Assembly (NCBI GenBank): GCA_021734325.1
Contig: JAIPJF010000011.1
Coordinates: 38,218-102,217 of the forward strand
DNA from: Fidelibacterota bacterium
GTDB lineage: Bacteria > Fidelibacterota > UBA8477 > JABMPR01
Direction: 5' to 3'
Length of the DNA: 64,000 nucleotides
Shown: positions 1-64,000 of the stretch, piece by piece
Position numbering within the stretch: position 1 is the stretch's first letter
Layout: every line of letters begins with the position of its first letter
Position numbers and translations under genes: made by a program
The notes under the pieces: model-generated
Seen by the model: the letters and a program-made list of their open reading frames with translations, nothing else
The model's database searches: none
Told to the model about the DNA's origin: nothing

Positions 1-839
1 TCCACACACTGATTGCAATCAATACAGTCTCCCAGTTCTTCTGCGCTTCGCTTCTTGGGATTTCCCCTTTTCTCGCCCCGGACAAAATCATAGGCCACGA
101 CGATTGATTGATCATCGAGGAGGACCGACTGGAATCTACCATAGGGACATACCAGCGTACAGACCTGCTCACGAAAAGAGGCATAAATAAAATAGAACAC
201 ACTTGTAAAGACGACCATGATTCCAAACCCGGTTAAATGTTGAGATACCGGTTCTGTTATGATCTTTAATAGTTCATCCTTGCCAATGATGTACGCGAGG
301 AAGGTGTTTGCGATAACAAATGATAATCCCCAGAATACACCATGTTTTACTATGCGTTTAATAATCTTTTCAGCGTTCCAGTCCTGGACTTTTAGTTTGC
401 GCTGCTGGTTGGCATTTCCGTCTATCAAATATTCGATTTTACGAAAGACCATTTCCATAAAGACTGTTTGTGGGCAAACCCAGCCACAAAAGAGTCGCCC
501 AAAGATCACTGTAAATAAGAGGATCCCGACAATAAAGGTCAGTGTTGCCAGCACAAAAATAAAACTGTCCTGGGGCCAAAAGGCCATTCCGAAGATGATA
601 AATTTACGCTCAAGAATATTCAGCAACAGAAGAGGGCGACCATTAATGGTTAAAAACGGCCCGGCAAACATGATCGCCAGAAGGAGGTAGGAGAACCAGG
701 TCCGTGCATTGTAAAATTTACCCTTTGGCTGGCGAGGATAGACCCAGTTTCGCTTCCCATCATCAGTGATCGATGAAATCCTGTCTCTGAATTCAGCGGG
801 GTCATCGATATTTGTTAATTTCCGTGTCGGGTCACTCAT
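1..839 (-). CDS. ccoG: CcoG/FixG-type cbb3 oxidase accessory ferredoxin (3' end cut by window edge)
   Basis: Membrane iron-sulfur protein of the CcoG (FixG/RdxA) family, linked in other bacteria to copper handling for cbb3 oxidase assembly. Reading from the ATG at 839 gives MSDPTRKLTNIDDP, then several hydrophobic segments. A polyferredoxin membrane core follows with FCGWVCP and CTLVCPYGR, and then the start of a 4Fe-4S ferredoxin motif (CIDCNQC) right at the window edge. About 279 residues are visible; the family usually has 450-500, so the C-terminal ferredoxin and Ig-like parts lie outside. It is the last visible gene of the cco operon, after a strong hairpin that separates it from ccoP. 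Confidence 0.9.
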   Translation of the reverse strand, partial: MSDPTRKLTNIDDPAEFRDRISSITDDGKRNWVYPRQPKGKFYNARTWFSYLLLAIMFAGPFLTINGRPLLLLNILERKFIIFGMAFWPQDSFIFVLATLTFIVGILLFTVIFGRLFCGWVCPQTVFMEMVFRKIEYLIDGNANQQRKLKVQDWNAEKIIKRIVKHGVFWGLSFVIANTFLAYIIGKDELLKIITEPVSQHLTGFGIMVVFTSVFYFIYASFREQVCTLVCPYGRFQSVLLDDQSIVVAYDFVRGEKRGNPKKRSAEELGDCIDCNQCV

Positions 840-881
840 GTACTTGCTTTCGTGTAACTGTTGTTTTTTATTAAATATACC

Positions 882-922
882 CGTAAAAGAAACCCAAGTT
901 TGTCACTTGAGTTTCTTTTACG
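882..922 (-). terminator. Hairpin between ccoP and ccoG (terminator or processing stem)
   Basis: Arms 882-899 and 905-922 are complementary over 18 bp with one mismatch around a 5-nt loop. The stem lies 18 nt after the ccoP stop and 43 nt before the ccoG start. It could be a partial terminator lowering ccoG expression or an mRNA-stabilising stem. No clean U-run follows on the minus strand, so readthrough is likely. Confidence 0.6.
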
Positions 923-940
923 AATATGGTTTAGCTTCGA

Positions 941-1726
941 CTAACCCTCATACAGCTCACCCTGCGGTGCTTTGGGAACTGCAGGTGTAGATCCAACGAG
1001 TTTTACCTTGATATAGCTGGCTACTTGTGTGACCTGGTCCGGAGTCAAGGTAGAAGCCCAGGGAATCATCCCTTTGGCAGGGACGCCAACATTGATGATA
1101 TGTACTATCGAGGCCATATCGCCCCCATGAATCCAGTAATTGTCAGTCATGTTTGGGCCAATACTCCCGCCACCATCATTGAGGTGACAGGCAAAACACT
1201 GTGTGTCCCAAACCTTTTTACCGGCAGCCAGGCTCGCTTCGTCAGTAAGTACGGCCATTTCTTTTGCTGTTTTGGGTTTCTCATCAGACGTGGCAGGGGC
1301 TTCAGGTGCCGGTTGAACGCCACCGCTTACATAGCTGGCATATACATCTGGAAAGGCCGTTTCAAGCTGTGCCAGCTGGTCCGCATTTGCCTTGGCCATG
1401 GCCCGCATAAGCTGGTCCTCAAACCCCACATCCAGAATCGTTTTGATCTGCTCTCGCAGGGCTGGTGTCATTTCGCCTTCTCCTGCATAGGGTGAAGCGT
1501 ATGCTTCAAGAGCCCCGCGGCCGCTGCTTTCACTGACCTGCATTCCCATCTCCTTCTGGTACTCGGCCTCCTGCAGGTTTCCTGAGAGGTGATAATAAGG
1601 AACATAGATTATTGCAAAGATGATGGTAATCAGAAAAAGAGCCTTCCACCAACCGGGAAGATCGTTGTCGTATTCCTGAATCCCATCATAATCATGATCG
1701 ATTAGTTCATTCGTGATTTTACCCAT
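941..1726 (-). CDS. ccoP: cbb3-type cytochrome c oxidase subunit III, single haem c
   Basis: Cytochrome c subunit that passes electrons into the cbb3 oxidase. Residues 1-50 match the CcoP N-terminus (a GIQEYDNDLPGWW-type stretch, then one transmembrane helix). A periplasmic part follows with one haem c site, CFACH at 177-181, and a likely axial Met in KGMIPW (220). Classical proteobacterial CcoP has two CxxCH sites. Here residues 65-140 contain no Cys, so the first haem domain has no haem. The gene lies 2 nt after ccoQ. I see an intact gene; the single-haem state is read directly from the sequence. Confidence 0.93.
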   Translation of the reverse strand: MGKITNELIDHDYDGIQEYDNDLPGWWKALFLITIIFAIIYVPYYHLSGNLQEAEYQKEMGMQVSESSGRGALEAYASPYAGEGEMTPALREQIKTILDVGFEDQLMRAMAKANADQLAQLETAFPDVYASYVSGGVQPAPEAPATSDEKPKTAKEMAVLTDEASLAAGKKVWDTQCFACHLNDGGGSIGPNMTDNYWIHGGDMASIVHIINVGVPAKGMIPWASTLTPDQVTQVASYIKVKLVGSTPAVPKAPQGELYEG

Positions 1727-1728
1727 TA

Positions 1729-1920
1729 TTAATGGCCTCCATAATTAGTACTGTGGTCATCCTCGATCTCAAGAGGCATGTTGCTCATTTTGTCAATATA
1801 ATCCTTTTTCATCGTGATGATTAAAACGATCACGCCGATAAAAACAAGAAAAAAGAGAACCAGAGAGAGTCCCTGAAAAAAGGCATAACCCTCTGCACCT
1901 GGATAGATTCGACTTAACAT
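1729..1920 (-). CDS. ccoQ: CcoQ/FixQ-like small cbb3 subunit
   Basis: 63-residue single-helix protein between ccoNO and ccoP, the usual place for CcoQ. It has one hydrophobic segment (about residues 16-38) and a charged tail. The ATG at 1920 is chosen over a longer reading from 2007, because the longer version would run 70 nt back into the end of ccoNO. Small oxidase-stabilising subunits of this kind have little sequence conservation, so the call rests mainly on size, topology and position. Confidence 0.75.
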   Translation of the reverse strand: MLSRIYPGAEGYAFFQGLSLVLFFLVFIGVIVLIITMKKDYIDKMSNMPLEIEDDHSTNYGGH

Positions 1921-1937
1921 ATTAATCTGGCCCTCCC

Positions 1938-4055
1938 TTACCTGGGAAGGATCCCCGTCCCCAGTTTTTGCAGATACGCGATCAGGGCAATGATCTCCTT
2001 GTCCCAACTTGTTTCAATTCCTGAATCCTTCAAATTGCCAACAATACCCTCTGCCTGTTTTTTTAGATCACCAAGGGCCTGGTCCTCATACCCATCTGGA
2101 TAGGGAACACCGAGGGTCCTCATGGCGCTGATTTTCTTGGGTAGCTTTGCGTAGTCATTGCTTCTCGTTAAGAGCCAGGGATAAACGGGCATGATCGAAC
2201 CGGGACTCATTGATCGAGGATTATCCATATGATTATAGTGCCATGCATCTGGTTTTTTGAGCTTGCCCACACCTTCACGATGCAGATCGGGACCTGTTCG
2301 TTTTGATCCCCAAAGGAATGGATGATCATAAACATATTCTCCCGCCTTGGAATATTCACCATAGCGTTCCGTCTCGCTCCTGAATGGACGGATCATCTGG
2401 GAGTGACAATTAAAGCAGCCTTCCCTGATATAGAGATCCCTGCCTTCCAATTCGAGTGGTGTATAAGGCGTCACTGTGGAAATTGTGGCAATATTGGATT
2501 TTACAACAAACATGGGTACAAACTCCACCAGACCACCGATAGCAACAGCAATAAAGGACAGCAGGATAAAAGGTACCGGCCTGGCTTCCAGCCAGCGATG
2601 TTTGTAGTCAGTCTTTTCGTTCTCAATCGGTTTAAGAGGTGCGGCTTCCATTTCTTCATCTTCTACAGGCGATCCTGACTTGACCGTCTTAACGAGATTG
2701 TAGACCATAACCAGACTACCGGTTAGATAGAGTGTGCCTCCAAAAGCTCTCGTCCAGTACATGGGAATGAGCTGTAACACTGTCTCCAAAAAGTTTGGAT
2801 AGACCAGCAAACCTTCGGGGGTAAACTGTTTCCAGAGCAAGGCCTGAGTGATCCCGGTCCAATACATGGGGATGACATAAAAGATGATACCCAGGGTGGC
2901 TAACCAGAAATGAACATTGGCTAGTTTGACAGAATAGAGTTTTGTATTCCAAAGGCGGGGAGCCAGCCAGTAAAGAAGCCCAAAGGTCAGGAGACCGTTC
3001 CAGCCAAGGGCTCCGATATGAACGTGGGCGATGGTATAGTCCGTGAAGTGGGAGATGGCATTATAGTTCTTCAGGGACATCATGGGACCTTCAAACGTGG
3101 ACATTCCATACGCTGAAACAGCGACAACCATGAACTTGAGAATTGGATCCTGTCGGACTCGATCCCAGGCTCCTCGTAAGGTTAGCAGACCATTCAACAT
3201 ACCTCCCCAGGAGGGTGCAATTAGCATGATTGAGAATACGGTTCCCAGGGTTTGTGCCCAGTCTGGTGTTGAGGAATAAAGTAAATGGTGTGGACCGGCC
3301 CAAATATACAGAAAGATCAGCGCCCAGAAATGGATCACGGATAAGCGGTATGAATACACCGGCCGTTGGGCCGCTTTGGGCATGTAGTAATACATAAGAC
3401 CGAGATAGGGTGTTGTCAGGAAGAAGGCCACGGCATTATGGCCATACCACCACTGCACCAGGGCATCCTGGACACCAGCATAAAGCGAATAGCTCTTCCA
3501 GAAGCTTACCGGCACCTCAAGGGAATTCACGATATGCAACATGGCAATCGTTACAAAAGTGGCTATGAAGAACCACATGGCGACATACATGTGCTTTTCG
3601 CGGCGCTTGATGATCGTACCGATCATGTTGACACCCCAGGCGACCCAAATCAGGGCAATGGCAATATCAATAGGCCATTCCAGCTCAGCATATTCTTTTG
3701 CAGTCGTAAGACCTGCCGGTAGGGTAATTGCAGCTGCAACAATAATGGCATTCCAGCCCCAAAAATGTATTCTGCTCAGGGTATCTGAAAAGTTACGGGC
3801 TTTGAGCAGGCGTTGGGCTGCATAGTAGTAACCCATAAAAATGCCATTACCGACAAAGGCAAAAATAGCCGCATTCGTATGCAATGGACGAAGTCGCCCA
3901 AAGGTAAGCCAAGATGTTCCAAAATTAAAAACTGGTGCAGGCAACTGCAGGGCAATTGTGAGACCGACTAAAAATGCCGTCACACCCCACACAACTGTAG
4001 CCCAGAAAAACATGCGAACGATTTGATTATCGTAGCGAAATTTTTCCATCTCCAT
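1938..4055 (-). CDS. ccoNO: Fused CcoN-CcoO: cbb3 oxidase catalytic subunit plus cytochrome c subunit II
   Basis: 705-residue fusion of the haem-copper catalytic subunit with the monohaem cytochrome c subunit. Residues 1 to about 455 are CcoN, with the expected haem and copper His motifs (WWYGHNA, GPHHLLY, AHVHIGALGW) and about 12 membrane helices. A charged linker (about 456-490) leads into CcoO, which has an anchor helix and the haem c site CFNCH at 547-551 followed by SQMIRPF. In many bacteria these are two genes; the open reading frame is continuous here. It overlaps the ccoS stop by one base (TAATG), implying translational coupling. Function: microaerobic O2 reduction with proton pumping. 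Confidence 0.96.
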   Translation of the reverse strand: MEMEKFRYDNQIVRMFFWATVVWGVTAFLVGLTIALQLPAPVFNFGTSWLTFGRLRPLHTNAAIFAFVGNGIFMGYYYAAQRLLKARNFSDTLSRIHFWGWNAIIVAAAITLPAGLTTAKEYAELEWPIDIAIALIWVAWGVNMIGTIIKRREKHMYVAMWFFIATFVTIAMLHIVNSLEVPVSFWKSYSLYAGVQDALVQWWYGHNAVAFFLTTPYLGLMYYYMPKAAQRPVYSYRLSVIHFWALIFLYIWAGPHHLLYSSTPDWAQTLGTVFSIMLIAPSWGGMLNGLLTLRGAWDRVRQDPILKFMVVAVSAYGMSTFEGPMMSLKNYNAISHFTDYTIAHVHIGALGWNGLLTFGLLYWLAPRLWNTKLYSVKLANVHFWLATLGIIFYVIPMYWTGITQALLWKQFTPEGLLVYPNFLETVLQLIPMYWTRAFGGTLYLTGSLVMVYNLVKTVKSGSPVEDEEMEAAPLKPIENEKTDYKHRWLEARPVPFILLSFIAVAIGGLVEFVPMFVVKSNIATISTVTPYTPLELEGRDLYIREGCFNCHSQMIRPFRSETERYGEYSKAGEYVYDHPFLWGSKRTGPDLHREGVGKLKKPDAWHYNHMDNPRSMSPGSIMPVYPWLLTRSNDYAKLPKKISAMRTLGVPYPDGYEDQALGDLKKQAEGIVGNLKDSGIETSWDKEIIALIAYLQKLGTGILPR

Positions 4056-4255
4056 TATTTCTTCTCCTCCTCATTTATCCCCGAATCATTTTCGGTGTCC
4101 GATTTTTTTGATTTTTTTTTATCGTCAAATAATATTCTTACAGAAGGGGTGTACTTGTCATCGAATTGTCCTGAACGGACAGACCAGATATAGGCGCCTA
4201 AAAAGATTAACGAGGCCATCAGACTGGCCCCCATCAACAAAAACATCACATACAT
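4055..4255 (-). CDS. ccoS: CcoS-type cbb3 oxidase maturation protein
   Basis: 66-residue protein with one N-terminal membrane helix and the CcoS-type segment SGQFDD soon after it. In characterised systems CcoS is needed to place cofactors in cbb3 oxidase. The tail is very acidic and lysine-rich (KKSKKSDTEND). It sits between ccoI and ccoNO and shares its stop codon base with the ccoNO start. Confidence 0.9.
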   Translation of the reverse strand: MYVMFLLMGASLMASLIFLGAYIWSVRSGQFDDKYTPSVRILFDDKKKSKKSDTENDSGINEEEKK

Positions 4256-4274
4256 GTATTTACTCCGTAATTCA

Positions 4275-6722
4275 TCAACTTAATCCCATCATACGGGCAC
4301 GCATGCTTGTAGAAAAAGTTGTAAATGCGACAACGGAAATAGAGCTCGCCGGCATCAAAATGGCCGACACAAGGGGTGATAACATACCGCTTACAGCAAA
4401 TCCAATTCCCACGACATTGTAGAGAATTGAAATTATAAAGCTAGCAGAAATTACAGACATCGTGGCCTTGGACATTTTTATGAACGTTGGGAGGAGGTGT
4501 AAATTCTCACCCCTTAGAATAGCATCGCTTGCCGGCGAAAAGGCAGACACATCATCTGTGACTGCGATGCCCACCTCACTGGCCCGAAGCGCACCGGCAT
4601 CATTGAGACCATCACCAACCATGAGCACATGGGTATCACCCTTTTGTGTGCTGATCACAAAATTCAATTTGTCTTCCGGTGTTTGCCGAAAATGGAGATC
4701 TTCTTCCTGACCAAAGAGATTGACCAGGGTCGCCTTCTCCCGCTCAGTGTCTCCAGATAACAGGATCAGCCTGAATTGTTTGAAAAGTTTTGCCAACATG
4801 GGACGCAAGCCTTCGCGATATATACTGGCAATGAGAAAAGACCCCTTTATTTGACCATTAATATGTAGATATACCCTGGTCTTCATATCTTCAATATCAA
4901 TTTCTTCGACAGGCATTCCCAACCATGAGCCAGAACCGATTTTTATTTTGTCACCCCCGATGATTCCTTGAACTCCCTTTCCTGAAAGTTCTTCAAAATC
5001 CGTAACGGGTAGTGTCGCTGTGGTATCCAGTGCCTGGAATATTTTCCGGCTCAGGGGATGGGTGGAATGTTTCACCAGTGATTTTATTTTCTGCTGTTCT
5101 TCCCGGCTTAGTCTGGCGCCGGAGAATTCGATTGTCTCCTGTTGGGATTTTGTCAACGTTCCCGTTTTATCCATAATGATGGTGTTCACTTTTGATAAGG
5201 CTTCCACAGCCTCAGTATTTTTTACGTAAAATCCTTTTCTCCCAAAAATACGCAGAGCCGTTCCCAGGGCGAATGGAGACGAAAGGGCCAGGGCACAGGG
5301 ACAGGCGACAATTAACACGGCTGTAAACACCCTGATCGCCATGCGAGTATCAAATTGGAGCCAATACAGCGAAGCTGCCAGTGCGATGCCAACCACGGCC
5401 AGGGTGAAATAGTGACTGACCTGATTTACTGTTTTGTTTAAGCGTGAGAAGCGGGGTTTGTTGAAGACATCATTATTCCACAATTTGGTCAAATAGCTCT
5501 GGGAGGGCTCTTTGATCACCTCAAGTTCAATGGTCGGACCGACCTGTCGTCCACCGGCATAAATGAAGTCGCCGGCGTCCTTGCTTACTGGCTCAGATTC
5601 ACCACTGACAAAACTATAATCGATCATGGTCCCCGTTTTCAGCAAAACGGAATCTGCTGGAATCAATTCCTGATTCCGCACCACAATTCGATCGCCGGGG
5701 AGCAACTTTGAAACTGGAACAATGGCTTCAACATTGTTGATCTTCCTCGTGACCGACAGCGGGAAAAATGACTTATAATCCCTTTCGAAAGACAGAACAT
5801 CATAGGTCTTTTGTTGAAAGATTCTTCCGATCAAAAGGAAGAACACCAGACCGGTGAAGGAGTCCAGGTAGCCAGCACCAGTTTGGGAAAGGATTTCCCA
5901 CGCGCTCCTTAAAAAGAGCATACCAATACCCAGCGTTATGGGGACATCTATATTCACTGTCCTTGATTTTATCCCTGCCCAGGCTGAGCTATAGTAATCC
6001 CTGGATGAGAACAGCAGAACCGGAAGTGACAGGACCAGACTCAAATAGCCAAAGACCATTTTGAATACAGGATCAACATCCCCGACCCGGGAAAGATATT
6101 CTGGAAAACTGAGTATCATCACATTGCCAAACGCAAAGCCTGCCAATCCAATCTTGAGGTACAGTTTTTTCTCTGCTGATGATTGTTCACGCTTCCCAAC
6201 GGTATCAAGATTTATCAGGGGTTCATATCCCAGAGATGAAATCAAAGCTGCTGCCCCACTAAGCTTCATCTCATTTATTGCATAGCTTATGGAGACTTCT
6301 TTGCGGGGAAAATTGACAGTGGAGCTAAGGATCCTCCTGTCCATGTCGTGCAACTTTTCAAGCAACCAGATACAGGAGGCACAATGCATGGCTGGTGTGT
6401 GAAATGTAACTTTGTTGACATTAGTACCGGAAAATTCTAGCACCTGCTCCTGAATGAGCTCATCATCCAGGTAGGCGAAACGTTCGCTTACCAGATCTTT
6501 TTTGGGGGATACACCCGGTGTATTTTCAATATCATAGTATTCACACAGTTCGTTTGAATTCAAAATTTCGTAGACCGTTTTGCAGCCATGACAGCAAAAG
6601 ATTTTATCCCCGACGGCTATCGATTTATCTGGGCAGGGATCACCACAGTGAAAGCAATTCAGAGACTCGCTTTTCTCAATATCCGAATGACCGGTTTTGT
6701 ATTGATCAAACTTGATTGCCAC
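4275..6722 (-). CDS. ccoI: CcoI/FixI copper-transporting P1B-type ATPase
   Basis: 815-residue heavy-metal ATPase that supplies copper for cbb3 oxidase. N-terminal Cys-rich metal-binding region (C23, C26, C30, C43, C44, C47), an HMA domain with CASC at 114-117, the ion-path motif CPC at 474-476, phosphorylation site DKTGT at 518-522 and hinge GDGLNDA at 703-709. Eight membrane helices are expected for the family. The start is a GTG at 6722 with AGAGGTG just upstream, 10 nt after the rrf2 stop, so the two genes are probably co-transcribed. Confidence 0.95.
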   Translation of the reverse strand: MAIKFDQYKTGHSDIEKSESLNCFHCGDPCPDKSIAVGDKIFCCHGCKTVYEILNSNELCEYYDIENTPGVSPKKDLVSERFAYLDDELIQEQVLEFSGTNVNKVTFHTPAMHCASCIWLLEKLHDMDRRILSSTVNFPRKEVSISYAINEMKLSGAAALISSLGYEPLINLDTVGKREQSSAEKKLYLKIGLAGFAFGNVMILSFPEYLSRVGDVDPVFKMVFGYLSLVLSLPVLLFSSRDYYSSAWAGIKSRTVNIDVPITLGIGMLFLRSAWEILSQTGAGYLDSFTGLVFFLLIGRIFQQKTYDVLSFERDYKSFFPLSVTRKINNVEAIVPVSKLLPGDRIVVRNQELIPADSVLLKTGTMIDYSFVSGESEPVSKDAGDFIYAGGRQVGPTIELEVIKEPSQSYLTKLWNNDVFNKPRFSRLNKTVNQVSHYFTLAVVGIALAASLYWLQFDTRMAIRVFTAVLIVACPCALALSSPFALGTALRIFGRKGFYVKNTEAVEALSKVNTIIMDKTGTLTKSQQETIEFSGARLSREEQQKIKSLVKHSTHPLSRKIFQALDTTATLPVTDFEELSGKGVQGIIGGDKIKIGSGSWLGMPVEEIDIEDMKTRVYLHINGQIKGSFLIASIYREGLRPMLAKLFKQFRLILLSGDTEREKATLVNLFGQEEDLHFRQTPEDKLNFVISTQKGDTHVLMVGDGLNDAGALRASEVGIAVTDDVSAFSPASDAILRGENLHLLPTFIKMSKATMSVISASFIISILYNVVGIGFAVSGMLSPLVSAILMPASSISVVAFTTFSTSMRARMMGLS

Positions 6723-6732
6723 GCTACACCTC

Positions 6733-7215
6733 TTAGCCTGGATCCGTTATGGGAACGCCGCACATCTGTTCCGTACCCGCAAAACCGGAGCTGCTTGCGT
6801 GGAGGAGGTTGGTGTTCGACAGCTCCAGAATGGTCTTCCCTCCCAGGATTTTTTGAACCGCATCCTGAGCTTCCCGCCAGACAAGATGAACGGCACACTG
6901 ACTGGAGAACTGACAGACATCCAGACCCTGCATGCATACATTTAAGTAGATTTGACCTTCAACTGCCTCAATCACCTCCAGAAGGGTTTTATATTCTGCC
7001 CCTTCTGCGAGTCTGACCCCGCCTTTATTCCCCTGAACAGCAGTTACAAATCCCTGTTTGGCGAATTGAGATACAATAGAGCGCAGGAAACGCTGTGGAA
7101 TATTCTGGTTTTTTGCGATCTCACGGGCAGAGACCAACTCGCCGCGATTCTGGCCGGCCAGATAGACCATCAGGCGAACGGCATATTCGCCCTCATTTGT
7201 TAATCGAAACGGCAA
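6733..7215 (-). CDS. Rrf2-family Fe-S transcriptional regulator
   Basis: 160-residue Rrf2/IscR/NsrR-type repressor. The winged helix is at residues 1-65 (begins MPFRLTNEGEYAVRLMVYLA). Three cysteines at C94, C101 and C107 (C-x6-C-x5-C) match the cluster-binding loop of this family, and there is one extra C152. It is first in the cbb3 operon, so it probably senses O2, NO or Fe-S status and controls its own operon. Whether it is NsrR-like or IscR-like cannot be told from the sequence. Confidence 0.9.
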   Translation of the reverse strand: MPFRLTNEGEYAVRLMVYLAGQNRGELVSAREIAKNQNIPQRFLRSIVSQFAKQGFVTAVQGNKGGVRLAEGAEYKTLLEVIEAVEGQIYLNVCMQGLDVCQFSSQCAVHLVWREAQDAVQKILGGKTILELSNTNLLHASSSGFAGTEQMCGVPITDPG

Positions 7216-7337
7216 GAACAGGCTCCCAATAATTAGGTGATCTGATCAATTTATCTCCATTTGAACTCGATTGATCTGCAGAAATTAATTGCTAACAACT
7301 CAAATGCCATGCAATTAGTGTCATTACTAAATATTTT

Positions 7338-7349
7338 TATTCATGAATA
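7338..7349. promoter_or_regulatory. Candidate operator upstream of rrf2-cco operon
   Basis: Perfect 12-bp palindrome TATTCATGAATA in AT-rich DNA about 120 bp upstream of the rrf2 start, inside the only long non-coding stretch (7216-7426) before the cbb3 operon. Rrf2 proteins bind short AT-rich palindromes, so autoregulation through this site is possible. No other member of the motif is known in this genome. Confidence 0.3.
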
Positions 7350-7426
7350 TGCATGTTTTGTGCACAGGGTCTGGATCTACACCTTAATTCAGTCTTAACG
7401 ATTGGGGCAGGTAAAGCCTCGTTTGT

Positions 7427-8317
7427 TTATTGAATCAGAGCGACTTCCAAATATTTCACTTCGTAGGCATTGAGCTGATCAAGATCATAGGCAAATTGCC
7501 GGGTTCCATCCGGGTTGTCTAATGTCCTGTCAGGTGGCTGAACAAATTGGACGCTTTGGTCCCCATAAATGATCACAAGGCTCCAATCCGGTATGGCATG
7601 GTTCAAACTGAATTTGTAAGAAAATTTATTCTTATCCACACTGCCTAAAGGTTGATAATTAAATCCAAGATTTAGATCCGTGGTGTCAGTCTGGAAAACG
7701 AGCCATTCGCCATTCTCGTCCTTTACGGTAAGGGGTTGAGTCGTCTTATCACCTGATTTGAGCCAGACCTTTTCAACATTATAGGGAAGTAAGAGCTCAA
7801 ACCGCATTGGTAAAACAGCATTTGGTTTCAAACGTCCATGCATTTCAACTTTAAAACCCTGAAAGGATGAATTGGGTTTTACAATCATTTTAAAAGTTTC
7901 AAAAGGGGTTTTACCCTGATCCTGGTCCTTCAGGGTAAATTGTATGGGAATGGCAATCCACACATCCACCGGCTTGCCATCTCTCAAGGCGGGATTAAAC
8001 AGGGTTCTTTGCACTGCGTTGGCAGCGATTCTGTCAAGCTTCGGTTCCAGCGTCTGTGTTATCCGGGTCTCGGTAACCAGTCCCTCGCTCGAAACACTGG
8101 CATTCACCAACACCGTTCCTTCAATTCCCTTATCGCGAAGTTCCTTTGGATAATAGATATTGGTGCCCAGTTCATCGTAGCCGTTCACCGGTGTCGGTTT
8201 GACAAGGTTAGGTTCAGCAGGCTCACTTTTAAACCATGCGCATTGATTGACAAGACCGATTGCAACAATCAACAATAGTCCCGGAATTATGCTGTTTTTA
8301 TTACGAAAATAATTCAT
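7427..8317 (-). CDS. TonB-family energy transducer-like protein
   Basis: 296-residue protein with one N-terminal hydrophobic segment (residues 9-25) and a TonB C-terminal-type domain (about residues 40-130; typical IYYPKELRDKGIEGTVLV and FNPALRDGKPVDVW stretches). A C-terminal beta-rich half (about 135-296) of unknown family follows. The ATG at 8317 is preferred to the one at 8329, because GAGGAAGG directly abuts the latter but is well spaced for the former. The TonB domain sits in the middle of the protein instead of at the end, which is unusual for a true TonB. It may be a periplasmic adaptor. No ExbB/ExbD genes are nearby. Confidence 0.75.
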   Translation of the reverse strand: MNYFRNKNSIIPGLLLIVAIGLVNQCAWFKSEPAEPNLVKPTPVNGYDELGTNIYYPKELRDKGIEGTVLVNASVSSEGLVTETRITQTLEPKLDRIAANAVQRTLFNPALRDGKPVDVWIAIPIQFTLKDQDQGKTPFETFKMIVKPNSSFQGFKVEMHGRLKPNAVLPMRFELLLPYNVEKVWLKSGDKTTQPLTVKDENGEWLVFQTDTTDLNLGFNYQPLGSVDKNKFSYKFSLNHAIPDWSLVIIYGDQSVQFVQPPDRTLDNPDGTRQFAYDLDQLNAYEVKYLEVALIQ

Positions 8318-8628
8318 TCGATTCACCATCCTTCCTCAATTCTGGAATATAGGGTGTTGTCCAAAAATATCAAGACTTTAGAGCAATTTGTTTTCTCAGA
8401 AACTGAGCCACATTTACTGCTGCGTAGAAATACTGATCTCTTTTCATTCTACTCCTGACAGCATTAGCCTGACATGAAGTTCGAAATCCTTCCAAGCCCT
8501 TAAATGGGAATCAAAACCAGCGCTATTTCTGAGCCTTGGGGCTCGATGGACTGTCAATTAAGTTTGAACGCTAATATTAAAAATATAAAGCAACCCGGTT
8601 TCACTTTGGTGTCGAATGGAGCAATCGT
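8318..8628. other. Non-coding stretch
   Basis: About 310 bases between the TonB-like gene and the glycosyltransferase remnant. I see no convincing reading frame, RNA gene or repeat. Part of it may be decayed sequence downstream of the remnant. Confidence 0.5.
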
Positions 8629-8823
8629 TCATTTGTGAATCAAAGGGTTTGATCGCATCCAGGCTGCCGTCAGCTCAGCCGCGTTAACAACGGTTACCTC
8701 TATATTGCTATACGTTTGATTATGTACAGACTGAATGGCTTCCGAAATATCTCTGACACAATCATAACACGAAATGATTATACTGACGAGTGGGGCTGCA
8801 GGGTCAACACCTGCCGGCGACAT
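8629..8823 (-). pseudogene. Glycosyltransferase family 2 N-terminal remnant
   Basis: 64 codons. Residues 11-47 (PLVSIIISCYDCVRDISEAI and following) match the beta1-alpha1 start of GT-A family 2 glycosyltransferases, which normally have 250 or more residues. The homology stops around VTVVNA and the frame ends soon after. The bases beyond (towards 8520) do not continue the fold in any minus-strand frame I checked. There is no clear ribosome binding site. Best read as a truncated gene left by a deletion or rearrangement next to the phosphatase gene. Confidence 0.6.
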
Positions 8824-8831
8824 ATATTTTT

Positions 8832-10535
8832 CTAATCTTTCGCCGCCGAACTCATTCGCTTGACTGCCCCTGGGAATAGTTCGATCAAGCTCTTTCCATC
8901 GATGGGATTAAGCGGTTTCACTCCGAGGATATCTCCAAGAGTCGCCGCGATATCAATGGTGGCAACTGAATCTGTTACCATTACCGGTGTGTAGCTCAGC
9001 CGACTAAAAATTAGGGGGACATGGCTGTCATAATCATAGGGTGTTCCGTGTGATGTCCCAAAGGGGTTCCTGAACAACCACCCTCTTTCTAAAAGGGTAT
9101 ACAGATCCGGACTTAAGTCAGGATGTGTAAAATGGCTCAGTCGAATGGCAGAAGGGTCGTCACGTTTTGGATGAAGTAGTTCCGCTTTTGTATAGACGCG
9201 AGACACTCCATCCACTGACTCCATGTGAGATTGAATGATCGAGTTGACCCGATCCATATCCACGCCCATTGAATCCAGCATCTGATAGTCATAATAATAA
9301 GCAGAACCTTTCCGAAGAATAAAATCGTGGTTTCCGTAAAGGGAGTCCAGCTGATTATAAGCTTTGGCCCGTGTTGCCAGATATTGCGCTTCGTCCACCC
9401 GTCCACCTTGCTCACCCATAATTCCCGTCCAATGTTCAGGCAGGGGTAAGCCACCATGATCCGTGGTCATGACGATGGTAACATTTTCCAGACCTATCTG
9501 CTGGTCAAGCCCTTGGAGAAATTCACCTAGATATTGATCTACCTTAAGCAACAGATCCATGGCTTCATGAGAATATGGACCATAATAGTGGGCGATTATA
9601 TCCATGGTTGACAACCCGACACATAAAACATCAGGCATATCATCCTTTCCGAGATTAGCCTCGTTGACAATCGTACTAGCCAGATCCAGAGTGATACGGT
9701 CCATCCATGGCCGACCACCCATTTCTTCAAATATTTTTTTGTCGTCCCAGGTCGCTTCAAATCCAATCGGAAAAACAGGGGAGTACTCCTCACTCAGATA
9801 CCGATCCGTTTCACCGTAAAATGAGTCTGCATGGGCGTAAGAGGCATAGAGTGATTCTGGATAGGATTTGGTCCAGATTGAATCGCGGTAGGATATCATA
9901 TTGACTGAACTATTAAATTCAGTCAACCAGGTCGGAATAGAATCGGTATAATAGTCTGTGGTCGTAAAAGCGCCTCTCCAGTTATACCAGATTGCCAAAT
10001 CCGGGTTTTTACCGCCCATCAGGATGGCTGCCCGATCCTTACACGCCACTGAATAAACCTTCGAACCTGGTGAAGTGGCTTTGAGCCAGTCTCCAAAAGT
10101 GGTGGCATTTAATTGCTGATAGGAAACTGAATTGGCTGGAATTTCCAGGGCTTTTGCATTCGGGTCTTCTACACAATAAATGTCTTTATTCTGCCTGCGG
10201 TCATACCAAGAGTTGCCCAGCATTTCAGCGGGTCCCGGGTGCAGCCCTGATCCCAGGACAAAATGTCCCGGTCCGGTCGCGGCGTTGCCATGCTCCAGAT
10301 GGGCATTATCGAAAGAGATACCGTGATCGGCCAGCCATTTGAATCCACTAGTAAAAATGGGGGAATAGTGCTCGTAGCTGTGGTAGGCCAGATGGTCCAT
10401 GGAGATCATAATGACCAGTCGGGGGGGTGCCTCTTCCTGGCTACAGGCAAAGAGTAAAACTGTGCTTAATAATATGATGGATCGTGTATGCGTGAACATC
10501 TTCCACCGCAGAACAGGAAATCTATTTTTTATCAT
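8832..10535 (-). CDS. Alkaline phosphatase/phosphodiesterase-superfamily lipoprotein
   Basis: 567-residue exported protein of the alkaline phosphatase-like superfamily (type I phosphodiesterase/nucleotide pyrophosphatase group). Signal peptide with lipobox LLFAC (C31 from the 10535 start). Metal-site residues MISMDHL (D47), a probable catalytic Thr in GNAATGPGHF (T87), and MTTDHGG plus TSHGTPYDYDSH near the C-terminus. It probably hydrolyses a phosphomonoester or diester in the periplasm; the substrate is unknown. The first ATG overlaps the upstream 77-residue gene by 14 nt; an ATG at 10499 is a possible alternative. Likely in one operon with valS. Confidence 0.88.
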   Translation of the reverse strand: MIKNRFPVLRWKMFTHTRSIILLSTVLLFACSQEEAPPRLVIMISMDHLAYHSYEHYSPIFTSGFKWLADHGISFDNAHLEHGNAATGPGHFVLGSGLHPGPAEMLGNSWYDRRQNKDIYCVEDPNAKALEIPANSVSYQQLNATTFGDWLKATSPGSKVYSVACKDRAAILMGGKNPDLAIWYNWRGAFTTTDYYTDSIPTWLTEFNSSVNMISYRDSIWTKSYPESLYASYAHADSFYGETDRYLSEEYSPVFPIGFEATWDDKKIFEEMGGRPWMDRITLDLASTIVNEANLGKDDMPDVLCVGLSTMDIIAHYYGPYSHEAMDLLLKVDQYLGEFLQGLDQQIGLENVTIVMTTDHGGLPLPEHWTGIMGEQGGRVDEAQYLATRAKAYNQLDSLYGNHDFILRKGSAYYYDYQMLDSMGVDMDRVNSIIQSHMESVDGVSRVYTKAELLHPKRDDPSAIRLSHFTHPDLSPDLYTLLERGWLFRNPFGTSHGTPYDYDSHVPLIFSRLSYTPVMVTDSVATIDIAATLGDILGVKPLNPIDGKSLIELFPGAVKRMSSAAKD

Positions 10536-10755
10536 TTCCCAACTTTTCGTTTCCGTGTTTATAATTACCCGTTAATCTGGCCATAAAGTGCTGTTGCTGC
10601 TCTGGAGTTAGCCCGTCAATTCTGGTTGTAAAAGCCAAAGCCTTTGATCCTCTCAAGGTGCATCCATTTTTTTCGTGATGTTGAATAAAGACGGTTCCAT
10701 TTTTATGTCTTGTATAGGTGAAGCTGTGAGGGCCCTTGGTTTCTACCTCTTTCAC
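10522..10755 (-). CDS. Small conserved-looking hypothetical protein
   Basis: 77 residues, GTG start, hydrophilic, with a His-rich middle (FIQHHEKNG) and a lysine-rich tail (HGNEKLGNDKK). It lies 30 nt after valS and overlaps the phosphatase start by 14 nt, which suggests a translated gene instead of chance reading. No family recognised. A single Cys is present (NGCTL). Confidence 0.6.
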   Translation of the reverse strand: MKEVETKGPHSFTYTRHKNGTVFIQHHEKNGCTLRGSKALAFTTRIDGLTPEQQQHFMARLTGNYKHGNEKLGNDKK

Positions 10756-10785
10756 GTGTAGCGATCACTTCCTGCCATAGATGAT

Positions 10786-13446
10786 TTAAAGCGCCTTCAT
10801 GGTCTCTAAATGTGCTTCCAGCTTCTTAAGGGACTCGGAATAATGTTCCAGCTTGTCTTTTTCTTTGATCACGACTTCGTCAGGAGCACGATCTACAAAA
10901 TTTTTGTTCGCAAGCTTTGCCTCAACTGATTTTAGCAGGCCCTTTGTTGTCGCGATTTCCTTTTCAAGCCGCTGGACTTCTTTTTCCAGGTCAATGATCC
11001 CCTCCAGAGGGATAAAGAGTTCCATTTTCTCAACCATGGCAGAAGCCGAGAATTCCGGCTTGACAATATCCAATCCGAAGGTCATTTCTTCTGAACGGAT
11101 TAATTTACCAATCGTTGCTTGTGTCCTGGTTAAAATGTCAAGTTGCACCTTGCTGTGTACGCGCCCAACCACTTTGATTGTGTGTGAAGGGGGAACATTC
11201 ATTTCTGAGCGGACGGTCCGTACGGCTGTGATAACTTTTTTTAGAAAGTCCGTCTGCTTGGCCTCTTTCGGTGCATGAAATCTGGTGTTTGATTTTGGCC
11301 AGGATGTGATGATTAGATCCGGTTCGTCTGGTAATTTCACCTGCTGCCAGATCTCTTCACTTATAAATGGCGCATAGGGGTGAAGCATTTTCATAACATC
11401 CCTGAGGACATAGATAGCGACTGACATGGCTGTCTGCTTTTGTGCGGCAGTACCGTCGTAGAGTCTGATCTTGATCATCTCGATATACCAATCGCAGAAA
11501 TCATTCCAGATGAAATCCCACAGTGCACGAGCTGTTTCATCAAAAGAGAAGTCTTCCAAAAGCTTTGTTACACGCTCGATGGTTACATTCAGGCGGTGCA
11601 GTATCCAGTGGTCTGCCAGTTCCAAATCCTGCCATTTATCTGGATTCAGATGTTCTGCTGTCAGATCAAAATCTTTGTTCATAAGCACAAAGCGGCTGGC
11701 ATTCCAAACCTTGTTCATGAAATTTCTGGCCACATCCAGCCGTTCTTCTGTAAACAGAATATCCTGACCCTTGGGTGCGATCAGCATGACCCCATAGCGT
11801 AATGCATCTGCACCGTATTTCTTTATCAAATCAAGTGGGTCTGGAGAATTCCCAAGAGATTTGGACATTTTTCGACCCTTACTATCGCGAATAATACTGG
11901 TGAAATAGACATTTTCGAAGGGAATATCACCCTTGAATTCATAGCCGGCCATGATCATGCGGGCGACCCAGAAAAAGATGATATCCGGAGCTGTCACCAG
12001 GTCATTGGTGGGATAATAATAATCCAGGTCCTCATCTTCTTCAGGCCACTTATGAACAGCCAGAGGCCAGAGCCATGAACTGGCCCAGGTATCCAGGACA
12101 TCCTCGTCCTGCTTTGGTGCCTCTGAGTGGCATTTCCTGCATTCACTGGGTGCTTCCACCTGCACCATCATCTCGCCACACTCCTGGCAGGTATAGGCGG
12201 GGATCCGGTGACCCCACCATAACTGACGGCTGATACACCAGTCCCTGATATTGGACATCCAGTGCTCATAAGTTTTGGTCCAGTGCCCAGGATGAAATTT
12301 GATCTTGTCATCTCTCACTGCAGCAAGCGCTGGTTTGACCAGCTCCGTCATATTCATAAACCACTGTTCTGATGCATAGGGCTCAATGGGAACATTTCCC
12401 CGTTCCGAATAACCTACCTTGTGAACGTACTCTTCTATTTTCTCCATGAGACCGAGTTCTTGGAGCTGCTCAATAATGACTTCACGGGCCTCAAAACGGT
12501 CCAGACCGATAAAATGTCCCGGTACATGGTTGTTCAGGCTGGCATCTTCATTAAAAATATTAATGAATTCCAGCTTGTGACGTAAACCCATTTCCCAGTC
12601 ATTGGGGTCATGGGAAGGTGTCACCTTAACACAACCAGTCCCAAAATCCTTGTCTACATATTCATCTGCAAAAATGGGAATCTCTCGACCAACCAGGGGC
12701 AGGATGACATGTTTTCCAATCAGGTGCTTGTAGCGTTTATCCTCTGGATGAACAGCAACCCCTGTATCGCCCAGCATGGTCTCCGGACGGGTGGTTGCAA
12801 CCACCAGATATTCATCTGAATCCTTAATGGGATAACGCATATACCAGAGGTGACTATTGCGCTCCTGATAGATAACCTCTTCATCAGAGATCGCAGATTG
12901 GGTTGCGGGACACCAATTGACAAGCCGTTTCCCGCGATAGATGTAGCCCGCTTCATAGAGCTCGACAAATGCATGGAGCACTGCCTTATAGTACCCTGCA
13001 TCCATGGTAAAACGTTCCCGTTCCCAGTCACAGGAGGCGCCGAGTTTTTTTAACTGCTCAATGATGATCCCGCCGTATTTGTCTTTCCATTCAACTGCAT
13101 GTTTCAGGAATTCATCCCGACCGATCTCGTGCTTGGTAAGCCCTTTTTCTCGAAGCAGGCTGACCACTTTTGTTTCTGTGGCAATGGAGGCATGGTCTGT
13201 ACCTGGGATCCAGCAGGCCTCTCTCCCCTGCATGCGTCGCCAGCGGATCAGAATATCCTGCATGGTGTTGTTGAGGACATGTCCCAGGGTTAGAATTCCA
13301 GTTACATTGGGGGGCGGTATGACAATGGTATAGGGTTCTTTTTCAGGGTTTGGTTCTGAATGAAAATAATTTTTGTCCAGCCAGTGCTGATACCATTTAT
13401 CTTCAATGGAGCTTGCATCATAACGCTTACTTAATTCTTCTGCCAT
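10786..13446 (-). CDS. valS: Valyl-tRNA synthetase
   Basis: 886-residue class I aminoacyl-tRNA synthetase charging tRNA-Val. It has the HIGH-type motif (TLGHVLN, near residue 55), KMSKS at 526-530, a zinc-type Cys cluster (CQECGE, CRKC) in the catalytic half, the anticodon-binding domain, and the C-terminal coiled-coil arm rich in Lys and Glu (about 815-886). The editing domain is present (about 200-330). Length is normal for the family. The 258-nt leader upstream holds a dispersed repeat fragment but no T-box I can recognise. Confidence 0.98.
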   Translation of the reverse strand: MAEELSKRYDASSIEDKWYQHWLDKNYFHSEPNPEKEPYTIVIPPPNVTGILTLGHVLNNTMQDILIRWRRMQGREACWIPGTDHASIATETKVVSLLREKGLTKHEIGRDEFLKHAVEWKDKYGGIIIEQLKKLGASCDWERERFTMDAGYYKAVLHAFVELYEAGYIYRGKRLVNWCPATQSAISDEEVIYQERNSHLWYMRYPIKDSDEYLVVATTRPETMLGDTGVAVHPEDKRYKHLIGKHVILPLVGREIPIFADEYVDKDFGTGCVKVTPSHDPNDWEMGLRHKLEFINIFNEDASLNNHVPGHFIGLDRFEAREVIIEQLQELGLMEKIEEYVHKVGYSERGNVPIEPYASEQWFMNMTELVKPALAAVRDDKIKFHPGHWTKTYEHWMSNIRDWCISRQLWWGHRIPAYTCQECGEMMVQVEAPSECRKCHSEAPKQDEDVLDTWASSWLWPLAVHKWPEEDEDLDYYYPTNDLVTAPDIIFFWVARMIMAGYEFKGDIPFENVYFTSIIRDSKGRKMSKSLGNSPDPLDLIKKYGADALRYGVMLIAPKGQDILFTEERLDVARNFMNKVWNASRFVLMNKDFDLTAEHLNPDKWQDLELADHWILHRLNVTIERVTKLLEDFSFDETARALWDFIWNDFCDWYIEMIKIRLYDGTAAQKQTAMSVAIYVLRDVMKMLHPYAPFISEEIWQQVKLPDEPDLIITSWPKSNTRFHAPKEAKQTDFLKKVITAVRTVRSEMNVPPSHTIKVVGRVHSKVQLDILTRTQATIGKLIRSEEMTFGLDIVKPEFSASAMVEKMELFIPLEGIIDLEKEVQRLEKEIATTKGLLKSVEAKLANKNFVDRAPDEVVIKEKDKLEHYSESLKKLEAHLETMKAL

Positions 13447-13470
13447 GGTCCGTTTAAACCTTTATTTTTT

Positions 13471-13490
13471 ACTACAGAGAGCGCAAAGAG
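13471..13490. repeat. Copy of the CGCAGAG-type dispersed intergenic repeat, upstream of valS
   Basis: The bases here resemble the repeat copies at 57419, 57508, 57707 and 60604 (ACAGAGAGCGCAAAGAG core). It sits in the 258-nt gap 13447-13704, where I see no gene. Confidence 0.45.
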
Positions 13491-13704
13491 GATCTTGTGT
13501 TTTTTACCCGGGTTCAGGGTTTTCAGCCTGAGCACTTAACCTTTGCTCAACACATGCACTCCGAAGGAGCACCTGGTTTCAAGCAAAAACTCTATGTGAA
13601 TCTCCAACTTATCAAGCTATGAATTTAGACGGTGGGGTGGGGTGGTGTAAGGGGAATTTGGTCTGGAGCCAAGGATTAATTAGATATTCCGATCTTTCAG
13701 ATCT

Positions 13705-14796
13705 TTACTCTGTGAGTAATCGATTCTGCTGGTCATTGACAAAGGAAATCACTGTATCGGCATTAAAACGGACTGTGGCATCCCCATAAATCCAGAGATT
13801 TCCATCGATGATATCAGGTGCACCCTGGAGGGCGGCTACTTCATCTTTCCAGGAACCGATTCCAAAAATAGAGTATCCGTAGACCCTGCTTGAATCCAGC
13901 AACATACCCACACTCAGGGGGTTTAACTCTGAAGATGTCCAGCCTATGACACTGTCCCCCTCAAAAACAATGGAAGAAAAGCCATATCGCCAGGTCGTCC
14001 CTTTGATCTGATAGGGTGGCCCCTGAACCATGGAGACCCAGAGTTTATCTGAACCCAGGGTAAAAAATGAATCGGCAAAAGCGGGTTCCGGTTCAGCCTC
14101 ATTTGCTTCCAGGCTGTCCTCCTCGATTACGATCTTCAGCTTTTCCACCTGTTTTTCAATTCCCGATGGATTTTGCAGATTCCGCTTCTTGAGATAAGCC
14201 TCAACCTTGTCTTTTGGTGAATCAGACATTGATGAAGCCATTATGAATATAAACCCTATTAAAACGATCACGAGAATAGCTGCAATCAGAACACTTGAAT
14301 CGGGTAAAAAAGTATCGTGGGGGTTCCCATAATCATAAGCGTCATCATCAAATATCGATTCGGGCTCTGGTTGATGTCTGGGTTCAGGCTCTGGTTCAGG
14401 CTCTGGTGCAGGCTCTGGTTCCGGTTTGGCTTTTGGTCTGGGTCTGGCTCTAGGGTCTTCTCTGGGTGGTGTATCCTTTACTTCGTATTCGCCCCATGGC
14501 TTTGGTGGTTGATCATAGTTTGGAGTTGTTCCTGTTCCAGATCCGGATCCTGCATCTCCTCTGACAAAACGAAAATGGCCGTGTTTCTTTAGATAATCAA
14601 GAGCCACTGTTTTGGCTTCGTTAATCAGCTTGATCTGAGCTTCAGTTTTTGCTCCAAGTCGTTCGTCACCTTGAAATCTATCGGGGTGCCATATTCTGGC
14701 CAAGTCTTTATAGGCCTGCTTTACCTCCTGCTCTGTAGATTCCTTGTTGACCCCAAGAACCTGGAGGGCTTCCGCAATTTTCATCCCTCTCGCCAC
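13705..14796 (-). CDS. Membrane-anchored J-domain protein
   Basis: 363 residues. N-terminal J-domain (about residues 6-70) with the essential HPD at 37-39, so it should stimulate an Hsp70 ATPase. Then a Gly/Pro/Glu-rich linker with PEPEP-type repeats (about 80-150), one membrane helix (about 168-187) and a C-terminal domain (about 245-363) with beta-strand-like SDKLWVSMVQGPP and WIYGDATVRF stretches of unknown function. The GTG at 14796 is taken as the start; an ATG four codons later is possible. The topology suggests the J-domain is cytoplasmic and the C-terminal domain periplasmic, tethering Hsp70 at the membrane. Confidence 0.85.
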   Translation of the reverse strand: MARGMKIAEALQVLGVNKESTEQEVKQAYKDLARIWHPDRFQGDERLGAKTEAQIKLINEAKTVALDYLKKHGHFRFVRGDAGSGSGTGTTPNYDQPPKPWGEYEVKDTPPREDPRARPRPKAKPEPEPAPEPEPEPEPRHQPEPESIFDDDAYDYGNPHDTFLPDSSVLIAAILVIVLIGFIFIMASSMSDSPKDKVEAYLKKRNLQNPSGIEKQVEKLKIVIEEDSLEANEAEPEPAFADSFFTLGSDKLWVSMVQGPPYQIKGTTWRYGFSSIVFEGDSVIGWTSSELNPLSVGMLLDSSRVYGYSIFGIGSWKDEVAALQGAPDIIDGNLWIYGDATVRFNADTVISFVNDQQNRLLTE

Positions 14797-15015
14797 GGAC
14801 TAGTTCGCTTTCCCTGGTTCTGATTTTCGGATTTTCATAAGGGCTGTAATATATTCGGAGTGGCCCTGCGGTGCCTTAGTAAATATTACCTCTTTGATTA
14901 GAGGTCACCGCCTAGTGGAGAGACTTCTCTTTTGAAGACTTTTGAAACGATAATGATTACTGCCGATGAGCAGGGTTGGGGCTTTACAGGCTGGGTCTTA
15001 GGCGACTCACTGATG

Positions 15016-15852
15016 CTAGCCTTTTTGATACCGAACCAGCACAGACATTCCCAGCCCCAGAGGAAGGGAATGCCACTCTGCCTGACTGGTCTTGCGGTAA
15101 TATGTTTTCCCACTCAAGAAGCCTGTGCTAATGGACAGGCTGCCTTCACCCAGCTCGCGAATGTATTCAAGAGAGATAACAAAATCATCCTGTACCACGA
15201 TGTGATATGGATTCAGATCGATGATTATATCCTTCGTCCTGTCAACATCGGTAAGGGTTACATAAATTGCTTCTTGAAGAATATTGGGGCCCGGTTCATC
15301 GTCTATCAGCTCATAAACATTTAAACGATAGAAAACGGTGTCGTAGGAAGTTGAAAGTCCATGTAATCGAAGCTCCTTCAGGATCGTGGGTCTGGGTTTC
15401 AGCTTAACACGTATGCCCAATTCATATCCCAAACTGTCATTCTTAAAGCCAGCCATGGCATGTTTTAGGGGCTTGGGATTGCCAACAACCTTTTCCACAT
15501 ATTCACGCGGGAAGACCACAACCTTCTGCATCTCTAATACTTTGGGGTTTAATTTTATTTCACAGGGACCCAAACAGTTTCGACTGATCTCAGAGACTGA
15601 TATGTCGTAATTCTCATACCCGATAAATGAAAAGCGAAGCTTCCTATCTACTTGTTCACCAGTTAAATCAAGAAAGAAATAACCCTCCTCATTTGAAACC
15701 GTACCTCGTTCGCCCTTTAGAATGCCAATATTAACATAGGGAATTGATTCATTTGTTTCCGAATCCATTACCCGGCCTGATATATTCTGGCCTGTCCCAA
15801 CAACAGGAAAAAACCATATCAATAGTCCTGCGAGCTGAAAAAAGTTTCTCAT
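15016..15852 (-). CDS. CarboxypepD-like regulatory domain exported protein
   Basis: 278 residues with a signal peptide (residues 1-21, ending GTGQ) and a CarboxypepD_reg-like domain (about 23-105: ISGRVMDSETNESIPYVNIG, then FIGYENYDISVSE) as found at the N-termini of Bacteroidota/FCB surface proteins. The remaining part (about 110-278) resembles the beta-rich half of such proteins and lacks a TonB-dependent barrel. Likely periplasmic or outer-membrane associated; exact role unknown. It lies 33 nt downstream of the ABC permease, possibly in the same transcript. Confidence 0.75.
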   Translation of the reverse strand: MRNFFQLAGLLIWFFPVVGTGQNISGRVMDSETNESIPYVNIGILKGERGTVSNEEGYFFLDLTGEQVDRKLRFSFIGYENYDISVSEISRNCLGPCEIKLNPKVLEMQKVVVFPREYVEKVVGNPKPLKHAMAGFKNDSLGYELGIRVKLKPRPTILKELRLHGLSTSYDTVFYRLNVYELIDDEPGPNILQEAIYVTLTDVDRTKDIIIDLNPYHIVVQDDFVISLEYIRELGEGSLSISTGFLSGKTYYRKTSQAEWHSLPLGLGMSVLVRYQKG

Positions 15853-15884
15853 TGCAGACTTATACGTTCATACATTCATTTTGT

Positions 15885-17027
15885 TTATAAATGACGTTTC
15901 TGAAAAGCCCAGACGCCGATAGCGAAATAAATAGCTGTTATAATTATTAAGGACCCCAATTCTGGCAGTATCTCCCCAATACCTGAATTTAAGATACTGA
16001 CCTTGTTCAGGGCATTGATGGCGTGGGTGGGCGACATGAGACTTTGCCAGGATATTCCATACCCATCGATGTAAAACCAGGCTTTTGCTCTCATGGGGAA
16101 AGCCGCTCCAGTGAAAAACATAAACAGAAAGAGGGGGAAATTACCCACAATGAGCACGTCAGTCACGGAGCGAGTAAGGGCCGCCAACACGAGACTGAAG
16201 GCAATCATGCTGATGCTGGTTAGCAGGGCAATGAGAAAGAAAAGCAGATAGGATCCGTGCATTTCAAAACCCAGACTCGCAGCTGAGGCGAGGGTCAGCA
16301 GGATAGATAAAATCCCCACCAGAACTTGTATTCCTCCCACCCCGGTGAGAAATTCCCAGGATCGCATTTTTGATAATTTTAACCTCAATATGGTCTGCTG
16401 ATCCACTTCGGTGATTATGGCGATGGTGGCGGAAAACATGAGCATGATAATGGAGAGGATGAGCATACCTGGCATCCACAGGTCGAATTCACTCATCTGT
16501 CCTGAGCGGCCGAGGGCGGTTTCCCGAACAGTGTACAGGGGTTCCTGACCCATGGATTCCATCATGAATTCATTTAGCATCTCTCCCAACCAGATGGCTG
16601 ATATCATGTAGGGAATGCTGCTCAAATCTCCTGAAATTTCCAGATCTGGTCGGGGCCCGGCCAGCGTGCGAGCCAGCTTACTGAAATCAGCCGGCAGGAC
16701 GAGCAGGGCATCCACTTTTTTTTGCTCCAGTTTTTTTCGACCCAGGGTTTCATCTTCGGTTACGATGGTTTTAATGGGAATTCCCGGAGACGCCAGGATC
16801 AGTGAGTCCATGAACTGGATCATGTCATCACCCAGATTCACTCGCTGACCCTCACGTACTATTCCGTCATCCATATTGAGAAGCATGACATCATACACTG
16901 GTTGACTCGCTTCATTAATGAGATAGTAGACAAACACAAAAAAAGGTGCCAGGGATACGGTGAGTAACAGGACCCAGTAATTCCGGATCTGTTCTTTCAT
17001 GCTTTTTTTGAAAATGGGCCAGATCAT
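15885..17027 (-). CDS. ABC-2 type transporter permease
   Basis: About 380 residues with the ABC-2 membrane layout: one N-terminal helix, a long extracytoplasmic domain (about 45-195) and five or more helices at the C-terminal end. Pairs with the ATPase encoded at 17173-18096. The ATG at 17027 (MIWPIFKKSMKEQ) is chosen over a longer reading from 17093, because the extra residues would run into the intergenic repeat. Architecture resembles YhgE/YbhR-type exporters of drugs or lipids; the substrate is unknown. Confidence 0.87.
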   Translation of the reverse strand: MIWPIFKKSMKEQIRNYWVLLLTVSLAPFFVFVYYLINEASQPVYDVMLLNMDDGIVREGQRVNLGDDMIQFMDSLILASPGIPIKTIVTEDETLGRKKLEQKKVDALLVLPADFSKLARTLAGPRPDLEISGDLSSIPYMISAIWLGEMLNEFMMESMGQEPLYTVRETALGRSGQMSEFDLWMPGMLILSIIMLMFSATIAIITEVDQQTILRLKLSKMRSWEFLTGVGGIQVLVGILSILLTLASAASLGFEMHGSYLLFFLIALLTSISMIAFSLVLAALTRSVTDVLIVGNFPLFLFMFFTGAAFPMRAKAWFYIDGYGISWQSLMSPTHAINALNKVSILNSGIGEILPELGSLIIITAIYFAIGVWAFQKRHL

Positions 17028-17113
17028 TATGAAATGCCCAATCCTGTTTCTTGACCTGAATACCAATTTACTCGTCTTCGCGAGCGAAAGCATGCGCGCA
17101 GCGATCTCATTTC

Positions 17114-17165
17114 CGAGATTGCTTCGTCATCTCGACTTGTCTGTCGAGACTCCTCGCAAAGACCA
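17114..17165. repeat. Palindromic GAGATTGC...CTCGCAA-type intergenic repeat
   Basis: Contains CTCGACttgtctGTCGAG, an inverted repeat, within a module resembling the one at 57568-57605 (read in the opposite orientation). It fills the gap between the ABC ATPase and permease genes, so the two are probably still one operon with a structured spacer. Confidence 0.55.
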
Positions 17166-17172
17166 GAAATCG

Positions 17173-18096
17173 TCATTCTCTCAACGTCCTTCCTGTGAGA
17201 TGGATAAAGACATCTTCCAATGTGCTTTTCCGCATGTGCATTTCACTCCCGACAAGTTGGTGTTCGTCCAGAATCCTGGTGATCTCATTCAGACTCGACA
17301 GAACATCGATATTTCTGATCTGGAGGGTGTCATTGATAATCGTGATCTCCTGGCTGATTCCACTCAACGCCGTCTTGATCTGCTGACCCGAAATGTCGTC
17401 CTTTGCCAGGGCTTCTGCCTTGATCTCCAGCAGCTCACCTTCACCAACTGACTTTCTTAAGTTTTCCACTGTATCCAGCTTTAACAGTCGACCATGATCA
17501 ATGATGGCGACTCGATCTGCAAGACGCTCAGCCTCATCCATGTTATGGGTCGTTAACAGGATGGTCTTGGTTTTGGCCAGAGCTCTTATCAGATCGCGGA
17601 CCAAAACACGAGACTGGGGATCCAGACCCGTTTCCGGTTCATCAAGGATCAAAATGTCCGGATCGTGAGCCAGAGCCAGAGCAATATTCAGACGACGTTT
17701 CATGCCTCCTGACAGTTTTTCTGCTAGAACGTCCGCTTTCTCTGTGAGACCCAGATCTTCCAGCAGTTGATGTGCTCTACCCTCCGCATCTGATTTCGAC
17801 AGCTGATTTATCTGGGCCATAAAGACCAACTGCTCAAAACAGCTGAGCTTTGGCCAGAAAATATTTTCCTGTGGACAGAAGCCTACCTCAATGGCAGGTG
17901 TCTGTTGATCATCTTTCCAATAGATTTTACCGTCATCCGGCCTGAGAAGGCCGCAGAGCATGCGAATAGTGGTGGTTTTTCCAGCCCCATTAGGACCCAG
18001 GAAGCCAAGAATTTCCCCCTCATGTACATCCAGAGAAAGGTCATCTACTGCCAACAGATCACCAAATTGTTTTTTTAAGTGCCTGATAGATATCAT
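17173..18096 (-). CDS. ABC transporter ATP-binding protein
   Basis: 307-residue ATPase: Walker A GPNGAGKT (34-41), signature LSGGM (128-132), Walker B ILILDEPE (147-154) and switch His in LLTTHN. A C-terminal extension of about 80 residues is typical of ABC-2 (DrrA/CcmA-like) exporters. It is followed by its permease. It drives export of an unknown substrate. Confidence 0.93.
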   Translation of the reverse strand: MISIRHLKKQFGDLLAVDDLSLDVHEGEILGFLGPNGAGKTTTIRMLCGLLRPDDGKIYWKDDQQTPAIEVGFCPQENIFWPKLSCFEQLVFMAQINQLSKSDAEGRAHQLLEDLGLTEKADVLAEKLSGGMKRRLNIALALAHDPDILILDEPETGLDPQSRVLVRDLIRALAKTKTILLTTHNMDEAERLADRVAIIDHGRLLKLDTVENLRKSVGEGELLEIKAEALAKDDISGQQIKTALSGISQEITIINDTLQIRNIDVLSSLNEITRILDEHQLVGSEMHMRKSTLEDVFIHLTGRTLRE

Positions 18097-18175
18097 GGTT
18101 CGTCTGCCTTGCTGAAATATAGCAGAGAAGATTGAAGAGCGGGGGAATTAATACAGGCGCAGCGCGCTTATATTG

Positions 18176-21100
18176 CTAATCACTTCCCTCGGCAAATTGC
18201 GCATCAATATCCAGTTCTTTCACAGCACTTTCAATTGATTCAGCACTTGGCAAAATTCCCGTGCGCCATTTAATAGCCAGTCTGCGTGTTTGATTAAAGA
18301 GGCTGAGCAGAACAGGCAAGACAATCAGCGTGCTGAGCGTGGAGACAATGAGACCATAGGCAACAGCGATGGCCATGGGTACCGTTTGCTGGGCGTCTGG
18401 ATTATTGGCGATGATAAGCGGCATCAATCCGGCAATGGTGGTAAGGGAGGTCAGGAGAATGGGTCGGAATCGAGAAAGACCCGCCTCGAACATGGCCTCC
18501 ATGTAGAGCATACCACGCTTTAATCGACGGTTTAGTGTTTCTACAAACACAATGGAATCATTCACCAAAATCCCCACCAGCGCAATGATCCCGAAGTAAG
18601 ATGGCATATCAATCGGGGTTGAGTGAATCGCATGTCCCCAACCAATCCCAATGAACCCGATGGGGATCAACAGAAACAGAATTGCTGTCTGACCAAAAGA
18701 GCGGAAAGTAAAGGCAATAACGGCGAACAAAATAACCAGAATCATCGGCAGAATCCCTCTCATGGAGGCCCCAGCCTCGGCCATGCGTTCTTGTCTGCCT
18801 CCTGAGATGTACCCCACACCTGGATATTTCTTGAAAATTTCTGGCAGGATGACTGTGGTTACCTCATTTTTAATCGCACTCAGGTCAACAGATTTATTGA
18901 CTGCATCCGCTTCAACAGTTACCTGTCGTTGACCGTTGAGGTGTCGTATCATACTCAGACTGCTGGTATAGTGTAAATTGGCAATATCTTTTAACAGATA
19001 GGCTTTTCCTGATGCTGTACGGATGCGCATCATTTCCAGATCACCGATGGAGGAGCGATCCTTTTCAGAATAACGCACCCAGATCTTGACTTCTTCAGTA
19101 CCACGGTTGATTCGTTGCACTTCAGCACCAAAGAATCCGTTTCTGACCTGACTCATCACGGTCTGAATATCAAGACCCAGCAGCAGGGCCTGGTCCTTGA
19201 GGACGATCTCTATTTCCCGCATACCCTGTTGGTTATCATCAATGACATTTTTCAAACCTGACAACTTGTTCAGTTCCGCCTTGAAGTCCTTCACTGCCAG
19301 ATCGAGCTGCTCAATATTATCTCCCAGCATTGAAATAGAGACTGCTTTCCCAAAATGTGAGGACTCCACATAATTCATCCGCTCTACCTGAGGCATGGGT
19401 CCAACGATCTGGCGCCACGCATTTGAAAATTCTGTTGATAGAAAGTCGCGTTCTCTGCTGTCAATAAAATTGACTGAGATCGTTCCTGCATCTGTGGCAG
19501 TTTGTCGTTTCACAACACTGGTGACAACTGCTTTCCCTTCTTTTTTTGCAAATTGTTCGCCAACCTGAATCGCTTTTTGCTCAATGGTGTTGAGCGTGGC
19601 CGCAGTAACCGTCCTGGGCGTTCCTGGCGGCATCTGAATGCTGACATCTGAATAGTTTTGATTTTCAAAATTACTACCACCCATCTGGATGATACCGCCC
19701 ATGACCGCCCCGATCGTGATCAGGAAAAGACCTGTTACGGCTGCTAGAGTAATAAGCCTGTTTCCCAATGCCAGCTTATATACCGGGGCGTACCAGTGAT
19801 CACGAATATGAGCCAGAATTTCTGTTGATCTTTTTTCCAGCCAGCTTGGTTTTCTATCCATCATAAGCGCTTTGGAGTGGGCGATATGAGCCGGCAGGAT
19901 CAGAGCTCCTTCAATCAAAGAGATAAAGAGCGCCAGCATGACTACCAGAGCCATTTCCCTGAAGAACTGACCGAAGGTGCCTTCGATAAGCAGGAAGGCT
20001 GAGAATGCCACCATGGTTGTGATCACAGCTGAAGTAACAGCCGGAAGGACTTCCAGGGCGCCATCAATAGCTGCCCTGATACGACGTTTCCCCTGCTCAT
20101 GGTGCTGATAAATATTTTCGGCAATGACGATACCGTCATCCACGAGAATACCAACGACCAGAATCATTCCGAACAGAGAAATACGATTTAGCGTAATATC
20201 AAGCAAAGGCGCCAAGGCAAACATACCCATAAACGAAAGGGGTATTGAGATGGCCACCCAAAATGCCATTCTGGGATTTAAGGCCAGCGAGAGAAAGATA
20301 ACAACCAGAATGAATCCCATGATACCATTGTTCGCGAGAATGGCCTGCATACTGCGGACACCATCAGCCCTGTTGGATAGTACTTTTGCCTGGACCACTT
20401 CATTCTCGGCATTGAAGTTCTTGATGTATTCCTCAACTGCGTCAGCCACATAGATAATGTCTTCTTCGCTTGTATATTTTACCGAAATGAAAGCAGCCGG
20501 TTTGCCATCAACAAAAACAACATCTGTGTCTTCGGCCCACTTGTCGCTTACTGTGGCCACATCCTTAAGCCTGAGGACCGTACCGTCCCTGTTGGAACGG
20601 AGAACGATCTCTTCCAGTTCTCTGGCATAATATTTTTTTTGTCTCGTGCGAATACTCAGATCCTCTGAAGCACCGCGAATCGTGCCTCCAGTAAGATCAA
20701 TATTTGCACTGCGAATAACGACGATGGCCTGAGCCATTGTCAATCCGTATGCGTCAAGATCGGTTTCCCTGAATGCAATCTCGATCTCTTCATCTGGAAA
20801 GCCACTGATATCAATTTTGCTGATGCCCGGTTTGGCCAGAAGTTCATCTTCGATTCTCAGCGCTTCCTGTTTGATCTGGGTAAGGTCCACATCACCGTTG
20901 ATCATAAAATCAATGGCATTTGAACGGAATTCCCATTTGCTGGCCCTCGGTGGCTCAATACCAGAGGGAAATGAGCTGATTCCATCGATGTTATTTTTGA
21001 TTTCCTGGAGGACAATGTCCGCATCAACACCACTTATTAGCTCAGCAGTTACAGTACCAACATTTTCCCTGGATGTTGAAGTGAGCTTCTTGATCCCTGT

Positions 21101-21325
21101 AAGACCCTGGAGGCTTTGCTCGATCTTTAGAATGACCCCTTGCTCTACCTCTTCTGGGGAAGCTCCGGGATAAACAGTTGTAATGTTGACCACGCCGGGA
21201 TCAATTTTTGGGATCCTGGTGGATCGCAGAGTCGAGAGTCCCGCCCATCCAAGAAAAACGATCAGGAGAATGAGAACATTACCAGCAGAGGAGTACTTGA
21301 TAAAGTACTGAATAATGCCTTTCAT
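18176..21325 (-). CDS. RND efflux transporter (HAE1/AcrB type)
   Basis: 1049 residues with the two-fold RND layout: TM1, a large periplasmic loop, TM2-6, a second loop and TM8-12. The TM4 proton-relay acids are visible in GILVDDGIVIAEN, and the pseudo-repeat partner is GILVNDSIVFVE. It overlaps the adaptor gene by one base (TAATG). No outer-membrane TolC-type gene is adjacent, so the tripartite channel must be encoded elsewhere. Confidence 0.95.
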   Translation of the reverse strand: MKGIIQYFIKYSSAGNVLILLIVFLGWAGLSTLRSTRIPKIDPGVVNITTVYPGASPEEVEQGVILKIEQSLQGLTGIKKLTSTSRENVGTVTAELISGVDADIVLQEIKNNIDGISSFPSGIEPPRASKWEFRSNAIDFMINGDVDLTQIKQEALRIEDELLAKPGISKIDISGFPDEEIEIAFRETDLDAYGLTMAQAIVVIRSANIDLTGGTIRGASEDLSIRTRQKKYYARELEEIVLRSNRDGTVLRLKDVATVSDKWAEDTDVVFVDGKPAAFISVKYTSEEDIIYVADAVEEYIKNFNAENEVVQAKVLSNRADGVRSMQAILANNGIMGFILVVIFLSLALNPRMAFWVAISIPLSFMGMFALAPLLDITLNRISLFGMILVVGILVDDGIVIAENIYQHHEQGKRRIRAAIDGALEVLPAVTSAVITTMVAFSAFLLIEGTFGQFFREMALVVMLALFISLIEGALILPAHIAHSKALMMDRKPSWLEKRSTEILAHIRDHWYAPVYKLALGNRLITLAAVTGLFLITIGAVMGGIIQMGGSNFENQNYSDVSIQMPPGTPRTVTAATLNTIEQKAIQVGEQFAKKEGKAVVTSVVKRQTATDAGTISVNFIDSRERDFLSTEFSNAWRQIVGPMPQVERMNYVESSHFGKAVSISMLGDNIEQLDLAVKDFKAELNKLSGLKNVIDDNQQGMREIEIVLKDQALLLGLDIQTVMSQVRNGFFGAEVQRINRGTEEVKIWVRYSEKDRSSIGDLEMMRIRTASGKAYLLKDIANLHYTSSLSMIRHLNGQRQVTVEADAVNKSVDLSAIKNEVTTVILPEIFKKYPGVGYISGGRQERMAEAGASMRGILPMILVILFAVIAFTFRSFGQTAILFLLIPIGFIGIGWGHAIHSTPIDMPSYFGIIALVGILVNDSIVFVETLNRRLKRGMLYMEAMFEAGLSRFRPILLTSLTTIAGLMPLIIANNPDAQQTVPMAIAVAYGLIVSTLSTLIVLPVLLSLFNQTRRLAIKWRTGILPSAESIESAVKELDIDAQFAEGSD

Positions 21326-22485
21326 TAGACCTGGCCCTGCTCCCCTACAACACTTTCCGACGCCTGAGTTTCCACCGAGGGCTGTACCTTGACTTCCGTT
21401 CCATCATACAGACTGAGTGTTTTTGTCGATAATTGCACACCGTCTTCCAGGCCGTTAACAATTGCGTATTCTCCCATGGTTGAAACAACATCCACTTCCC
21501 TGTAGTGAATGACCCCATCAATTACCTGAAGTGTGATATTTCCATTGTAGAGCATTTTACGGGGAAGACGAATGCCATGGACATAGCTGGAGGTCTGAAC
21601 CGCCCCCCTGAGGAACATGCCTTCTCTCAATTCAGGTGCAGAAAGCTGAACAAAAACTTTTACCATTTGACTGATTTCATCCATCCCGACATTGATTCTG
21701 GTGACCGTACCCTGCCATGACCCTGATATGCTTTCACTTGTCAGCATCACCTTGTCCCCCACTTTAATGTGTTTGACCTCCCCAATACTGACGCTGGTTT
21801 CCAGGTCATAAACTTCTGGATTAATAAAAACGCCGAGTGATTGTCCGACACGGACCAGGTTTCCAGGCGTAATGTTGCTTTGGATCAGGACGCCATTGAA
21901 GGGAGCGCGGATGGTATACTTTTCTAGTTTTGATTCCTGGGCTTTAATCTGATAATACGTGCTGTATATGCCTCTTGCCGCCACAAATAGCTTTTCTCTT
22001 TCATTCAGGGGGTCGGGCAAGGGTTTTGTGATCTCTTCACTGTTACAGTTTTGCAGATAGTTGTTCCAGGACTTATAGCTTTCCGGATAATCGAATTTTA
22101 ACTCGGGCAACAGGGAGGCAATGGCCGTCAGCAGGTTGCTGCGCTGGGCTCTCAGATTAAGCTCTGTTTCTTCCCTGTTGATGCGCAACATCACTTCACC
22201 TTTTTGATAGACTGTTCCGGTCAGGAATTCCTTCTGGTTGATCTCCAGAACACCGGACACTTCAGCCAGAACATCTACTTTTTTCTGGGCGGTCAGTCTT
22301 CCGATCACTGGAATCGTAATTTGCAGCTGACTGTTGTTTACTTCCATAACGCCAATAACTGGACGATTATCGGTTGATGGTTTCCTTTTTGGTGGTGATT
22401 TAAAGGAAATCAATAGCATCATCAGGCTCACAGATATGATCGCGATCGCACCAAGAATGGATATCTGTTTTATTTTGTAGGTCAT
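21325..22485 (-). CDS. RND efflux periplasmic adaptor (membrane fusion protein)
   Basis: 386 residues: one N-terminal helix (about 6-28), biotinyl-lipoyl-like halves (VIGRLTAQKKVDVLAEVSG and IRAPFNGVLIQSNITPG), an alpha-helical hairpin between them, and beta-barrel and membrane-proximal domains. The ATG at 22485 is chosen because TGGAG is well spaced upstream; a longer reading from 22545 lacks support. First gene of the two-gene RND operon. Confidence 0.92.
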   Translation of the reverse strand: MTYKIKQISILGAIAIISVSLMMLLISFKSPPKRKPSTDNRPVIGVMEVNNSQLQITIPVIGRLTAQKKVDVLAEVSGVLEINQKEFLTGTVYQKGEVMLRINREETELNLRAQRSNLLTAIASLLPELKFDYPESYKSWNNYLQNCNSEEITKPLPDPLNEREKLFVAARGIYSTYYQIKAQESKLEKYTIRAPFNGVLIQSNITPGNLVRVGQSLGVFINPEVYDLETSVSIGEVKHIKVGDKVMLTSESISGSWQGTVTRINVGMDEISQMVKVFVQLSAPELREGMFLRGAVQTSSYVHGIRLPRKMLYNGNITLQVIDGVIHYREVDVVSTMGEYAIVNGLEDGVQLSTKTLSLYDGTEVKVQPSVETQASESVVGEQGQV

Positions 22486-22710
22486 TTGTATAAATCTCCA
22501 GTCATAAGTCTTAATTCGGGAACTCAATCTAATCAACCCGGCCACATAAAATATTCAAATGATCGTGCTGGCGGGTTGTTCGCTTCATTCAGTGTTTTAT
22601 ACGGAATTGAAGTCTGTCGAGTATAGAGCGCCCTGTCAAAAGTCTTTAGATACCGCTCAATGGTTTTGGTTAAGAAGTAGATGCCTTTTTTATTCATTTG
22701 TTTGTGAAAT

Positions 22711-22739
22711 CCTTGCGAAGATTCCGTCCCTTCGCGAGG
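22711..22739. repeat. Inverted repeat between ppiase gene and RND operon
   Basis: Arms CCTTGCGAAG (22711-22720) and CTTCGCGAGG (22730-22739), one mismatch, 9-nt loop. It lies 23 nt past the cyclophilin stop. It could stop that transcript, although no U-run follows, or be a relic of the GAAG-rich dispersed repeats. Confidence 0.45.
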
Positions 22740-22761
22740 ATAAACAACAGGCCTAAAGAGA

Positions 22762-23244
22762 TTAGCTTTCTGTTATGACGACCTTTTCCATGATATCACC
22801 CTGCCTGATGCTGTTCAAGACATCCACATCAGAAACCAGTTTTCCAAATACAGTGTGGCGATTATCAAGATGGGGCTGGGAGGCATGGGTAATAAAAAAC
22901 TGACTCCCATTCGTTCCAGGTCCGGCGTTGGCCATGGAAATCACATTATCAATATGGCGAAGTGGGTTGTTCTCAAATTCGTCGGCGAATTTATATCCCG
23001 GACCGCCCATACCTGAACCAGTAGGGTCACCGCCCTGGATCATGAAGTTTGAGATTACACGATGAAAGCTGACCCCGTCATAGAATCCCTGGCGGGTAAG
23101 AAACACAAAATTATTTACAGTCTTTGGGGCATGCTCAGGATAAAGCTCCAGACGCAGACTCCCTTTATTGGTAAGGATCTCAGCTGTATATGATTTTTCA
23201 GTATCGATCTGCAATTCCGGTGGTGTATTCCATTGTAATGACAT
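22762..23244 (-). CDS. Cyclophilin-type peptidyl-prolyl cis-trans isomerase
   Basis: 160 residues, no signal peptide. Cyclophilin core: NFVFLTRQGFYDGVSFHRVI, FMIQGGDPTGSGMGGPGYKF, MANAGPGTNGSQFFITHA and LDNRHTVFGKLVSD. Catalytic Arg in FHRV. A cytoplasmic proline isomerase for protein folding. Single gene with a 200-nt upstream gap. Confidence 0.95.
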   Translation of the reverse strand: MSLQWNTPPELQIDTEKSYTAEILTNKGSLRLELYPEHAPKTVNNFVFLTRQGFYDGVSFHRVISNFMIQGGDPTGSGMGGPGYKFADEFENNPLRHIDNVISMANAGPGTNGSQFFITHASQPHLDNRHTVFGKLVSDVDVLNSIRQGDIMEKVVITES

Positions 23245-23446
23245 AATTATTCTTTCTCTTTTAATTTTCAGTCCCTCTACAAAAATATTTCCCTGAATTT
23301 TTCAATCCATCTGGAAACAGTCGAACAAGCTAGATGTTCCCGCTCGTAACCCAACAATTTTATTCATCTTCCATGATTTTTGAGGGTGTGTCACTGGCCT
23401 GACTTTTTTGTGGAAATATTTGTGCCGGGATTAACCAGTCGTCTCC

Positions 23447-25471
23447 TTAATCCCTGTCCGTCCTGAATCCCTTAAACAGGGTCGCTGCGGTTTGGATGTA
23501 GGCTCGAAAATGTTCCTGATAGTAAGGAATTAAGGGTGAGTTTACTTCTATTGCTTGCGGTTCATCTCGAATGGGGAGGGTCACTTTATACAGTTCTGCC
23601 TTCTGACCAAAACGTTCCCTGTACAGATAACCATCTTCCAGCCACAACGCTTCATCTTCTGTTATTCGGCAAACCACTGGAGTGCCTGGTGACAGAGCGT
23701 TCTGGCCAAAGAAATTATAGCTTTGATCATAATTGATCAGCCCCAGGATTGTGGGAGCGATGTCTACCTGGCTCACGGGCTGCTCAATTAATTTCGGTTC
23801 CAGCAATAGTCCAGGAGCTGATATTACAAAAGGAATATTGGCATTCCTTATGTTTTCGAATTGGTCTTTGGCGATCGGCAGACCATGGTCTGCGATGAAT
23901 ACGAAAATGGTATTCTCATACCAGTCTCGTTGTGAGGCCAGTTCCATGAATTCACCCATCACGTGATCAACATAGGACATGCTGCGATGGACAAGTCCAG
24001 AATGGTAAAGTGTATCAGGCAAAGAGCCAACCTTGGTCTCATAACTTGACGGAAACCTCCATGGTTGGTGATTCGTCGTTGTGAACATGGTCAAAAATAT
24101 TGGGGATTCTGCCTCGTCAACTTCCTTCAGTATACGATCAAAAACATAGTGATCAAAAACACCCCATTTTGTGCCTTCCGCCTGATTACTGAAATCATGT
24201 CTTTCAATCACCCGGTCAAATCCGTTTGCCTTTACAAAGCCTTTCATGTTGTCGAACTGCGGATCGCCACCATACACAAAAAGCGTTTTATAACCAATAT
24301 CCTTGAGTGCTGTTCCCAGACTTGGAACCTTACCAACAGACTCCACTCTGGAGATGAGGGGTAAGCCCGGCAGGGTTGGCCATGACATCAGAGTTGAGCC
24401 GATACCGTGGGCTGAGCGCTTGCCATTTGCATAGCAGTTTGTAAAGGCTATTCCCTCTCTTGCCAGTCGGTCCAGATTTGGTGTAATGGAGTGTTCTTCG
24501 CCATTCATATATCCACAAAACAGACCGCTGTGCGATTCAAGCAGGATCAGAATGATGTTGGGCTTTATCATGGCCGTGCCGCGATTGATCCGCCGCATTG
24601 AATGGTTATCGACAAAATCAGTCTCAGGTGACTCAAGGAGGTTGCGCGTGATTTGGAAAGCCTCGTCCGCTCCGTAATAGCTGACCAGCTCAGCTGCCTT
24701 GCTGCCTGAAGAAAATTGTATGGCTGATCGTCCGAAAATGAACATGCTGTTGAGCGCAATTTGATTCGCCAGAAAATCTCGGCTGAACATGGCTTGTCCC
24801 CAATCGATTGGTCGCTCCTGCCATCCACCTCGGATTGATGTACCCAGGAGTATGATCGATAACAGCACGCCAACGGCTTTCATGCCCACGGTAGATGGTT
24901 TTGCCTTGATTGCCCGGTCCCCTTTTCGGTAAAGGGTGAACACGAAGCCTGTCAGCAGGACAAGGACTATCACGGCAGGAATGACAGGATATTCTGCATA
25001 GATATAGGCCATACTTTCTTTTTGGGTGACATAGGACCTCACCGTGAGATAGTTCAAATGACTGTTGAACTCCATAAAGGTAAAGACATCTACAATATTG
25101 ATAAGCGATATGGTGAAGCTTATTAAAACGAGATAGGTGAATGATAGATATTTGAATACAATCTCTTTGATCTTGAAAAGCCGAAGCATAAGCAAGCCCG
25201 CTATGGGAAGCATCAAATAGGAGGCAATTACAGCATCCAGTCGCAAACCTACAAAGAAAGCCGAGAAATAAAGCCATCCATTTCCCGGACGGAGAAATTG
25301 AAATTCCGACAGGAGAAAGATCAGTCTCCAAAAATTCATCAGAGCGATCAAATAGATAAAACCCCACCAGAATTGCAGAAACGAGGTCGGCAGAGTGGGG
25401 ATATTTCGACCTCTGATATGGATCATCAGCCATTGTCCAAGACGAGTTTCAGCCAAAAGAGTATTTACCAA
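23447..25471 (-). CDS. LTA synthase-family membrane sulfatase/phosphotransferase
   Basis: 674 residues: about five N-terminal helices (1-215) and a sulfatase-fold domain (about 295-590) with PNIILILLESHSG (metal Glu), HGLPI and DHG metal sites. At the usual catalytic Thr there is a Ser (S353, in GKRSAHG). Related proteins transfer phosphoglycerol or phosphoethanolamine to periplasmic glycans. The start is TTG at 25471 with GGAG seven bases upstream. The substrate in this Gram-negative setting is probably an osmoregulated glycan or lipid headgroup (inference). Confidence 0.87.
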   Translation of the reverse strand: MVNTLLAETRLGQWLMIHIRGRNIPTLPTSFLQFWWGFIYLIALMNFWRLIFLLSEFQFLRPGNGWLYFSAFFVGLRLDAVIASYLMLPIAGLLMLRLFKIKEIVFKYLSFTYLVLISFTISLINIVDVFTFMEFNSHLNYLTVRSYVTQKESMAYIYAEYPVIPAVIVLVLLTGFVFTLYRKGDRAIKAKPSTVGMKAVGVLLSIILLGTSIRGGWQERPIDWGQAMFSRDFLANQIALNSMFIFGRSAIQFSSGSKAAELVSYYGADEAFQITRNLLESPETDFVDNHSMRRINRGTAMIKPNIILILLESHSGLFCGYMNGEEHSITPNLDRLAREGIAFTNCYANGKRSAHGIGSTLMSWPTLPGLPLISRVESVGKVPSLGTALKDIGYKTLFVYGGDPQFDNMKGFVKANGFDRVIERHDFSNQAEGTKWGVFDHYVFDRILKEVDEAESPIFLTMFTTTNHQPWRFPSSYETKVGSLPDTLYHSGLVHRSMSYVDHVMGEFMELASQRDWYENTIFVFIADHGLPIAKDQFENIRNANIPFVISAPGLLLEPKLIEQPVSQVDIAPTILGLINYDQSYNFFGQNALSPGTPVVCRITEDEALWLEDGYLYRERFGQKAELYKVTLPIRDEPQAIEVNSPLIPYYQEHFRAYIQTAATLFKGFRTDRD

Positions 25472-25581
25472 ATAGAATCTCCAGCGAATTGAATGTCTTG
25501 CATGGACATGGTGACACTTTCATTTGAAGGGGGCCAGCCAGCTATGGCGAAAGAAGTTGAACTGAACCCAGAGTTTGCCAA

Positions 25582-28320
25582 TTACGCCTTTTCCTTTTCC
25601 CTGTCAGCTATTCCCATAATGGCCGGCAATAGGATTACCGTCGTAAAAAAACAGGCTCCGACTCCGATGATCAGGGCATAGGACAGACTGGCGTAACCAC
25701 GATAAGCTGAGAACATCATGGATCCAAATGCCAGCATGGTGGTAACTGATGTTAACAAAACTGCTTTACCTGTGCTAGCGAATACGGTCGATGCCGAACG
25801 AGCGCCTTCCAGTCTCCAGCGATGGACAATATGTACCCCGTCATCAATCCCGATACCCAGGATCAGGGGCAAAGCCATCACGTTGACCACGTCAAGCTGG
25901 AGCCCAAGGAGGTCCATAATGCCAACCATCCAGATCGCACCTGTCGCCAGTGGCAACATGGCCAAGAGGGCTATTCCAAAATGTTTGAAATCAATAAGCA
26001 GGAGAATGTAGACCAGCACGATGGTCAGAAGTGCTGCATTTTTTCCGTCCCTGGCGACAACATCCATAAGCGCCCGAAAGACTGGTGGCATCCCGGTGCT
26101 GCGATTACTTATTGTGTCCAAGTCATCTGTAAAGGTGGCCAGAAATTGAAAATCCTGCCAGATGTTTCCAGAGGGCAGAACTGTCGTCAGGAACAGTGTG
26201 CGGTCCCGGCTTGCATAGCGGTCCAGCACTGACTCGGGTAACGTTTCCAGGGTCAGTGTATCTGTCCCTGCCATTTTCAGCACGCTTGACCTGAAGTAAT
26301 CCGCGTAAGCCTCTTGAAAAATATTCAGGCGATTCACCAGTTGAGCTTTATCCTGCTTGAACAGCTCATATATTTTTGTGAAGATGGTATTTGCCGAGGT
26401 CTCTTCCATCCCGCCGACGATTTTTTTGGCACGATTAAATATTTTATCCTGACCGCCCAAAAACGACATGGACTGGAATTCCATGATATTCATTTCCAGC
26501 CTTTCCAATTCTGAAACCAGGGTGGGAAGATCCTTTTGATCGATCCTCTTGATCTGTTTCGCACTGATCATTTTTCGTACCTCTTCAATGTGAGGACGTC
26601 GTCTGGCTTGTTGTTCCAGGGAGGGAAGATAGGTCGATATGTCGTCCACGCTGGCTACGGATGGAAGTGTTTTGGCCTTTCGGGTCAATTCTCGCGCTTC
26701 ATCAACACTCTCTGCTACCAGATAGGCAAAATCCATACTCAGGTCAAACTTATCCTGAACCGTATCCTGAAGTGTAATGCTTGGAATTCCTTCCGGTTCA
26801 AGATCCATATAATTGTAATTGAAACTTATTCTTTTTGCTGAAACGAAAAACAGGCCCGTCAGAACCACAAGTCCCAGCAATGTTTTCCAGGGATGGTTCT
26901 GCAGTATTGCTGCAGCTCTCCCCATGCTTTTAAATGTCAGGTCCGATTTTTTCTGCTGGATGTTCGACCCTTTTAATGCGAGACGTTTATCCAGTCGTTT
27001 CTCCCTGATCGCCAGGAAGGTTGGCAGGACCACAAAGGAGGAGATCATAACGGCGATCAATCCAATGGCTGTCACCAGACCCATTTCACTCATGGCGCGT
27101 GAATCACCTATCATCAAGGCCAGGAAGGCCACTGCTGTTGTCAATGCTCCAGTTGAAACACCCTTGCCGCTTTTCAGCAGGCCTGCTTCCATTGCTTCTG
27201 AGAGGGGTAGTCCTTTACCCCGCATCTCTGTAAAGGTCGAGATGACATGGATGGAAAAATCTATTCCAAGTCCCAGCAGGATCACAATAAACATGGCGGT
27301 CATGATGTTTAATACGGGAACAAAGATGGCCACCAGACCGGCTGCCCAGATGAGACCGATAAACAGATTAAGCAGTGCCAGGAGGGGCGCGACCCACATT
27401 TTAAAAGCCATGAACAGCAATGCTCCGATGGCAATAAACGAGAGGATCATGGACAAGCCTATTCCCTGGGTCCCATAGACCATTTCATCTCTTCCCAGTG
27501 GAATGGAGCCTGTGAGGCCGGCTTGTACATTGGGGTAGCTTTTCAGCAGCTCTGTGACAACTCCCTGCACAGCATCAGTACCATCAACCATCAGATATGT
27601 GTCGACCATACTGAAGGTTGGAACAACATTTAGGATGAGCGCCTCGTGATCATAGGAAAGAAAATAGGGTTCACCGAGTAGAAGCTTGTCCACTGCAGCT
27701 TCGGCAGCAGAAGGTTCAATTTGTCCTTTTGCCAATGTCTGCTTCAATTCCCCCAGCCAGGAATCAATACCGTTCAGAAAGATGACTGCTCCATCCTCCT
27801 CCTCCCGTGATGAAATTGATTCATCCGGTTGGATGTATTCCTTTTCAAAACTATTGTTCATGTTGGTGAGCAGACCAACCAAGCCCGGGTCCTGAAAAAC
27901 ATCCTTGAGATTATCAAGATCGTCCTCTTTCATGAGCATAAAACCGTGCTCCTTGATAAAGTCAACCTCGGTTTTATAATCCACTCGCCTCACATATATA
28001 TGGGGCTCCATGTCCTTGCCGGGAACACTCAATGGTTTCAATAGTCTTGGTGCCAGATCCTCGGCAAATGCCTTGATCTCGACTTCTGGCCCCTGGGCTA
28101 CGACCACAATACTGGATGCAGATTGAAACTCTTCCAGAATACGATCAAATTCTATTGTGCGTCGGTCACCTGCCGGCAGCATGTCTGACCATTTTGGGCT
28201 CATCGATATACCGCCTGACAATGCCCCCAGAACAACGGTCACGCCTGCCATGATCCATATCATCAATTTGGTCCTGTTCACTGCCAGGTTGGCCATTCTT
28301 TTGATTAATCGTTCCCTCAT
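25582..28320 (-). CDS. RND superfamily (MMPL-type) exporter
   Basis: 912 residues, two halves each with an N-terminal helix, a periplasmic loop and five helices. Duplicated motifs GLGIDFSIHVIST and GIGIDDGVHIVHRW mark the MMPL/HpnN-like group that moves lipids or sterol-like molecules. The ATG at 28320 fits AAGGA six bases upstream better than the TTG at 28326. Last gene of the operon tetR-lolA-like-OMP-MMPL. Other bacteria have similar TetR/LolA-like/MMPL clusters. Confidence 0.9.
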   Translation of the reverse strand: MRERLIKRMANLAVNRTKLMIWIMAGVTVVLGALSGGISMSPKWSDMLPAGDRRTIEFDRILEEFQSASSIVVVAQGPEVEIKAFAEDLAPRLLKPLSVPGKDMEPHIYVRRVDYKTEVDFIKEHGFMLMKEDDLDNLKDVFQDPGLVGLLTNMNNSFEKEYIQPDESISSREEEDGAVIFLNGIDSWLGELKQTLAKGQIEPSAAEAAVDKLLLGEPYFLSYDHEALILNVVPTFSMVDTYLMVDGTDAVQGVVTELLKSYPNVQAGLTGSIPLGRDEMVYGTQGIGLSMILSFIAIGALLFMAFKMWVAPLLALLNLFIGLIWAAGLVAIFVPVLNIMTAMFIVILLGLGIDFSIHVISTFTEMRGKGLPLSEAMEAGLLKSGKGVSTGALTTAVAFLALMIGDSRAMSEMGLVTAIGLIAVMISSFVVLPTFLAIREKRLDKRLALKGSNIQQKKSDLTFKSMGRAAAILQNHPWKTLLGLVVLTGLFFVSAKRISFNYNYMDLEPEGIPSITLQDTVQDKFDLSMDFAYLVAESVDEARELTRKAKTLPSVASVDDISTYLPSLEQQARRRPHIEEVRKMISAKQIKRIDQKDLPTLVSELERLEMNIMEFQSMSFLGGQDKIFNRAKKIVGGMEETSANTIFTKIYELFKQDKAQLVNRLNIFQEAYADYFRSSVLKMAGTDTLTLETLPESVLDRYASRDRTLFLTTVLPSGNIWQDFQFLATFTDDLDTISNRSTGMPPVFRALMDVVARDGKNAALLTIVLVYILLLIDFKHFGIALLAMLPLATGAIWMVGIMDLLGLQLDVVNVMALPLILGIGIDDGVHIVHRWRLEGARSASTVFASTGKAVLLTSVTTMLAFGSMMFSAYRGYASLSYALIIGVGACFFTTVILLPAIMGIADREKEKA

Positions 28321-28350
28321 GATCAATCCTTTCTTAATCCTGATTGCGTA

Positions 28351-29535
28351 TTAAAAATTGCTTCGCAGACGTAAGCGAAGTCCCCAGTCCTGGATTCCGA
28401 ACTCAGTATCGTCTGTCCCCCATGACCAACTCACCTGGACAGAAATGTCTGTATCTTCAAAGGCATTCCAATCCAATTGCGGTGCGATTGTACCACTTTT
28501 GTCGTTAAAGTTGGCTATTGCCAAAGTACTCAGACTGACATAATCAAAGGTTGGGTGCATCAGATACAGAAATCCATAATCCTGCATCAGACTATGAGAT
28601 TCACCTGCCAGGGTATAGAGATAATCAGACAGGAACACCTCGTTTTTTTTTGCTACTCCATAGCCATTATGGAAATACTCGCATAAGGTGTACAAAGAAT
28701 TGTCAAAGGTGTGGTCTACGCCGATCAGATATTCAGAAAAACTATCTGGCATCTGCCCCGGATACACAAAGGAAGCGGCCCAGAAAATCGGATCATCCAC
28801 ATAATCCACTTCATTGTATCCAAACTCTCCCCAAAGACCCAGGCCTGCGATTTCTCCAACGATACTGCCGCCCAGAAGTGTCCTTTGGTCAAGTTCATCG
28901 TAGTTATACGCATAAGCCCGAGCTGTTTTCCAGCCAAATTTTGCCGCACTTAAACTCACATCAAATCGTCCAATGCCGGATTTCAATTGAAGCTGCTTGA
29001 TCGTGTTGCCTGGATTTTCATCAGTACTGATAATCGCATTAAAAGAGGATCGATCTCCAAGCTGGAGAAGTGCACGAATTGCATTTACCCCTGTTTGTTC
29101 ATAACTGGGATCCATCAAAGATTTTGTGTTGTAAATGTCCGTAGGGTTCCAGGCATACCCGACACCCGGTGAAATTTGCTGTCGCCCGAGAGTTAAATCT
29201 AAAATTGGAAAACTTAATTTCATATACATGTTGTCCAGGAGCAGTGTGTCCGGCAAATCAAAACTCATCGTCATTCCTGAACTTTCATAGCCTGGAATAA
29301 AATCGAAAACATTCCAGTTAGTTTTTCCCCAGTATTTTTGGGCACTGATATTGGCACCAATTAAAACATGGTCATTCGGTCGCGCTTCAACATCCAGGCG
29401 AAGTTTATTGTAACCATAAGAGTAACGATTACTACCTAGCTGCATGACATCGGCCTCAGATTCAAAATAACCAAAGAATTCTGGCTGAGCCCAGATCAGG
29501 CAGGGCAAAAGGACCAGTATTCTCAGTGTTTTCAT
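28351..29535 (-). CDS. Predicted outer-membrane beta-barrel protein
   Basis: 394 residues with a signal peptide (about 1-17, ending IWAQ) and alternating beta-strand-like sequence to the end. It finishes in Phe (RLRLRSNF), as outer-membrane proteins do. The porin/DUF1302-like layout includes LDLTLGRQQISPGVGYAWNPTDI, typical of export barrels. It overlaps the stop of the previous gene by four bases (ATGA). Probably the outer-membrane partner of the MMPL exporter. Confidence 0.78.
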   Translation of the reverse strand: MKTLRILVLLPCLIWAQPEFFGYFESEADVMQLGSNRYSYGYNKLRLDVEARPNDHVLIGANISAQKYWGKTNWNVFDFIPGYESSGMTMSFDLPDTLLLDNMYMKLSFPILDLTLGRQQISPGVGYAWNPTDIYNTKSLMDPSYEQTGVNAIRALLQLGDRSSFNAIISTDENPGNTIKQLQLKSGIGRFDVSLSAAKFGWKTARAYAYNYDELDQRTLLGGSIVGEIAGLGLWGEFGYNEVDYVDDPIFWAASFVYPGQMPDSFSEYLIGVDHTFDNSLYTLCEYFHNGYGVAKKNEVFLSDYLYTLAGESHSLMQDYGFLYLMHPTFDYVSLSTLAIANFNDKSGTIAPQLDWNAFEDTDISVQVSWSWGTDDTEFGIQDWGLRLRLRSNF

Positions 29536-30281
29536 TTTTGTAAATTCCTTTCACTGAAAAAATCTTTTGGCGGTTCCCATTTGTAGGTCACTTCCAGCGT
29601 CTCCATACTTGTGCTGGATCTTTCCTTATGATCGGTCATGATCATCTTCATGGCAGTTGGGTAGCCCTCCACATCTTTGATATCTTCCAGGCTTAATGAT
29701 TTCATATTAAAACCAGATTCATCATAGTAGTCCAGATAGACTGGGGCATAATCTGATTTACGAGCCCACATAATAATCCTGGGGTATGGTGGTTCTTCTT
29801 CCTGAATTCCAATCAGCTCGACTTTCCAGCACAGCGCTTCATTCTTGTTCTCCTCACCCAAATATTTTGGTATGAACTTTTTTAAAAATACATCCCCTCC
29901 ACCCATGTCCTCATAGGTAAAATCCGAGCCCTGGACTTTCTGCTTTTTTGCATGGGATGCGAGTTTTCTCACCCGTTTTGTTCTTGGGAAGTAGGTCCAA
30001 ATATCATTGGCATTATTCAGGGTTAAAAACGCTTGTCCACGTATGGAGGCAGGTTTGGTATAGCGGGTGAGCGAACTTTCACCTTTACCGCCTGTATATG
30101 ATTCAAACTCAAAGGTTCGTTGTTTTCCTGAGCTTGTCGTAATGGTCTGGGTACCGATACTTTTCATATTTTCAGGTGACATGATCTCGGTAACTGTTTT
30201 AATTATTTTAACAGCCAATTCATCCTGAGAATAAGCTGTCGAAACACATACTATTAATGCTAATATAGTTTTATTTATCAT
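29532..30281 (-). CDS. Outer-membrane lipoprotein-sorting protein (LolA-like)
   Basis: 249 residues with a signal peptide (about 1-18) and the LolA-like fold seen in COG2834: NANDIWTYFPRTKRVRKLAS, GSDFTYEDMGGGD, then an antiparallel sheet. In similar operons this protein probably carries a lipid or lipoprotein between the MMPL exporter and the outer membrane. It overlaps tetR (ATGA) and the OMP gene (ATGA), so all are translationally coupled. Confidence 0.85.
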   Translation of the reverse strand: MINKTILALIVCVSTAYSQDELAVKIIKTVTEIMSPENMKSIGTQTITTSSGKQRTFEFESYTGGKGESSLTRYTKPASIRGQAFLTLNNANDIWTYFPRTKRVRKLASHAKKQKVQGSDFTYEDMGGGDVFLKKFIPKYLGEENKNEALCWKVELIGIQEEEPPYPRIIMWARKSDYAPVYLDYYDESGFNMKSLSLEDIKDVEGYPTAMKMIMTDHKERSSTSMETLEVTYKWEPPKDFFSERNLQK

Positions 30282-30883
30282 GGCTCAAGTCCATTCATAA
30301 AACTCTCAACACCCTCTATAAGAGCTGTCTCAAAGGCTGCCTGGTCATTGCTAAGCATAAACTGCCACACAAATCCGTCGATGAAGGCCAGACACAGGGT
30401 CGTGACCCCATCGTAATTCATCTCTCGAAACTCACCGGCAGCGACACCAGCCTTGAGGATTTTGACCACGACTGCACGCATTTTCTTGTATCCATCGTAA
30501 AGCCCTGTCTCTTCATGCTCGCCGCGCATGATGGCCCGTGCTCCCTGTGCCCAGATCTCTGTCATGATCAACATGGCGTCTTCCATCTCGAATATGATCT
30601 CTGTATTCATGCGCATAAAGGTATGCAGCATTTGTTTTGGGGTCAGGTCCATGGATGATAATTTTTCAGAGGCATCGACCATGTCACCCATGAGGGTATC
30701 AACGATAGCATGAAAAATTTCCTCTTTGCTGCTGAAATATTCGTAAACCGTCCCTTTGCCAATATTGGCCTCTTTGGCAATGTCGGCTATTTTTCCCTTT
30801 TCCAGACCATCCCGGGCAAACACGTGTATGGCTGCCCTGATAATGGTTTCCGGCTTTGCTGGGTCTTTTTTTAAGGGTGACAT
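30278..30883 (-). CDS. TetR/AcrR-family repressor
   Basis: 201 residues with the TetR helix-turn-helix (about residues 13-58: IADIAKEANIGKGTVYEYFSSKEE) and an all-alpha ligand-binding part. The ATG at 30883 is chosen because GGAGG sits seven bases upstream; a longer reading from 30979 crosses the operator. First gene of the MMPL operon, so it presumably represses it. Confidence 0.94.
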   Translation of the reverse strand: MSPLKKDPAKPETIIRAAIHVFARDGLEKGKIADIAKEANIGKGTVYEYFSSKEEIFHAIVDTLMGDMVDASEKLSSMDLTPKQMLHTFMRMNTEIIFEMEDAMLIMTEIWAQGARAIMRGEHEETGLYDGYKKMRAVVVKILKAGVAAGEFREMNYDGVTTLCLAFIDGFVWQFMLSNDQAAFETALIEGVESFMNGLEP

Positions 30884-30917
30884 TTTGCAACCTCCAATAG
30901 TTTGTGGCATAAAATAT

Positions 30918-30933
30918 GACCGGCCAGTCGGTC
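30918..30933. promoter_or_regulatory. TetR-type operator
   Basis: GACCGGCCAGTCGGTC: inverted arms GACCG and CGGTC around a 6-nt centre, 35 bp upstream of the tetR start. This is the classic shape of a TetR/AcrR autoregulatory operator. The divergent peptide-binding gene at 31040 may be under the same control. Confidence 0.7.
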
Positions 30934-31039
30934 GGGCAAGTAAAAATATTGACTCCCACATTCTTTTTCCCATGCTCAAATTTCTTTCTAACTTGCATCA
31001 CTGCCAAGGATCCGTGGTCGTGTATTAACGAGGAGTATC

Positions 31040-32608
31040 ATGACACAAATTATCAAACAGCCAAAAAGCCTGACACTCCTGCTTCTCCTTTTGCTTTTGA
31101 TCCCTTCTTTGTGGACCTGCTGCCCTGACGACCCTTATCATAACTATCTTAACCTCATCATCACTACTGAACCCAAGTCCCTGGACCCAGCCCTTTCAAC
31201 AGACATTACGACAGCTATTCTCACCGGCCTGATGTACAACAACCTGGTCGAGTTCGGTGTTGGCACAGAAGTAATTCCTGGACTCGCTAAATCCTGGAGC
31301 ATCTCTGACGACGGGAAAGTCTACACGTTCCGACTTCGAGAAGATGTTACCTTTTGGGATGGCACACCCTTCACAAGTGCCGATGTACTATATTCGTTTG
31401 AACGTGTTTTAAACCCGCTTACCCGCTCACCCCAGACCTGGCTTTTAATGCCGCTCGAAGGGGCGCGAGAATATTCAAAGGGAAACGCCGACCATGTCAG
31501 CGGCATAAGAATCCTTTCCAAGTATGAAATCCAACTCGTTCTGGTCTCCCCTTTCGCACCAATGATTGGCTTCCTTGGTGCCCCCGCCACAGCCATTGTC
31601 CCAAGTACCAGTAAAATAGATTTCAAGATCACCCCCATGGGGACCGGTCCCTGGATCTTTGAAAGCTGGCAGGCAGATCGACACATCCGTCTCAGTAAAA
31701 ACCTGAATTATTTCCGCGGTCCTGCAAAGCTCGATGGTTTGATCCTGAATATGAACACGGAGATCCTGACCTCGGCACTTGAGTTTGAAGCCGGCAACCT
31801 GGATGTCATGGCCGTCCCCAGTTCTGAATTCAAGTACTGGACACGCAGTAAAACCTGGCAGCCTTACATCCATAAACTGGAAGAGCTTGGACTCTACTAT
31901 CTCGCCATGAATGTGAACCGACCACCGTTTGATGATCAACGGGTTCGCCAGGCAGTCACCCTGGCCATTGACAGAGAAAAGATCGTCTACCGGATCCTCC
32001 ATCACAGCGCCACCGTAGCACGGGGTGCCATTCCCCCTCTTTTGGCCGGTTATGATGAGGACAGACCTTTGCTGCCCTACGATCCAGAGCGTGCCCGCCA
32101 ATTGCTGCTGGACGCTGGTTATACCGATGATTGTGAATTTGATCTCTGGGTCGACCCCGGCGCTGCAGTGTCTCAAACCATTGAAGCCATCCAACATTAT
32201 TTAAACAGTGCCGGCTTCAAGGTGCATATTGTCCGGAATGACTGGAACATGATGCGGGACGCCATGCGCAAAGGGGAAACAGATGCCTATTGGGGTAACT
32301 GGTGGGCAGACTATGCAGATGCTGAGAATTTTCTGGCACCCCTCTTTCATACTGAGACCGCCGCCACCCGGAATCGTTATTCCAATCCACAGGTTGACAC
32401 CTGGATCAATCAACTCCAACGCAGCCTGGATGCTGAAGAACGAAGTCAACTGGCAAAGCAGGTCGATAGTGTGTTGATAGAGGAATCACCATACGCCTTT
32501 ATGTGGTATCCGATATCATACACTGTTGTTCAGCCACAGGTAAAGGGCTATGTTCCCCACCTGATGCCCAATGCAAACCGATACACAGATGTGTATTTTG
32601 AAGAATAG
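31040..32608 (+). CDS. Peptide/oligopeptide ABC transporter substrate-binding lipoprotein
   Basis: 522 residues, family 5 extracellular solute-binding protein. Signal sequence with Leu run and Cys (LWTCC, about residue 27), then LIITTEPKSLDPALSTD, LAKSWSISDDGKVYTFRLRE and VRQAVTLAIDREKI, all typical of DppA/OppA. Good ribosome site (GAGGAG). No DppBCDF permease or ATPase genes follow, so partners are elsewhere or the protein works differently. Confidence 0.9.
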   Translation: MTQIIKQPKSLTLLLLLLLLIPSLWTCCPDDPYHNYLNLIITTEPKSLDPALSTDITTAILTGLMYNNLVEFGVGTEVIPGLAKSWSISDDGKVYTFRLREDVTFWDGTPFTSADVLYSFERVLNPLTRSPQTWLLMPLEGAREYSKGNADHVSGIRILSKYEIQLVLVSPFAPMIGFLGAPATAIVPSTSKIDFKITPMGTGPWIFESWQADRHIRLSKNLNYFRGPAKLDGLILNMNTEILTSALEFEAGNLDVMAVPSSEFKYWTRSKTWQPYIHKLEELGLYYLAMNVNRPPFDDQRVRQAVTLAIDREKIVYRILHHSATVARGAIPPLLAGYDEDRPLLPYDPERARQLLLDAGYTDDCEFDLWVDPGAAVSQTIEAIQHYLNSAGFKVHIVRNDWNMMRDAMRKGETDAYWGNWWADYADAENFLAPLFHTETAATRNRYSNPQVDTWINQLQRSLDAEERSQLAKQVDSVLIEESPYAFMWYPISYTVVQPQVKGYVPHLMPNANRYTDVYFEE

Positions 32609-32617
32609 GAACTGATC

Positions 32618-32938
32618 ATGAGCGCCATTGACACCCACCCAATTCTCGGTCAACTAAATGAAACAGATCGTCGTCTAAAGGATGTGAGCAAAATTCAGGC
32701 AGCCATCGCCGAACGACGACGTATTCTGGATAGAGATGGAAAACTGACCACCATCGCTGCCGGCTTTGTTGGAATTTCCGGTTTGTTTTTTATGCAGCCC
32801 CTCTCCTTTTATCTGGTCCTGGGATTACTGGCGTTGGGATTGCCCCTGGTCTGGCGACACCTGGTGAAAGAAGCCCGTGAATTCACCATGACGGACGAGG
32901 AGATCCAGGCGATTCTAAATGCAGATAAATCACAATAA
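32618..32938 (+). CDS. Small two-helix membrane protein, hypothetical
   Basis: 106 residues: soluble N-terminal helix region (about 1-47), two hydrophobic segments (about 48-64 and 66-85) and a charged tail. Nine nt after the peptide-binding gene and 12 nt before the DUF819 gene, so in the same operon. Family not recognised. Confidence 0.65.
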   Translation: MSAIDTHPILGQLNETDRRLKDVSKIQAAIAERRRILDRDGKLTTIAAGFVGISGLFFMQPLSFYLVLGLLALGLPLVWRHLVKEAREFTMTDEEIQAILNADKSQ

Positions 32939-32950
32939 AAAAGGAACACC

Positions 32951-34129
32951 ATGCCATTAATACAAGACCCGACAGCTATTCTGGTATATCTGATCTCCTT
33001 AATGGGATTAATCTACTATGTAAAGGAACAGCGCTGGGGAGCACGTTTGTTCAAGACCATCCCCCCTGTTATTTTTGTTTATTTCCTACCCATGATCTCA
33101 ACCACGCTGGGCATCACACCGGAACAGTCGATTCTCTATGGCTGGATAAAGACATACCTGCTGCCTGCTGCCCTGGTCCTCCTCCTGTTATCGGCTGATG
33201 TAAAGGCAATATCCAAGCTCGGATTTAAAGCCCTGGGAACCATGCTCGCCGGTACACTTGGTGTTGTGCTTGGAGGCGTAGTGAGCCTCTCTATTTTCGC
33301 CCATTGGCTGCCCGCTGACGCCTGGCAAGGCATGGGTGCCCTCTCTGGAAGCTGGATCGGGGGTAGCGCCAACATGGTCGCTGTCGGAACGTCCATTGGG
33401 GTTCGGGATGAACTCTTTGGCGTCATGATCATCGTCGATACGGTGATCGGATATGGCTGGATGGGAATCGTGATCTTTCTGTCTGCCTTTCAAACCCGGC
33501 TGGACAATTGGAACGGAGTAACAGACTCTCCTGTAGCTGCCCTCAATGCTCACATTAACAATCCGGAGAACGACAAACCTGTACCGCTTAATTACTCCTC
33601 ATTGATATTCATGATCGTCATCGGTTTGGGTCTGGGGTTCATAAGTCTTAAGGTGGGGGAATTTTTACCCGACCTGGGGAAGGTGGTTACCAGTTTTGGT
33701 TGGACAGTGATCATTGTTTCTCTGGTTGGTCTTGGTTTGTCTTTCACTCCAGTATCCAAACTGGAGCAGCATGGTGCGTCCCATCTGGGTAATTTTTTCC
33801 TCTACCTGCTTCTGGCCACCATCGGTGCCAAGGCCGATCTGCGGGCCATAACCGAAGCACCCCTGTTTCTTGGGGTCGGTATCGTCTGGATCGCCATTCA
33901 TGCCCTGGTGCTCTTTTCTGTTGGCCGACTTCTTAAAGCACCCATGTTCCTTATTGCCACCAGCTCTCAGGCAAATATTGGCGGAGTGGTAACGGCTCCC
34001 ATTGTGGCTTCCGTCTACCAGAAGGGTATGGCCCCTGTTGGACTGCTTATGGGCGTGCTGGGGAATATTCTGGGCCTCTATTTTGGCTTTCTCACTGCCC
34101 AGCTTATGGAGTGGGTGAGCAGGATTTAA
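32951..34129 (+). CDS. DUF819-family membrane protein
   Basis: 392 residues, about ten membrane helices, glycine-rich (GALSGSWIGGSANMVAVG, GLGLGFISLKVGEFLP). It matches the DUF819 family (bacterial YjcL-like membrane proteins), which I judge probably transporters of unknown substrate. The two signature blocks with GGSAN and SSQANIGG look like duplicated pseudo-symmetric halves. RBS AAAAGGA. Confidence 0.83.
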   Translation: MPLIQDPTAILVYLISLMGLIYYVKEQRWGARLFKTIPPVIFVYFLPMISTTLGITPEQSILYGWIKTYLLPAALVLLLLSADVKAISKLGFKALGTMLAGTLGVVLGGVVSLSIFAHWLPADAWQGMGALSGSWIGGSANMVAVGTSIGVRDELFGVMIIVDTVIGYGWMGIVIFLSAFQTRLDNWNGVTDSPVAALNAHINNPENDKPVPLNYSSLIFMIVIGLGLGFISLKVGEFLPDLGKVVTSFGWTVIIVSLVGLGLSFTPVSKLEQHGASHLGNFFLYLLLATIGAKADLRAITEAPLFLGVGIVWIAIHALVLFSVGRLLKAPMFLIATSSQANIGGVVTAPIVASVYQKGMAPVGLLMGVLGNILGLYFGFLTAQLMEWVSRI

Positions 34130-34282
34130 TATTCAATATTGAAAAGCATGAGACAGGGCATTGCCTTTGGTAAAGCACCTGATTTTCGCGATACTTCCAA
34201 TGACAGATATAGCGTTTAAAGGCTGTAAAGATTTTTAAACGTAAGCATCTTTCAATCGTCTGGATTTTTCTTATACTAAATC

Positions 34283-35191
34283 ATGAATAAATGGCAGCCA
34301 CAGCAAGGTTTTCCACAGATGCGTTTTGGCCCCCGCCAGATGGGTGATGGGGTCAAGCAGCTCCTCATCGCCAATGCCCTTGTCTTCTTCCTGACCCAGG
34401 TCGGAGGAATCCGCATCTGGCTGGATTGGTTTGGCCTGAACCCCCATGATGTGATCTTTGGCCTTCGGGTCTGGCAACCATTCACCTATATGTTTTTACA
34501 TGGCGGCTTCTGGCATATCGCCATCAATATGCTCATGCTCTGGATGTTCGGCTCTGAGCTGGAATCGATCTGGGGTCGCAAGGAGTTTATCCGCTATTAT
34601 CTGATCACTGGTTTTGGTGCCGGAGTCTTTTCGCTGGTTCCATATTTTATCGGCGTTTTCTTTGGATATCAAGGTACGATTTCCTCCATCATTGGTGCCA
34701 GTGGAGCCGTTTATGCCATCCTCCTCGCTTATGCTCTGACCTATCCAAATCGAACAGTACTTGTGTACTTCGTCCTGCCCGTCAAGGTGAAATACCTCAT
34801 GTTGTTTATGGGTTTTATGACCTTTGCCTCCATAGGCAATAGCGATGGAATAAGTCATATCACCCACATGGGCGGTCTCGTGGTAGGCTGGATCTATCTA
34901 CGCCGCAATGGTAGATATCGCGGCTTGAATATTCCCTGGAAACACTGGCTTTCGAAATTCAACAAGATCCGAGTCGTTGAGAAAGATGAACATGTTCCCA
35001 AAACCCCTCATTCAACTGTAAGGCAAACCGGCTGGCATCGGGTTCGAAACGAGGGCGAATTACGTCTTGAGATGGACGCCCTCCTGGACAAGATCACCCG
35101 CGTAGGGTATGAACAATTGAGCAACGCCGAGAAAGAACGGCTCCTGGAGCTGTCTTCACAGCTTTCCAAAAACGATTCAAATCACAATTAA
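34283..35191 (+). CDS. Rhomboid intramembrane serine protease
   Basis: 302 residues with the six-helix rhomboid core. Catalytic Ser in GASGAVYA (S140), catalytic His H195 (HITHMGG, H192 nearby) and the conserved HxxxN-type stretch HIAINMLMLWMFGSELE. The C-terminal soluble tail (about 215-302) is rich in Lys and Glu. It cleaves transmembrane substrates; targets unknown. Confidence 0.93.
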   Translation: MNKWQPQQGFPQMRFGPRQMGDGVKQLLIANALVFFLTQVGGIRIWLDWFGLNPHDVIFGLRVWQPFTYMFLHGGFWHIAINMLMLWMFGSELESIWGRKEFIRYYLITGFGAGVFSLVPYFIGVFFGYQGTISSIIGASGAVYAILLAYALTYPNRTVLVYFVLPVKVKYLMLFMGFMTFASIGNSDGISHITHMGGLVVGWIYLRRNGRYRGLNIPWKHWLSKFNKIRVVEKDEHVPKTPHSTVRQTGWHRVRNEGELRLEMDALLDKITRVGYEQLSNAEKERLLELSSQLSKNDSNHN

Positions 35192-35199
35192 TCACAACA

Positions 35200-36015
35200 T
35201 TGAAAAGCACCCTCTTGATACAGAAAACTGAGATAAGTCCGGAAGAACAGAGGAAATATCTGGAGACTGGATTCATTCGCCTTTCTCACGTTTTAAACGG
35301 AAATGCATTACATCACTTTGCAGATCAGCTTAGACTTATCATGAAAGCACTTGATCCAAATACCGTACCCATGGAGGAGCGAAGTACCTATAAGCGTGCC
35401 TTTACCCAGGTCACCAATCTGTGGCAAAAACACGATGTGGTTCGGGAGTTTGTCTTTAATTCGGGGCTTGCTCGTCTGGCCGCTCAGATCATGGGTGTAG
35501 ACGGGGTTCGTCTGTATCATGACCAGGCACTTTTCAAGGAGATCGGGGGTGGAGCTACACCCTGGCATGTAGACCAGGTTTACTGGCCCCTGGATACGGT
35601 CAATACCTGCACCTTCTGGATACCCCTCCAGAAGACCTCCCTTGATATGGGACCATTGACCTTTGCAGCAGGAAGCCATCTCATCACCGATGGTCGGGAC
35701 ATGGTCATCAGTAAAGAGAGTGAAGCATTCTACGCCAGTTTTGTGGAGAAGATGAAACTAGTTGTTGATCGGAAACCCTATGAACTCGGAGATCTTTCTA
35801 TCCATTCGGGCTGGACGGTCCACAGTGCCGGACCCAACCTTAGCGCGTTACCACGTGAGGTGATGACGATCATCTATATGGCAGAGGATAGTCGCCTGTT
35901 ACAACATCCAACGCCTACACAGCTTATTGATCGAGATGCCTTTATTCCAGGGGGGCAGCCGGGACAGGTCGCAACGACTGAACTCAATCCTGTTTTATAT
36001 ACCAAGAATTCTTGA
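35200..36015 (+). CDS. Phytanoyl-CoA dioxygenase (PhyH) family Fe(II)/2-oxoglutarate enzyme
   Basis: 271 residues. Iron site H123-x-D125 (PWHVDQVYWP) and distal His (H203 or H209, in HSGWTVHSAGPN). Family members hydroxylate small molecules. TTG start at 35200, 8 nt after the rhomboid stop; no better start is visible. Substrate unknown. Confidence 0.82.
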   Translation: MKSTLLIQKTEISPEEQRKYLETGFIRLSHVLNGNALHHFADQLRLIMKALDPNTVPMEERSTYKRAFTQVTNLWQKHDVVREFVFNSGLARLAAQIMGVDGVRLYHDQALFKEIGGGATPWHVDQVYWPLDTVNTCTFWIPLQKTSLDMGPLTFAAGSHLITDGRDMVISKESEAFYASFVEKMKLVVDRKPYELGDLSIHSGWTVHSAGPNLSALPREVMTIIYMAEDSRLLQHPTPTQLIDRDAFIPGGQPGQVATTELNPVLYTKNS

Positions 36016-36040
36016 GCAATCCTGAATTAAATAGCTTTTG

Positions 36041-36613
36041 CTAGATCTTTAGCGCTTCTGTTTCGATTTTGTAAACGATCTCATCCAGAAAATTACCTCT
36101 CATGGTCGGCACCATCTTTTCACGAAAGATGACACCACCCAAAGACTCTGGTATTTTTCGGCTGGGAATATTATTCCGGTCGACGGGGTAGAGGACCATG
36201 TCCAGGTCGATATTCTCCACTGCCCATGCACCCAGTGTCCTGATCGCTTCACCTCCAAAGTGTTGACCTTGGGCAGAGCGTTTCATCCATATCCCAAATT
36301 CGGGCGTACGTAGTTTGCCTCTTCCATGAAGTCCACAGCAGCCCAGAAATTCTTCACTCTCACTGTCAATTATAACCATGACCAATTCGTATCCCTCACT
36401 CATTCCCTTGATCGACTCTGAAATAAAGAAGGCGGTTTCGCTGATCTCTTCTGGCGCACGAGGCAGCATATACCGAACGATCTCTGGTGTAAACTCCTTA
36501 AATATCGCTTTTAGATACGCGTGCCTGATAGACAACAGTTTAATCCGTTTCCCCAGGATCTCGAGTTGTGTTAAATCGGGTGCCGGGAAAATTTTAAAAT
36601 CAAAGCTTTGCAT
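36041..36613 (-). CDS. GNAT acetyltransferase (RimJ/RimL-like)
   Basis: 190 residues. Fold: N-terminal strands, EFLGCCGLHGRG, EFGIWMKRSAQGQHFGGEA (acetyl-CoA motif A region) and DRNNIPSRKIPESLGG, as in RimJ/RimL acetyltransferases. Convergent with the PhyH gene, 25 nt apart. No clear SD ahead of the ATG. Acceptor unknown. Confidence 0.8.
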   Translation of the reverse strand: MQSFDFKIFPAPDLTQLEILGKRIKLLSIRHAYLKAIFKEFTPEIVRYMLPRAPEEISETAFFISESIKGMSEGYELVMVIIDSESEEFLGCCGLHGRGKLRTPEFGIWMKRSAQGQHFGGEAIRTLGAWAVENIDLDMVLYPVDRNNIPSRKIPESLGGVIFREKMVPTMRGNFLDEIVYKIETEALKI

Positions 36614-36631
36614 TTATTATCTTGAGCATGC

Positions 36632-37096
36632 TTAGTGCTTGTGTTCCGGATAGTAATCTGACAATGCCTGAATACTTTTGGTCAAATCCTCGCCATAACT
36701 GACTGCAGCATTTTGCTTGGCGCGCATGGCGGCCAGAATGACAGCATGATGCTTTTCCAGACGCTTTGTATAATCTTTCTGCTCAGGCTTTACTCTTTGT
36801 GTTAGATAGTAATTACTGATCGTTTCGATGACACGTTCTGCGTGAAGCTCTTTGGTGTTCACCCAGCGCACCAACTGGTTTTGTGATTGTGCATCCAGCT
36901 TGCCGGCTAATTCATTGATCAGCAAGGCAGCCTTTTCTACTGTGGCTGCATCTTCCAGTATGGATTGAAGACGGGCATGGTCATCATAGATTCCACAGGG
37001 AACCTGGCAGTGGGCGTTGAGGGATTGAGGTGTAAGCATACCGCTACCCATGAGAACAAACACTGCAAGCAATAAGGTCTGAACGTTATTTTTCAT
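36632..37096 (-). CDS. sodN: Nickel superoxide dismutase with a secretory signal peptide
   Basis: 154 residues. The Ni-hook motif HCQVPCG-x-Y is at H29, C30, P33, C34, G35, Y37, matching the HCxxPCGxY hook of NiSOD. The first 28 residues form a Sec-type signal peptide (charged start, hydrophobic core LLLAVFVLMGSG, then QSLNA), and cleavage after A28 would expose H29, the N-terminal His that binds nickel. Mature length about 126, close to the normal 117. It converts superoxide to peroxide and O2, presumably in the periplasm. No sodX-type protease is in this window. Confidence 0.9.
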   Translation of the reverse strand: MKNNVQTLLLAVFVLMGSGMLTPQSLNAHCQVPCGIYDDHARLQSILEDAATVEKAALLINELAGKLDAQSQNQLVRWVNTKELHAERVIETISNYYLTQRVKPEQKDYTKRLEKHHAVILAAMRAKQNAAVSYGEDLTKSIQALSDYYPEHKH

Positions 37097-37164
37097 TTTT
37101 ATATTTCCTTTGGTGGTTGAATTGACACTAATAAAAAATCACTGGCGGGAATGTAGAAGCCAGG

Positions 37165-37356
37165 ATGGGTATCTCCCTGTCGATTTTTGCGGTGGGGGCG
37201 GTGACATTCCTGTTTAAGGATAGCGTGCAGATTCACTTTCTACCCGGGGCAAATATTCTTGTCCCGTCTTTAAGAAGGATGCATTTAAATGCGTTGGCTT
37301 CTTTCGGCACCGGGATCTGGCTGAAAGGGGAGGGAAAAATCAGGGGGCGGGACTGA
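37165..37356 (+). CDS. Possible small membrane protein (low confidence)
   Basis: 63 codons on the strand opposite to sodN, in the gap upstream of it. The N-terminal hydrophobic segment (ISLSIFAVGAVTFLF) resembles small membrane proteins beginning MGIxLSxFxxAxGA. The second half is basic and not recognisable. Weak RBS. It may be a broken gene or chance. Confidence 0.2.
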   Translation: MGISLSIFAVGAVTFLFKDSVQIHFLPGANILVPSLRRMHLNALASFGTGIWLKGEGKIRGRD

Positions 37357-37382
37357 CTGGGGGATGCCTGGCTCAGAAAGAA

Positions 37383-37514
37383 TCAAAAGGAGCGCGCATT
37401 ACTTTTCTTCTCTTGTTGCTTGTCTCTCTTTATCTGTTTTTTTTCCTTTTGTGTGTGCTGTGCCTGCTTCTGTGTTTCTTTTTTCGCCTTGTCTTTACTG
37501 CCTTTGTCACCCAT
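37383..37514 (-). CDS. 43-residue lysine-rich small protein
   Basis: ATG at 37514, stop TGA at 37383, with AAGGATA nine bases upstream of the start. It begins MGDKGSKDKAKKETQKQ; about one third of residues are Lys and there is no hydrophobic core. Short proteins beginning MGDKG with Lys/Gln-rich bodies are common annotations in many bacteria, so this is probably genuine. Function unknown; likely nucleic-acid-associated or disordered. Confidence 0.6.
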   Translation of the reverse strand: MGDKGSKDKAKKETQKQAQHTQKEKKQIKRDKQQEKKSNARSF

Positions 37515-37680
37515 TAGAAGTTATCCTTATATTGGCTTTTTAAGTGTCGTAATTAATGATAACGTAAGTTCTTGGAAAACAAATAGCAAGGCTTAGTATT
37601 TTATTCGCGGGTATAAATCCAAATACTGTCTGATTGGCTTTCAGCCTTGGGGGATCTTCAGCTGGAATCCCGGGTTTGGC

Positions 37681-38118
37681 TTAGGGGGAGATTTTGCCCT
37701 TTAATTCTAAAATTTCCTGAGTGTAGATAGTTCGTCTGCTCAGATCATCCAGGTTCAATTCAAAGTAGACTTCTGTGCTGTATCCCGGCTTTAATGTCTC
37801 CCGAATGAAAAATATCTCCGAACGTTTTGGTACGCTTTCCAGAAGATCCAGCACATCATCAGAGCTCACTTCTGTGAGGATCAGGGGGCTCTCCTGACTG
37901 GATGTTGTCGAGTAGAAATTTACGCTGAATTTGCATGAGGTGAGGGTGTATGGACTCTCATTTACCAGCTTTACCAGGAGATAATTACGCTGGGTGTTCA
38001 GCTCAAATTCTTCAAAGTAGATTTGTCCATTGGCATCCGTTGGTAATTTTTTGTCGTCCAGGCCCGTGCAGTTCCACATGAGACAGATCAAGAGTAGCAG
38101 AAGTATATTTCTGCTCAT
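37681..38118 (-). CDS. Hypothetical exported lipoprotein
   Basis: 145 residues with a short signal peptide and a lipobox-like Cys (LMWNC, C17). The rest is beta-strand-rich (YLLVKLVNESPYTLTSCKFSV), resembling FxLYD/DUF-type immunoglobulin-like folds. It lies 22 nt after the DUF6530-like gene and is likely co-transcribed. Role unknown. Confidence 0.65.
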   Translation of the reverse strand: MSRNILLLLLICLMWNCTGLDDKKLPTDANGQIYFEEFELNTQRNYLLVKLVNESPYTLTSCKFSVNFYSTTSSQESPLILTEVSSDDVLDLLESVPKRSEIFFIRETLKPGYSTEVYFELNLDDLSRRTIYTQEILELKGKISP

Positions 38119-38139
38119 CTGGAAATATCTCCAGATCGT

Positions 38140-38619
38140 CTATAGTCCAAGGTCATTCAAAGCGCGCAACAACACGTTCAGTCGTTCGCCGATGATCTCG
38201 TCATCTTTTGCCAGCGTAGCTTCAAAGAGATCCATATCGCTCTCGATTTGCTGGTTGTCTTTACAGACGGCCAGGTTCATGGCGCCGCCCTGCAATCCAA
38301 TTCGGTCTAGGCTTGGATAGTTTGGATAATCTTTCTCGTTTTTATGATACCGCTCCAGGAAGACTTTTCTTGTCTTCACGATAAGTATTGCGAGATCAAG
38401 GACGCGGTGCAGGGGCATCTCTTCAGACTGTCGGGACCATTTTTCCCCGGTATAACGCCAGATCTTGGCTGAGATATCCACGCTTCCCCGATCATTCCAT
38501 TGGGCTAGCCCGAGAGACAGTCCCTTTGCATCAGAGTTGTTCGCATAACGACCATCGATGAGATCATAATCCTCAGAAACAATGACTGGTTTATGTTTGA
38601 GTTCGCTTGGTATTTTCAT
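38140..38619 (-). CDS. DUF6530-like protein
   Basis: 159 residues, soluble. The SEDYDLIDGRYANNSDAKG and HRVLDLAILIV stretches fit what I recall of DUF6530, a family of unknown function; the family assignment is from memory. Upstream DNA holds an unusual TAGTAAA-based inverted/direct repeat that may be its operator. Confidence 0.7.
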   Translation of the reverse strand: MKIPSELKHKPVIVSEDYDLIDGRYANNSDAKGLSLGLAQWNDRGSVDISAKIWRYTGEKWSRQSEEMPLHRVLDLAILIVKTRKVFLERYHKNEKDYPNYPSLDRIGLQGGAMNLAVCKDNQQIESDMDLFEATLAKDDEIIGERLNVLLRALNDLGL

Positions 38620-38646
38620 TTTATTAAGCCTTTCAATATTTACTAA

Positions 38647-38663
38647 TTTACTACTCTAGTAAA
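38647..38663. promoter_or_regulatory. TTTACTA...TAGTAAA operator-like repeats
   Basis: Inverted repeat TTTACTA-CTC-TAGTAAA, overlapping a second palindrome CTAGT-AA-ACTAG (38656-38667 region) and a further TTTACTA-like half site at 38640-38649. All are within 50 bp upstream of the 38619 start. Clustered half-sites like this fit a cooperative repressor; the regulator is unknown. Confidence 0.45.
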
Positions 38664-38915
38664 CTAGTGGTTAAATATGAGAAGCAAACAAAAAATATTC
38701 GTCTGCAAAAATAATTTTATCAAATGCCTATAAATAAGGACCTGCTGTTATGTAAAATCCCATCCATTTTCCCCGGCATAATTTTTACGCCCCCTGTGAG
38801 TGCTTAAAAGGACTTGATTTTCCGTCCAAATCGGCCCGGTCTTTCTTTCTCTTGATTGATGATAATAACAAACTTATCGCTTCATGATTTCCCCTTTTGA
38901 TTTAGTTTAGGAGGA

Positions 38916-40070
38916 ATGAAGATCATCCAAGAAACTGTGGACTGGATAAAACGGCTCAAGGACGAAGGCGTCCTCGGGTTGATCATGATCCTGTGGATCA
39001 TTCTGCTTATTGGCGCCACAACGGTCTATGTTTTAGACTATGACTCAGAAAACAGGACCATAACCAACATCTTTGATGCTTTTTACTGGGCCTGGGTGAC
39101 CATGACCACTGTAGGATTTGGCGACCTTACGCCGGCGACGCCGGCAGCCAGGATAGCCGCTTCCATCATGATGTTCTTTTCACTGGCATTGATCTCGTTC
39201 TTTACGGCTACGATATCGTCAATCTTTGTAGCACGGAAAATTAGAGAGGGTAAAGGATTGGAAAAAATAAACTATACCGAGCATTATGTCATTTGCGGCT
39301 GGAACGATCTCGCAGATGAACTCCTGGACGCATTTTTAAAACAGGACAATGAAGAGCAAACACCCATCGTTCTGGTAAATGAGCTGTCTGAAGAAGAGAT
39401 CGACTCCTGGCGCTCCAAGCTTAATGCCAGTCATTTAGGTTTTGTACGCGGTGATTTTACACAGGATCAGATCCTGGAGAAAGCCAATATCTCGAAAGCC
39501 AAAGCGGTCCTTATCCTGCCAAACCTGATCAAAAACAGCGAGGCCGAAGCCGACGAAAAGACGGCTCTAGCCACCTATTCCATAAAGGCTCTGGCACCCA
39601 AAACAAAGGTTTATGCTTATATCCTTCAGTATGAGAACAGATCCAAATTACGGAGAGCCAAAGTTGACGGTATTATTGTTGCCGATGAATTTGGCCCCTA
39701 CCTGGGGGCAAGCCAGTTGCACAACCCCGGCATCCCCGCATTCCTCTCTGAAATGTTAAATACGGAACAAAGTAGAATCCATACCAAACCCGTACCTGAC
39801 AAAATGATCGGCCAGACCTTTGGAGATCTCTTTATCAGCTCTTTTGAAGAACACGGGACAACGGTGATGGGCCTTTATCTGGAGGAGACCTCTGCCGGCA
39901 TCGGTGATTTTCTGACAGCTGATTCCGGCGATTATCTTGATCAATTCATCGCCGCAAAACTTAAAGCAGCTGGCCGCAGTGGCGATGAAGAGCATAAAGT
40001 GAAAGTCCGTATTAATCCGGAAAAGGACTACATCATCAAACCCGGCGAACAAATGATATTGCTTAAGTAA
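38916..40070 (+). CDS. Potassium channel with RCK/TrkA-N domain
   Basis: 384 residues. Two helices flank a pore loop with the selectivity filter TVGFGD at 65-70. A cytoplasmic RCK/TrkA-N NAD-binding domain follows (YVICGWNDLADELLDA; Rossmann-like), with an extra C-terminal regulatory domain (about 275-384). Ligand-gated K+ channel of the MthK/GsuK type. RBS AGGAGG is very close to the ATG. Confidence 0.92.
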   Translation: MKIIQETVDWIKRLKDEGVLGLIMILWIILLIGATTVYVLDYDSENRTITNIFDAFYWAWVTMTTVGFGDLTPATPAARIAASIMMFFSLALISFFTATISSIFVARKIREGKGLEKINYTEHYVICGWNDLADELLDAFLKQDNEEQTPIVLVNELSEEEIDSWRSKLNASHLGFVRGDFTQDQILEKANISKAKAVLILPNLIKNSEAEADEKTALATYSIKALAPKTKVYAYILQYENRSKLRRAKVDGIIVADEFGPYLGASQLHNPGIPAFLSEMLNTEQSRIHTKPVPDKMIGQTFGDLFISSFEEHGTTVMGLYLEETSAGIGDFLTADSGDYLDQFIAAKLKAAGRSGDEEHKVKVRINPEKDYIIKPGEQMILLK

Positions 40071-40072
40071 GA

Positions 40073-40101
40073 GTCATTCTGAACGCATGCGAAGAATCTC
40101 T
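40073..40101. repeat. GAAGAATCTC-type dispersed repeat copy
   Basis: Short module GTCATTCTGAAC...GCGAAGAATCTC between the channel gene and the cNMP gene. It resembles modules at 57459, 57633, 57817 and 59608. This kind of intergenic repeat is widespread in environmental genomes; function unknown. Confidence 0.5.
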
Positions 40102-40131
40102 AAATGATGTAAATTAAAGACTGAGTAGCCT

Positions 40132-40635
40132 ATGCCTTACATCCCACATCTTAAAAATTGTCATCTCTTTGATGGATTGAAAGAGGAGGAGATCGTTGTA
40201 TACCGGCCAGCCACCAAACTGGTCTCGTACAAAGCCGGAGATACGATCATGTCAGAAGGGGAGCGAGGGAACACGCTTCTCATTCTCATCAAGGGCACCG
40301 TTACCATCAGTAAAAAATTGACCCTCCTCAATGAAGAGGAAGGTGATACCAAAGATAAGACCTTTATCACCCTCACCGAGGAGCAGAAGCCATTTTTTGG
40401 AGAAATGGCCTTGCTCATGGAAGACTCCCTGCGGACGGCTACCGTCACTGCCACCACACATTGCGACATCGTCATTATGGAAAAAGAGTCCTTTCTAAAG
40501 GTTTGCGTTGAGCATCCCACCGTTGGCTACAAGGTCATGGAGAACATCGCCAAAAAACTCGCCGCCAATCTGGAGCGGGAAAGTAAGAATGTTTTAAAAT
40601 TGACCACGGCTTTCAGCCTGGTTCTCCAGGAATAG
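40132..40635 (+). CDS. Cyclic-nucleotide-binding domain protein
   Basis: 167 residues, a single cNMP-binding (Crp-like) beta-roll: AGDTIMSEGERGNTLLILIKG, FFGEMALLMEDSLRTATVTA, then C-terminal helices. No DNA-binding domain. It lies 61 nt after a K+ channel that lacks its own cNMP domain and could act as its separate sensor (inference). Confidence 0.83.
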   Translation: MPYIPHLKNCHLFDGLKEEEIVVYRPATKLVSYKAGDTIMSEGERGNTLLILIKGTVTISKKLTLLNEEEGDTKDKTFITLTEEQKPFFGEMALLMEDSLRTATVTATTHCDIVIMEKESFLKVCVEHPTVGYKVMENIAKKLAANLERESKNVLKLTTAFSLVLQE

Positions 40636-40667
40636 TAGATAATCACACAAGAAAAAAGCGAGATCGT

Positions 40668-41150
40668 ATGCACATCACACAAGACAAAGTCGCCAGTATC
40701 GATTATACACTGACCAATGATCATGGAGAAGTCCTGGACAGCAGCTCCGGACGGGAACCCCTGGCATATATACACGGACACGGAGGTTTGATCCCCGGTC
40801 TGGAAAAAGAACTGGAAGGAAAACAAAAAGGCGATCAGTTTGTCACAATCATACCACCCGAAATGGCTTATGGTGTTCGCGACGAGAGTCTTTTACAGGA
40901 AATTCCCCTGGAGAATTTCCATAATCGCAGTGAAGTTGTCGTCGGCGCTCAGTTTCAGGTACAGAATGGTGAACATGTCCACATTGCAACGGTAACAGAG
41001 CTTGGTGATGTTGCAGCAAAAGTCGATTTGAACCATCCCCTGGCTGACATGACCCTCCATTTTGATGTTGAGGTCATGGATGTTCGTGATGCCAGCAAGG
41101 AAGAGCTCGAACACGGTCATGTTCATGGACACGGTGGGCACCACCATTAA
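40668..41150 (+). CDS. FKBP-type peptidyl-prolyl isomerase, SlyD-like
   Basis: 160 residues. FKBP domain split by an insert-in-flap (IF) domain as in SlyD; typical DSSSGREPLAYIHGHGGLIPGLE and MTLHFDVEVMDVR stretches. The C-terminal tail is His-rich (HGHVHGHGGHHH), as in SlyD, which uses it to bind Ni or Zn. Possible link to nickel delivery for the NiSOD at 36632 (inference). Confidence 0.93.
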   Translation: MHITQDKVASIDYTLTNDHGEVLDSSSGREPLAYIHGHGGLIPGLEKELEGKQKGDQFVTIIPPEMAYGVRDESLLQEIPLENFHNRSEVVVGAQFQVQNGEHVHIATVTELGDVAAKVDLNHPLADMTLHFDVEVMDVRDASKEELEHGHVHGHGGHHH

Positions 41151-41180
41151 TAATTAAGAATTAAGAATTAGGAATTGGGA

Positions 41181-42731
41181 ATGGGATCTGGGAAGCAAAA
41201 CCGAATTATCTCCACGACCTGTCTGGTAATGGTGGGGCTGGTATTGTCAGCCTGTACAGCGACAAAACCAGCGCCGGAACCGACTGATGTATCAAAGAAA
41301 CCCCTGGCATCGAAACCTGAGGTTTCAGTCCCCAGGGAATTCCGGGCGGCCTGGGTGGCAACAGTGGCCAATATCGACTGGCCCAGCAAACCGGGGCTCA
41401 GCACGGAGGAACAGCAGGTTGAAGCGATCCAGCTGCTGGACAGTGCTGTCGTTCTAAACCTGAACGCCATCATTTTTCAGGTCCGACCCCAGTGTGATGC
41501 CCTGTATGTCAGCGATATCGAACCCTGGTCCTACTATTTGACCGGTGTTCAGGGTCAGGCCCCAGAGCCTTTTTATGATCCCCTGGAGTTCTGGGTCGAG
41601 GAAGCCCACAAACGAGGTCTTGAACTGCACGCCTGGTTCAATCCCTATCGCGCCCATCATCCAAAAGGGGAGATCGGAGAATCTTCGATCATCAGGACCC
41701 GACCTGAAATTGCACGTGAGATCGACAATGGTTATTACTGGCTGGATCCGTCCATGGAAGAGACCCAGGACTATTCCTATGATGTCGTCATTGATGTTGT
41801 CGATCGCTATGATATTGATGGGGTTCATTTTGATGATTATTTCTATCCCTACAGTGATATCGAATTTCCCGATGATCAGGCCTGGCAAGCCTACTTGAAC
41901 GCTGGCGGAACCCTGGAACGTCATGACTGGCGTCGCAATGCCGTGAATGTTTTTATCAAGCGGGTGTATGATGGAATAAAGGCTGAAAAATCCTGGGTGA
42001 AATTCGGGATCAGTCCTTTTGGTATCTGGCGTCCTGGGACCCCTTTCTCAATCGCAGGCTATGATCAATATGACAAACTTTATGCTGACGCCAAGTTATG
42101 GCTGAATGAAGGTTGGGTGGATTACTGGACACCCCAACTGTACTGGCCGACACGCCAGATCAAACAGAGCTATCCTGTACTTCTCGGTTGGTGGGTTGAG
42201 CAAAACACTCACAAGCGTAATCTGTGGCCTGGGCTATTTACCTCCAAGATCAAGGATGAAGCAGACGCTTTGGAAAATTTCAGTCAGATCATGATAACCC
42301 GCGGTTTTGTCCCTTCTGGTCCGGGAAATGCCCACTTTTCCATGAAGGCTCTGCAACGCAATTATGGCGGTATCGCCGATATTCTCCTCAAGGGGCCCTA
42401 TGAAAATCGCGCTTTGGTTCCCCCTTCACCCTGGCTGGATGATAAAGCGCCGGCAGCACCACTGGTCGAGATCGAACCAAAAGAGGGTTCGATTCATGTC
42501 CATTGGCTGCACGAGGATATCGACGATGTGAATCAGTGGGTGGTATACCAGCAAAGAGGGGACAAGTGGCGCTACGAGATACTGACCGCTGACAAAGAAT
42601 CGTTGATCCTGCCCATTGCCATTCGCTCAGAAGATGCCCTGGCAGCACCGGAATTTTTAGATGCTGTGGCTGTGACAGCAGTCGATAGACTGGGGAACGA
42701 GAGCGAGCGGACACTGATCCCTGTGAGGTAG
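41181..42731 (+). CDS. GHL10-family (DUF187) glycoside hydrolase-like lipoprotein
   Basis: 516 residues: lipobox LVLSAC (Cys about residue 25), then a GHL10 TIM-barrel start (FRAAWVATVANIDWPSK, IIFQVRPQCDALY, ELHAWFNPYRAHHP) and probable catalytic acids in DIDGVHFDDYFYP. A C-terminal Fn3-like domain ends the protein. ATG at 41181 chosen over TTG at 41175. Its 5' end lies on a degenerate AATTAAG/AATTGGG-type tandem stretch (41150-41180). Confidence 0.88.
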   Translation: MGSGKQNRIISTTCLVMVGLVLSACTATKPAPEPTDVSKKPLASKPEVSVPREFRAAWVATVANIDWPSKPGLSTEEQQVEAIQLLDSAVVLNLNAIIFQVRPQCDALYVSDIEPWSYYLTGVQGQAPEPFYDPLEFWVEEAHKRGLELHAWFNPYRAHHPKGEIGESSIIRTRPEIAREIDNGYYWLDPSMEETQDYSYDVVIDVVDRYDIDGVHFDDYFYPYSDIEFPDDQAWQAYLNAGGTLERHDWRRNAVNVFIKRVYDGIKAEKSWVKFGISPFGIWRPGTPFSIAGYDQYDKLYADAKLWLNEGWVDYWTPQLYWPTRQIKQSYPVLLGWWVEQNTHKRNLWPGLFTSKIKDEADALENFSQIMITRGFVPSGPGNAHFSMKALQRNYGGIADILLKGPYENRALVPPSPWLDDKAPAAPLVEIEPKEGSIHVHWLHEDIDDVNQWVVYQQRGDKWRYEILTADKESLILPIAIRSEDALAAPEFLDAVAVTAVDRLGNESERTLIPVR

Positions 42732-42745
42732 CCTGTCGTCTTAAT

Positions 42746-42769
42746 AACCCCCAACTTAAGTTGTGGGTT
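42746..42769. terminator. Terminator-like inverted repeat between convergent genes
   Basis: 12-nt arms (AACCCCCAACTT at 42746 and AAGTTGTGGGTT to 42769), one mismatch, no extra loop. It lies between the GHL10 gene (+) and the ABC permease gene (-), which end 50 nt apart. No good U-run follows, so the strength is uncertain. Confidence 0.45.
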
Positions 42770-42781
42770 TATGATGTGGGT

Positions 42782-44410
42782 TTATGGCTCGTAAGTCTTT
42801 AAAGCGCGGATTCCCCATTTCAGGGGTAGCCAGGTATACAGACCGGTCAAAAGGATCACAAAACTCACTGTCGCTGTGATCAGCAAGCCCTGTCCTTTTG
42901 ATTGAATCAGATTGATCACAAACACCAGGGACAATACGGATAAAGCAACATAGATCAAGCTGAGCACAACGGCAATGATCCCACCGTAGCCACTACTGAT
43001 CTTCATGGGATTACTTTCACTGAACTGGGCATATACAGCGCCCAGTCCTAGCGACATGCTGATCAGCGCGAGACTGGTCATCAGCAAAAAACCACTGGCC
43101 AGAATGGCTATCTCGGGGCGCTGCCCCAAAAAGTAGTTGGAAGCCAGGGCAACAACTTCTGCCAGAGTGAAAAGAGCGAAAAATGCCAGCCAGAACTTTT
43201 CAATAAACACCTGGCGCATTGAGAAGGGTGCTGCCTGGAGCATCCACAAACTGTGGCCCTCCATGCTGATCATGGGATAGACAAAACGAGCCGTAAGGGC
43301 GGCCATGATGAAGCCTGTGAAGCCAAAATTGAAGACATAAATCGCCGTTTGCCAGAAGGGAAGCAACTCTCCAAAATTCGCAGATCCTCTGGAAAGATTG
43401 ATCATATAGACTACGATAAAGAAACCCATCAGGAGAAATTGAACCCATTGCTGTGGGGTTCGCAGGAATTGTACCAGATCCTTTGAGATAAGGGCTTTGG
43501 TCGGTTCTGTCAGGCCAGGCCAGGAAAGCTTAAAAAATCGGCTCATTGCTTTTGTGCTTGAGCGACTGTTGTTGCCCTCCATGATCTGATAGGTCTGAAA
43601 ATATATCTTTGCCGAAACCCAATTGATCACCTCCCAACCGATTGCACCAGTAGACAAAAAGATCGCTGCAAAATACAGGCGCTCAGTCCAGCCCATAATG
43701 TCAGTGCCCATGAACAATTTGCTGAGCCAGTGACTGGGAATAAGCGGAAAGGGGTTGGTCGAGAGGTTCGCTAGATAACGCCCAAGGGACCTGAAATTTC
43801 CAAGCTGTCCGCCTGTCAGGGTCCCCTGCTGCCCGACAGTAAAATAGACATAGAAAAAACCCGCAAACAACACACCCAGGAGAACAAAAAGCGTACGTAT
43901 TTTAAAATAGCGTGAAAGACTGACCAATAACATAAGAAGTAATCCGGCTGAAACAGTGGCGATGAACAGGAAGGGTAAAATACCTGCCAAAAAGACAATA
44001 CCATACTGTACAGAGGAGAGATTCTGTAATTCACCATAGGCCAGGGTCAGGGGTATGCCCAGGATCAGAATTGCCCAGGAACTGTAAATCAGATTCTCTG
44101 TAAACTTGACTCTGAAGATTTGTGAATTGTCCACAGGAAGGGTCATGAGAAAAGCCACTTCCGGGGACCGATAGAAGGTTGAAAAACCGGTTATCAGATT
44201 TGACAATACCAGCAGATAAAAAATGATTGACCAGCCCAGATAAAACATGCGGTCTAGAAAGACCTCGCCAAGCTCACCCTGCTTTAACAGAAAAGTGCCA
44301 CCAGAGATAAACAATCTATAACCGCCAAAGATCAACCCTAATACGATGAGTGAGGAAACAAAGATTTCCAGCCGCTTGGTCTTAAGCACGCTGGCAAGAA
44401 AGCCCTTCAT
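42782..44410 (-). CDS. ABC transporter permease (exporter type)
   Basis: 542 residues with about a dozen hydrophobic segments spread over the length (FLTLIGIPLTLAYGEL-like runs), no domain signature beyond a general ABC-2/exporter layout. Pairs with the ATPase encoded at 44552-45289. A 141-nt gap between them holds no gene. Substrate unknown. Confidence 0.83.
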   Translation of the reverse strand: MKGFLASVLKTKRLEIFVSSLIVLGLIFGGYRLFISGGTFLLKQGELGEVFLDRMFYLGWSIIFYLLVLSNLITGFSTFYRSPEVAFLMTLPVDNSQIFRVKFTENLIYSSWAILILGIPLTLAYGELQNLSSVQYGIVFLAGILPFLFIATVSAGLLLMLLVSLSRYFKIRTLFVLLGVLFAGFFYVYFTVGQQGTLTGGQLGNFRSLGRYLANLSTNPFPLIPSHWLSKLFMGTDIMGWTERLYFAAIFLSTGAIGWEVINWVSAKIYFQTYQIMEGNNSRSSTKAMSRFFKLSWPGLTEPTKALISKDLVQFLRTPQQWVQFLLMGFFIVVYMINLSRGSANFGELLPFWQTAIYVFNFGFTGFIMAALTARFVYPMISMEGHSLWMLQAAPFSMRQVFIEKFWLAFFALFTLAEVVALASNYFLGQRPEIAILASGFLLMTSLALISMSLGLGAVYAQFSESNPMKISSGYGGIIAVVLSLIYVALSVLSLVFVINLIQSKGQGLLITATVSFVILLTGLYTWLPLKWGIRALKTYEP

Positions 44411-44551
44411 GCTCTGACGCTTGATCTGTAACAGAAGTTGTGCTTGCTGAATAGCTATGTGCTTAATTCCTTAGATGGTTCATTTGAATATCAGGAGACA
44501 ATTGTTCTCGGAACTCCCAGTCACCAATCGACTGTGGGCGTTTCGAAAACC

Positions 44552-45289
44552 TCAACCTCCGTTGGCTTCCTCTTCTTCAACGATTCTTAAAAAGCGATCT
44601 TCCAGATTCTCCTGCTCACCAGAAACTGACTGAAAGGAGTCCACTGTTCCGACACCGAGTAGCTTTCCCTTATTGATGATCGCTATTCTGTCAGAAAGTT
44701 CTTCAGCCACATTTAGATTGTGAGTGGATATAAAGATCGTAACACCGGCGTGGCTCCGCTCTTTAAGCATATCCTTAACGATCCTGGCTGTCTTCGGATC
44801 CAGACCCACCATTGGCTCATCAACAACCAGTATTTCCGGATGATGTAAAAATGCCGAGGCAAAAGCCAGGCGTTGTTTCATCCCCTGTGAATACCCTGAG
44901 ATCCTGTTTCCCAACCACTCACCCATATAAAGACGCTCGCTAAGCTTGTCCTGCTCACGCAGGATCGTTTTCCGGTCCATGGAGTAGAGTTGGCCCACCA
45001 TTGTCATAAGCTCAGAGCCGGTAAGGTGCTGGTACAAAAAGGCAGTGTCTGGTACATAGCCGATGATGGCCTTGGCTGCCTGAGCCTCGCTTTTCATGTC
45101 AAAATTTCCCATGGATACGGTTCCAGAGCTCGGGGTCATCAATCCCACCATCATTTTTATGGTCGTGGTCTTTCCCGCGCCATTGGGGCCCAGAAAGCTG
45201 AATAATTCGCCTTTTTCTATGTTAAGGGTCAGATTATTCACGGCCAGGGTGTTGCCGAATGCTTTCGAAAGCTGGTCAATTTTTATCAT
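44552..45289 (-). CDS. ABC transporter ATP-binding protein
   Basis: 245 residues. Walker A GPNGAGKT (34-41), Walker B ILVVDEP with GLDP following, switch His in STHN. The signature is degenerate (GYSQGMKQR in place of LSGGQ), which is common in ABC-2 exporters. It follows the GNAT gene by 8 nt and precedes the permease. Same long minus-strand run as recG. Confidence 0.93.
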   Translation of the reverse strand: MIKIDQLSKAFGNTLAVNNLTLNIEKGELFSFLGPNGAGKTTTIKMMVGLMTPSSGTVSMGNFDMKSEAQAAKAIIGYVPDTAFLYQHLTGSELMTMVGQLYSMDRKTILREQDKLSERLYMGEWLGNRISGYSQGMKQRLAFASAFLHHPEILVVDEPMVGLDPKTARIVKDMLKERSHAGVTIFISTHNLNVAEELSDRIAIINKGKLLGVGTVDSFQSVSGEQENLEDRFLRIVEEEEANGG

Positions 45290-45297
45290 CAGTATCT

Positions 45298-46104
45298 TTA
45301 TTTCTTCTGTTTAAGACTGTCTTGTTTATGCAACATCCATACGTTTGGTTCAACATAATTGCCGCAATCGTTTTCCACATCGATATTTATCACAGACAAC
45401 GCTCCTGGGATGATGTACTGACCTGAAGACTGAAATGATCTGTCTGTCCAGCTCTCCCACTCACTGATACGCCCCTGAATTCGCATGGCCCGAGGACAGA
45501 TTTTTATCACCCGTGCGCCAAGTCGTTCATGAACGCGTATCCAGGGGTCAAACCGCCCATCCCTGGAGGTCCATTTTAAATATTTTTCCATTCCCAGCAG
45601 GGGGTAGTCACTCTTTTTACTTGGTCGTACCGGGGCGATCAATCGATCATATCCGTTCTCGCTGCCAATATGCTTCATGATCCTGACCATAAGGGAACTT
45701 AAACCTGAACCTCTAAATTCTGGAAGAATCTGGATTGCCAGGGCACACAGCATGTTGGCGGAAAGATCATCTTCCATGCCTGATCTCAATGCCCAATCCC
45801 AGCCTTCATCAGGCAGATCATCAATGGCCGCGGTCCAGGCAACAGGAATACTGTTGCCCACGGCGATCCATTTGCCGCTTTTCCCATCGCTCAAAGCAAA
45901 TTGAAAGCTGGCGAATTTTTCGTTGAGATGGTTCCAGTATTTGTTGGCAACCTGATCGTGCATCATAAACTCTGGCCAGGATGGAATACTCACACCATCT
46001 GCTTTTGTAAGAAAATCAGCACGTTCATTTCCCCTGATAACAGTCACATTAAATTTTTCTAAATCTGACTGTATATCAGATGGGTAGGTTTTCTTGTCAT
46101 GCAT
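45298..46104 (-). CDS. GNAT-fold protein
   Basis: 268 residues. The middle section (LCALAIQILPEFRGSGLSSLMVRIM) has the GNAT acetyl-CoA-binding motif A. The long N-terminal region and a C-terminal stretch around WESWTDRSFQSSGQYIIPG are not recognisable. Unusually large for a single GNAT domain. It lies between bacteriohemerythrin (14 nt) and the ABC ATPase (8 nt). Confidence 0.68.
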   Translation of the reverse strand: MHDKKTYPSDIQSDLEKFNVTVIRGNERADFLTKADGVSIPSWPEFMMHDQVANKYWNHLNEKFASFQFALSDGKSGKWIAVGNSIPVAWTAAIDDLPDEGWDWALRSGMEDDLSANMLCALAIQILPEFRGSGLSSLMVRIMKHIGSENGYDRLIAPVRPSKKSDYPLLGMEKYLKWTSRDGRFDPWIRVHERLGARVIKICPRAMRIQGRISEWESWTDRSFQSSGQYIIPGALSVINIDVENDCGNYVEPNVWMLHKQDSLKQKK

Positions 46105-46118
46105 AATTAGTCTTGAGG

Positions 46119-46517
46119 TCAGGATGGCTTTTGCTTCAGAAGATAGGCCTGGATTTTTTTGTCTTCCTTCATAATATGGCTAATAACCCAGCCATAAAGA
46201 ATCTTACGAAAATTATCCAATAACTCACCCATGGTTCGAGATTTTGTGAGCGTTGCGTTCATGTCCTTGATGATGAGCTGATGCTTTTTGAAATGCTCGC
46301 CCATATCCGGATACTCGCATTCATGCATCAAGGCCTCTTCATGCTTGAAGTGATAATCAACGTAATCATACAGCTCTCTGATGGCCTGTTTCAGCTCTTC
46401 CGGGTCCTTCTCGCTTTGCTCGGGATTCAGAACTCGATTGGCAATGGACAACAATTCCTTGTGATCCTTATCAATAAGGCCTTTGTCGACCTGTAGATCT
46501 TCAGTCCATTCAAACAA
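46119..46517 (-). CDS. Bacteriohemerythrin
   Basis: 132 residues with all seven di-iron ligands of hemerythrin: H19, H56, E60, H75, H79, H114, D119 (HFKHE, HFKKH, HIMKED). Single-domain O2-binding protein, likely for O2 or NO storage/sensing. TTG start at 46517 with a strong GGGGAGG eight bases ahead. It follows recG by about 50 nt in an operon-like run. Confidence 0.93.
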   Translation of the reverse strand: MFEWTEDLQVDKGLIDKDHKELLSIANRVLNPEQSEKDPEELKQAIRELYDYVDYHFKHEEALMHECEYPDMGEHFKKHQLIIKDMNATLTKSRTMGELLDNFRKILYGWVISHIMKEDKKIQAYLLKQKPS

Positions 46518-46567
46518 TTGTCTTTCCTCCCCGATTTGAGCGTAAAAGATAATATAGAGTAGTCGAT

Positions 46568-48646
46568 TTATCCAATACCTGCGATGGTTGACAGATCGGC
46601 GTATTTCTCCATGATGATCTGTCTGATCCCGGTGTGTGCTTTCTTCCTGAGGTGGGGATCATCCTGCACCATGGCAAAGGCTTCTTTTCTGGCAAGTTTG
46701 AGGATATCACCATCATACAGAATGTTGGCGATCTTGAGGGCCGGTAGTCCAGACTGCCGGGTTCCGAAGATATCGCCGGCCCCGCGGAGGCGGAGATCCT
46801 CCTCGGCAATTTTGAAACCGTCTGTTGTCTCCACCATGATATTGAGGCGGTCCATGGAATCGGCATTTATATTTCTCTGGAGCAGCACACAGACCCCGCG
46901 ATGTTCGCCACGTCCGATTCGACCTCTGAGCTGGTGTAACTGGGCCAGACCAAAGCGCTCTGCGTTCTCGATCAGCATCACCGTGGCATTGGGGATATCG
47001 ATACCGACCTCGATCACGGTTGTGCTTACCAGGACCTGGATTTCATTTCTGGAAAAGGATTCCATGATCCCGTCCTTTTCATCTCCACTCATCCTCCCGT
47101 GGAGTAATGCCACTTTGTAGTCCTTGAACAGAACGTTCAACTTTTCATAACCCATGGTTGCCGCTTCCAGATCGATCTTTTCCGATTCTTCGATCAGGGG
47201 GTAAACAACAAAGGCCTGTCTGCCTGCTTTCAATTCGTCCTTTATGAAGTCGTATACTTTGGGCAACGCGTGGATATCGACTTTTCGGGTAATAATCTTT
47301 TGTCTACCTTCTGGTAGTTCATCCAGAATGGAGATGGAGAGATCGCCATAAATGGTCATGGAAAGCGTGCGGGGGATGGGTGTGGCTGTCATGACCAGCA
47401 CATCAGCCTCGCCGGCTTTTTCCAGCAACTCACCCCGCTGCAGGACACCAAATCGATGCTGCTCATCAATGACCACCAGTTGCAGATTTTTAAAATGAAC
47501 CTTGCCCTGAATCAGGGCATGGGTACCGACGGCCACATGATAGTAACCCTCTTTCAGGGCTTTACGCAGGTCCCTTTTTTGGGCTACCGTTTGTGAGCCG
47601 GTCATAAGGACCACACGAATGGGGGTCCCTTCAAAAAACTTAATGGCGTTTTTGTAATGCTGTTCTGCCAGGATCTCGGTTGGCGCCATGATCGCTGATT
47701 GGTACCCATTACCAGCTGCAATGGCTGCCGCCAGAAGACTGATAACCGTCTTGCCGGAACCGACATCTCCCTGGAGCAGACGATTCATGGGATGATTGGA
47801 TTTGAGATCGGTCCAGATCTCATTCATGACCCGTTTTTGAGCCTCGGTTAGGGTAAAGGGAAGTTTTGCATACTGGGAGGCCAGGTATTCTCCGTGGGTT
47901 GTGAAGCGATTCGGTTTAACAACCTCGGCCTGGCTGTGTCGCCGGATGGCCAGAAGCAACTGCATGAAAAAGAACTCATTAAACTTCAAGCGCTGCCGGG
48001 CCTGCTTCAGGGCCTCCATATCATCTGGGAAATGAATTTTACGCATGGCCTCGCCAATACCGATGAGCGCATTCTTCTCAAGCATGTTCCGGGGGAAATA
48101 TTCAGGCAGCTTGCTCTCGATCCCATCCATGAGAGGACGCAAAAGTCTTCGAAATCCACGACTGTCCAGACCGGCTGACTGTAAGTTTTGTCCTGAAGGG
48201 TAGAGGGGAACGATCATCCCTGTGTTAATGGGGTTTGTGCCTTCTTCAGACAGAACATCAAAATCCGGATGGACCATTTGAAAACCGCCATAGAAATCAA
48301 CCTTACCGCTGACAGCAACGACATCACCCTTGTTGAAACGTTTCTGAATCCATTTGGCACCATTGAACCAGCGGCATTTTAAAAAGCCCCGTTCATCAGC
48401 CACTACCATTTCGAACCAGGACCGTTTTCGCCCTCGGCGCATCTGGGTGCCCGTGACCTTACCCACCACAGTGGCATTCATATCTTTGCGTAGATCGGTG
48501 GTAAAGGTGACTGTAGAACGATCCAGATAGCGGCGCGGAAAATGCTCCAGTAGATCCGCCATTGTGTGAATACCGATCTCGGCCAACGCGTCTGTTTTAC
48601 GGGAACCAACGCTTCGCAATGAACTTATTGGTGTGTCAGGCTGCAT
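46568..48646 (-). CDS. recG: ATP-dependent DNA helicase RecG
   Basis: 692 residues. N-terminal wedge/OB domain (residues 1-190), Walker A GDVGSGKT, DEQH box (VVIDEQHRFG), motif TATPIPRTL, and C-terminal helicase plus the RecG TRG-like region (RGRIGRGEHRG). Remodels stalled replication forks and Holliday junctions. Normal length for the family. The 76-nt gap to the SOUL gene shows no terminator. Confidence 0.97.
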   Translation of the reverse strand: MQPDTPISSLRSVGSRKTDALAEIGIHTMADLLEHFPRRYLDRSTVTFTTDLRKDMNATVVGKVTGTQMRRGRKRSWFEMVVADERGFLKCRWFNGAKWIQKRFNKGDVVAVSGKVDFYGGFQMVHPDFDVLSEEGTNPINTGMIVPLYPSGQNLQSAGLDSRGFRRLLRPLMDGIESKLPEYFPRNMLEKNALIGIGEAMRKIHFPDDMEALKQARQRLKFNEFFFMQLLLAIRRHSQAEVVKPNRFTTHGEYLASQYAKLPFTLTEAQKRVMNEIWTDLKSNHPMNRLLQGDVGSGKTVISLLAAAIAAGNGYQSAIMAPTEILAEQHYKNAIKFFEGTPIRVVLMTGSQTVAQKRDLRKALKEGYYHVAVGTHALIQGKVHFKNLQLVVIDEQHRFGVLQRGELLEKAGEADVLVMTATPIPRTLSMTIYGDLSISILDELPEGRQKIITRKVDIHALPKVYDFIKDELKAGRQAFVVYPLIEESEKIDLEAATMGYEKLNVLFKDYKVALLHGRMSGDEKDGIMESFSRNEIQVLVSTTVIEVGIDIPNATVMLIENAERFGLAQLHQLRGRIGRGEHRGVCVLLQRNINADSMDRLNIMVETTDGFKIAEEDLRLRGAGDIFGTRQSGLPALKIANILYDGDILKLARKEAFAMVQDDPHLRKKAHTGIRQIIMEKYADLSTIAGIG

Positions 48647-48722
48647 GTAAAATCAATTTAATGTACAGGGAGATATTGGAAACTTGAAAATGGCAGCGGA
48701 TACCTCATTACGGTGAGCGGTT

Positions 48723-49355
48723 TTATTCTTCAGAGCCTTCTGAAACCTTAGCGCGATCGGCAGTTTCAGCAGACGGGACCATTTTCCTGACTGGATAACG
48801 AATGATGGTATAATACTTTTCCGGATTGCCCTTTGAGAACATACCCGGCCCCTTTAAATATTCCTCTTCATGCAATCCGGCTATCTCGTACCCGCTCTCT
48901 GTAATGAACTGATGCAGCTTTGCCACCGTTGGACCTTCACTGGCATAGGAGCCGATATGGAGGATCTCCGCTACATCGCCATACTCCCAGGTTTCCAATT
49001 TCAAACCGGGGTGTTCTTCCAGAGCCTGGGCAGGTATTTCTGTGACAGAGTCACTTACTGGCATTCCATAGATTCCGACCCATTCACTTTTTGGTGTATC
49101 CGCCCCTTTTGGCCAGCGCGCGATGGGGGCAGCCATATCCATATCATGGGCTCGTTTTAATTTAAAGAAGGTAGAAAAGAGGGCACCAAAGGCTTCTCCC
49201 ACGGTCTCATTTGGGTCACCGGCGGCTTCATAGACCAGCATGGTCTGGGCTGGTTTTGCACTGATCTGGGGATCAAGTAAATAGTCATACTCCTGAAACT
49301 TGTTGCTGCAGCCAACCAACAGAACCAGGACAATAAGCATTCCTTTTGTCTTCAT
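48723..49355 (-). CDS. SOUL haem-binding family lipoprotein
   Basis: 210 residues: signal peptide with lipobox LVGCS (Cys about residue 16) and a SOUL/GyrI-like domain (about 40-200; the YGMPVSDSVTEIPAQALEE stretch and IRYPVRK near the end). SOUL proteins bind haem or other small molecules. The ATG at 49355 is chosen because GAGGAG sits seven bases upstream; an upstream TTG overlaps that site. It lies 20 nt after the DUF2461 gene. Confidence 0.8.
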   Translation of the reverse strand: MKTKGMLIVLVLLVGCSNKFQEYDYLLDPQISAKPAQTMLVYEAAGDPNETVGEAFGALFSTFFKLKRAHDMDMAAPIARWPKGADTPKSEWVGIYGMPVSDSVTEIPAQALEEHPGLKLETWEYGDVAEILHIGSYASEGPTVAKLHQFITESGYEIAGLHEEEYLKGPGMFSKGNPEKYYTIIRYPVRKMVPSAETADRAKVSEGSEE

Positions 49356-49375
49356 ATGACTTCTCCTCAATAAAA

Positions 49376-50053
49376 TTATCTATCCCGGGGATTGACTCTC
49401 GACAGGGCCTCATTTAAAAACTGGTTAAGGGGATATTGGACCTTGAATACTTTCAGCACTTTCTCATGAATATCCCCTGAATGCCAGAAGGCGTCATCAA
49501 CGGCTTGGGTGACTGTAAAGTGTTTATTGCGGATCAGATCAATATCCGGCCAGTCCTTGGGAAAATCCCTGGGAGCCGATTTCAATTTCTCTCCATAGAT
49601 CTCAGGAAAGACCTGCTTGAATGCTGGTTTACTGATGATTTTTTTATAGGTCTCCGAGTGTTCATATATTTCTGTCCGGATCGCTTTCAAATAGGCTCCC
49701 TGTGGCATATAGGAGCCACCGCCAATAAATGAATTCCCCGGCTGAAGGTGAATATAATATCCTGCATAGGGACTTTTTCTTCCACCCCTGGCCATAAAGG
49801 CGCCAAAATTGGTCTTAAAGGGAGATTTATCCTTGGCAAAACGAACATCCCGAAAGAGTCTGAAAACACATTCCCTGGCATGAAAAATATCCAGATCCGG
49901 GTCAATCTCCTTGAGGCGGGGAATCAGGATATTGATGTAGGTTTCGAATTCCGCTTTGGCTTCCTGATAGAGCGCTTTGTTCGCCTGAAACCATTCCCGG
50001 TTATTGTTTTTATTGAGCTGGGCCAGAAAGTCCAGGGATGCAACTAAATTCAT
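49376..50053 (-). CDS. DUF2461 (TIGR02453) domain protein
   Basis: 225 residues, soluble. The stretch NREWFQANKALYQEAKAEFE, then FRLFRDVRFAKDKSPFKTNFGAF, and GGSYMPQGAYLKAIR match the DUF2461 family, of unknown function and wide distribution. One nucleotide after the NYN gene. Confidence 0.9.
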   Translation of the reverse strand: MNLVASLDFLAQLNKNNNREWFQANKALYQEAKAEFETYINILIPRLKEIDPDLDIFHARECVFRLFRDVRFAKDKSPFKTNFGAFMARGGRKSPYAGYYIHLQPGNSFIGGGSYMPQGAYLKAIRTEIYEHSETYKKIISKPAFKQVFPEIYGEKLKSAPRDFPKDWPDIDLIRNKHFTVTQAVDDAFWHSGDIHEKVLKVFKVQYPLNQFLNEALSRVNPRDR

Positions 50054-50054
50054 C

Positions 50055-50810
50055 TTATTTCCTTTTTCTGTTTGTCGCTTTATTCTTTACATAGATCAGT
50101 TTGAATTTTCCCCCGGGACTTTCCCGTTGATCAACTTCAAAGCGGTCAATGGATCGGATCAGCGGCGTCAGCTTTAAAAACCCATAGTTCCTGGCATCAA
50201 AATTAGGCTGTTTCTTTTGTAATAGATTCCCCACATCACCAAGAAAGGCCCAGCCATCATCGTCCTCCAGATCTGAAATGGTGCTGGCGATAAGCTTGAT
50301 GACAGCCGGTGTGATCTTGTCCACATTGGGCGTCTGTTCAGCCTGGCTGCTGGTAGTCTCTGCTTCACCGCCAGATCCCTGGCCCTTCAGGATTTCAAGA
50401 TAAATAAATTTGTCACAGGCGACGATAAAGGGGTTGGGCGTTTTCTTTTCACCAATCCCAAAGACCTTCATACCAGCCTCCCTCAGGCGGGTGGCCAAGC
50501 GGGTAAAATCGCTGTCGCTGGAAACCAGACAGAATCCATTGACCTTTTCAGAATATAGAATGTCCATGGCATCGATGATCATGGCGGAGTCGGTGGCATT
50601 CTTACCACTGGTGTATCCATACTGCTGAATAGGCGTAATGGCGTTCTCCAGAAGCAGATTTTTCCATTTTGAGAGATTGGGTTTGGTCCAGTCTCCATAA
50701 ATCCTTTTGATAGTCGGATTGCCATACTTGGCGATCTCTTCCATCATTTCCTTCACCTTTGCAGAAGGTATGTTGTCTCCATCAATCAATACTGCCAGAT
50801 TTAAATCCAT
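50055..50810 (-). CDS. NYN-domain RNase-like protein with OST-HTH/LOTUS domain
   Basis: 251 residues. N-terminal NYN (PIN-like) nuclease fold with acidic residues in VLIDGDN, DSAMIIDAMDI and LVSSDSDF (about residues 7-115). A linker rich in Ser/Thr follows, then an OST-HTH/LOTUS domain (about 165-245). Resembles LabA/Limkain b1-type proteins thought to process RNA. Next to the DUF2461 gene. Confidence 0.88.
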   Translation of the reverse strand: MDLNLAVLIDGDNIPSAKVKEMMEEIAKYGNPTIKRIYGDWTKPNLSKWKNLLLENAITPIQQYGYTSGKNATDSAMIIDAMDILYSEKVNGFCLVSSDSDFTRLATRLREAGMKVFGIGEKKTPNPFIVACDKFIYLEILKGQGSGGEAETTSSQAEQTPNVDKITPAVIKLIASTISDLEDDDGWAFLGDVGNLLQKKQPNFDARNYGFLKLTPLIRSIDRFEVDQRESPGGKFKLIYVKNKATNRKRK

Positions 50811-50885
50811 ATGCCCATTCCTTCTGTTATGTTTTTAATGCTTCTAATATAAGACAAGATATCTCACATCTCACATTCACCACCA

Positions 50886-51647
50886 TTAAAACCTCAGGGA
50901 TAAACAGCTAATACCCCCGTCGAGTTTTTCAAACTCAGAGACGTCTACCTCTATCACTTCATAACCTGCCTGCTTTAGGAGCTCGCATGATTGTGGATGG
51001 CCGGCAGGGAGGATCACTCTGTCATTTATCCACACACAATTGGCGGCATAGCTTTCACTCCCGGGAATTACAATCTTAGTGAAACCTTCAAACTCCTGCT
51101 TGCTTACAAATTCACCACACACAGCCAGTGTATTGTTTTCCAGGTAGGCAGCGCCCGTTTTCAAATGGAGTACATTATTTAGTTCAATCGTGGATCCGCT
51201 TAGTTCGTATTTTTCCAAAATCGCGATCAGCTGGCGAGCTCCCTTCTGATTGGTTCGCCCTGACAGACCGATATAAAAGTGTCTGCCCACCATCATGACA
51301 TCACCAGCATCCATGGTTCCAGGGGCTTCAATTTTCTCAATATCTGTGTAGAAGGTCTGGATCACCTTCTGTATTGCAAGGGTCTCTCCTTTACGTGATT
51401 CAGCTCCCGGATTGGTAATAATGGCACAATCTGGGGTGAGCAAGGCCACGTCCTCGACAAAAGTTGAGTCTGGAAACTGCTCATCTGCTGCCAATGTCTT
51501 AACTTCAAGGCCACACTGGACAAGGGCTTTCACATATTCTGCATGTTGAATCAGCGCCCTGGCATAGTCAGGTTTTCCCAGACTGGCTGATGTAAGACCT
51601 TTGACCATGCTTTTTGAAGGTTTTCTTACGATTGCTTTTGAAAACAT
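50886..51647 (-). CDS. Dimethylarginine dimethylaminohydrolase-type amidinohydrolase
   Basis: 253 residues of the pentein superfamily. Catalytic Cys in GGISCLS (C248), and typical blocks FPDSTFVEDVALL, MDAGDVMMVGRHFYIG, HLKTGAAYLENNTLAVCG, NCVWINDRVILPAGHP. Probably hydrolyses methylated arginine to citrulline and amine. RBS GGAG ahead of the ATG. Divergent from the FAH gene. Confidence 0.9.
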   Translation of the reverse strand: MFSKAIVRKPSKSMVKGLTSASLGKPDYARALIQHAEYVKALVQCGLEVKTLAADEQFPDSTFVEDVALLTPDCAIITNPGAESRKGETLAIQKVIQTFYTDIEKIEAPGTMDAGDVMMVGRHFYIGLSGRTNQKGARQLIAILEKYELSGSTIELNNVLHLKTGAAYLENNTLAVCGEFVSKQEFEGFTKIVIPGSESYAANCVWINDRVILPAGHPQSCELLKQAGYEVIEVDVSEFEKLDGGISCLSLRF

Positions 51648-51826
51648 GAGCGCTCCTCTCTGTCCTGCGTGTTATAATCTAAGGCGTTGCAGACAATTGA
51701 ACATCACTTCCGCCCACTTTTTGATCCAGTGTAGTAATACATGGAGTTGGAAACTCAAAACAAATTTTCTTTTAGACCTGAGCTAAATATTGCATCTTTA
51801 AGCTCCATTCAAAATAGGATATCTTT

Positions 51827-52684
51827 ATGAAACTACTCTCGTACGGCCTGGATTATCGCATGGAACCCCGTTTGGCCTTCTCGCTGAGAGGACATGCCGT
51901 TGATGTGATGCGGGCATCCCTCTGGATGAAGGATGAGCGCAATGCGATAGATTTTCTCAACCTTGCCTCCTCCATGAAGCTAGCCCTTGAGGATTGGGAA
52001 CGTTCTTTCAAACTCCTCAAGGAGCTTGAGGCTGCCTTTCTTAATCTTCAATTTGAGGAGCTGAGTATTTTCGGGCGCCCTGTATCCATGCTGGAGACAG
52101 ACGTTGTCTTTTTTGCCCCCGTTCCTGATCCACCCAGCATGCGTTACTTTCGCTCCGATGATCCCGAAAACCAGGGAGCTTTTTTCTTTGGGAACACCCA
52201 AACCCTTCTGGGACATCAGCAAACACTGACCCAGACCGGGCTCCAGGCCCAGGGAGAGATGGCTGCCATCCTCGGAGGCAAAAAAGGGGAGAAACATGTC
52301 TCGGTGGCAGGTTATTGTGTCCTGAATAACTGGTTTGATCCGACAGGGTCGGGCGGTCATGGCTTGACTTATGGTCGCGCCAGCAGTCTCGGTCCCTATC
52401 TGGTCACAGCTGACGAGTTGGAGGCTCACAAACTTGGAGGTGGATTCAATCTGGATCTCCAGATGAGAGTAAACGGTGAACGCATGATCGAGGGTCGTTT
52501 CAAGGACATGCATATCAGTTTTGACGAGATGATCAAACAGGCAGAGCCAACAGGCGTCCTGGCCGGTGATATTTTTTGCTCCGGACCTCCCGGTACCCAC
52601 GGTAAGGAAGGACTAGCTGTTTCCGGCGATCGCATCGAGGTTGAGATTCAGGCCCTGGGAACGCTTGTATCAGAGGTTCAGTAA
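51827..52684 (+). CDS. Fumarylacetoacetate hydrolase-family protein
   Basis: 285 residues. FAH core with RASSLGPYLVTADELE, GERMIEGRFKDMHIS and GDIFCSGPPGTHGKEG near the end. Members cleave beta-keto or 2-hydroxyhepta-dienoate type acids. The exact substrate is unknown. Starts at the ATG at 51827 without a strong RBS. Confidence 0.83.
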   Translation: MKLLSYGLDYRMEPRLAFSLRGHAVDVMRASLWMKDERNAIDFLNLASSMKLALEDWERSFKLLKELEAAFLNLQFEELSIFGRPVSMLETDVVFFAPVPDPPSMRYFRSDDPENQGAFFFGNTQTLLGHQQTLTQTGLQAQGEMAAILGGKKGEKHVSVAGYCVLNNWFDPTGSGGHGLTYGRASSLGPYLVTADELEAHKLGGGFNLDLQMRVNGERMIEGRFKDMHISFDEMIKQAEPTGVLAGDIFCSGPPGTHGKEGLAVSGDRIEVEIQALGTLVSEVQ

Positions 52685-52779
52685 GCCAATGCGGGATTGT
52701 CATTGAGGGTCAATCAGAGATTTTTCACGTTGTTTCACTTGTTCAGAATGATACTTAAGGATAAACACAGGCCGGCTAA

Positions 52780-53214
52780 ATGACGGATATTCAAAGAATA
52801 TTGGACACTACGATAAACATACCTGAAAACGAAATCGAGCTGAAGGCCATCCGCTCAGGGGGGCCTGGGGGTCAGCACGTAAACAAGGTTGCCACGGCGA
52901 TTCAACTACGTTTCGACAGTCAGAACTCCAGCCTTCCTTCTGAAATCAAGGAACGACTACTCAAACTGAATGACCGGCGAATATCAAAAGATGGGATCAT
53001 CACCATCACGGCCAGACAGTTTCGTAACCAGGAGGGTAATCGCCTTGCCGCCCTAGCGCGACTGGACAAGATCATCCAGAAGGCACTTGTGCAACCCAAA
53101 AAGAGGAAAATAACCCGGCCGACAAGAACCTCGGTTGCCAAACGGCTTCAGATAAAAACCGAACGCAGCGAAAAGAAAAAATTACGGGGGAGGATCAGTC
53201 CGGATGAGGAATAA
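52780..53214 (+). CDS. arfB: ArfB-type peptidyl-tRNA hydrolase
   Basis: 144 residues with the release-factor GGQ: GGPGGQ at 27-32. A basic C-terminal tail (residues 108-144, many Lys/Arg) enters the empty mRNA channel of stalled ribosomes in this family. It rescues non-stop complexes. Six nt before the acetoacetyl-CoA synthetase gene, so co-transcribed. Confidence 0.93.
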   Translation: MTDIQRILDTTINIPENEIELKAIRSGGPGGQHVNKVATAIQLRFDSQNSSLPSEIKERLLKLNDRRISKDGIITITARQFRNQEGNRLAALARLDKIIQKALVQPKKRKITRPTRTSVAKRLQIKTERSEKKKLRGRISPDEE

Positions 53215-53220
53215 GAGACG

Positions 53221-55167
53221 ATGACAGCCAGGATTTTATGGACACCAGATGATAAAAGGGTTCAACAGACACAAATGGACCAGTTTCGTCAACACGTAAA
53301 CAAAAAATACAAGTTAGTGCTGTCAGATTATACGGAGCTCTATCAGTGGTCCATTGATCATGCTGAACAATTCTGGTCCGAGATGTGGCAGTTCGGCAAG
53401 ATTATTTATCACTATGAGTTTGAGCAAGTAGTGGATGACCTGGGAAAAATGCCAGGTGCCAAGTGGTTTCAGGGTGCCACCCTGAACTATGCCGAAAACC
53501 TGCTCCGCTATCGTGATGAACAGATAGCCATATATTTCCGCGGGGAAGACCAGGTTCAAAGACAACTGAGCTATGGAGAACTTTATCAGCAGGTTACCCA
53601 AACGGCTCAGGCACTGAAAGATCTGGGTGTTAAGAAGGGGGATCGTCTGGCCGGATTCATCCCCAACCTGCCTGAAACCATCATTGTCATGCTGGCCGCT
53701 GCCAGTCTGGGCGCCATCTGGTCCTCTTCTTCACCGGATTTTGGGATCAAAGGGGTTCTGGATCGTTTCAGGCAAATCGAACCCAAGGTGATTTTTGCTG
53801 CTAATGGGTATTTTTACGGGGGTAAACGCTTTGATTCCCTGGGCAAACTCTCTGAAATACTGAGCAAATTACCTTCTGTGGAAAAAGTGGTCATTATTCC
53901 CTATACCGAAACCCCGGCCACTTTAGCCCTCCCCAACAGTGTGTTCTGGGATGATTTCATCGCCAATACGGCTAGGGAGATCGATTTCACCCCCTTGCCT
54001 TTTGACCATCCGCTCTACATCATGTATTCATCCGGCACCACCGGGCTGCCCAAGTCCATTGTTCATTCTGCCGGCGGGACATTGATCCAGCATCTAAAGG
54101 AATTGATGCTCCATTGTGATTTGAGACGCAGAGACACTATTTTTTATTTTACCACCTGTGGCTGGATGATGTGGAATTGGCTTGTAAGTAGTCTATCTGT
54201 GGGGGCAAGTATCGTTTTATACGATGGTAATCCCTTTTATCCGGGACCTGATGCTCTCTGGAAGATGGCTGACGATCTGGATATTTCCGTCTTTGGCACC
54301 AGCGCCAAGTATCTGGATGCCCTGGAAGCCGCAGGGGGCAAGCCAGGGGAGACATTCAAGCTGGACGCCTTGAGAGCCATTCTATCCACCGGCTCTCCGC
54401 TTTCGGAAACCAGCTTTGATTACGTATATCGGGATATCAAGAAGGACCTGCTCCTGGCTTCGATCTCAGGTGGCACCGATATTATTTCCTGCTTCGCCCT
54501 GGGCAATCCGACCCTGCCAGTCTATCGGGGCGAACTTCAATGCCGAGGGCTTGGAATGAAGGTGGAAGCCTTTGATGAAGCCGGACAGGCAGTTCTTAAT
54601 AAGAGTGGCGAACTGGTCTGCTGTCAGGCTTTTCCATCCATGCCGGTCTATTTCTGGAATGATCCCCAGGGACAAAAATATCATGATGCCTACTTTTCAG
54701 ACTATCCAAACATCTGGCGTCATGGAGATTATATCGAAATCAATGAACATGGCGGTGTCCGTATCTATGGCCGCTCTGATGCCACCCTGAACCCCGGCGG
54801 CGTCCGTATCGGGACTGCCGAGATCTATGCCGTTGTGGAAAATCATCCTGATGTGCTGGACAGTCTTGTTGTTGGTCAAAGCTGGAAGGATGATGAGCGG
54901 GTGATCCTCTTTGTCAAACTCGTGGATTCCCTGGCTCTCAGCGACACACTTCAGGCTGAACTTCGGACCTTGATCCGTCAGAGCTGCAGCCCACGTCACG
55001 TGCCGGCCCTGATCCTCCAGACCACTGATATTCCATATACCATCAACGGTAAAAAGGTGGAGATCGCTGTCAAGAAGATCATTCAGGGGCGGGAGGTTCA
55101 AAACCGCTCGGCCCTGGCGAATCCGGAAGCTCTGGATCTCTATCAGGACTTGAAGGAATTGCACTGA
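53221..55167 (+). CDS. Acetoacetyl-CoA synthetase (acetoacetate-CoA ligase)
   Basis: 648 residues, ANL adenylation family. AMP-binding motif IMYSSGTTGLPKSIVHS, aromatic motif blocks and C-terminal GRSDATLNPGGVRIGTAEI plus PYTINGKKVEIAVKK (catalytic Lys). Family-typical length and the N-terminal stretch NYAENLL place it in the acetoacetyl-CoA synthetase group. It activates acetoacetate, or a similar keto acid, for carbon or polymer metabolism. Confidence 0.93.
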   Translation: MTARILWTPDDKRVQQTQMDQFRQHVNKKYKLVLSDYTELYQWSIDHAEQFWSEMWQFGKIIYHYEFEQVVDDLGKMPGAKWFQGATLNYAENLLRYRDEQIAIYFRGEDQVQRQLSYGELYQQVTQTAQALKDLGVKKGDRLAGFIPNLPETIIVMLAAASLGAIWSSSSPDFGIKGVLDRFRQIEPKVIFAANGYFYGGKRFDSLGKLSEILSKLPSVEKVVIIPYTETPATLALPNSVFWDDFIANTAREIDFTPLPFDHPLYIMYSSGTTGLPKSIVHSAGGTLIQHLKELMLHCDLRRRDTIFYFTTCGWMMWNWLVSSLSVGASIVLYDGNPFYPGPDALWKMADDLDISVFGTSAKYLDALEAAGGKPGETFKLDALRAILSTGSPLSETSFDYVYRDIKKDLLLASISGGTDIISCFALGNPTLPVYRGELQCRGLGMKVEAFDEAGQAVLNKSGELVCCQAFPSMPVYFWNDPQGQKYHDAYFSDYPNIWRHGDYIEINEHGGVRIYGRSDATLNPGGVRIGTAEIYAVVENHPDVLDSLVVGQSWKDDERVILFVKLVDSLALSDTLQAELRTLIRQSCSPRHVPALILQTTDIPYTINGKKVEIAVKKIIQGREVQNRSALANPEALDLYQDLKELH

Positions 55168-55285
55168 GCCGCCTTTGGTGTCAGTCTTCTGATTCTCGCC
55201 AAAATTTTATTTTCCAGCCCTTGCAATGGCTCATCATTGCACTTAATTAGGAGGGTAAAATTGAATCGGTTTCAGGAAGGGATTC

Positions 55286-57397
55286 ATGGTTGTGAGTGAC
55301 CAGCATTCAACACTAAAGACGAAACAGATCGGCCTCCTCAGAAAGCGTCTGAATCGTCGCCGAGCCAGATATGTATGGCTCCAGAACATCCTCTTTAAAA
55401 TAAAATCATTTGACCAGATGTTTGTCATCATCATGGCCCTTCTCATTGGCGTCTTTGCCGGTGGGCTTTCTGCCGGATTCCGTATGTTGATCGACCTGTT
55501 TCGCCATGGACTCTGGGGACAGGGTGCCCTGGTCGATCTGGTCAGAGAAGCGCCGCTTTATCAGAAGATCGCTGTGCCCGCCCTCGGTGGTGCCGCCGTT
55601 GCCTGGTTTGTCTCTCGTTTTGCCCCTGAAGCAAAGGGCCATGGCGTTCCTGAAGTCATGAATGCTGTCGCCACCCAGAATGGGTTTATCCGCATGCGCG
55701 TGGTGGTCATCAAGGCCCTGGCTTCTGCCATGTCGATTGCCTCTGGCGCCTCCGTCGGTCGTGAAGGCCCCATTGTCCAGGTCGGATCTGCCTTTGGCTC
55801 TACCGTGGGACAGATCTTTCAGGTTTCTGCCCGGAGGATGAAAACCTTTCTCGGTTGTGGAGCTGCCGCTGGTATAGCCGCAACCTTTAACGCCCCTATT
55901 GCCGGAGCCATCTTTGCTTCCGAGGTCATTCTTGGAGACTTTAGTGCTGCTGCCATAGGACCAATTATCATTGCCTCTGTTTTCGGGACCGTTGTTTCCC
56001 GCGCCATCTACGGTGATTTTCCGGCCTTCGTTCCCCCGACATACACCCTAAACGCCCCTGTGGAGATCATCTTTTATATCGTCCTTGGGTTGGTCACCGG
56101 TGTGATCGGCTGGCTCTTTGTGCGCAGCCTGTATAAAACTGAAGATGTCTTTGATGGCTGGAAAATTCATGTCGCAGTCAAGGGTCTGGTCGGCGGCGCA
56201 ATTTTGGGTCTCGTGGCCGTCTTTCTGCCCCAGGTCCTCGGTGTCGGATACGAAACCATGGATACGGTCCTGAATGGCAATATGGGATTGATGCTTGCCC
56301 TGGGACTGGCCCTGGCTAAGATCTTTGCCACCAGCCTCTCCTTGGGTTTTGGTGCCTCGGGAGGAATCTTTGCTCCGTCCCTGTTTATCGGTTCCATGCT
56401 CGGTGGAGCCCTGGGCGTGATCTTCCATGTACTCTTTCCCGAAAGCACGGCGGGAAGTGGGGCTTATGCACTGGTGGGGATGGCTGCCATGGTCGCTGCC
56501 ACGACTCACGCGCCGGTAACAGCCGTGCTGATCATTTTTGAACTCACGGCGGAATACTCAGTCATTTTGCCCCTTATGGTTTCCAGCATCATTGCCATGG
56601 TCATTTCTTCCCGGCTCCTGAATGGGTCCAATATTTACACCATGAAACTTGAACGGCGGGGCATCAACATTCACGCAGGAACGGATATCAATGTGCTGGA
56701 CAAGATCAAGATCAGCACCCTAAAGAAAAAGATCGTTGATACGGTTGACGAATCGATCTCCCTCCAGGGTCTGCTGGAAAAGATGTCCGTGAGTACAGCG
56801 GCCAATATTTATGTCAAAGACGAAGCGGGAAGGCTGGCCGGAATCATTACCCAGTCCGCCATGCGTCGCTATTTGAATCATCACGAGGATATTCCGTCAA
56901 CAGTTTCGGCCAGGGATATCATGAATACATCCATCGAGGTCATCACCGACCAGACGCCACTGCATGAGGCTCTGCGCAAGATGAATGAAATGGATCTGGA
57001 GGCCCTGCCCACCATTGATGAGGACCACAAGCTTACTGGTGAAGTCGAACGCTCTGCCATTGTCAATCAATACCAGGAAGCCTTGATCAAGACCGACTCG
57101 GCAAAAGCTGTAAAAGCATCCATGAAGTATGTGGAAAAGCATTTCCATGAAAAGACCGAGGTCATCCCCGGTTTCTATATGGCGCGGATCAACGCCCCTT
57201 CGGTTTTTGTCAACCAGACCTTGTCGGCCTTGAATGTGAGAGCCAAATATGGGGTAGATGTGCTTCTGGTCCGACGACACCATCAGGGTCATGACAAGGA
57301 CATGATCCCTTCAGCAAGTATGAAGATCCTGAGAACGGATCAGTTGCTGGTCTTTGGAGAACAAAAAATGGTCGAAGCCATCTGTAACATTCTCTGA
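55286..57397 (+). CDS. ClC chloride channel/antiporter with CBS and TrkA_C domains
   Basis: 703 residues: ClC membrane core (about 45-440), gating Glu in GREGP (E160), KGHGVPEVM and GASGGIFAPSLFIG motifs. The gating Glu fits a Cl-/H+ antiporter. A CBS pair follows (about 490-600) and the C-terminal region (about 615-703) ends in a TrkA_C/RCK-like fold (RTDQLLVFGEQKMVEAI). ClC with TrkA_C suggests control by a small ligand. Start at 55286 with GGAAGGG. Confidence 0.9.
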   Translation: MVVSDQHSTLKTKQIGLLRKRLNRRRARYVWLQNILFKIKSFDQMFVIIMALLIGVFAGGLSAGFRMLIDLFRHGLWGQGALVDLVREAPLYQKIAVPALGGAAVAWFVSRFAPEAKGHGVPEVMNAVATQNGFIRMRVVVIKALASAMSIASGASVGREGPIVQVGSAFGSTVGQIFQVSARRMKTFLGCGAAAGIAATFNAPIAGAIFASEVILGDFSAAAIGPIIIASVFGTVVSRAIYGDFPAFVPPTYTLNAPVEIIFYIVLGLVTGVIGWLFVRSLYKTEDVFDGWKIHVAVKGLVGGAILGLVAVFLPQVLGVGYETMDTVLNGNMGLMLALGLALAKIFATSLSLGFGASGGIFAPSLFIGSMLGGALGVIFHVLFPESTAGSGAYALVGMAAMVAATTHAPVTAVLIIFELTAEYSVILPLMVSSIIAMVISSRLLNGSNIYTMKLERRGINIHAGTDINVLDKIKISTLKKKIVDTVDESISLQGLLEKMSVSTAANIYVKDEAGRLAGIITQSAMRRYLNHHEDIPSTVSARDIMNTSIEVITDQTPLHEALRKMNEMDLEALPTIDEDHKLTGEVERSAIVNQYQEALIKTDSAKAVKASMKYVEKHFHEKTEVIPGFYMARINAPSVFVNQTLSALNVRAKYGVDVLLVRRHHQGHDKDMIPSASMKILRTDQLLVFGEQKMVEAICNIL

Positions 57398-57418
57398 GTC
57401 CGTCCTGCTCCTCTTCAT

Positions 57419-57465
57419 TTAACCGCAGAGCACACAGAGAGCGCAGAGGGTTCAACTTTGTGTCT
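57419..57465. repeat. CGCAGAG repeat copy 1 (identical to copy at 57707)
   Basis: 47 bp starting TTAACCGCAGAG and ending TTTGTGTCT, exactly matched by 57707-57753. Perfect identity over such a length suggests recent duplication or gene conversion. Confidence 0.85.
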
Positions 57466-57706
57466 AATGGAACGGAACGGAGTGGAGGGAAGAATCTCTG
57501 CTTCTTTTTAACCGCAGAGGACACAAAGCACGCAAAGAGTTGAGGGTGGGAAGCAGAAACCACCATTTCGTCATTGCGAGGAACGAAGTGACGCGGCAAT
57601 CTCGGACATTGGCTAATTGCAGAATTCAAATGTGTGTCTTTCTGACCCTGAGTGCAACGAGGGGAAGAATCTCTGATTGTATATAACCGGTGGAATCAGG
57701 GCTTTA

Positions 57707-57753
57707 TTAACCGCAGAGCACACAGAGAGCGCAGAGGGTTCAACTTTGTGTCT
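57707..57753. repeat. CGCAGAG repeat copy 2 (identical to copy at 57419)
   Basis: 47-bp perfect copy of 57419-57465, 288 bp downstream, followed by another GTGTCTTTCTGACC-type module. Confidence 0.85.
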
Positions 57754-57897
57754 TTCTGACCCTGAACAAAGCAAAGAGGGGAGAAGTTAGGTGTTAGGGG
57801 GGTTGTCCCTTGCGTTTTTCTGAACAGAATGAAGAATCTCAGACTTTTTTTACACCCATAAATAGGGAAAAACACTCACCTGCCCAAAAGACAGATT

Positions 57898-59319
57898 CTA
57901 TTTCTCATACCACAGGGTCGTCAATTTCGAATAGGCTCGTTTTCCGGCGATGAGACGATGGGTGATCAGGACAAAGAGCAGATAAGCCACGGCGACACCA
58001 ATTGCCGCCCAGAATAACATGGGATTGTCCTTGGTGACGCTGTAGGCCGGCAGATTGATGGACAGAATAAAGGGGATCACCAGGAAGAAAGTGAGCGCTG
58101 AGGAATACATGTAGTCCGTCGCCACCGGTGTTTCAAAATCCGGATCCACCACCCGGAGCAAGGCCAGTCCCGTGGGCATGGTCCCGGTGCAGGCGCCATA
58201 GATGATCAGGGCGCGGTGGAACTGGTAATTGTCAAAGATACGGGAACTGATCCAGATAATACTGACAAAGGTCACAACCCCACCGATAGCAGAAATGACC
58301 AGGATGGGCAGCCAGTATTGGAGGACCACGGTCAGGGAGATGGCACCGACGGCGGCGGCGACCATGATATCCACGCTGTTCCCGGCGATGCGGGTCAGAC
58401 TCCCGTTATCAAGGGTATGCTCCAGGCCGAGTTTGATCATGATGGTCTTGACGATCAGGGCCACCATGGCGGCAAAGACAAAGCTGATGCCCCAGAGATT
58501 GACGGCCAGGTCATTCCCCAGATTCCCGGCAAACCCCAGGAGGAGTCCCAGACCTTTCAGGGTCAGGAAACTGAACAGATAGACCATGAGCACCACGGCC
58601 ATATTGTAGGTGGCCGAATCGATGGCTTCTGATTCCGTGGTCAGCAAGGAGCCTACCTGAAGTTTGTCGTCTTTGCCCATGACGCCGGTGCGAAATCGTT
58701 TGGCGTGGATCTTGTCCACATGTTCTTTTCCCAGCCAGCCGTGTTTGATTCCCATATTGATCAGGATAACCCCGCCAAATGAAGCCCACATATAGCCGAC
58801 GGCGGCAAAAGTAAGTCCCACATCCGGGGCGCCTTTGAAGCCCATATCCACCCAGCCTTCACCAATGGCGTAGGCCTGTCCCGGTCCGAGGGCAAAACCC
58901 AGGGGCATAAAGAAGCCAAAGGCAGGGAAGAGGGATTTCATGATGGTGGACATGAATAAAAAGGTGAGAAGCAATCCGACCAGGGACTGGAGGGAATACT
59001 GGGAGATAATGGAGACCGAGGTCCCGAGGACGCTTTTGTCGCCGGGGCGTTTGGTATAGGCTGGTTTTCTCAGGCTCATGGCAATAAAGGAGATGCTCAA
59101 AAGGTGGTAGACAATAGCGCCGAGCCCGATCTCGGACATGCCGATTTTGGGGGCGATATAGTTATAGAAGGGCAGGAGCAGAAAGCCGGCAGTCAGGGCG
59201 TTGGGGATAAGGTAGGTCTGGAAAAACCTGACTTTTGCCCGCAAAAAGGTCGCCAGGAGCAAGGCCATTGAGATAACACCAAGATCGAGGAACATATTCC
59301 AGGGAAAATTCATATTCAC
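57898..59319 (-). CDS. GltS-like sodium/glutamate symporter-type membrane protein
   Basis: 473 residues, about 12 membrane helices. Two pseudo-symmetric halves contain glycine-rich motifs (GFALGPGQAYAIG; CTGTMPTGLALLRVVDP) typical of GltS-type (ESS-family) Na+/glutamate symporters. Downstream of a 500-bp repeat region. No clear RBS seen. Confidence 0.86.
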   Translation of the reverse strand: MNMNFPWNMFLDLGVISMALLLATFLRAKVRFFQTYLIPNALTAGFLLLPFYNYIAPKIGMSEIGLGAIVYHLLSISFIAMSLRKPAYTKRPGDKSVLGTSVSIISQYSLQSLVGLLLTFLFMSTIMKSLFPAFGFFMPLGFALGPGQAYAIGEGWVDMGFKGAPDVGLTFAAVGYMWASFGGVILINMGIKHGWLGKEHVDKIHAKRFRTGVMGKDDKLQVGSLLTTESEAIDSATYNMAVVLMVYLFSFLTLKGLGLLLGFAGNLGNDLAVNLWGISFVFAAMVALIVKTIMIKLGLEHTLDNGSLTRIAGNSVDIMVAAAVGAISLTVVLQYWLPILVISAIGGVVTFVSIIWISSRIFDNYQFHRALIIYGACTGTMPTGLALLRVVDPDFETPVATDYMYSSALTFFLVIPFILSINLPAYSVTKDNPMLFWAAIGVAVAYLLFVLITHRLIAGKRAYSKLTTLWYEK

Positions 59320-59861
59320 CTACCTGTATTTTGCAATTATCGATTGATCCGTTTTTTTGAACGGGTCAGTTTACCTAATAATCGAATTATTTCCAATGCA
59401 AAAACACCCTGTCTGGATCGGGATCTGGCCAGTGGGCTGATGAATTCTTGAGATGATGAGTTTATGGGTTCATTGGTTTTATGCGTTTCTTGAAGCTCCT
59501 GAGCACTGACGAAGGAAATAGCAACCATCGCATGCTGAGGGCTTCAGGTCCAAGTCGAGAGACAGTAGTGACAATCCCTGTTTTTTAGACCTTCAATCTC
59601 TCCCTCTTGTGTCTTTCTGAGCGCAACGTAGTGGAGCGAAGAATCTCAGTCTGGGGCAGCATGGTAGATTGGGGAAGAAGGTGGGTGTTAGGAGATCGGA
59701 AGTAGAACACGAAAACCCGAATCTTGTCCCTGTGAGTCCTGATACTTGTCGGCTTTCAGCCTCAGTGTCTGGAAAACTCGTCGATTCTTCCTCCTTTTGG
59801 ATTAGCTTAGGCACCGAACAAGCAATAAGCCATATAAGACATTGTTGGAAAGACGAATAAA
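59320..59861. other. Gene-poor stretch with dispersed repeats
   Basis: About 540 bp. Contains a GTGTCTTTCTGAGCGC...GAAGAATCTC module at 59608-59650 and a TTAGG-type run near 59680. The 63-codon minus-strand frame at 59337-59528 (VAISFVSAQELQET) is not convincing. No RNA gene seen. Confidence 0.55.
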
Positions 59862-60410
59862 ATGAGAGCTTTAACAACTCGATGTATCATGCTGTTTGTT
59901 TTATTTCAGCTGCCGCTCTTGTCGTATGGTCAGTCGTATACTTTGTCTCTGGAGTCAGGTAAAACGGTAACTGATCTCAATTTTGTGTCTTTAAGTGATA
60001 GTACACTCTCTATGAAATACCTTGAAACAGGCAGGGTGGGTATCATTCCAATTTCATCCATTGTAGAAATAGAAAGATCTAATATGGGTGATTTTTCGAC
60101 GTTTGGCTTACACTCGGATGAGTATAGTTTTTTTAGAGGGCTATTAATCGGAATCGGTGGTGGCGGATTCCTGGGGGCTTTGACAGGTGGAATGGTGAAT
60201 GTATTATTAGAACCAGAAGGTGGATATTCTGAAACAGATATTGGGAAAAATATAGCCGTGGGTGTGGGTTGCACAGTACTTGGATCTGTTATTGGCTATA
60301 GAACATTTTCAGATCATAGCCTTGGCTTTCTCTCGGATGAGTATGATCTTTCAACATTGTCGCCAATTGAGAAACATAAACGTTTAGAAATCCTATTTCT
60401 GGGGGAATGA
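59862..60410 (+). CDS. Hypothetical exported/membrane protein with glycine-zipper helices
   Basis: 182 residues. Signal peptide (about 1-23, ending LLSYG), a beta-rich middle (SLESGKTVTDLNFVSLSDST), then two glycine-rich hydrophobic segments (LLIGIGGGGFLGALTGG; IAVGVGCTVLGSVIGY). RBS GGAAAG. Not recognised; may be an outer-membrane-associated protein. It stands alone between repeat-rich gaps. Confidence 0.6.
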   Translation: MRALTTRCIMLFVLFQLPLLSYGQSYTLSLESGKTVTDLNFVSLSDSTLSMKYLETGRVGIIPISSIVEIERSNMGDFSTFGLHSDEYSFFRGLLIGIGGGGFLGALTGGMVNVLLEPEGGYSETDIGKNIAVGVGCTVLGSVIGYRTFSDHSLGFLSDEYDLSTLSPIEKHKRLEILFLGE

Positions 60411-60749
60411 GGGGTGTAACTGCCCAGAGCAACCTTCCCTGTCCATGTGTCAGGACATAGCAATCCCATACATTGACCAATTACACAATTTTAAATTCGT
60501 GTCTTCCTCGAGTGAACCGAGCAGTTGCGAGGGGAACGACCGCCGCATACTGCGGGGTTCAGGATCCCAGACAAAAGTGGTATAAGGTATGGGGGTGACA
60601 GCCTTAACCGCAGAGAACGCAAAGGGCTCTGGGGGGGCCGAAGCGCCTCGAGCTCTTGTGAGAAGTTAGGTGATAGGCGTTAGAGGATAGATGAAAAGGT
60701 AGTGTGGACAAATTGTCAGATCCTCTTGATTCGTCTCCCTGAGCGGCTT

Positions 60750-60833
60750 GCAGGGACGTAGTCGGACCCCTAACTCCTAACCCCTAACCCCTAACTTGTC
60801 CCGGCGAAGTTCCGCAGGGACGTAGACGGACCC
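60750..60833. repeat. 20-bp direct repeats flanking the CCCCTAA array
   Basis: Bases 60750-60769 and 60814-60833 (GCAGGGACGTAG, then CGGACCC) match at 19 of 20 positions, bracketing the CCCCTAA array. Confidence 0.7.
60767..60794. repeat. Four tandem CCCCTAA 7-mers (telomere-like; TTAGGGG on - strand)
   Basis: Units CCCCTAA, CTCCTAA, CCCCTAA, CCCCTAA. On the minus strand this gives four G-runs spaced by TTA, capable in principle of forming a G-quadruplex. It is flanked by the two 20-bp direct repeats. Confidence 0.7.
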
Positions 60834-60868
60834 AGCAATAATTCACAATTCGCAATTGCTTTATTTCC

Positions 60869-61060
60869 TTGAACATCTACATTCCCCACACATTCAAGCG
60901 GGAAATTGTGATGGATCATATCCGAGATCATATATCAGCCGGGCATAGTGATGGTTTTGCATCTCATGCTGAATGGGGCGTTCCGGCAATGACCTTAACC
61001 AAATATGGTTCATCTTATACAGACTGCATAAAGACAGGGATAAGTACTTTAGTTATCTAA
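60869..61060 (+). pseudogene. Decayed frame, possibly a peptidase-like fragment
   Basis: 63 codons from a TTG at 60869. The piece AGHSDGFASHAEWGVPAMTL vaguely recalls M28/M20-type peptidase metal-site blocks (HSD, GVPA). No signal peptide and no RBS. It may equally be chance. Kept only as a possible remnant in the DGR upstream region. Confidence 0.2.
61015..61031. promoter_or_regulatory. Imperfect copy of the palindrome upstream of the DGR target gene
   Basis: TTATACAGACTGCATAA, one mismatch to the perfect palindrome 117 bp downstream (61132). Together they may be an operator pair. Confidence 0.45.
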
Positions 61061-61131
61061 CTAGCTGTCTGTCAGGGGCTTATATGCGACGAGAAACCGT
61101 TAAAACTGTAACAAGCTTCAAAATCAGGGCA

Positions 61132-61148
61132 TTATGCAGACTGCATAA
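61132..61148. promoter_or_regulatory. Perfect palindrome just upstream of the DGR target gene
   Basis: TTATGCAG-A-CTGCATAA, eight-base arms around one base. It ends 45 bp before the ATG of the DGR target gene and directly abuts a TATAGT -10-like hexamer (61150-61155). It looks like a repressor operator. The regulator is unknown. Confidence 0.55.
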
Positions 61149-61193
61149 GTATAGTTAGCGTTGCCCGGAATAAATTTACATGGAGGTTTTAAA

Positions 61194-63098
61194 ATGAAAA
61201 CAAAAGTCGCTGTAAGAACAGTCATGTTGATTGTTTTACTGATGGTTGCTTTCTCCTGCGAAAATATAACTGAACCAGACGATAATAAGATTAAAATTGA
61301 AGTTGCATTATCAGGCGCCGTACAAAAAGGTCCGTTCCTGAATGGGACCTCAGTACTGATATCCGAACTTGAAGGGAATCTGACACCAACCGGCAGAAAC
61401 TTTTCTTCTCAGATAGAAAACAATGCTGGTATTTTTCAGTTACCCTCAGTTGAATATTCGTCCCAATACGTTGAACTCAAAGCAGACGGATATTACTATA
61501 ATGAGATAAGTGGAAGTGCCTCATCATCTCCGATCACATTATATGCACTCTCTGATATTACCAACCGGGAATCAGTGAATATTAATATGTTTACGACCCT
61601 GGAACGTCCGCGAATTAAGCAACTAATTAATAATGGACTGACCTTTTCCATGGCAAAGGATTCTACCTATAAGGATATTCTGAGAGCCTTCAGTTTTCCG
61701 CTGGACTCGATTATTAATTCCGAAGATTTAAATATCTCTGCCGCTGGAGAAGAAAACGCCAAATTATTAGCTGTTTCACTCATTTTACAAGGGCCTCGAA
61801 CAGAAGCAGAATTGAGTGAACTCATTTCAAATATCTCTTTCGATTTACAAACGGACGGTCAGATCAACAGTTCTTCAATTACCACCGGTCTTTTTCAATC
61901 TGTAAATTCTCTGGATACAACTTCGATACGGGGAAACCTGGAAGCACGGTTTGACGAGCTTGGCATTGATGCCACTATTTCTAATTTTGAGAAATACATT
62001 AACATCCTCATGCAAACTCAGAATGATATTGTTATCGCTTTTGAGCGAGTTATTTCCTGCGATGGTGACTCATCATCGTCAATTGACATTAGTGTACTGG
62101 GTGGTGAACCCCCTTACACATATCAATGGTCAAATGGTGCAACATCGGAAGATATTGAAAACATAGGTCCGGATATTTACTCAGTAATCGTCACTGACGC
62201 TTATAACCAGACAAAGACTTCAGACGATATTATCATTCCGGGCCGGATGGTGTTGACTTCAGAGGTAACTCATGTTGATGATCTACATTCTGAGGGATCC
62301 ATTGACCTAACTGTAACTGGTGGAGAAGCCCCATATACTTATAACTGGTCGAATGGTAGTACCAATGAAGATATTTCGGGACTTGAATTGGGAGTCTATA
62401 CGGTAACTGTGACTGATATTAATAATTGTGAGGAAACAACAACCGTAGAAATCTATGACGCCACTCCTGTAATTGACATTGATGGAAACTTGTATCATGT
62501 AATAAAGATTGGCAATCAATATTGGCTTAAAGAGAACTTAAAGGTGACACATTACCGGAATGGGGATGCGATCCCCAATGTGACCGACTCTACAGAATGG
62601 ACAAATTTAACGACGGGAGCCTATTGTGAATATGATAACAACCCAGCCAATGTAGATACCTACGGCCGGTTGTACAATTGGTATACGGTCGATGACAGCA
62701 GGAATATCGCCCCTGAAGGCTGGCATGTGCCCAGTGATGATGAATGGAAAGCGTTGGAGATGACTCTTGGTATGAGCCAGTCAGAGGCTGACAATACCGG
62801 CTTGCGGGGGACGGACCAGGCCAGCCAACTGGCGGGGAATGCAGACCTTTGGACAGATGGTGATCTTGAGAACAATGCTGTATTCGGGAGCAGCGGTTTT
62901 GCCGCGTTTCCCGGGGGTTACCGCTACGGCAGCAATGGTGGCTTCTACTATATGGGTGGCTACGCCAGCTTCTGGTCGTCTACGGAGGGCAGTAGTAGCT
63001 ACGCCTGGGGCCGGGTATTGCGCTGCAACTATGCCTATGTCGGCCGGTACAGCGGCCATGAGCAATACGGTTTTTCGGTGCGTTTGGTGAGGGATTAG
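61194..63098 (+). CDS. DGR variable protein: surface lipoprotein with SprB repeats and Fib-succ-major (lectin-like) domain
   Basis: 634 residues from the ATG at 61194 (GGAGG eight bases upstream; the TTG at 61161 has no such site). Lipobox AFSCEN (C22). Residues about 41-155: an exported domain starting GAVQKGPFLNGTSV. Residues about 288-325 and 356-400: two SprB repeats (GGEPPYTYQWSNG; GGEAPYTYNWSNG). Residues about 426-634: a Fib-succ-major domain of C-type-lectin type (WLKENLKVTHY, YNWYTVDD, WHVPSDDEW). The last 65 residues (570-634) are encoded by VR, and 26 differ from the TR-encoded version. A displayed binding protein diversified by the retroelement; ligand unknown. Confidence 0.93.
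   Translation: MKTKVAVRTVMLIVLLMVAFSCENITEPDDNKIKIEVALSGAVQKGPFLNGTSVLISELEGNLTPTGRNFSSQIENNAGIFQLPSVEYSSQYVELKADGYYYNEISGSASSSPITLYALSDITNRESVNINMFTTLERPRIKQLINNGLTFSMAKDSTYKDILRAFSFPLDSIINSEDLNISAAGEENAKLLAVSLILQGPRTEAELSELISNISFDLQTDGQINSSSITTGLFQSVNSLDTTSIRGNLEARFDELGIDATISNFEKYINILMQTQNDIVIAFERVISCDGDSSSSIDISVLGGEPPYTYQWSNGATSEDIENIGPDIYSVIVTDAYNQTKTSDDIIIPGRMVLTSEVTHVDDLHSEGSIDLTVTGGEAPYTYNWSNGSTNEDISGLELGVYTVTVTDINNCEETTTVEIYDATPVIDIDGNLYHVIKIGNQYWLKENLKVTHYRNGDAIPNVTDSTEWTNLTTGAYCEYDNNPANVDTYGRLYNWYTVDDSRNIAPEGWHVPSDDEWKALEMTLGMSQSEADNTGLRGTDQASQLAGNADLWTDGDLENNAVFGSSGFAAFPGGYRYGSNGGFYYMGGYASFWSSTEGSSSYAWGRVLRCNYAYVGRYSGHEQYGFSVRLVRD
62899..63096 (+). repeat. DGR variable repeat (VR)
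   Basis: 198 bp at the 3' end of the target gene, ending on the first base of its stop codon. Aligned without gaps to TR (63639-63836). 36 mismatches, all at TR adenines (24 A to G, 10 A to T, 2 A to C); 0 of 132 non-A positions differ. The 30 bp at the 3' end (63067-63096) are identical to TR, as expected for the IMH site where homing starts. Confidence 0.98.
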
Positions 63099-63113
63099 AC
63101 TATTTGACTATTT

Positions 63114-63137
63114 ATCCCGACAATTAATTGTCGGGAT
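63114..63137. promoter_or_regulatory. Perfect 24-bp palindrome downstream of VR (candidate homing cruciform)
   Basis: Arm ATCCCGACAATT at 63114-63125 is the exact reverse complement of the next 12 bases. It begins 17 bp after VR. In the Bordetella phage DGR a hairpin/cruciform just past VR increases target recognition. No U-run follows, so a simple terminator is less likely. The palindrome lies before the avd start. Confidence 0.6.
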
Positions 63138-63154
63138 CGAATTGGGTTGGTCCT

Positions 63155-63508
63155 ATGGCAAAACATGATGAGTTACCGGTATACAAGGCAAGTTATGACT
63201 TGCTGCTTGAGATTTTCCGCTTTACCAAGGAATTCAAGCGGGAGTATAAATATACGGTCGGCGAAAGCCTTAAAAAGGAGATGCTGGAAATGATCACCTA
63301 CCTATACAGGGCCAACAGCAAACACGATAAACAGGAAACGCTGCAGCTGGCTAGAGAGAAAATTGAGGTGATCCGTCTGTTTGTGCGGATGATGAAAGAC
63401 TTGCACCAGATCAGTTTGAAAAGATTCGTTCAGGTAAACAAACAGATCGAGAATGTATCCAGACAATTAACAGGATGGCAAAAATCAAAAAAAGAATTGA
63501 CTGTTTAG
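63155..63508 (+). CDS. avd: DGR accessory variability determinant (Avd)
   Basis: 117 residues, all helix, strongly basic, no Cys. Starts MAKHDELPVYKASYDLLLEI; matches the four-helix-bundle Avd/S23-like family. In known DGRs Avd pentamers bind the RT and TR RNA and are required for homing. The ATG at 63155 is preferred to the TTG at 63128, which would put the palindrome in the coding region. Placed between VR and TR, as in Bordetella phage BPP-1 (mtd-avd-TR-brt). Confidence 0.9.
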   Translation: MAKHDELPVYKASYDLLLEIFRFTKEFKREYKYTVGESLKKEMLEMITYLYRANSKHDKQETLQLAREKIEVIRLFVRMMKDLHQISLKRFVQVNKQIENVSRQLTGWQKSKKELTV

Positions 63509-63514
63509 CCGGAG

Positions 63515-63539
63515 TTGCTTATTGCCAAGGCATAAGCAA
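63515..63539 (+). ncRNA. Hairpin at 5' side of DGR template RNA
   Basis: TTGCTTAT and GCC pair with GGC and ATAAGCAA, with one bulged T, around an AA loop; it starts 7 nt after the avd stop and 100 nt before TR. It is probably part of the structured DGR RNA or ends the avd transcript (inference). Confidence 0.45.
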
Positions 63540-63638
63540 GTGAGCGTATTTAAATCCGGCAGCCTCCTTGTGTTCTTCACGAGGTATCAGTTCATGTTTT
63601 CTGAAAATGAAGATATGATTAATCAAATGGCTGCTTTA

Positions 63639-63836
63639 TTGCCGCGTTTCCCGGGGGTTACCGCAACAACAACAATGGTAACTTCAACAATATGGGTAAC
63701 AACGCCAACTTCTGGTCATCTACGGAGAACAATAGTAACAACGCCTGGAACCGGAAATTGAACTACAACAATGCCAATGTCAACCGGAACAACAACAATA
63801 AGCAAAACGGTTTTTCGGTGCGTTTGGTGAGGGATT
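63639..63836 (+). repeat. DGR template repeat (TR)
   Basis: 198 bp, non-coding template. In the frame of VR it would be 25 Asn codons (AAC/AAT) plus Lys and Tyr; AAC-type codons can mutate at A without creating stops. 66 of 198 bases are A, of which 36 are changed in VR. TR lies between avd and RT. Confidence 0.98.
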
Positions 63837-63851
63837 TATCACAGTCAATCA

Positions 63852-63883
63852 GGGCAGGGCGGTCAATTATGGCCGTCTTGCCC
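63852..63883 (+). terminator. Hairpin with T-run directly before the RT start
   Basis: GGGCAGGGCGG (63852-63862) pairs with CCGTCTTGCCC (63873-63883), two G-U pairs, 10-nt loop, followed by ATTTTT (63885-63890) and then the RT ATG. This looks like an intrinsic terminator or attenuator separating TR from RT. It leaves no room for an SD. Confidence 0.5.
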
Positions 63884-63890
63884 CATTTTT

Positions 63891-64000
63891 ATGCAATTAT
63901 CACTCTTTGAAGAACAAGACCGCGATAAAATTCTAACCGACTTGTTTCAGGCCTATTTTGACGCCCGAAAAAATAAACGAAACACATTAAATGCCCTTGC
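63891..64000 (+). CDS. DGR reverse transcriptase, N-terminus (cut by window edge)
   Basis: 36 codons visible: MQLSLFEEQDRDKILTDLFQ, then the AYFDARKNKRNT segment, a signature of the N-terminal region of DGR/retron-type RTs in the avd-linked group. The catalytic YxDD and the palm lie beyond the window. Position and TR/VR statistics make the assignment strong. RT copies TR RNA with adenine misincorporation. Confidence 0.87.
   Translation, partial: MQLSLFEEQDRDKILTDLFQAYFDARKNKRNTLNAL

What the first reader, a model, noticed from the sequence alone, without database searches (positions are those of the whole stretch)
61194..64000. Complete-looking diversity-generating retroelement with adenine-specific VR/TR differences
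Seen: VR (62899-63096) and TR (63639-63836) align over 198 bp with no gaps. All 36 differences are at TR adenines (24 to G, 10 to T, 2 to C) and 0 of 132 other positions differ. Between and beyond them are an avd gene and the N-terminus of an RT. Known: this is the hallmark of DGRs (mtd-avd-TR-brt order of phage BPP-1). The C-terminal placement of VR, ending at the stop codon, is also canonical. The host-encoded chromosomal setting in an FCB-type genome and the SprB/Fib-succ target appear not to be described for this locus.
Basis: partly seen in the sequence, partly recalled or inferred. Interest (0 to 1): 0.95.

Follow-up and report, generated by a model that had tools for sequence, protein, structure and literature searches.

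The report
Protein-diversifying retroelement with RNA leader
An uncultured bacterium of the Neomarinimicrobiota carries a retroelement, cut off by the end of the contig, that likely keeps rewriting the tip of a predicted cell-surface binding protein by error-prone copying, and directly before its template lies a conserved RNA element, predicted to fold, that likely helps to define what is copied.

Summary
It is a cell-encoded diversity-generating retroelement (DGR) of a Neomarinimicrobiota genome, but not complete: the contig ends 36 codons into the RT, and RVT_1 finds nothing in the 84%-complete assembly. Relatives carry intact RTs. A same-genus genome gives a population-like test: its VR differs from ours at 41 positions, all TR adenines, 0 of 132 others, while the same gene just upstream is 85% identical. 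The cassette is about 98% identical there against 65-84% elsewhere, at a different place, so it probably moved recently. Fib_succ_major lipoprotein targets were already reported. The unexpected part is a structured RNA of 134 nt directly before TR, resembling Rfam RT-7 (below its gathering score), with strong covariation. In 245 genomes of the phylum it was found in six, each time before a TR. My literature searches show no link between the two; key papers were not held.

The parts
61194..63098 (+). DGR target gene, 634 aa; predicted lipoprotein (hydrophobic start ending ...VAFSC, Cys codon 61257-61259), two SprB repeat stretches, C-terminal Fib_succ_major (FISUMP) domain
   Evidence: PF09603 177.9 bits over cut-off 33.9; PF13573 68.3 over 28; TIGR02145 109.6 over 41.65; the lipobox is my reading of the sequence, no signal-peptide program was run
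62502..63092 (+). Fib_succ_major domain; tentatively a C-type-lectin-like fold
62899..63096 (+). variable repeat (VR), last 65-66 codons of the target
   Evidence: cross-genome test; hypervariable columns in homologues
63114..63137 (.). perfect 24-nt palindrome 17 nt after VR (10-bp stem, TTAA loop), candidate retrohoming hairpin/cruciform
   Evidence: (z -4.45)
63155..63508 (+). avd, accessory variability determinant, 117 aa
   Evidence: PF22296 bAvd 56.4 bits (cut-off 40), phrog_3206 'Avd protein of DGR' E 7.7e-25; NF033474 64.4 bits is below its cut-off 80
63508..63641 (+). structured leader RNA directly before TR, RT-7-like; its closing helix (63558-63564 with 63629-63635) ends 3 nt before TR
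   Evidence: RF03028 61.7 bits, E 4.4e-13, below gathering 116.8; own model R1 126.6 bits, to which this sequence contributed; covariation; fold
63639..63836 (+). template repeat (TR), 66 adenines in 198 nt, 25 AAC/AAT codons
63852..63883 (+). 14-bp hairpin followed by a T-run in the 54-nt TR-RT spacer (terminator-like)
   Evidence: (z -4.82)
63891..64000 (+). first 36 codons of the reverse transcriptase gene, cut by the contig end
   Evidence: frame read; 69% identical over 36 aa and 35 aa to the starts of the intact RTs of L034 and L032; contig end; no family library hit for the 36 aa

Best explanation
This is a cell-encoded diversity-generating retroelement, cut off by the contig end inside its reverse-transcriptase gene, in which an adenine-rich template copy is predicted to be reverse-transcribed with errors at adenines and likely pasted over the last 66 codons of a predicted surface-lipoprotein gene. 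Shown by sequence: VR, TR, avd, the RT start, the palindrome after VR, adenine-only differences within this genome, and adenine-only differences between the VRs of two same-genus genomes. Inferred from BPP-1 and from intact relatives: the RT-Avd complex copies TR RNA, mis-incorporates opposite A, and the cDNA replaces VR beside the palindrome while TR stays unchanged; the changed residues would sit on a lectin-like domain, so binding specificity is what varies. Inferred and untested: the template RNA of this subfamily is a compact unit of leader, TR and terminator hairpin; the leader helix that closes 3 nt before TR likely stops the RT at the 5' end of TR and/or docks RT-Avd. Inferred: the cassette moved recently between genomes.
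For: All 36 VR/TR differences at TR adenines (P 1.3e-21). G017, same genus: its VR differs from our TR at 37 positions, all A, and from our VR at 41 positions, all TR-A, 0 of 132 others, although the 422 bp of the same gene just before VR are only 85.1% identical; VR is therefore kept in step with TR except at adenines. In 126 homologues aligned with the window's Fib_succ_major domain, the 36 columns that face TR codons with A at position 1 or 2 have mean entropy 2.67 against 0.69 in the other 29 VR columns and 1.05 in 140 upstream columns (p 4e-10). Intact RTs (YVDD, IGNLTSQ) follow avd and TR in G015, G002 and G057; the G057 contig starts before avd without a target. Of 65 loci scanned, 27 hold an ORF with both RT motifs and 32 (31 distinct) an adenine-biased repeat pair (the pair scan tolerates A mismatches by design, so it is no test of the bias). 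Leader: own model, 36 matches in 64 sources, all on avd's strand; in the 25 rows not used to build it 95.0% of cells pair and 21 of 23 pairs change on both sides, against 35-45% paired when slid (rows fitted to the model). Cassette identity 96.9-100% per segment against 65-84% for the long chromosomal matches.
Confidence: 0.86

Rival explanations
1. A dead or RT-less DGR: the element was active in the past, but in this genome the RT is missing or broken, so VR is frozen (or served in trans).
For: RVT_1 not found in the 37 contigs, though the same search does find the half RT of G017. RT-less relatives exist in assemblies: in L035 (G067) TR turns VR-like in its second half and other genes (restriction/methylase-like by my reading) follow, and in L085 the leader is followed by a VR-like copy with no RT ORF.
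Against: The contig stops inside the RT and the 36 codons are open; the assembly is 84% complete; 132 of 132 non-A positions of VR still match our TR, in G000 and G017 alike. G017 holds an RT C-terminal half at another contig end, though that it belongs to this DGR is not shown.
Confidence: 0.1
2. The leader is not part of the template RNA but a cis-regulator (attenuator or protein-binding leader) that tunes avd or RT expression.
For: It lies between avd and RT, and a terminator-like hairpin precedes RT, an arrangement that could regulate RT.
Against: In L064, L035 and L075 TR lies 538-588 nt beyond the end of avd (in L035 with a 114-aa ORF between them), yet the leader stays directly before TR; in L094 leader and the TR-like sequence after it lie upstream of avd. 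Over 31 distinct loci with a located TR it ends within 10 nt of TR in 22. Position follows TR, not avd.
Confidence: 0.25
3. Assembly or binning artefact: the cassette belongs to another genome and was stitched to this contig.
For: Both G000 and G017 contigs end inside the DGR and the DGR is far more alike than the rest of the two genomes.
Against: The two cassettes are not identical (15 differences over 647 bp), the target gene continues upstream as one open frame, and the first 68 bp of the two target genes are related (79%).
Confidence: 0.06
4. An ordinary diverged gene-segment duplication without targeted mutagenesis.
For: Two similar segments 740 bp apart.
Against: 0 of 132 non-A changes against 36 of 66 A changes.
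Confidence: 0.005

Closest known systems
Bordetella phage BPP-1 DGR (mtd-avd-TR-brt)
   Same: Gene order, avd, adenine-only VR/TR differences, VR at the 3' end of the target, inverted repeat after VR (in phage DGRs stems of 7-10 bp, 4-34 bp after VR: PMC3240598, passages).
   Different: Apparently chromosomal, lipoprotein target, loop TTAA instead of GRNA. In BPP-1 TR RNA is flanked 5' by the avd coding sequence and 3' by a spacer that recruits RT-Avd (PMC12875486, passages); here a structured leader lies between avd and TR and the spacer is a 54-nt hairpin.
Lipoprotein DGR targets: TvpA of Treponema denticola, the Legionella DGR lipoprotein, and a Fib_succ_major/Mfa2 lipoprotein of a human-gut DGR
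   Same: (Predicted) lipoprotein with a diversified domain (PMC4159848 and PMC8867640, passages); TvpA is the best structural match.
   Different: Different stalk (SprB repeats) and host phylum.
Cellular DGRs of FCB and CPR bacteria (survey PMC8144416)
   Same: Host group and cellular encoding (passages). The Avd relatives found here come from Bacteroidota, KSB1, Cloacimonadota, Ignavibacteria and Patescibacteria among others.
   Different: In PMC8144416 the terms 'RNA structure', 'structured RNA' and 'upstream of TR' do not occur (find in main text).
Rfam RF03028, RT-7 RNA
   Same: Match over the whole model in the window, in 10 of 10 and in 3 of 4 further DGR loci, each time directly before TR.
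   Different: Every match seen is below the gathering score (best 114.1 of 116.8, Parabacteroides goldsteinii); no member above it was seen.

Membership tests
Diversity-generating retroelement | Paired TR and VR that differ almost only at TR adenines | tested here: met
   36 of 36 differences at A; 41 of 41 between the VRs of two genomes
Diversity-generating retroelement | Adjacent DGR-type reverse transcriptase with catalytic YxDD | tested here: inconclusive
   Only 36 codons before the contig end, no RVT_1 in the assembly; intact RTs in relatives G015, G002, G057
Diversity-generating retroelement | Accessory Avd protein | tested here: met
   PF22296 over cut-off, phrog_3206; NF033474 below cut-off
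Diversity-generating retroelement | VR at the C-terminal end of a target with a C-type-lectin-like fold | tested here: inconclusive
Diversity-generating retroelement | Inverted repeat shortly after VR | tested here: met
   63114-63137, z -4.45
Diversity-generating retroelement | TR stays constant while VR diversifies in a population | tested here: inconclusive
   Two genomes only: TR 98.1% over the 105 bp held in G017, VR 79.3%; no reads available
Diversity-generating retroelement | Demonstrated retrohoming | not testable with these tools
   needs an experiment
Rfam RT-7 RNA (RF03028) | Score at or above the family's gathering score | tested here: not met
   61.7 against 116.8 bits, so it is called RT-7-like here
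Rfam RT-7 RNA (RF03028) | Shared consensus structure supported by covariation | tested here: met
   Match from model position 1 to 191 with no non-standard pair marked; covariation

The most novel reading that the evidence does not exclude
Cell-encoded DGRs of FCB and CPR bacteria carry a second RNA module: a covarying leader, kin of the Rfam family RT-7, that sits at the 5' edge of the template repeat and sets where error-prone cDNA synthesis stops (or docks RT-Avd), so that leader, TR and terminator hairpin form a self-contained programming RNA that travels between phyla as one cassette.
Probability: 0.45. Interest if true: 0.72.

Novelty: new variant of a known kind. Interest (0 to 1): 0.52.

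Why it matters
The DGR as such is a further member of a known kind. What would matter is the leader: if it defines the 5' end of the copied template, it suggests a function for an Rfam family that the tool shows only as 'RT-7 RNA', tells how cellular DGRs bound their template (no experimental study of this surfaced in the listings), and gives a further handle besides RT and Avd to find DGRs on fragmentary contigs. The near-identical cassettes in two otherwise distant same-genus genomes give a natural experiment on what retrohoming does to a target after transfer.

Tried and rejected
RT sought in the assembly with PF00078: none. Continuation sought by asking for C18 beyond 102,217: the contig ends there. 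Downstream flank sought by using the G017 contig that holds an RT C-terminus: it matches G000 only around C18:37 kb, so it does not continue our locus. More VRs in the genome: a TR-bearing query found only the local VR. Viral carriers: none with the window's Avd, one IMG/VR contig with the Avd alignment (61%); 24 phage records at best 28.8% and 10 plasmid records at best 30.0% Avd identity. A 16-nt leader motif in viral contigs: 19 stretches, none with avd or an RT ORF and no leader match better than E 0.27, so the motif alone is not diagnostic. Leader in seven named phage/plasmid DGR stretches: no significant match in 7 of 7 (best E 4.4); the IMG/VR DGR L158 matches at E 7.6e-5. First structure model from 16 sequences: pLDDT 45.6, discarded. 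PDB by sequence: nothing relevant. Defence-gene library: nothing. Terminator-like sites are not more frequent than in shuffles (3 against 3.7); only the 14-bp stem stands out by length. Rfam at gathering score found no RT-7 in 16 sources. Papers not held: Weinberg 2017 (tried by a DOI from memory), Handa 2025, Handa 2018, Wu 2018, Paul 2017; they may already describe the leader.
Full report
What is there. VR 62899-63096 and TR 63639-63836 align over 198 bp without gaps; all 36 differences lie at TR adenines and none at the 132 other positions. The repeat finder lists the same pair independently. The chance of 36 of 36 on 66 A of 198 is 1.3e-21. TR has 25 AAC/AAT codons, 23 of them changed in VR; two of 65 TR codons could give a stop; 63 of 66 TR adenines are at codon positions 1 and 2.

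The target (61194-63098) starts with a lipoprotein-like signal (my reading), has SprB repeats and ends in a Fib_succ_major domain. Avd (63155-63508) is above the cut-off of Pfam bAvd and below that of NCBIfam's Avd equivalog. The RT is cut: window base 64,000 is the last base of contig C18, and RVT_1 finds nothing in the 37 contigs, which are 84% complete. The same-genus genome G017 breaks inside TR and holds an RT C-terminal half at another contig end; that the two belong together is not shown. Assemblies tend to break at such repeats (general knowledge), which fits a present but unassembled RT.

Host. The G017 contig has the length of the record JAIPJM010000012.1, Candidatus Neomarinimicrobiota, isolate Tobar14m-G35, and avd lies at the same coordinates in both; G017 is of the same genus as the window's genome. 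Of 100 related genomes searched (own included), 6 have an Avd at least 67% identical and 20 have any match. The one genome-collection scan gave 62 loci in Bacteroidota, KSB1, Cloacimonadota, Ignavibacteria, Patescibacteria and others; of the last 20 of them, 18 show neither a located TR/VR pair nor an RT ORF, and many avd pieces there are short.

Activity and transfer. G000 and G017 are distant: long chromosomal matches are 65-84% identical at DNA level (cco block 74%; 69-72% for three genes; ten segments of 65-84%; two further matches of 39 and 31 nt at 90-94% were not counted). The cassette is different: stop-to-avd gap 100% over 58 bp, avd 96.9%, leader 98.5%, TR 98.1% over 105 bp. It lies at another place: I fetched the region on the DGR side of the symporter-like gene for 10 of the 15 other genus members that have the gene, and none has the target or avd there. 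An Avd tree of 34 rows puts G000 and G017 beside a KSB1 sequence (support 93/82, not starred), and a clade of the four same-genus Avds is rejected (AU p 0.008; I chose the group after seeing the identities). So the cassette was probably moved recently. At DNA level the two targets match only in their first 68 bp and in the Fib_succ_major part. Within that part the 422 bp before VR are 85.1% identical, but VR shows 41 differences, all at TR adenines, and 132 of 132 identical elsewhere. This is what repeated overwriting from TR would leave behind. Against G017's own cut TR, its VR shows 20 A changes and 2 others.

The leader RNA. An Rfam scan matched RT-7 (RF03028) at 63508-63641, E 4.4e-13, 61.7 bits against a gathering score of 116.8. 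At the relaxed threshold the same family matches all 10 relatives given and 3 of 4 further ones, the best being Parabacteroides goldsteinii with 114.1 bits (L102 had none). At gathering score none of 16 sources matched RT-7. In 245 genomes of the phylum RT-7 matches 6 at E <= 0.001 (strict filters, which lose weak matches), the same six that have the close Avd, and each match lies directly before a TR. A model of my own from 11 sequences (the RT-7 matches of the window and 9 relatives, plus the avd-TR interval of L065) gives 36 matches at E <= 0.1 in 64 sources, all on the strand of avd (four duplicate contigs were not given), and the same 6 of 245 genomes (4 of the 6 were in its training set). 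Among 31 distinct loci with a located TR the match ends within 10 nt of TR in 22; of the 21 not used for training it does so in 12, one of which is the near-identical G017. Of the other nine, five have a match further upstream (in L080 and L082 the located TR is cut because VR is cut by the contig start, and a TR-like stretch follows the leader directly) and four have none by this model; one of these four, L098, matches RT-7 directly before TR. In the 25 untrained rows 95.0% of cells pair and 21 of 23 pairs change on both sides; the closing helix pairs in 99.3% with changes on both sides in 6 of 6 pairs; sliding the partners drops pairing to 28-45%. The rows are fitted to the model, which favours the structure; over all rows 0 of 500 shuffles reach the observed values. 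In L035, L064 and L075 TR lies 538-588 nt beyond avd and the leader stays with TR. In the window the closing helix ends 3 nt before TR.

The spacer after TR is short: 54 nt with a 14-bp hairpin and T-run. In 12 of 17 loci the 80 nt after the located TR fold with z of -2.4 or lower against single-base shuffles (for some loci the TR end is approximate and start codons were guessed). In BPP-1, by contrast, the spacer recruits RT-Avd and the 5' flank is the avd coding sequence, whose 3' end holds a stop signal for reverse transcription (PMC12875486, passages). I infer that the leader takes over the latter role, perhaps also docking.

Comparison. As a DGR this is a normal member in the features tested, except that the RT, the fold and the behaviour in a population stay inconclusive here. 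The leader and the hairpin spacer make it a variant. No paper connecting RT-7 with DGRs appeared in the listings, but the five papers most likely to mention it are not held. That 'RT-7' was named for proximity to reverse transcriptases is recalled, not from a call.

Noticed in passing
L035 (G067) 7248-7443: TR is adenine-rich in its first half but VR-like in the second, ends in a stop codon, and other genes (restriction/methylase-like by my reading) stand where the RT should be: a recombined or mis-assembled DGR without RT.
   Followed up: partly
L085 8322-8700: A leader match is followed by a VR-like copy (4 AAC/AAT in about 200 nt) instead of a TR, with no RT ORF: a decayed DGR or an assembly chimera.
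   Followed up: partly
L035 6687-7031: Between avd and the leader lies a second small ORF (114 aa) that looks like a four-helix-bundle protein (my reading); L064 and L075 have gaps of similar size whose content I did not examine.
   Followed up: no
L105-L124: 18 of these 20 loci (all but L107 and L119) have avd pieces, many of them short, without a located TR/VR pair or RT ORF: decayed DGRs or contig-end fragments.
   Followed up: no
L067 1344-1402 and 5930-6045: Group II intron RNA matches flank the DGR of a Prolixibacteraceae contig.
   Followed up: no
window 60720-60840: Short repeated stretch (GCAGGGACGTAG.CGGACCC twice, with CCCTAA-like runs) between the symporter-like gene and the DGR target; seen by eye.
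   Followed up: no
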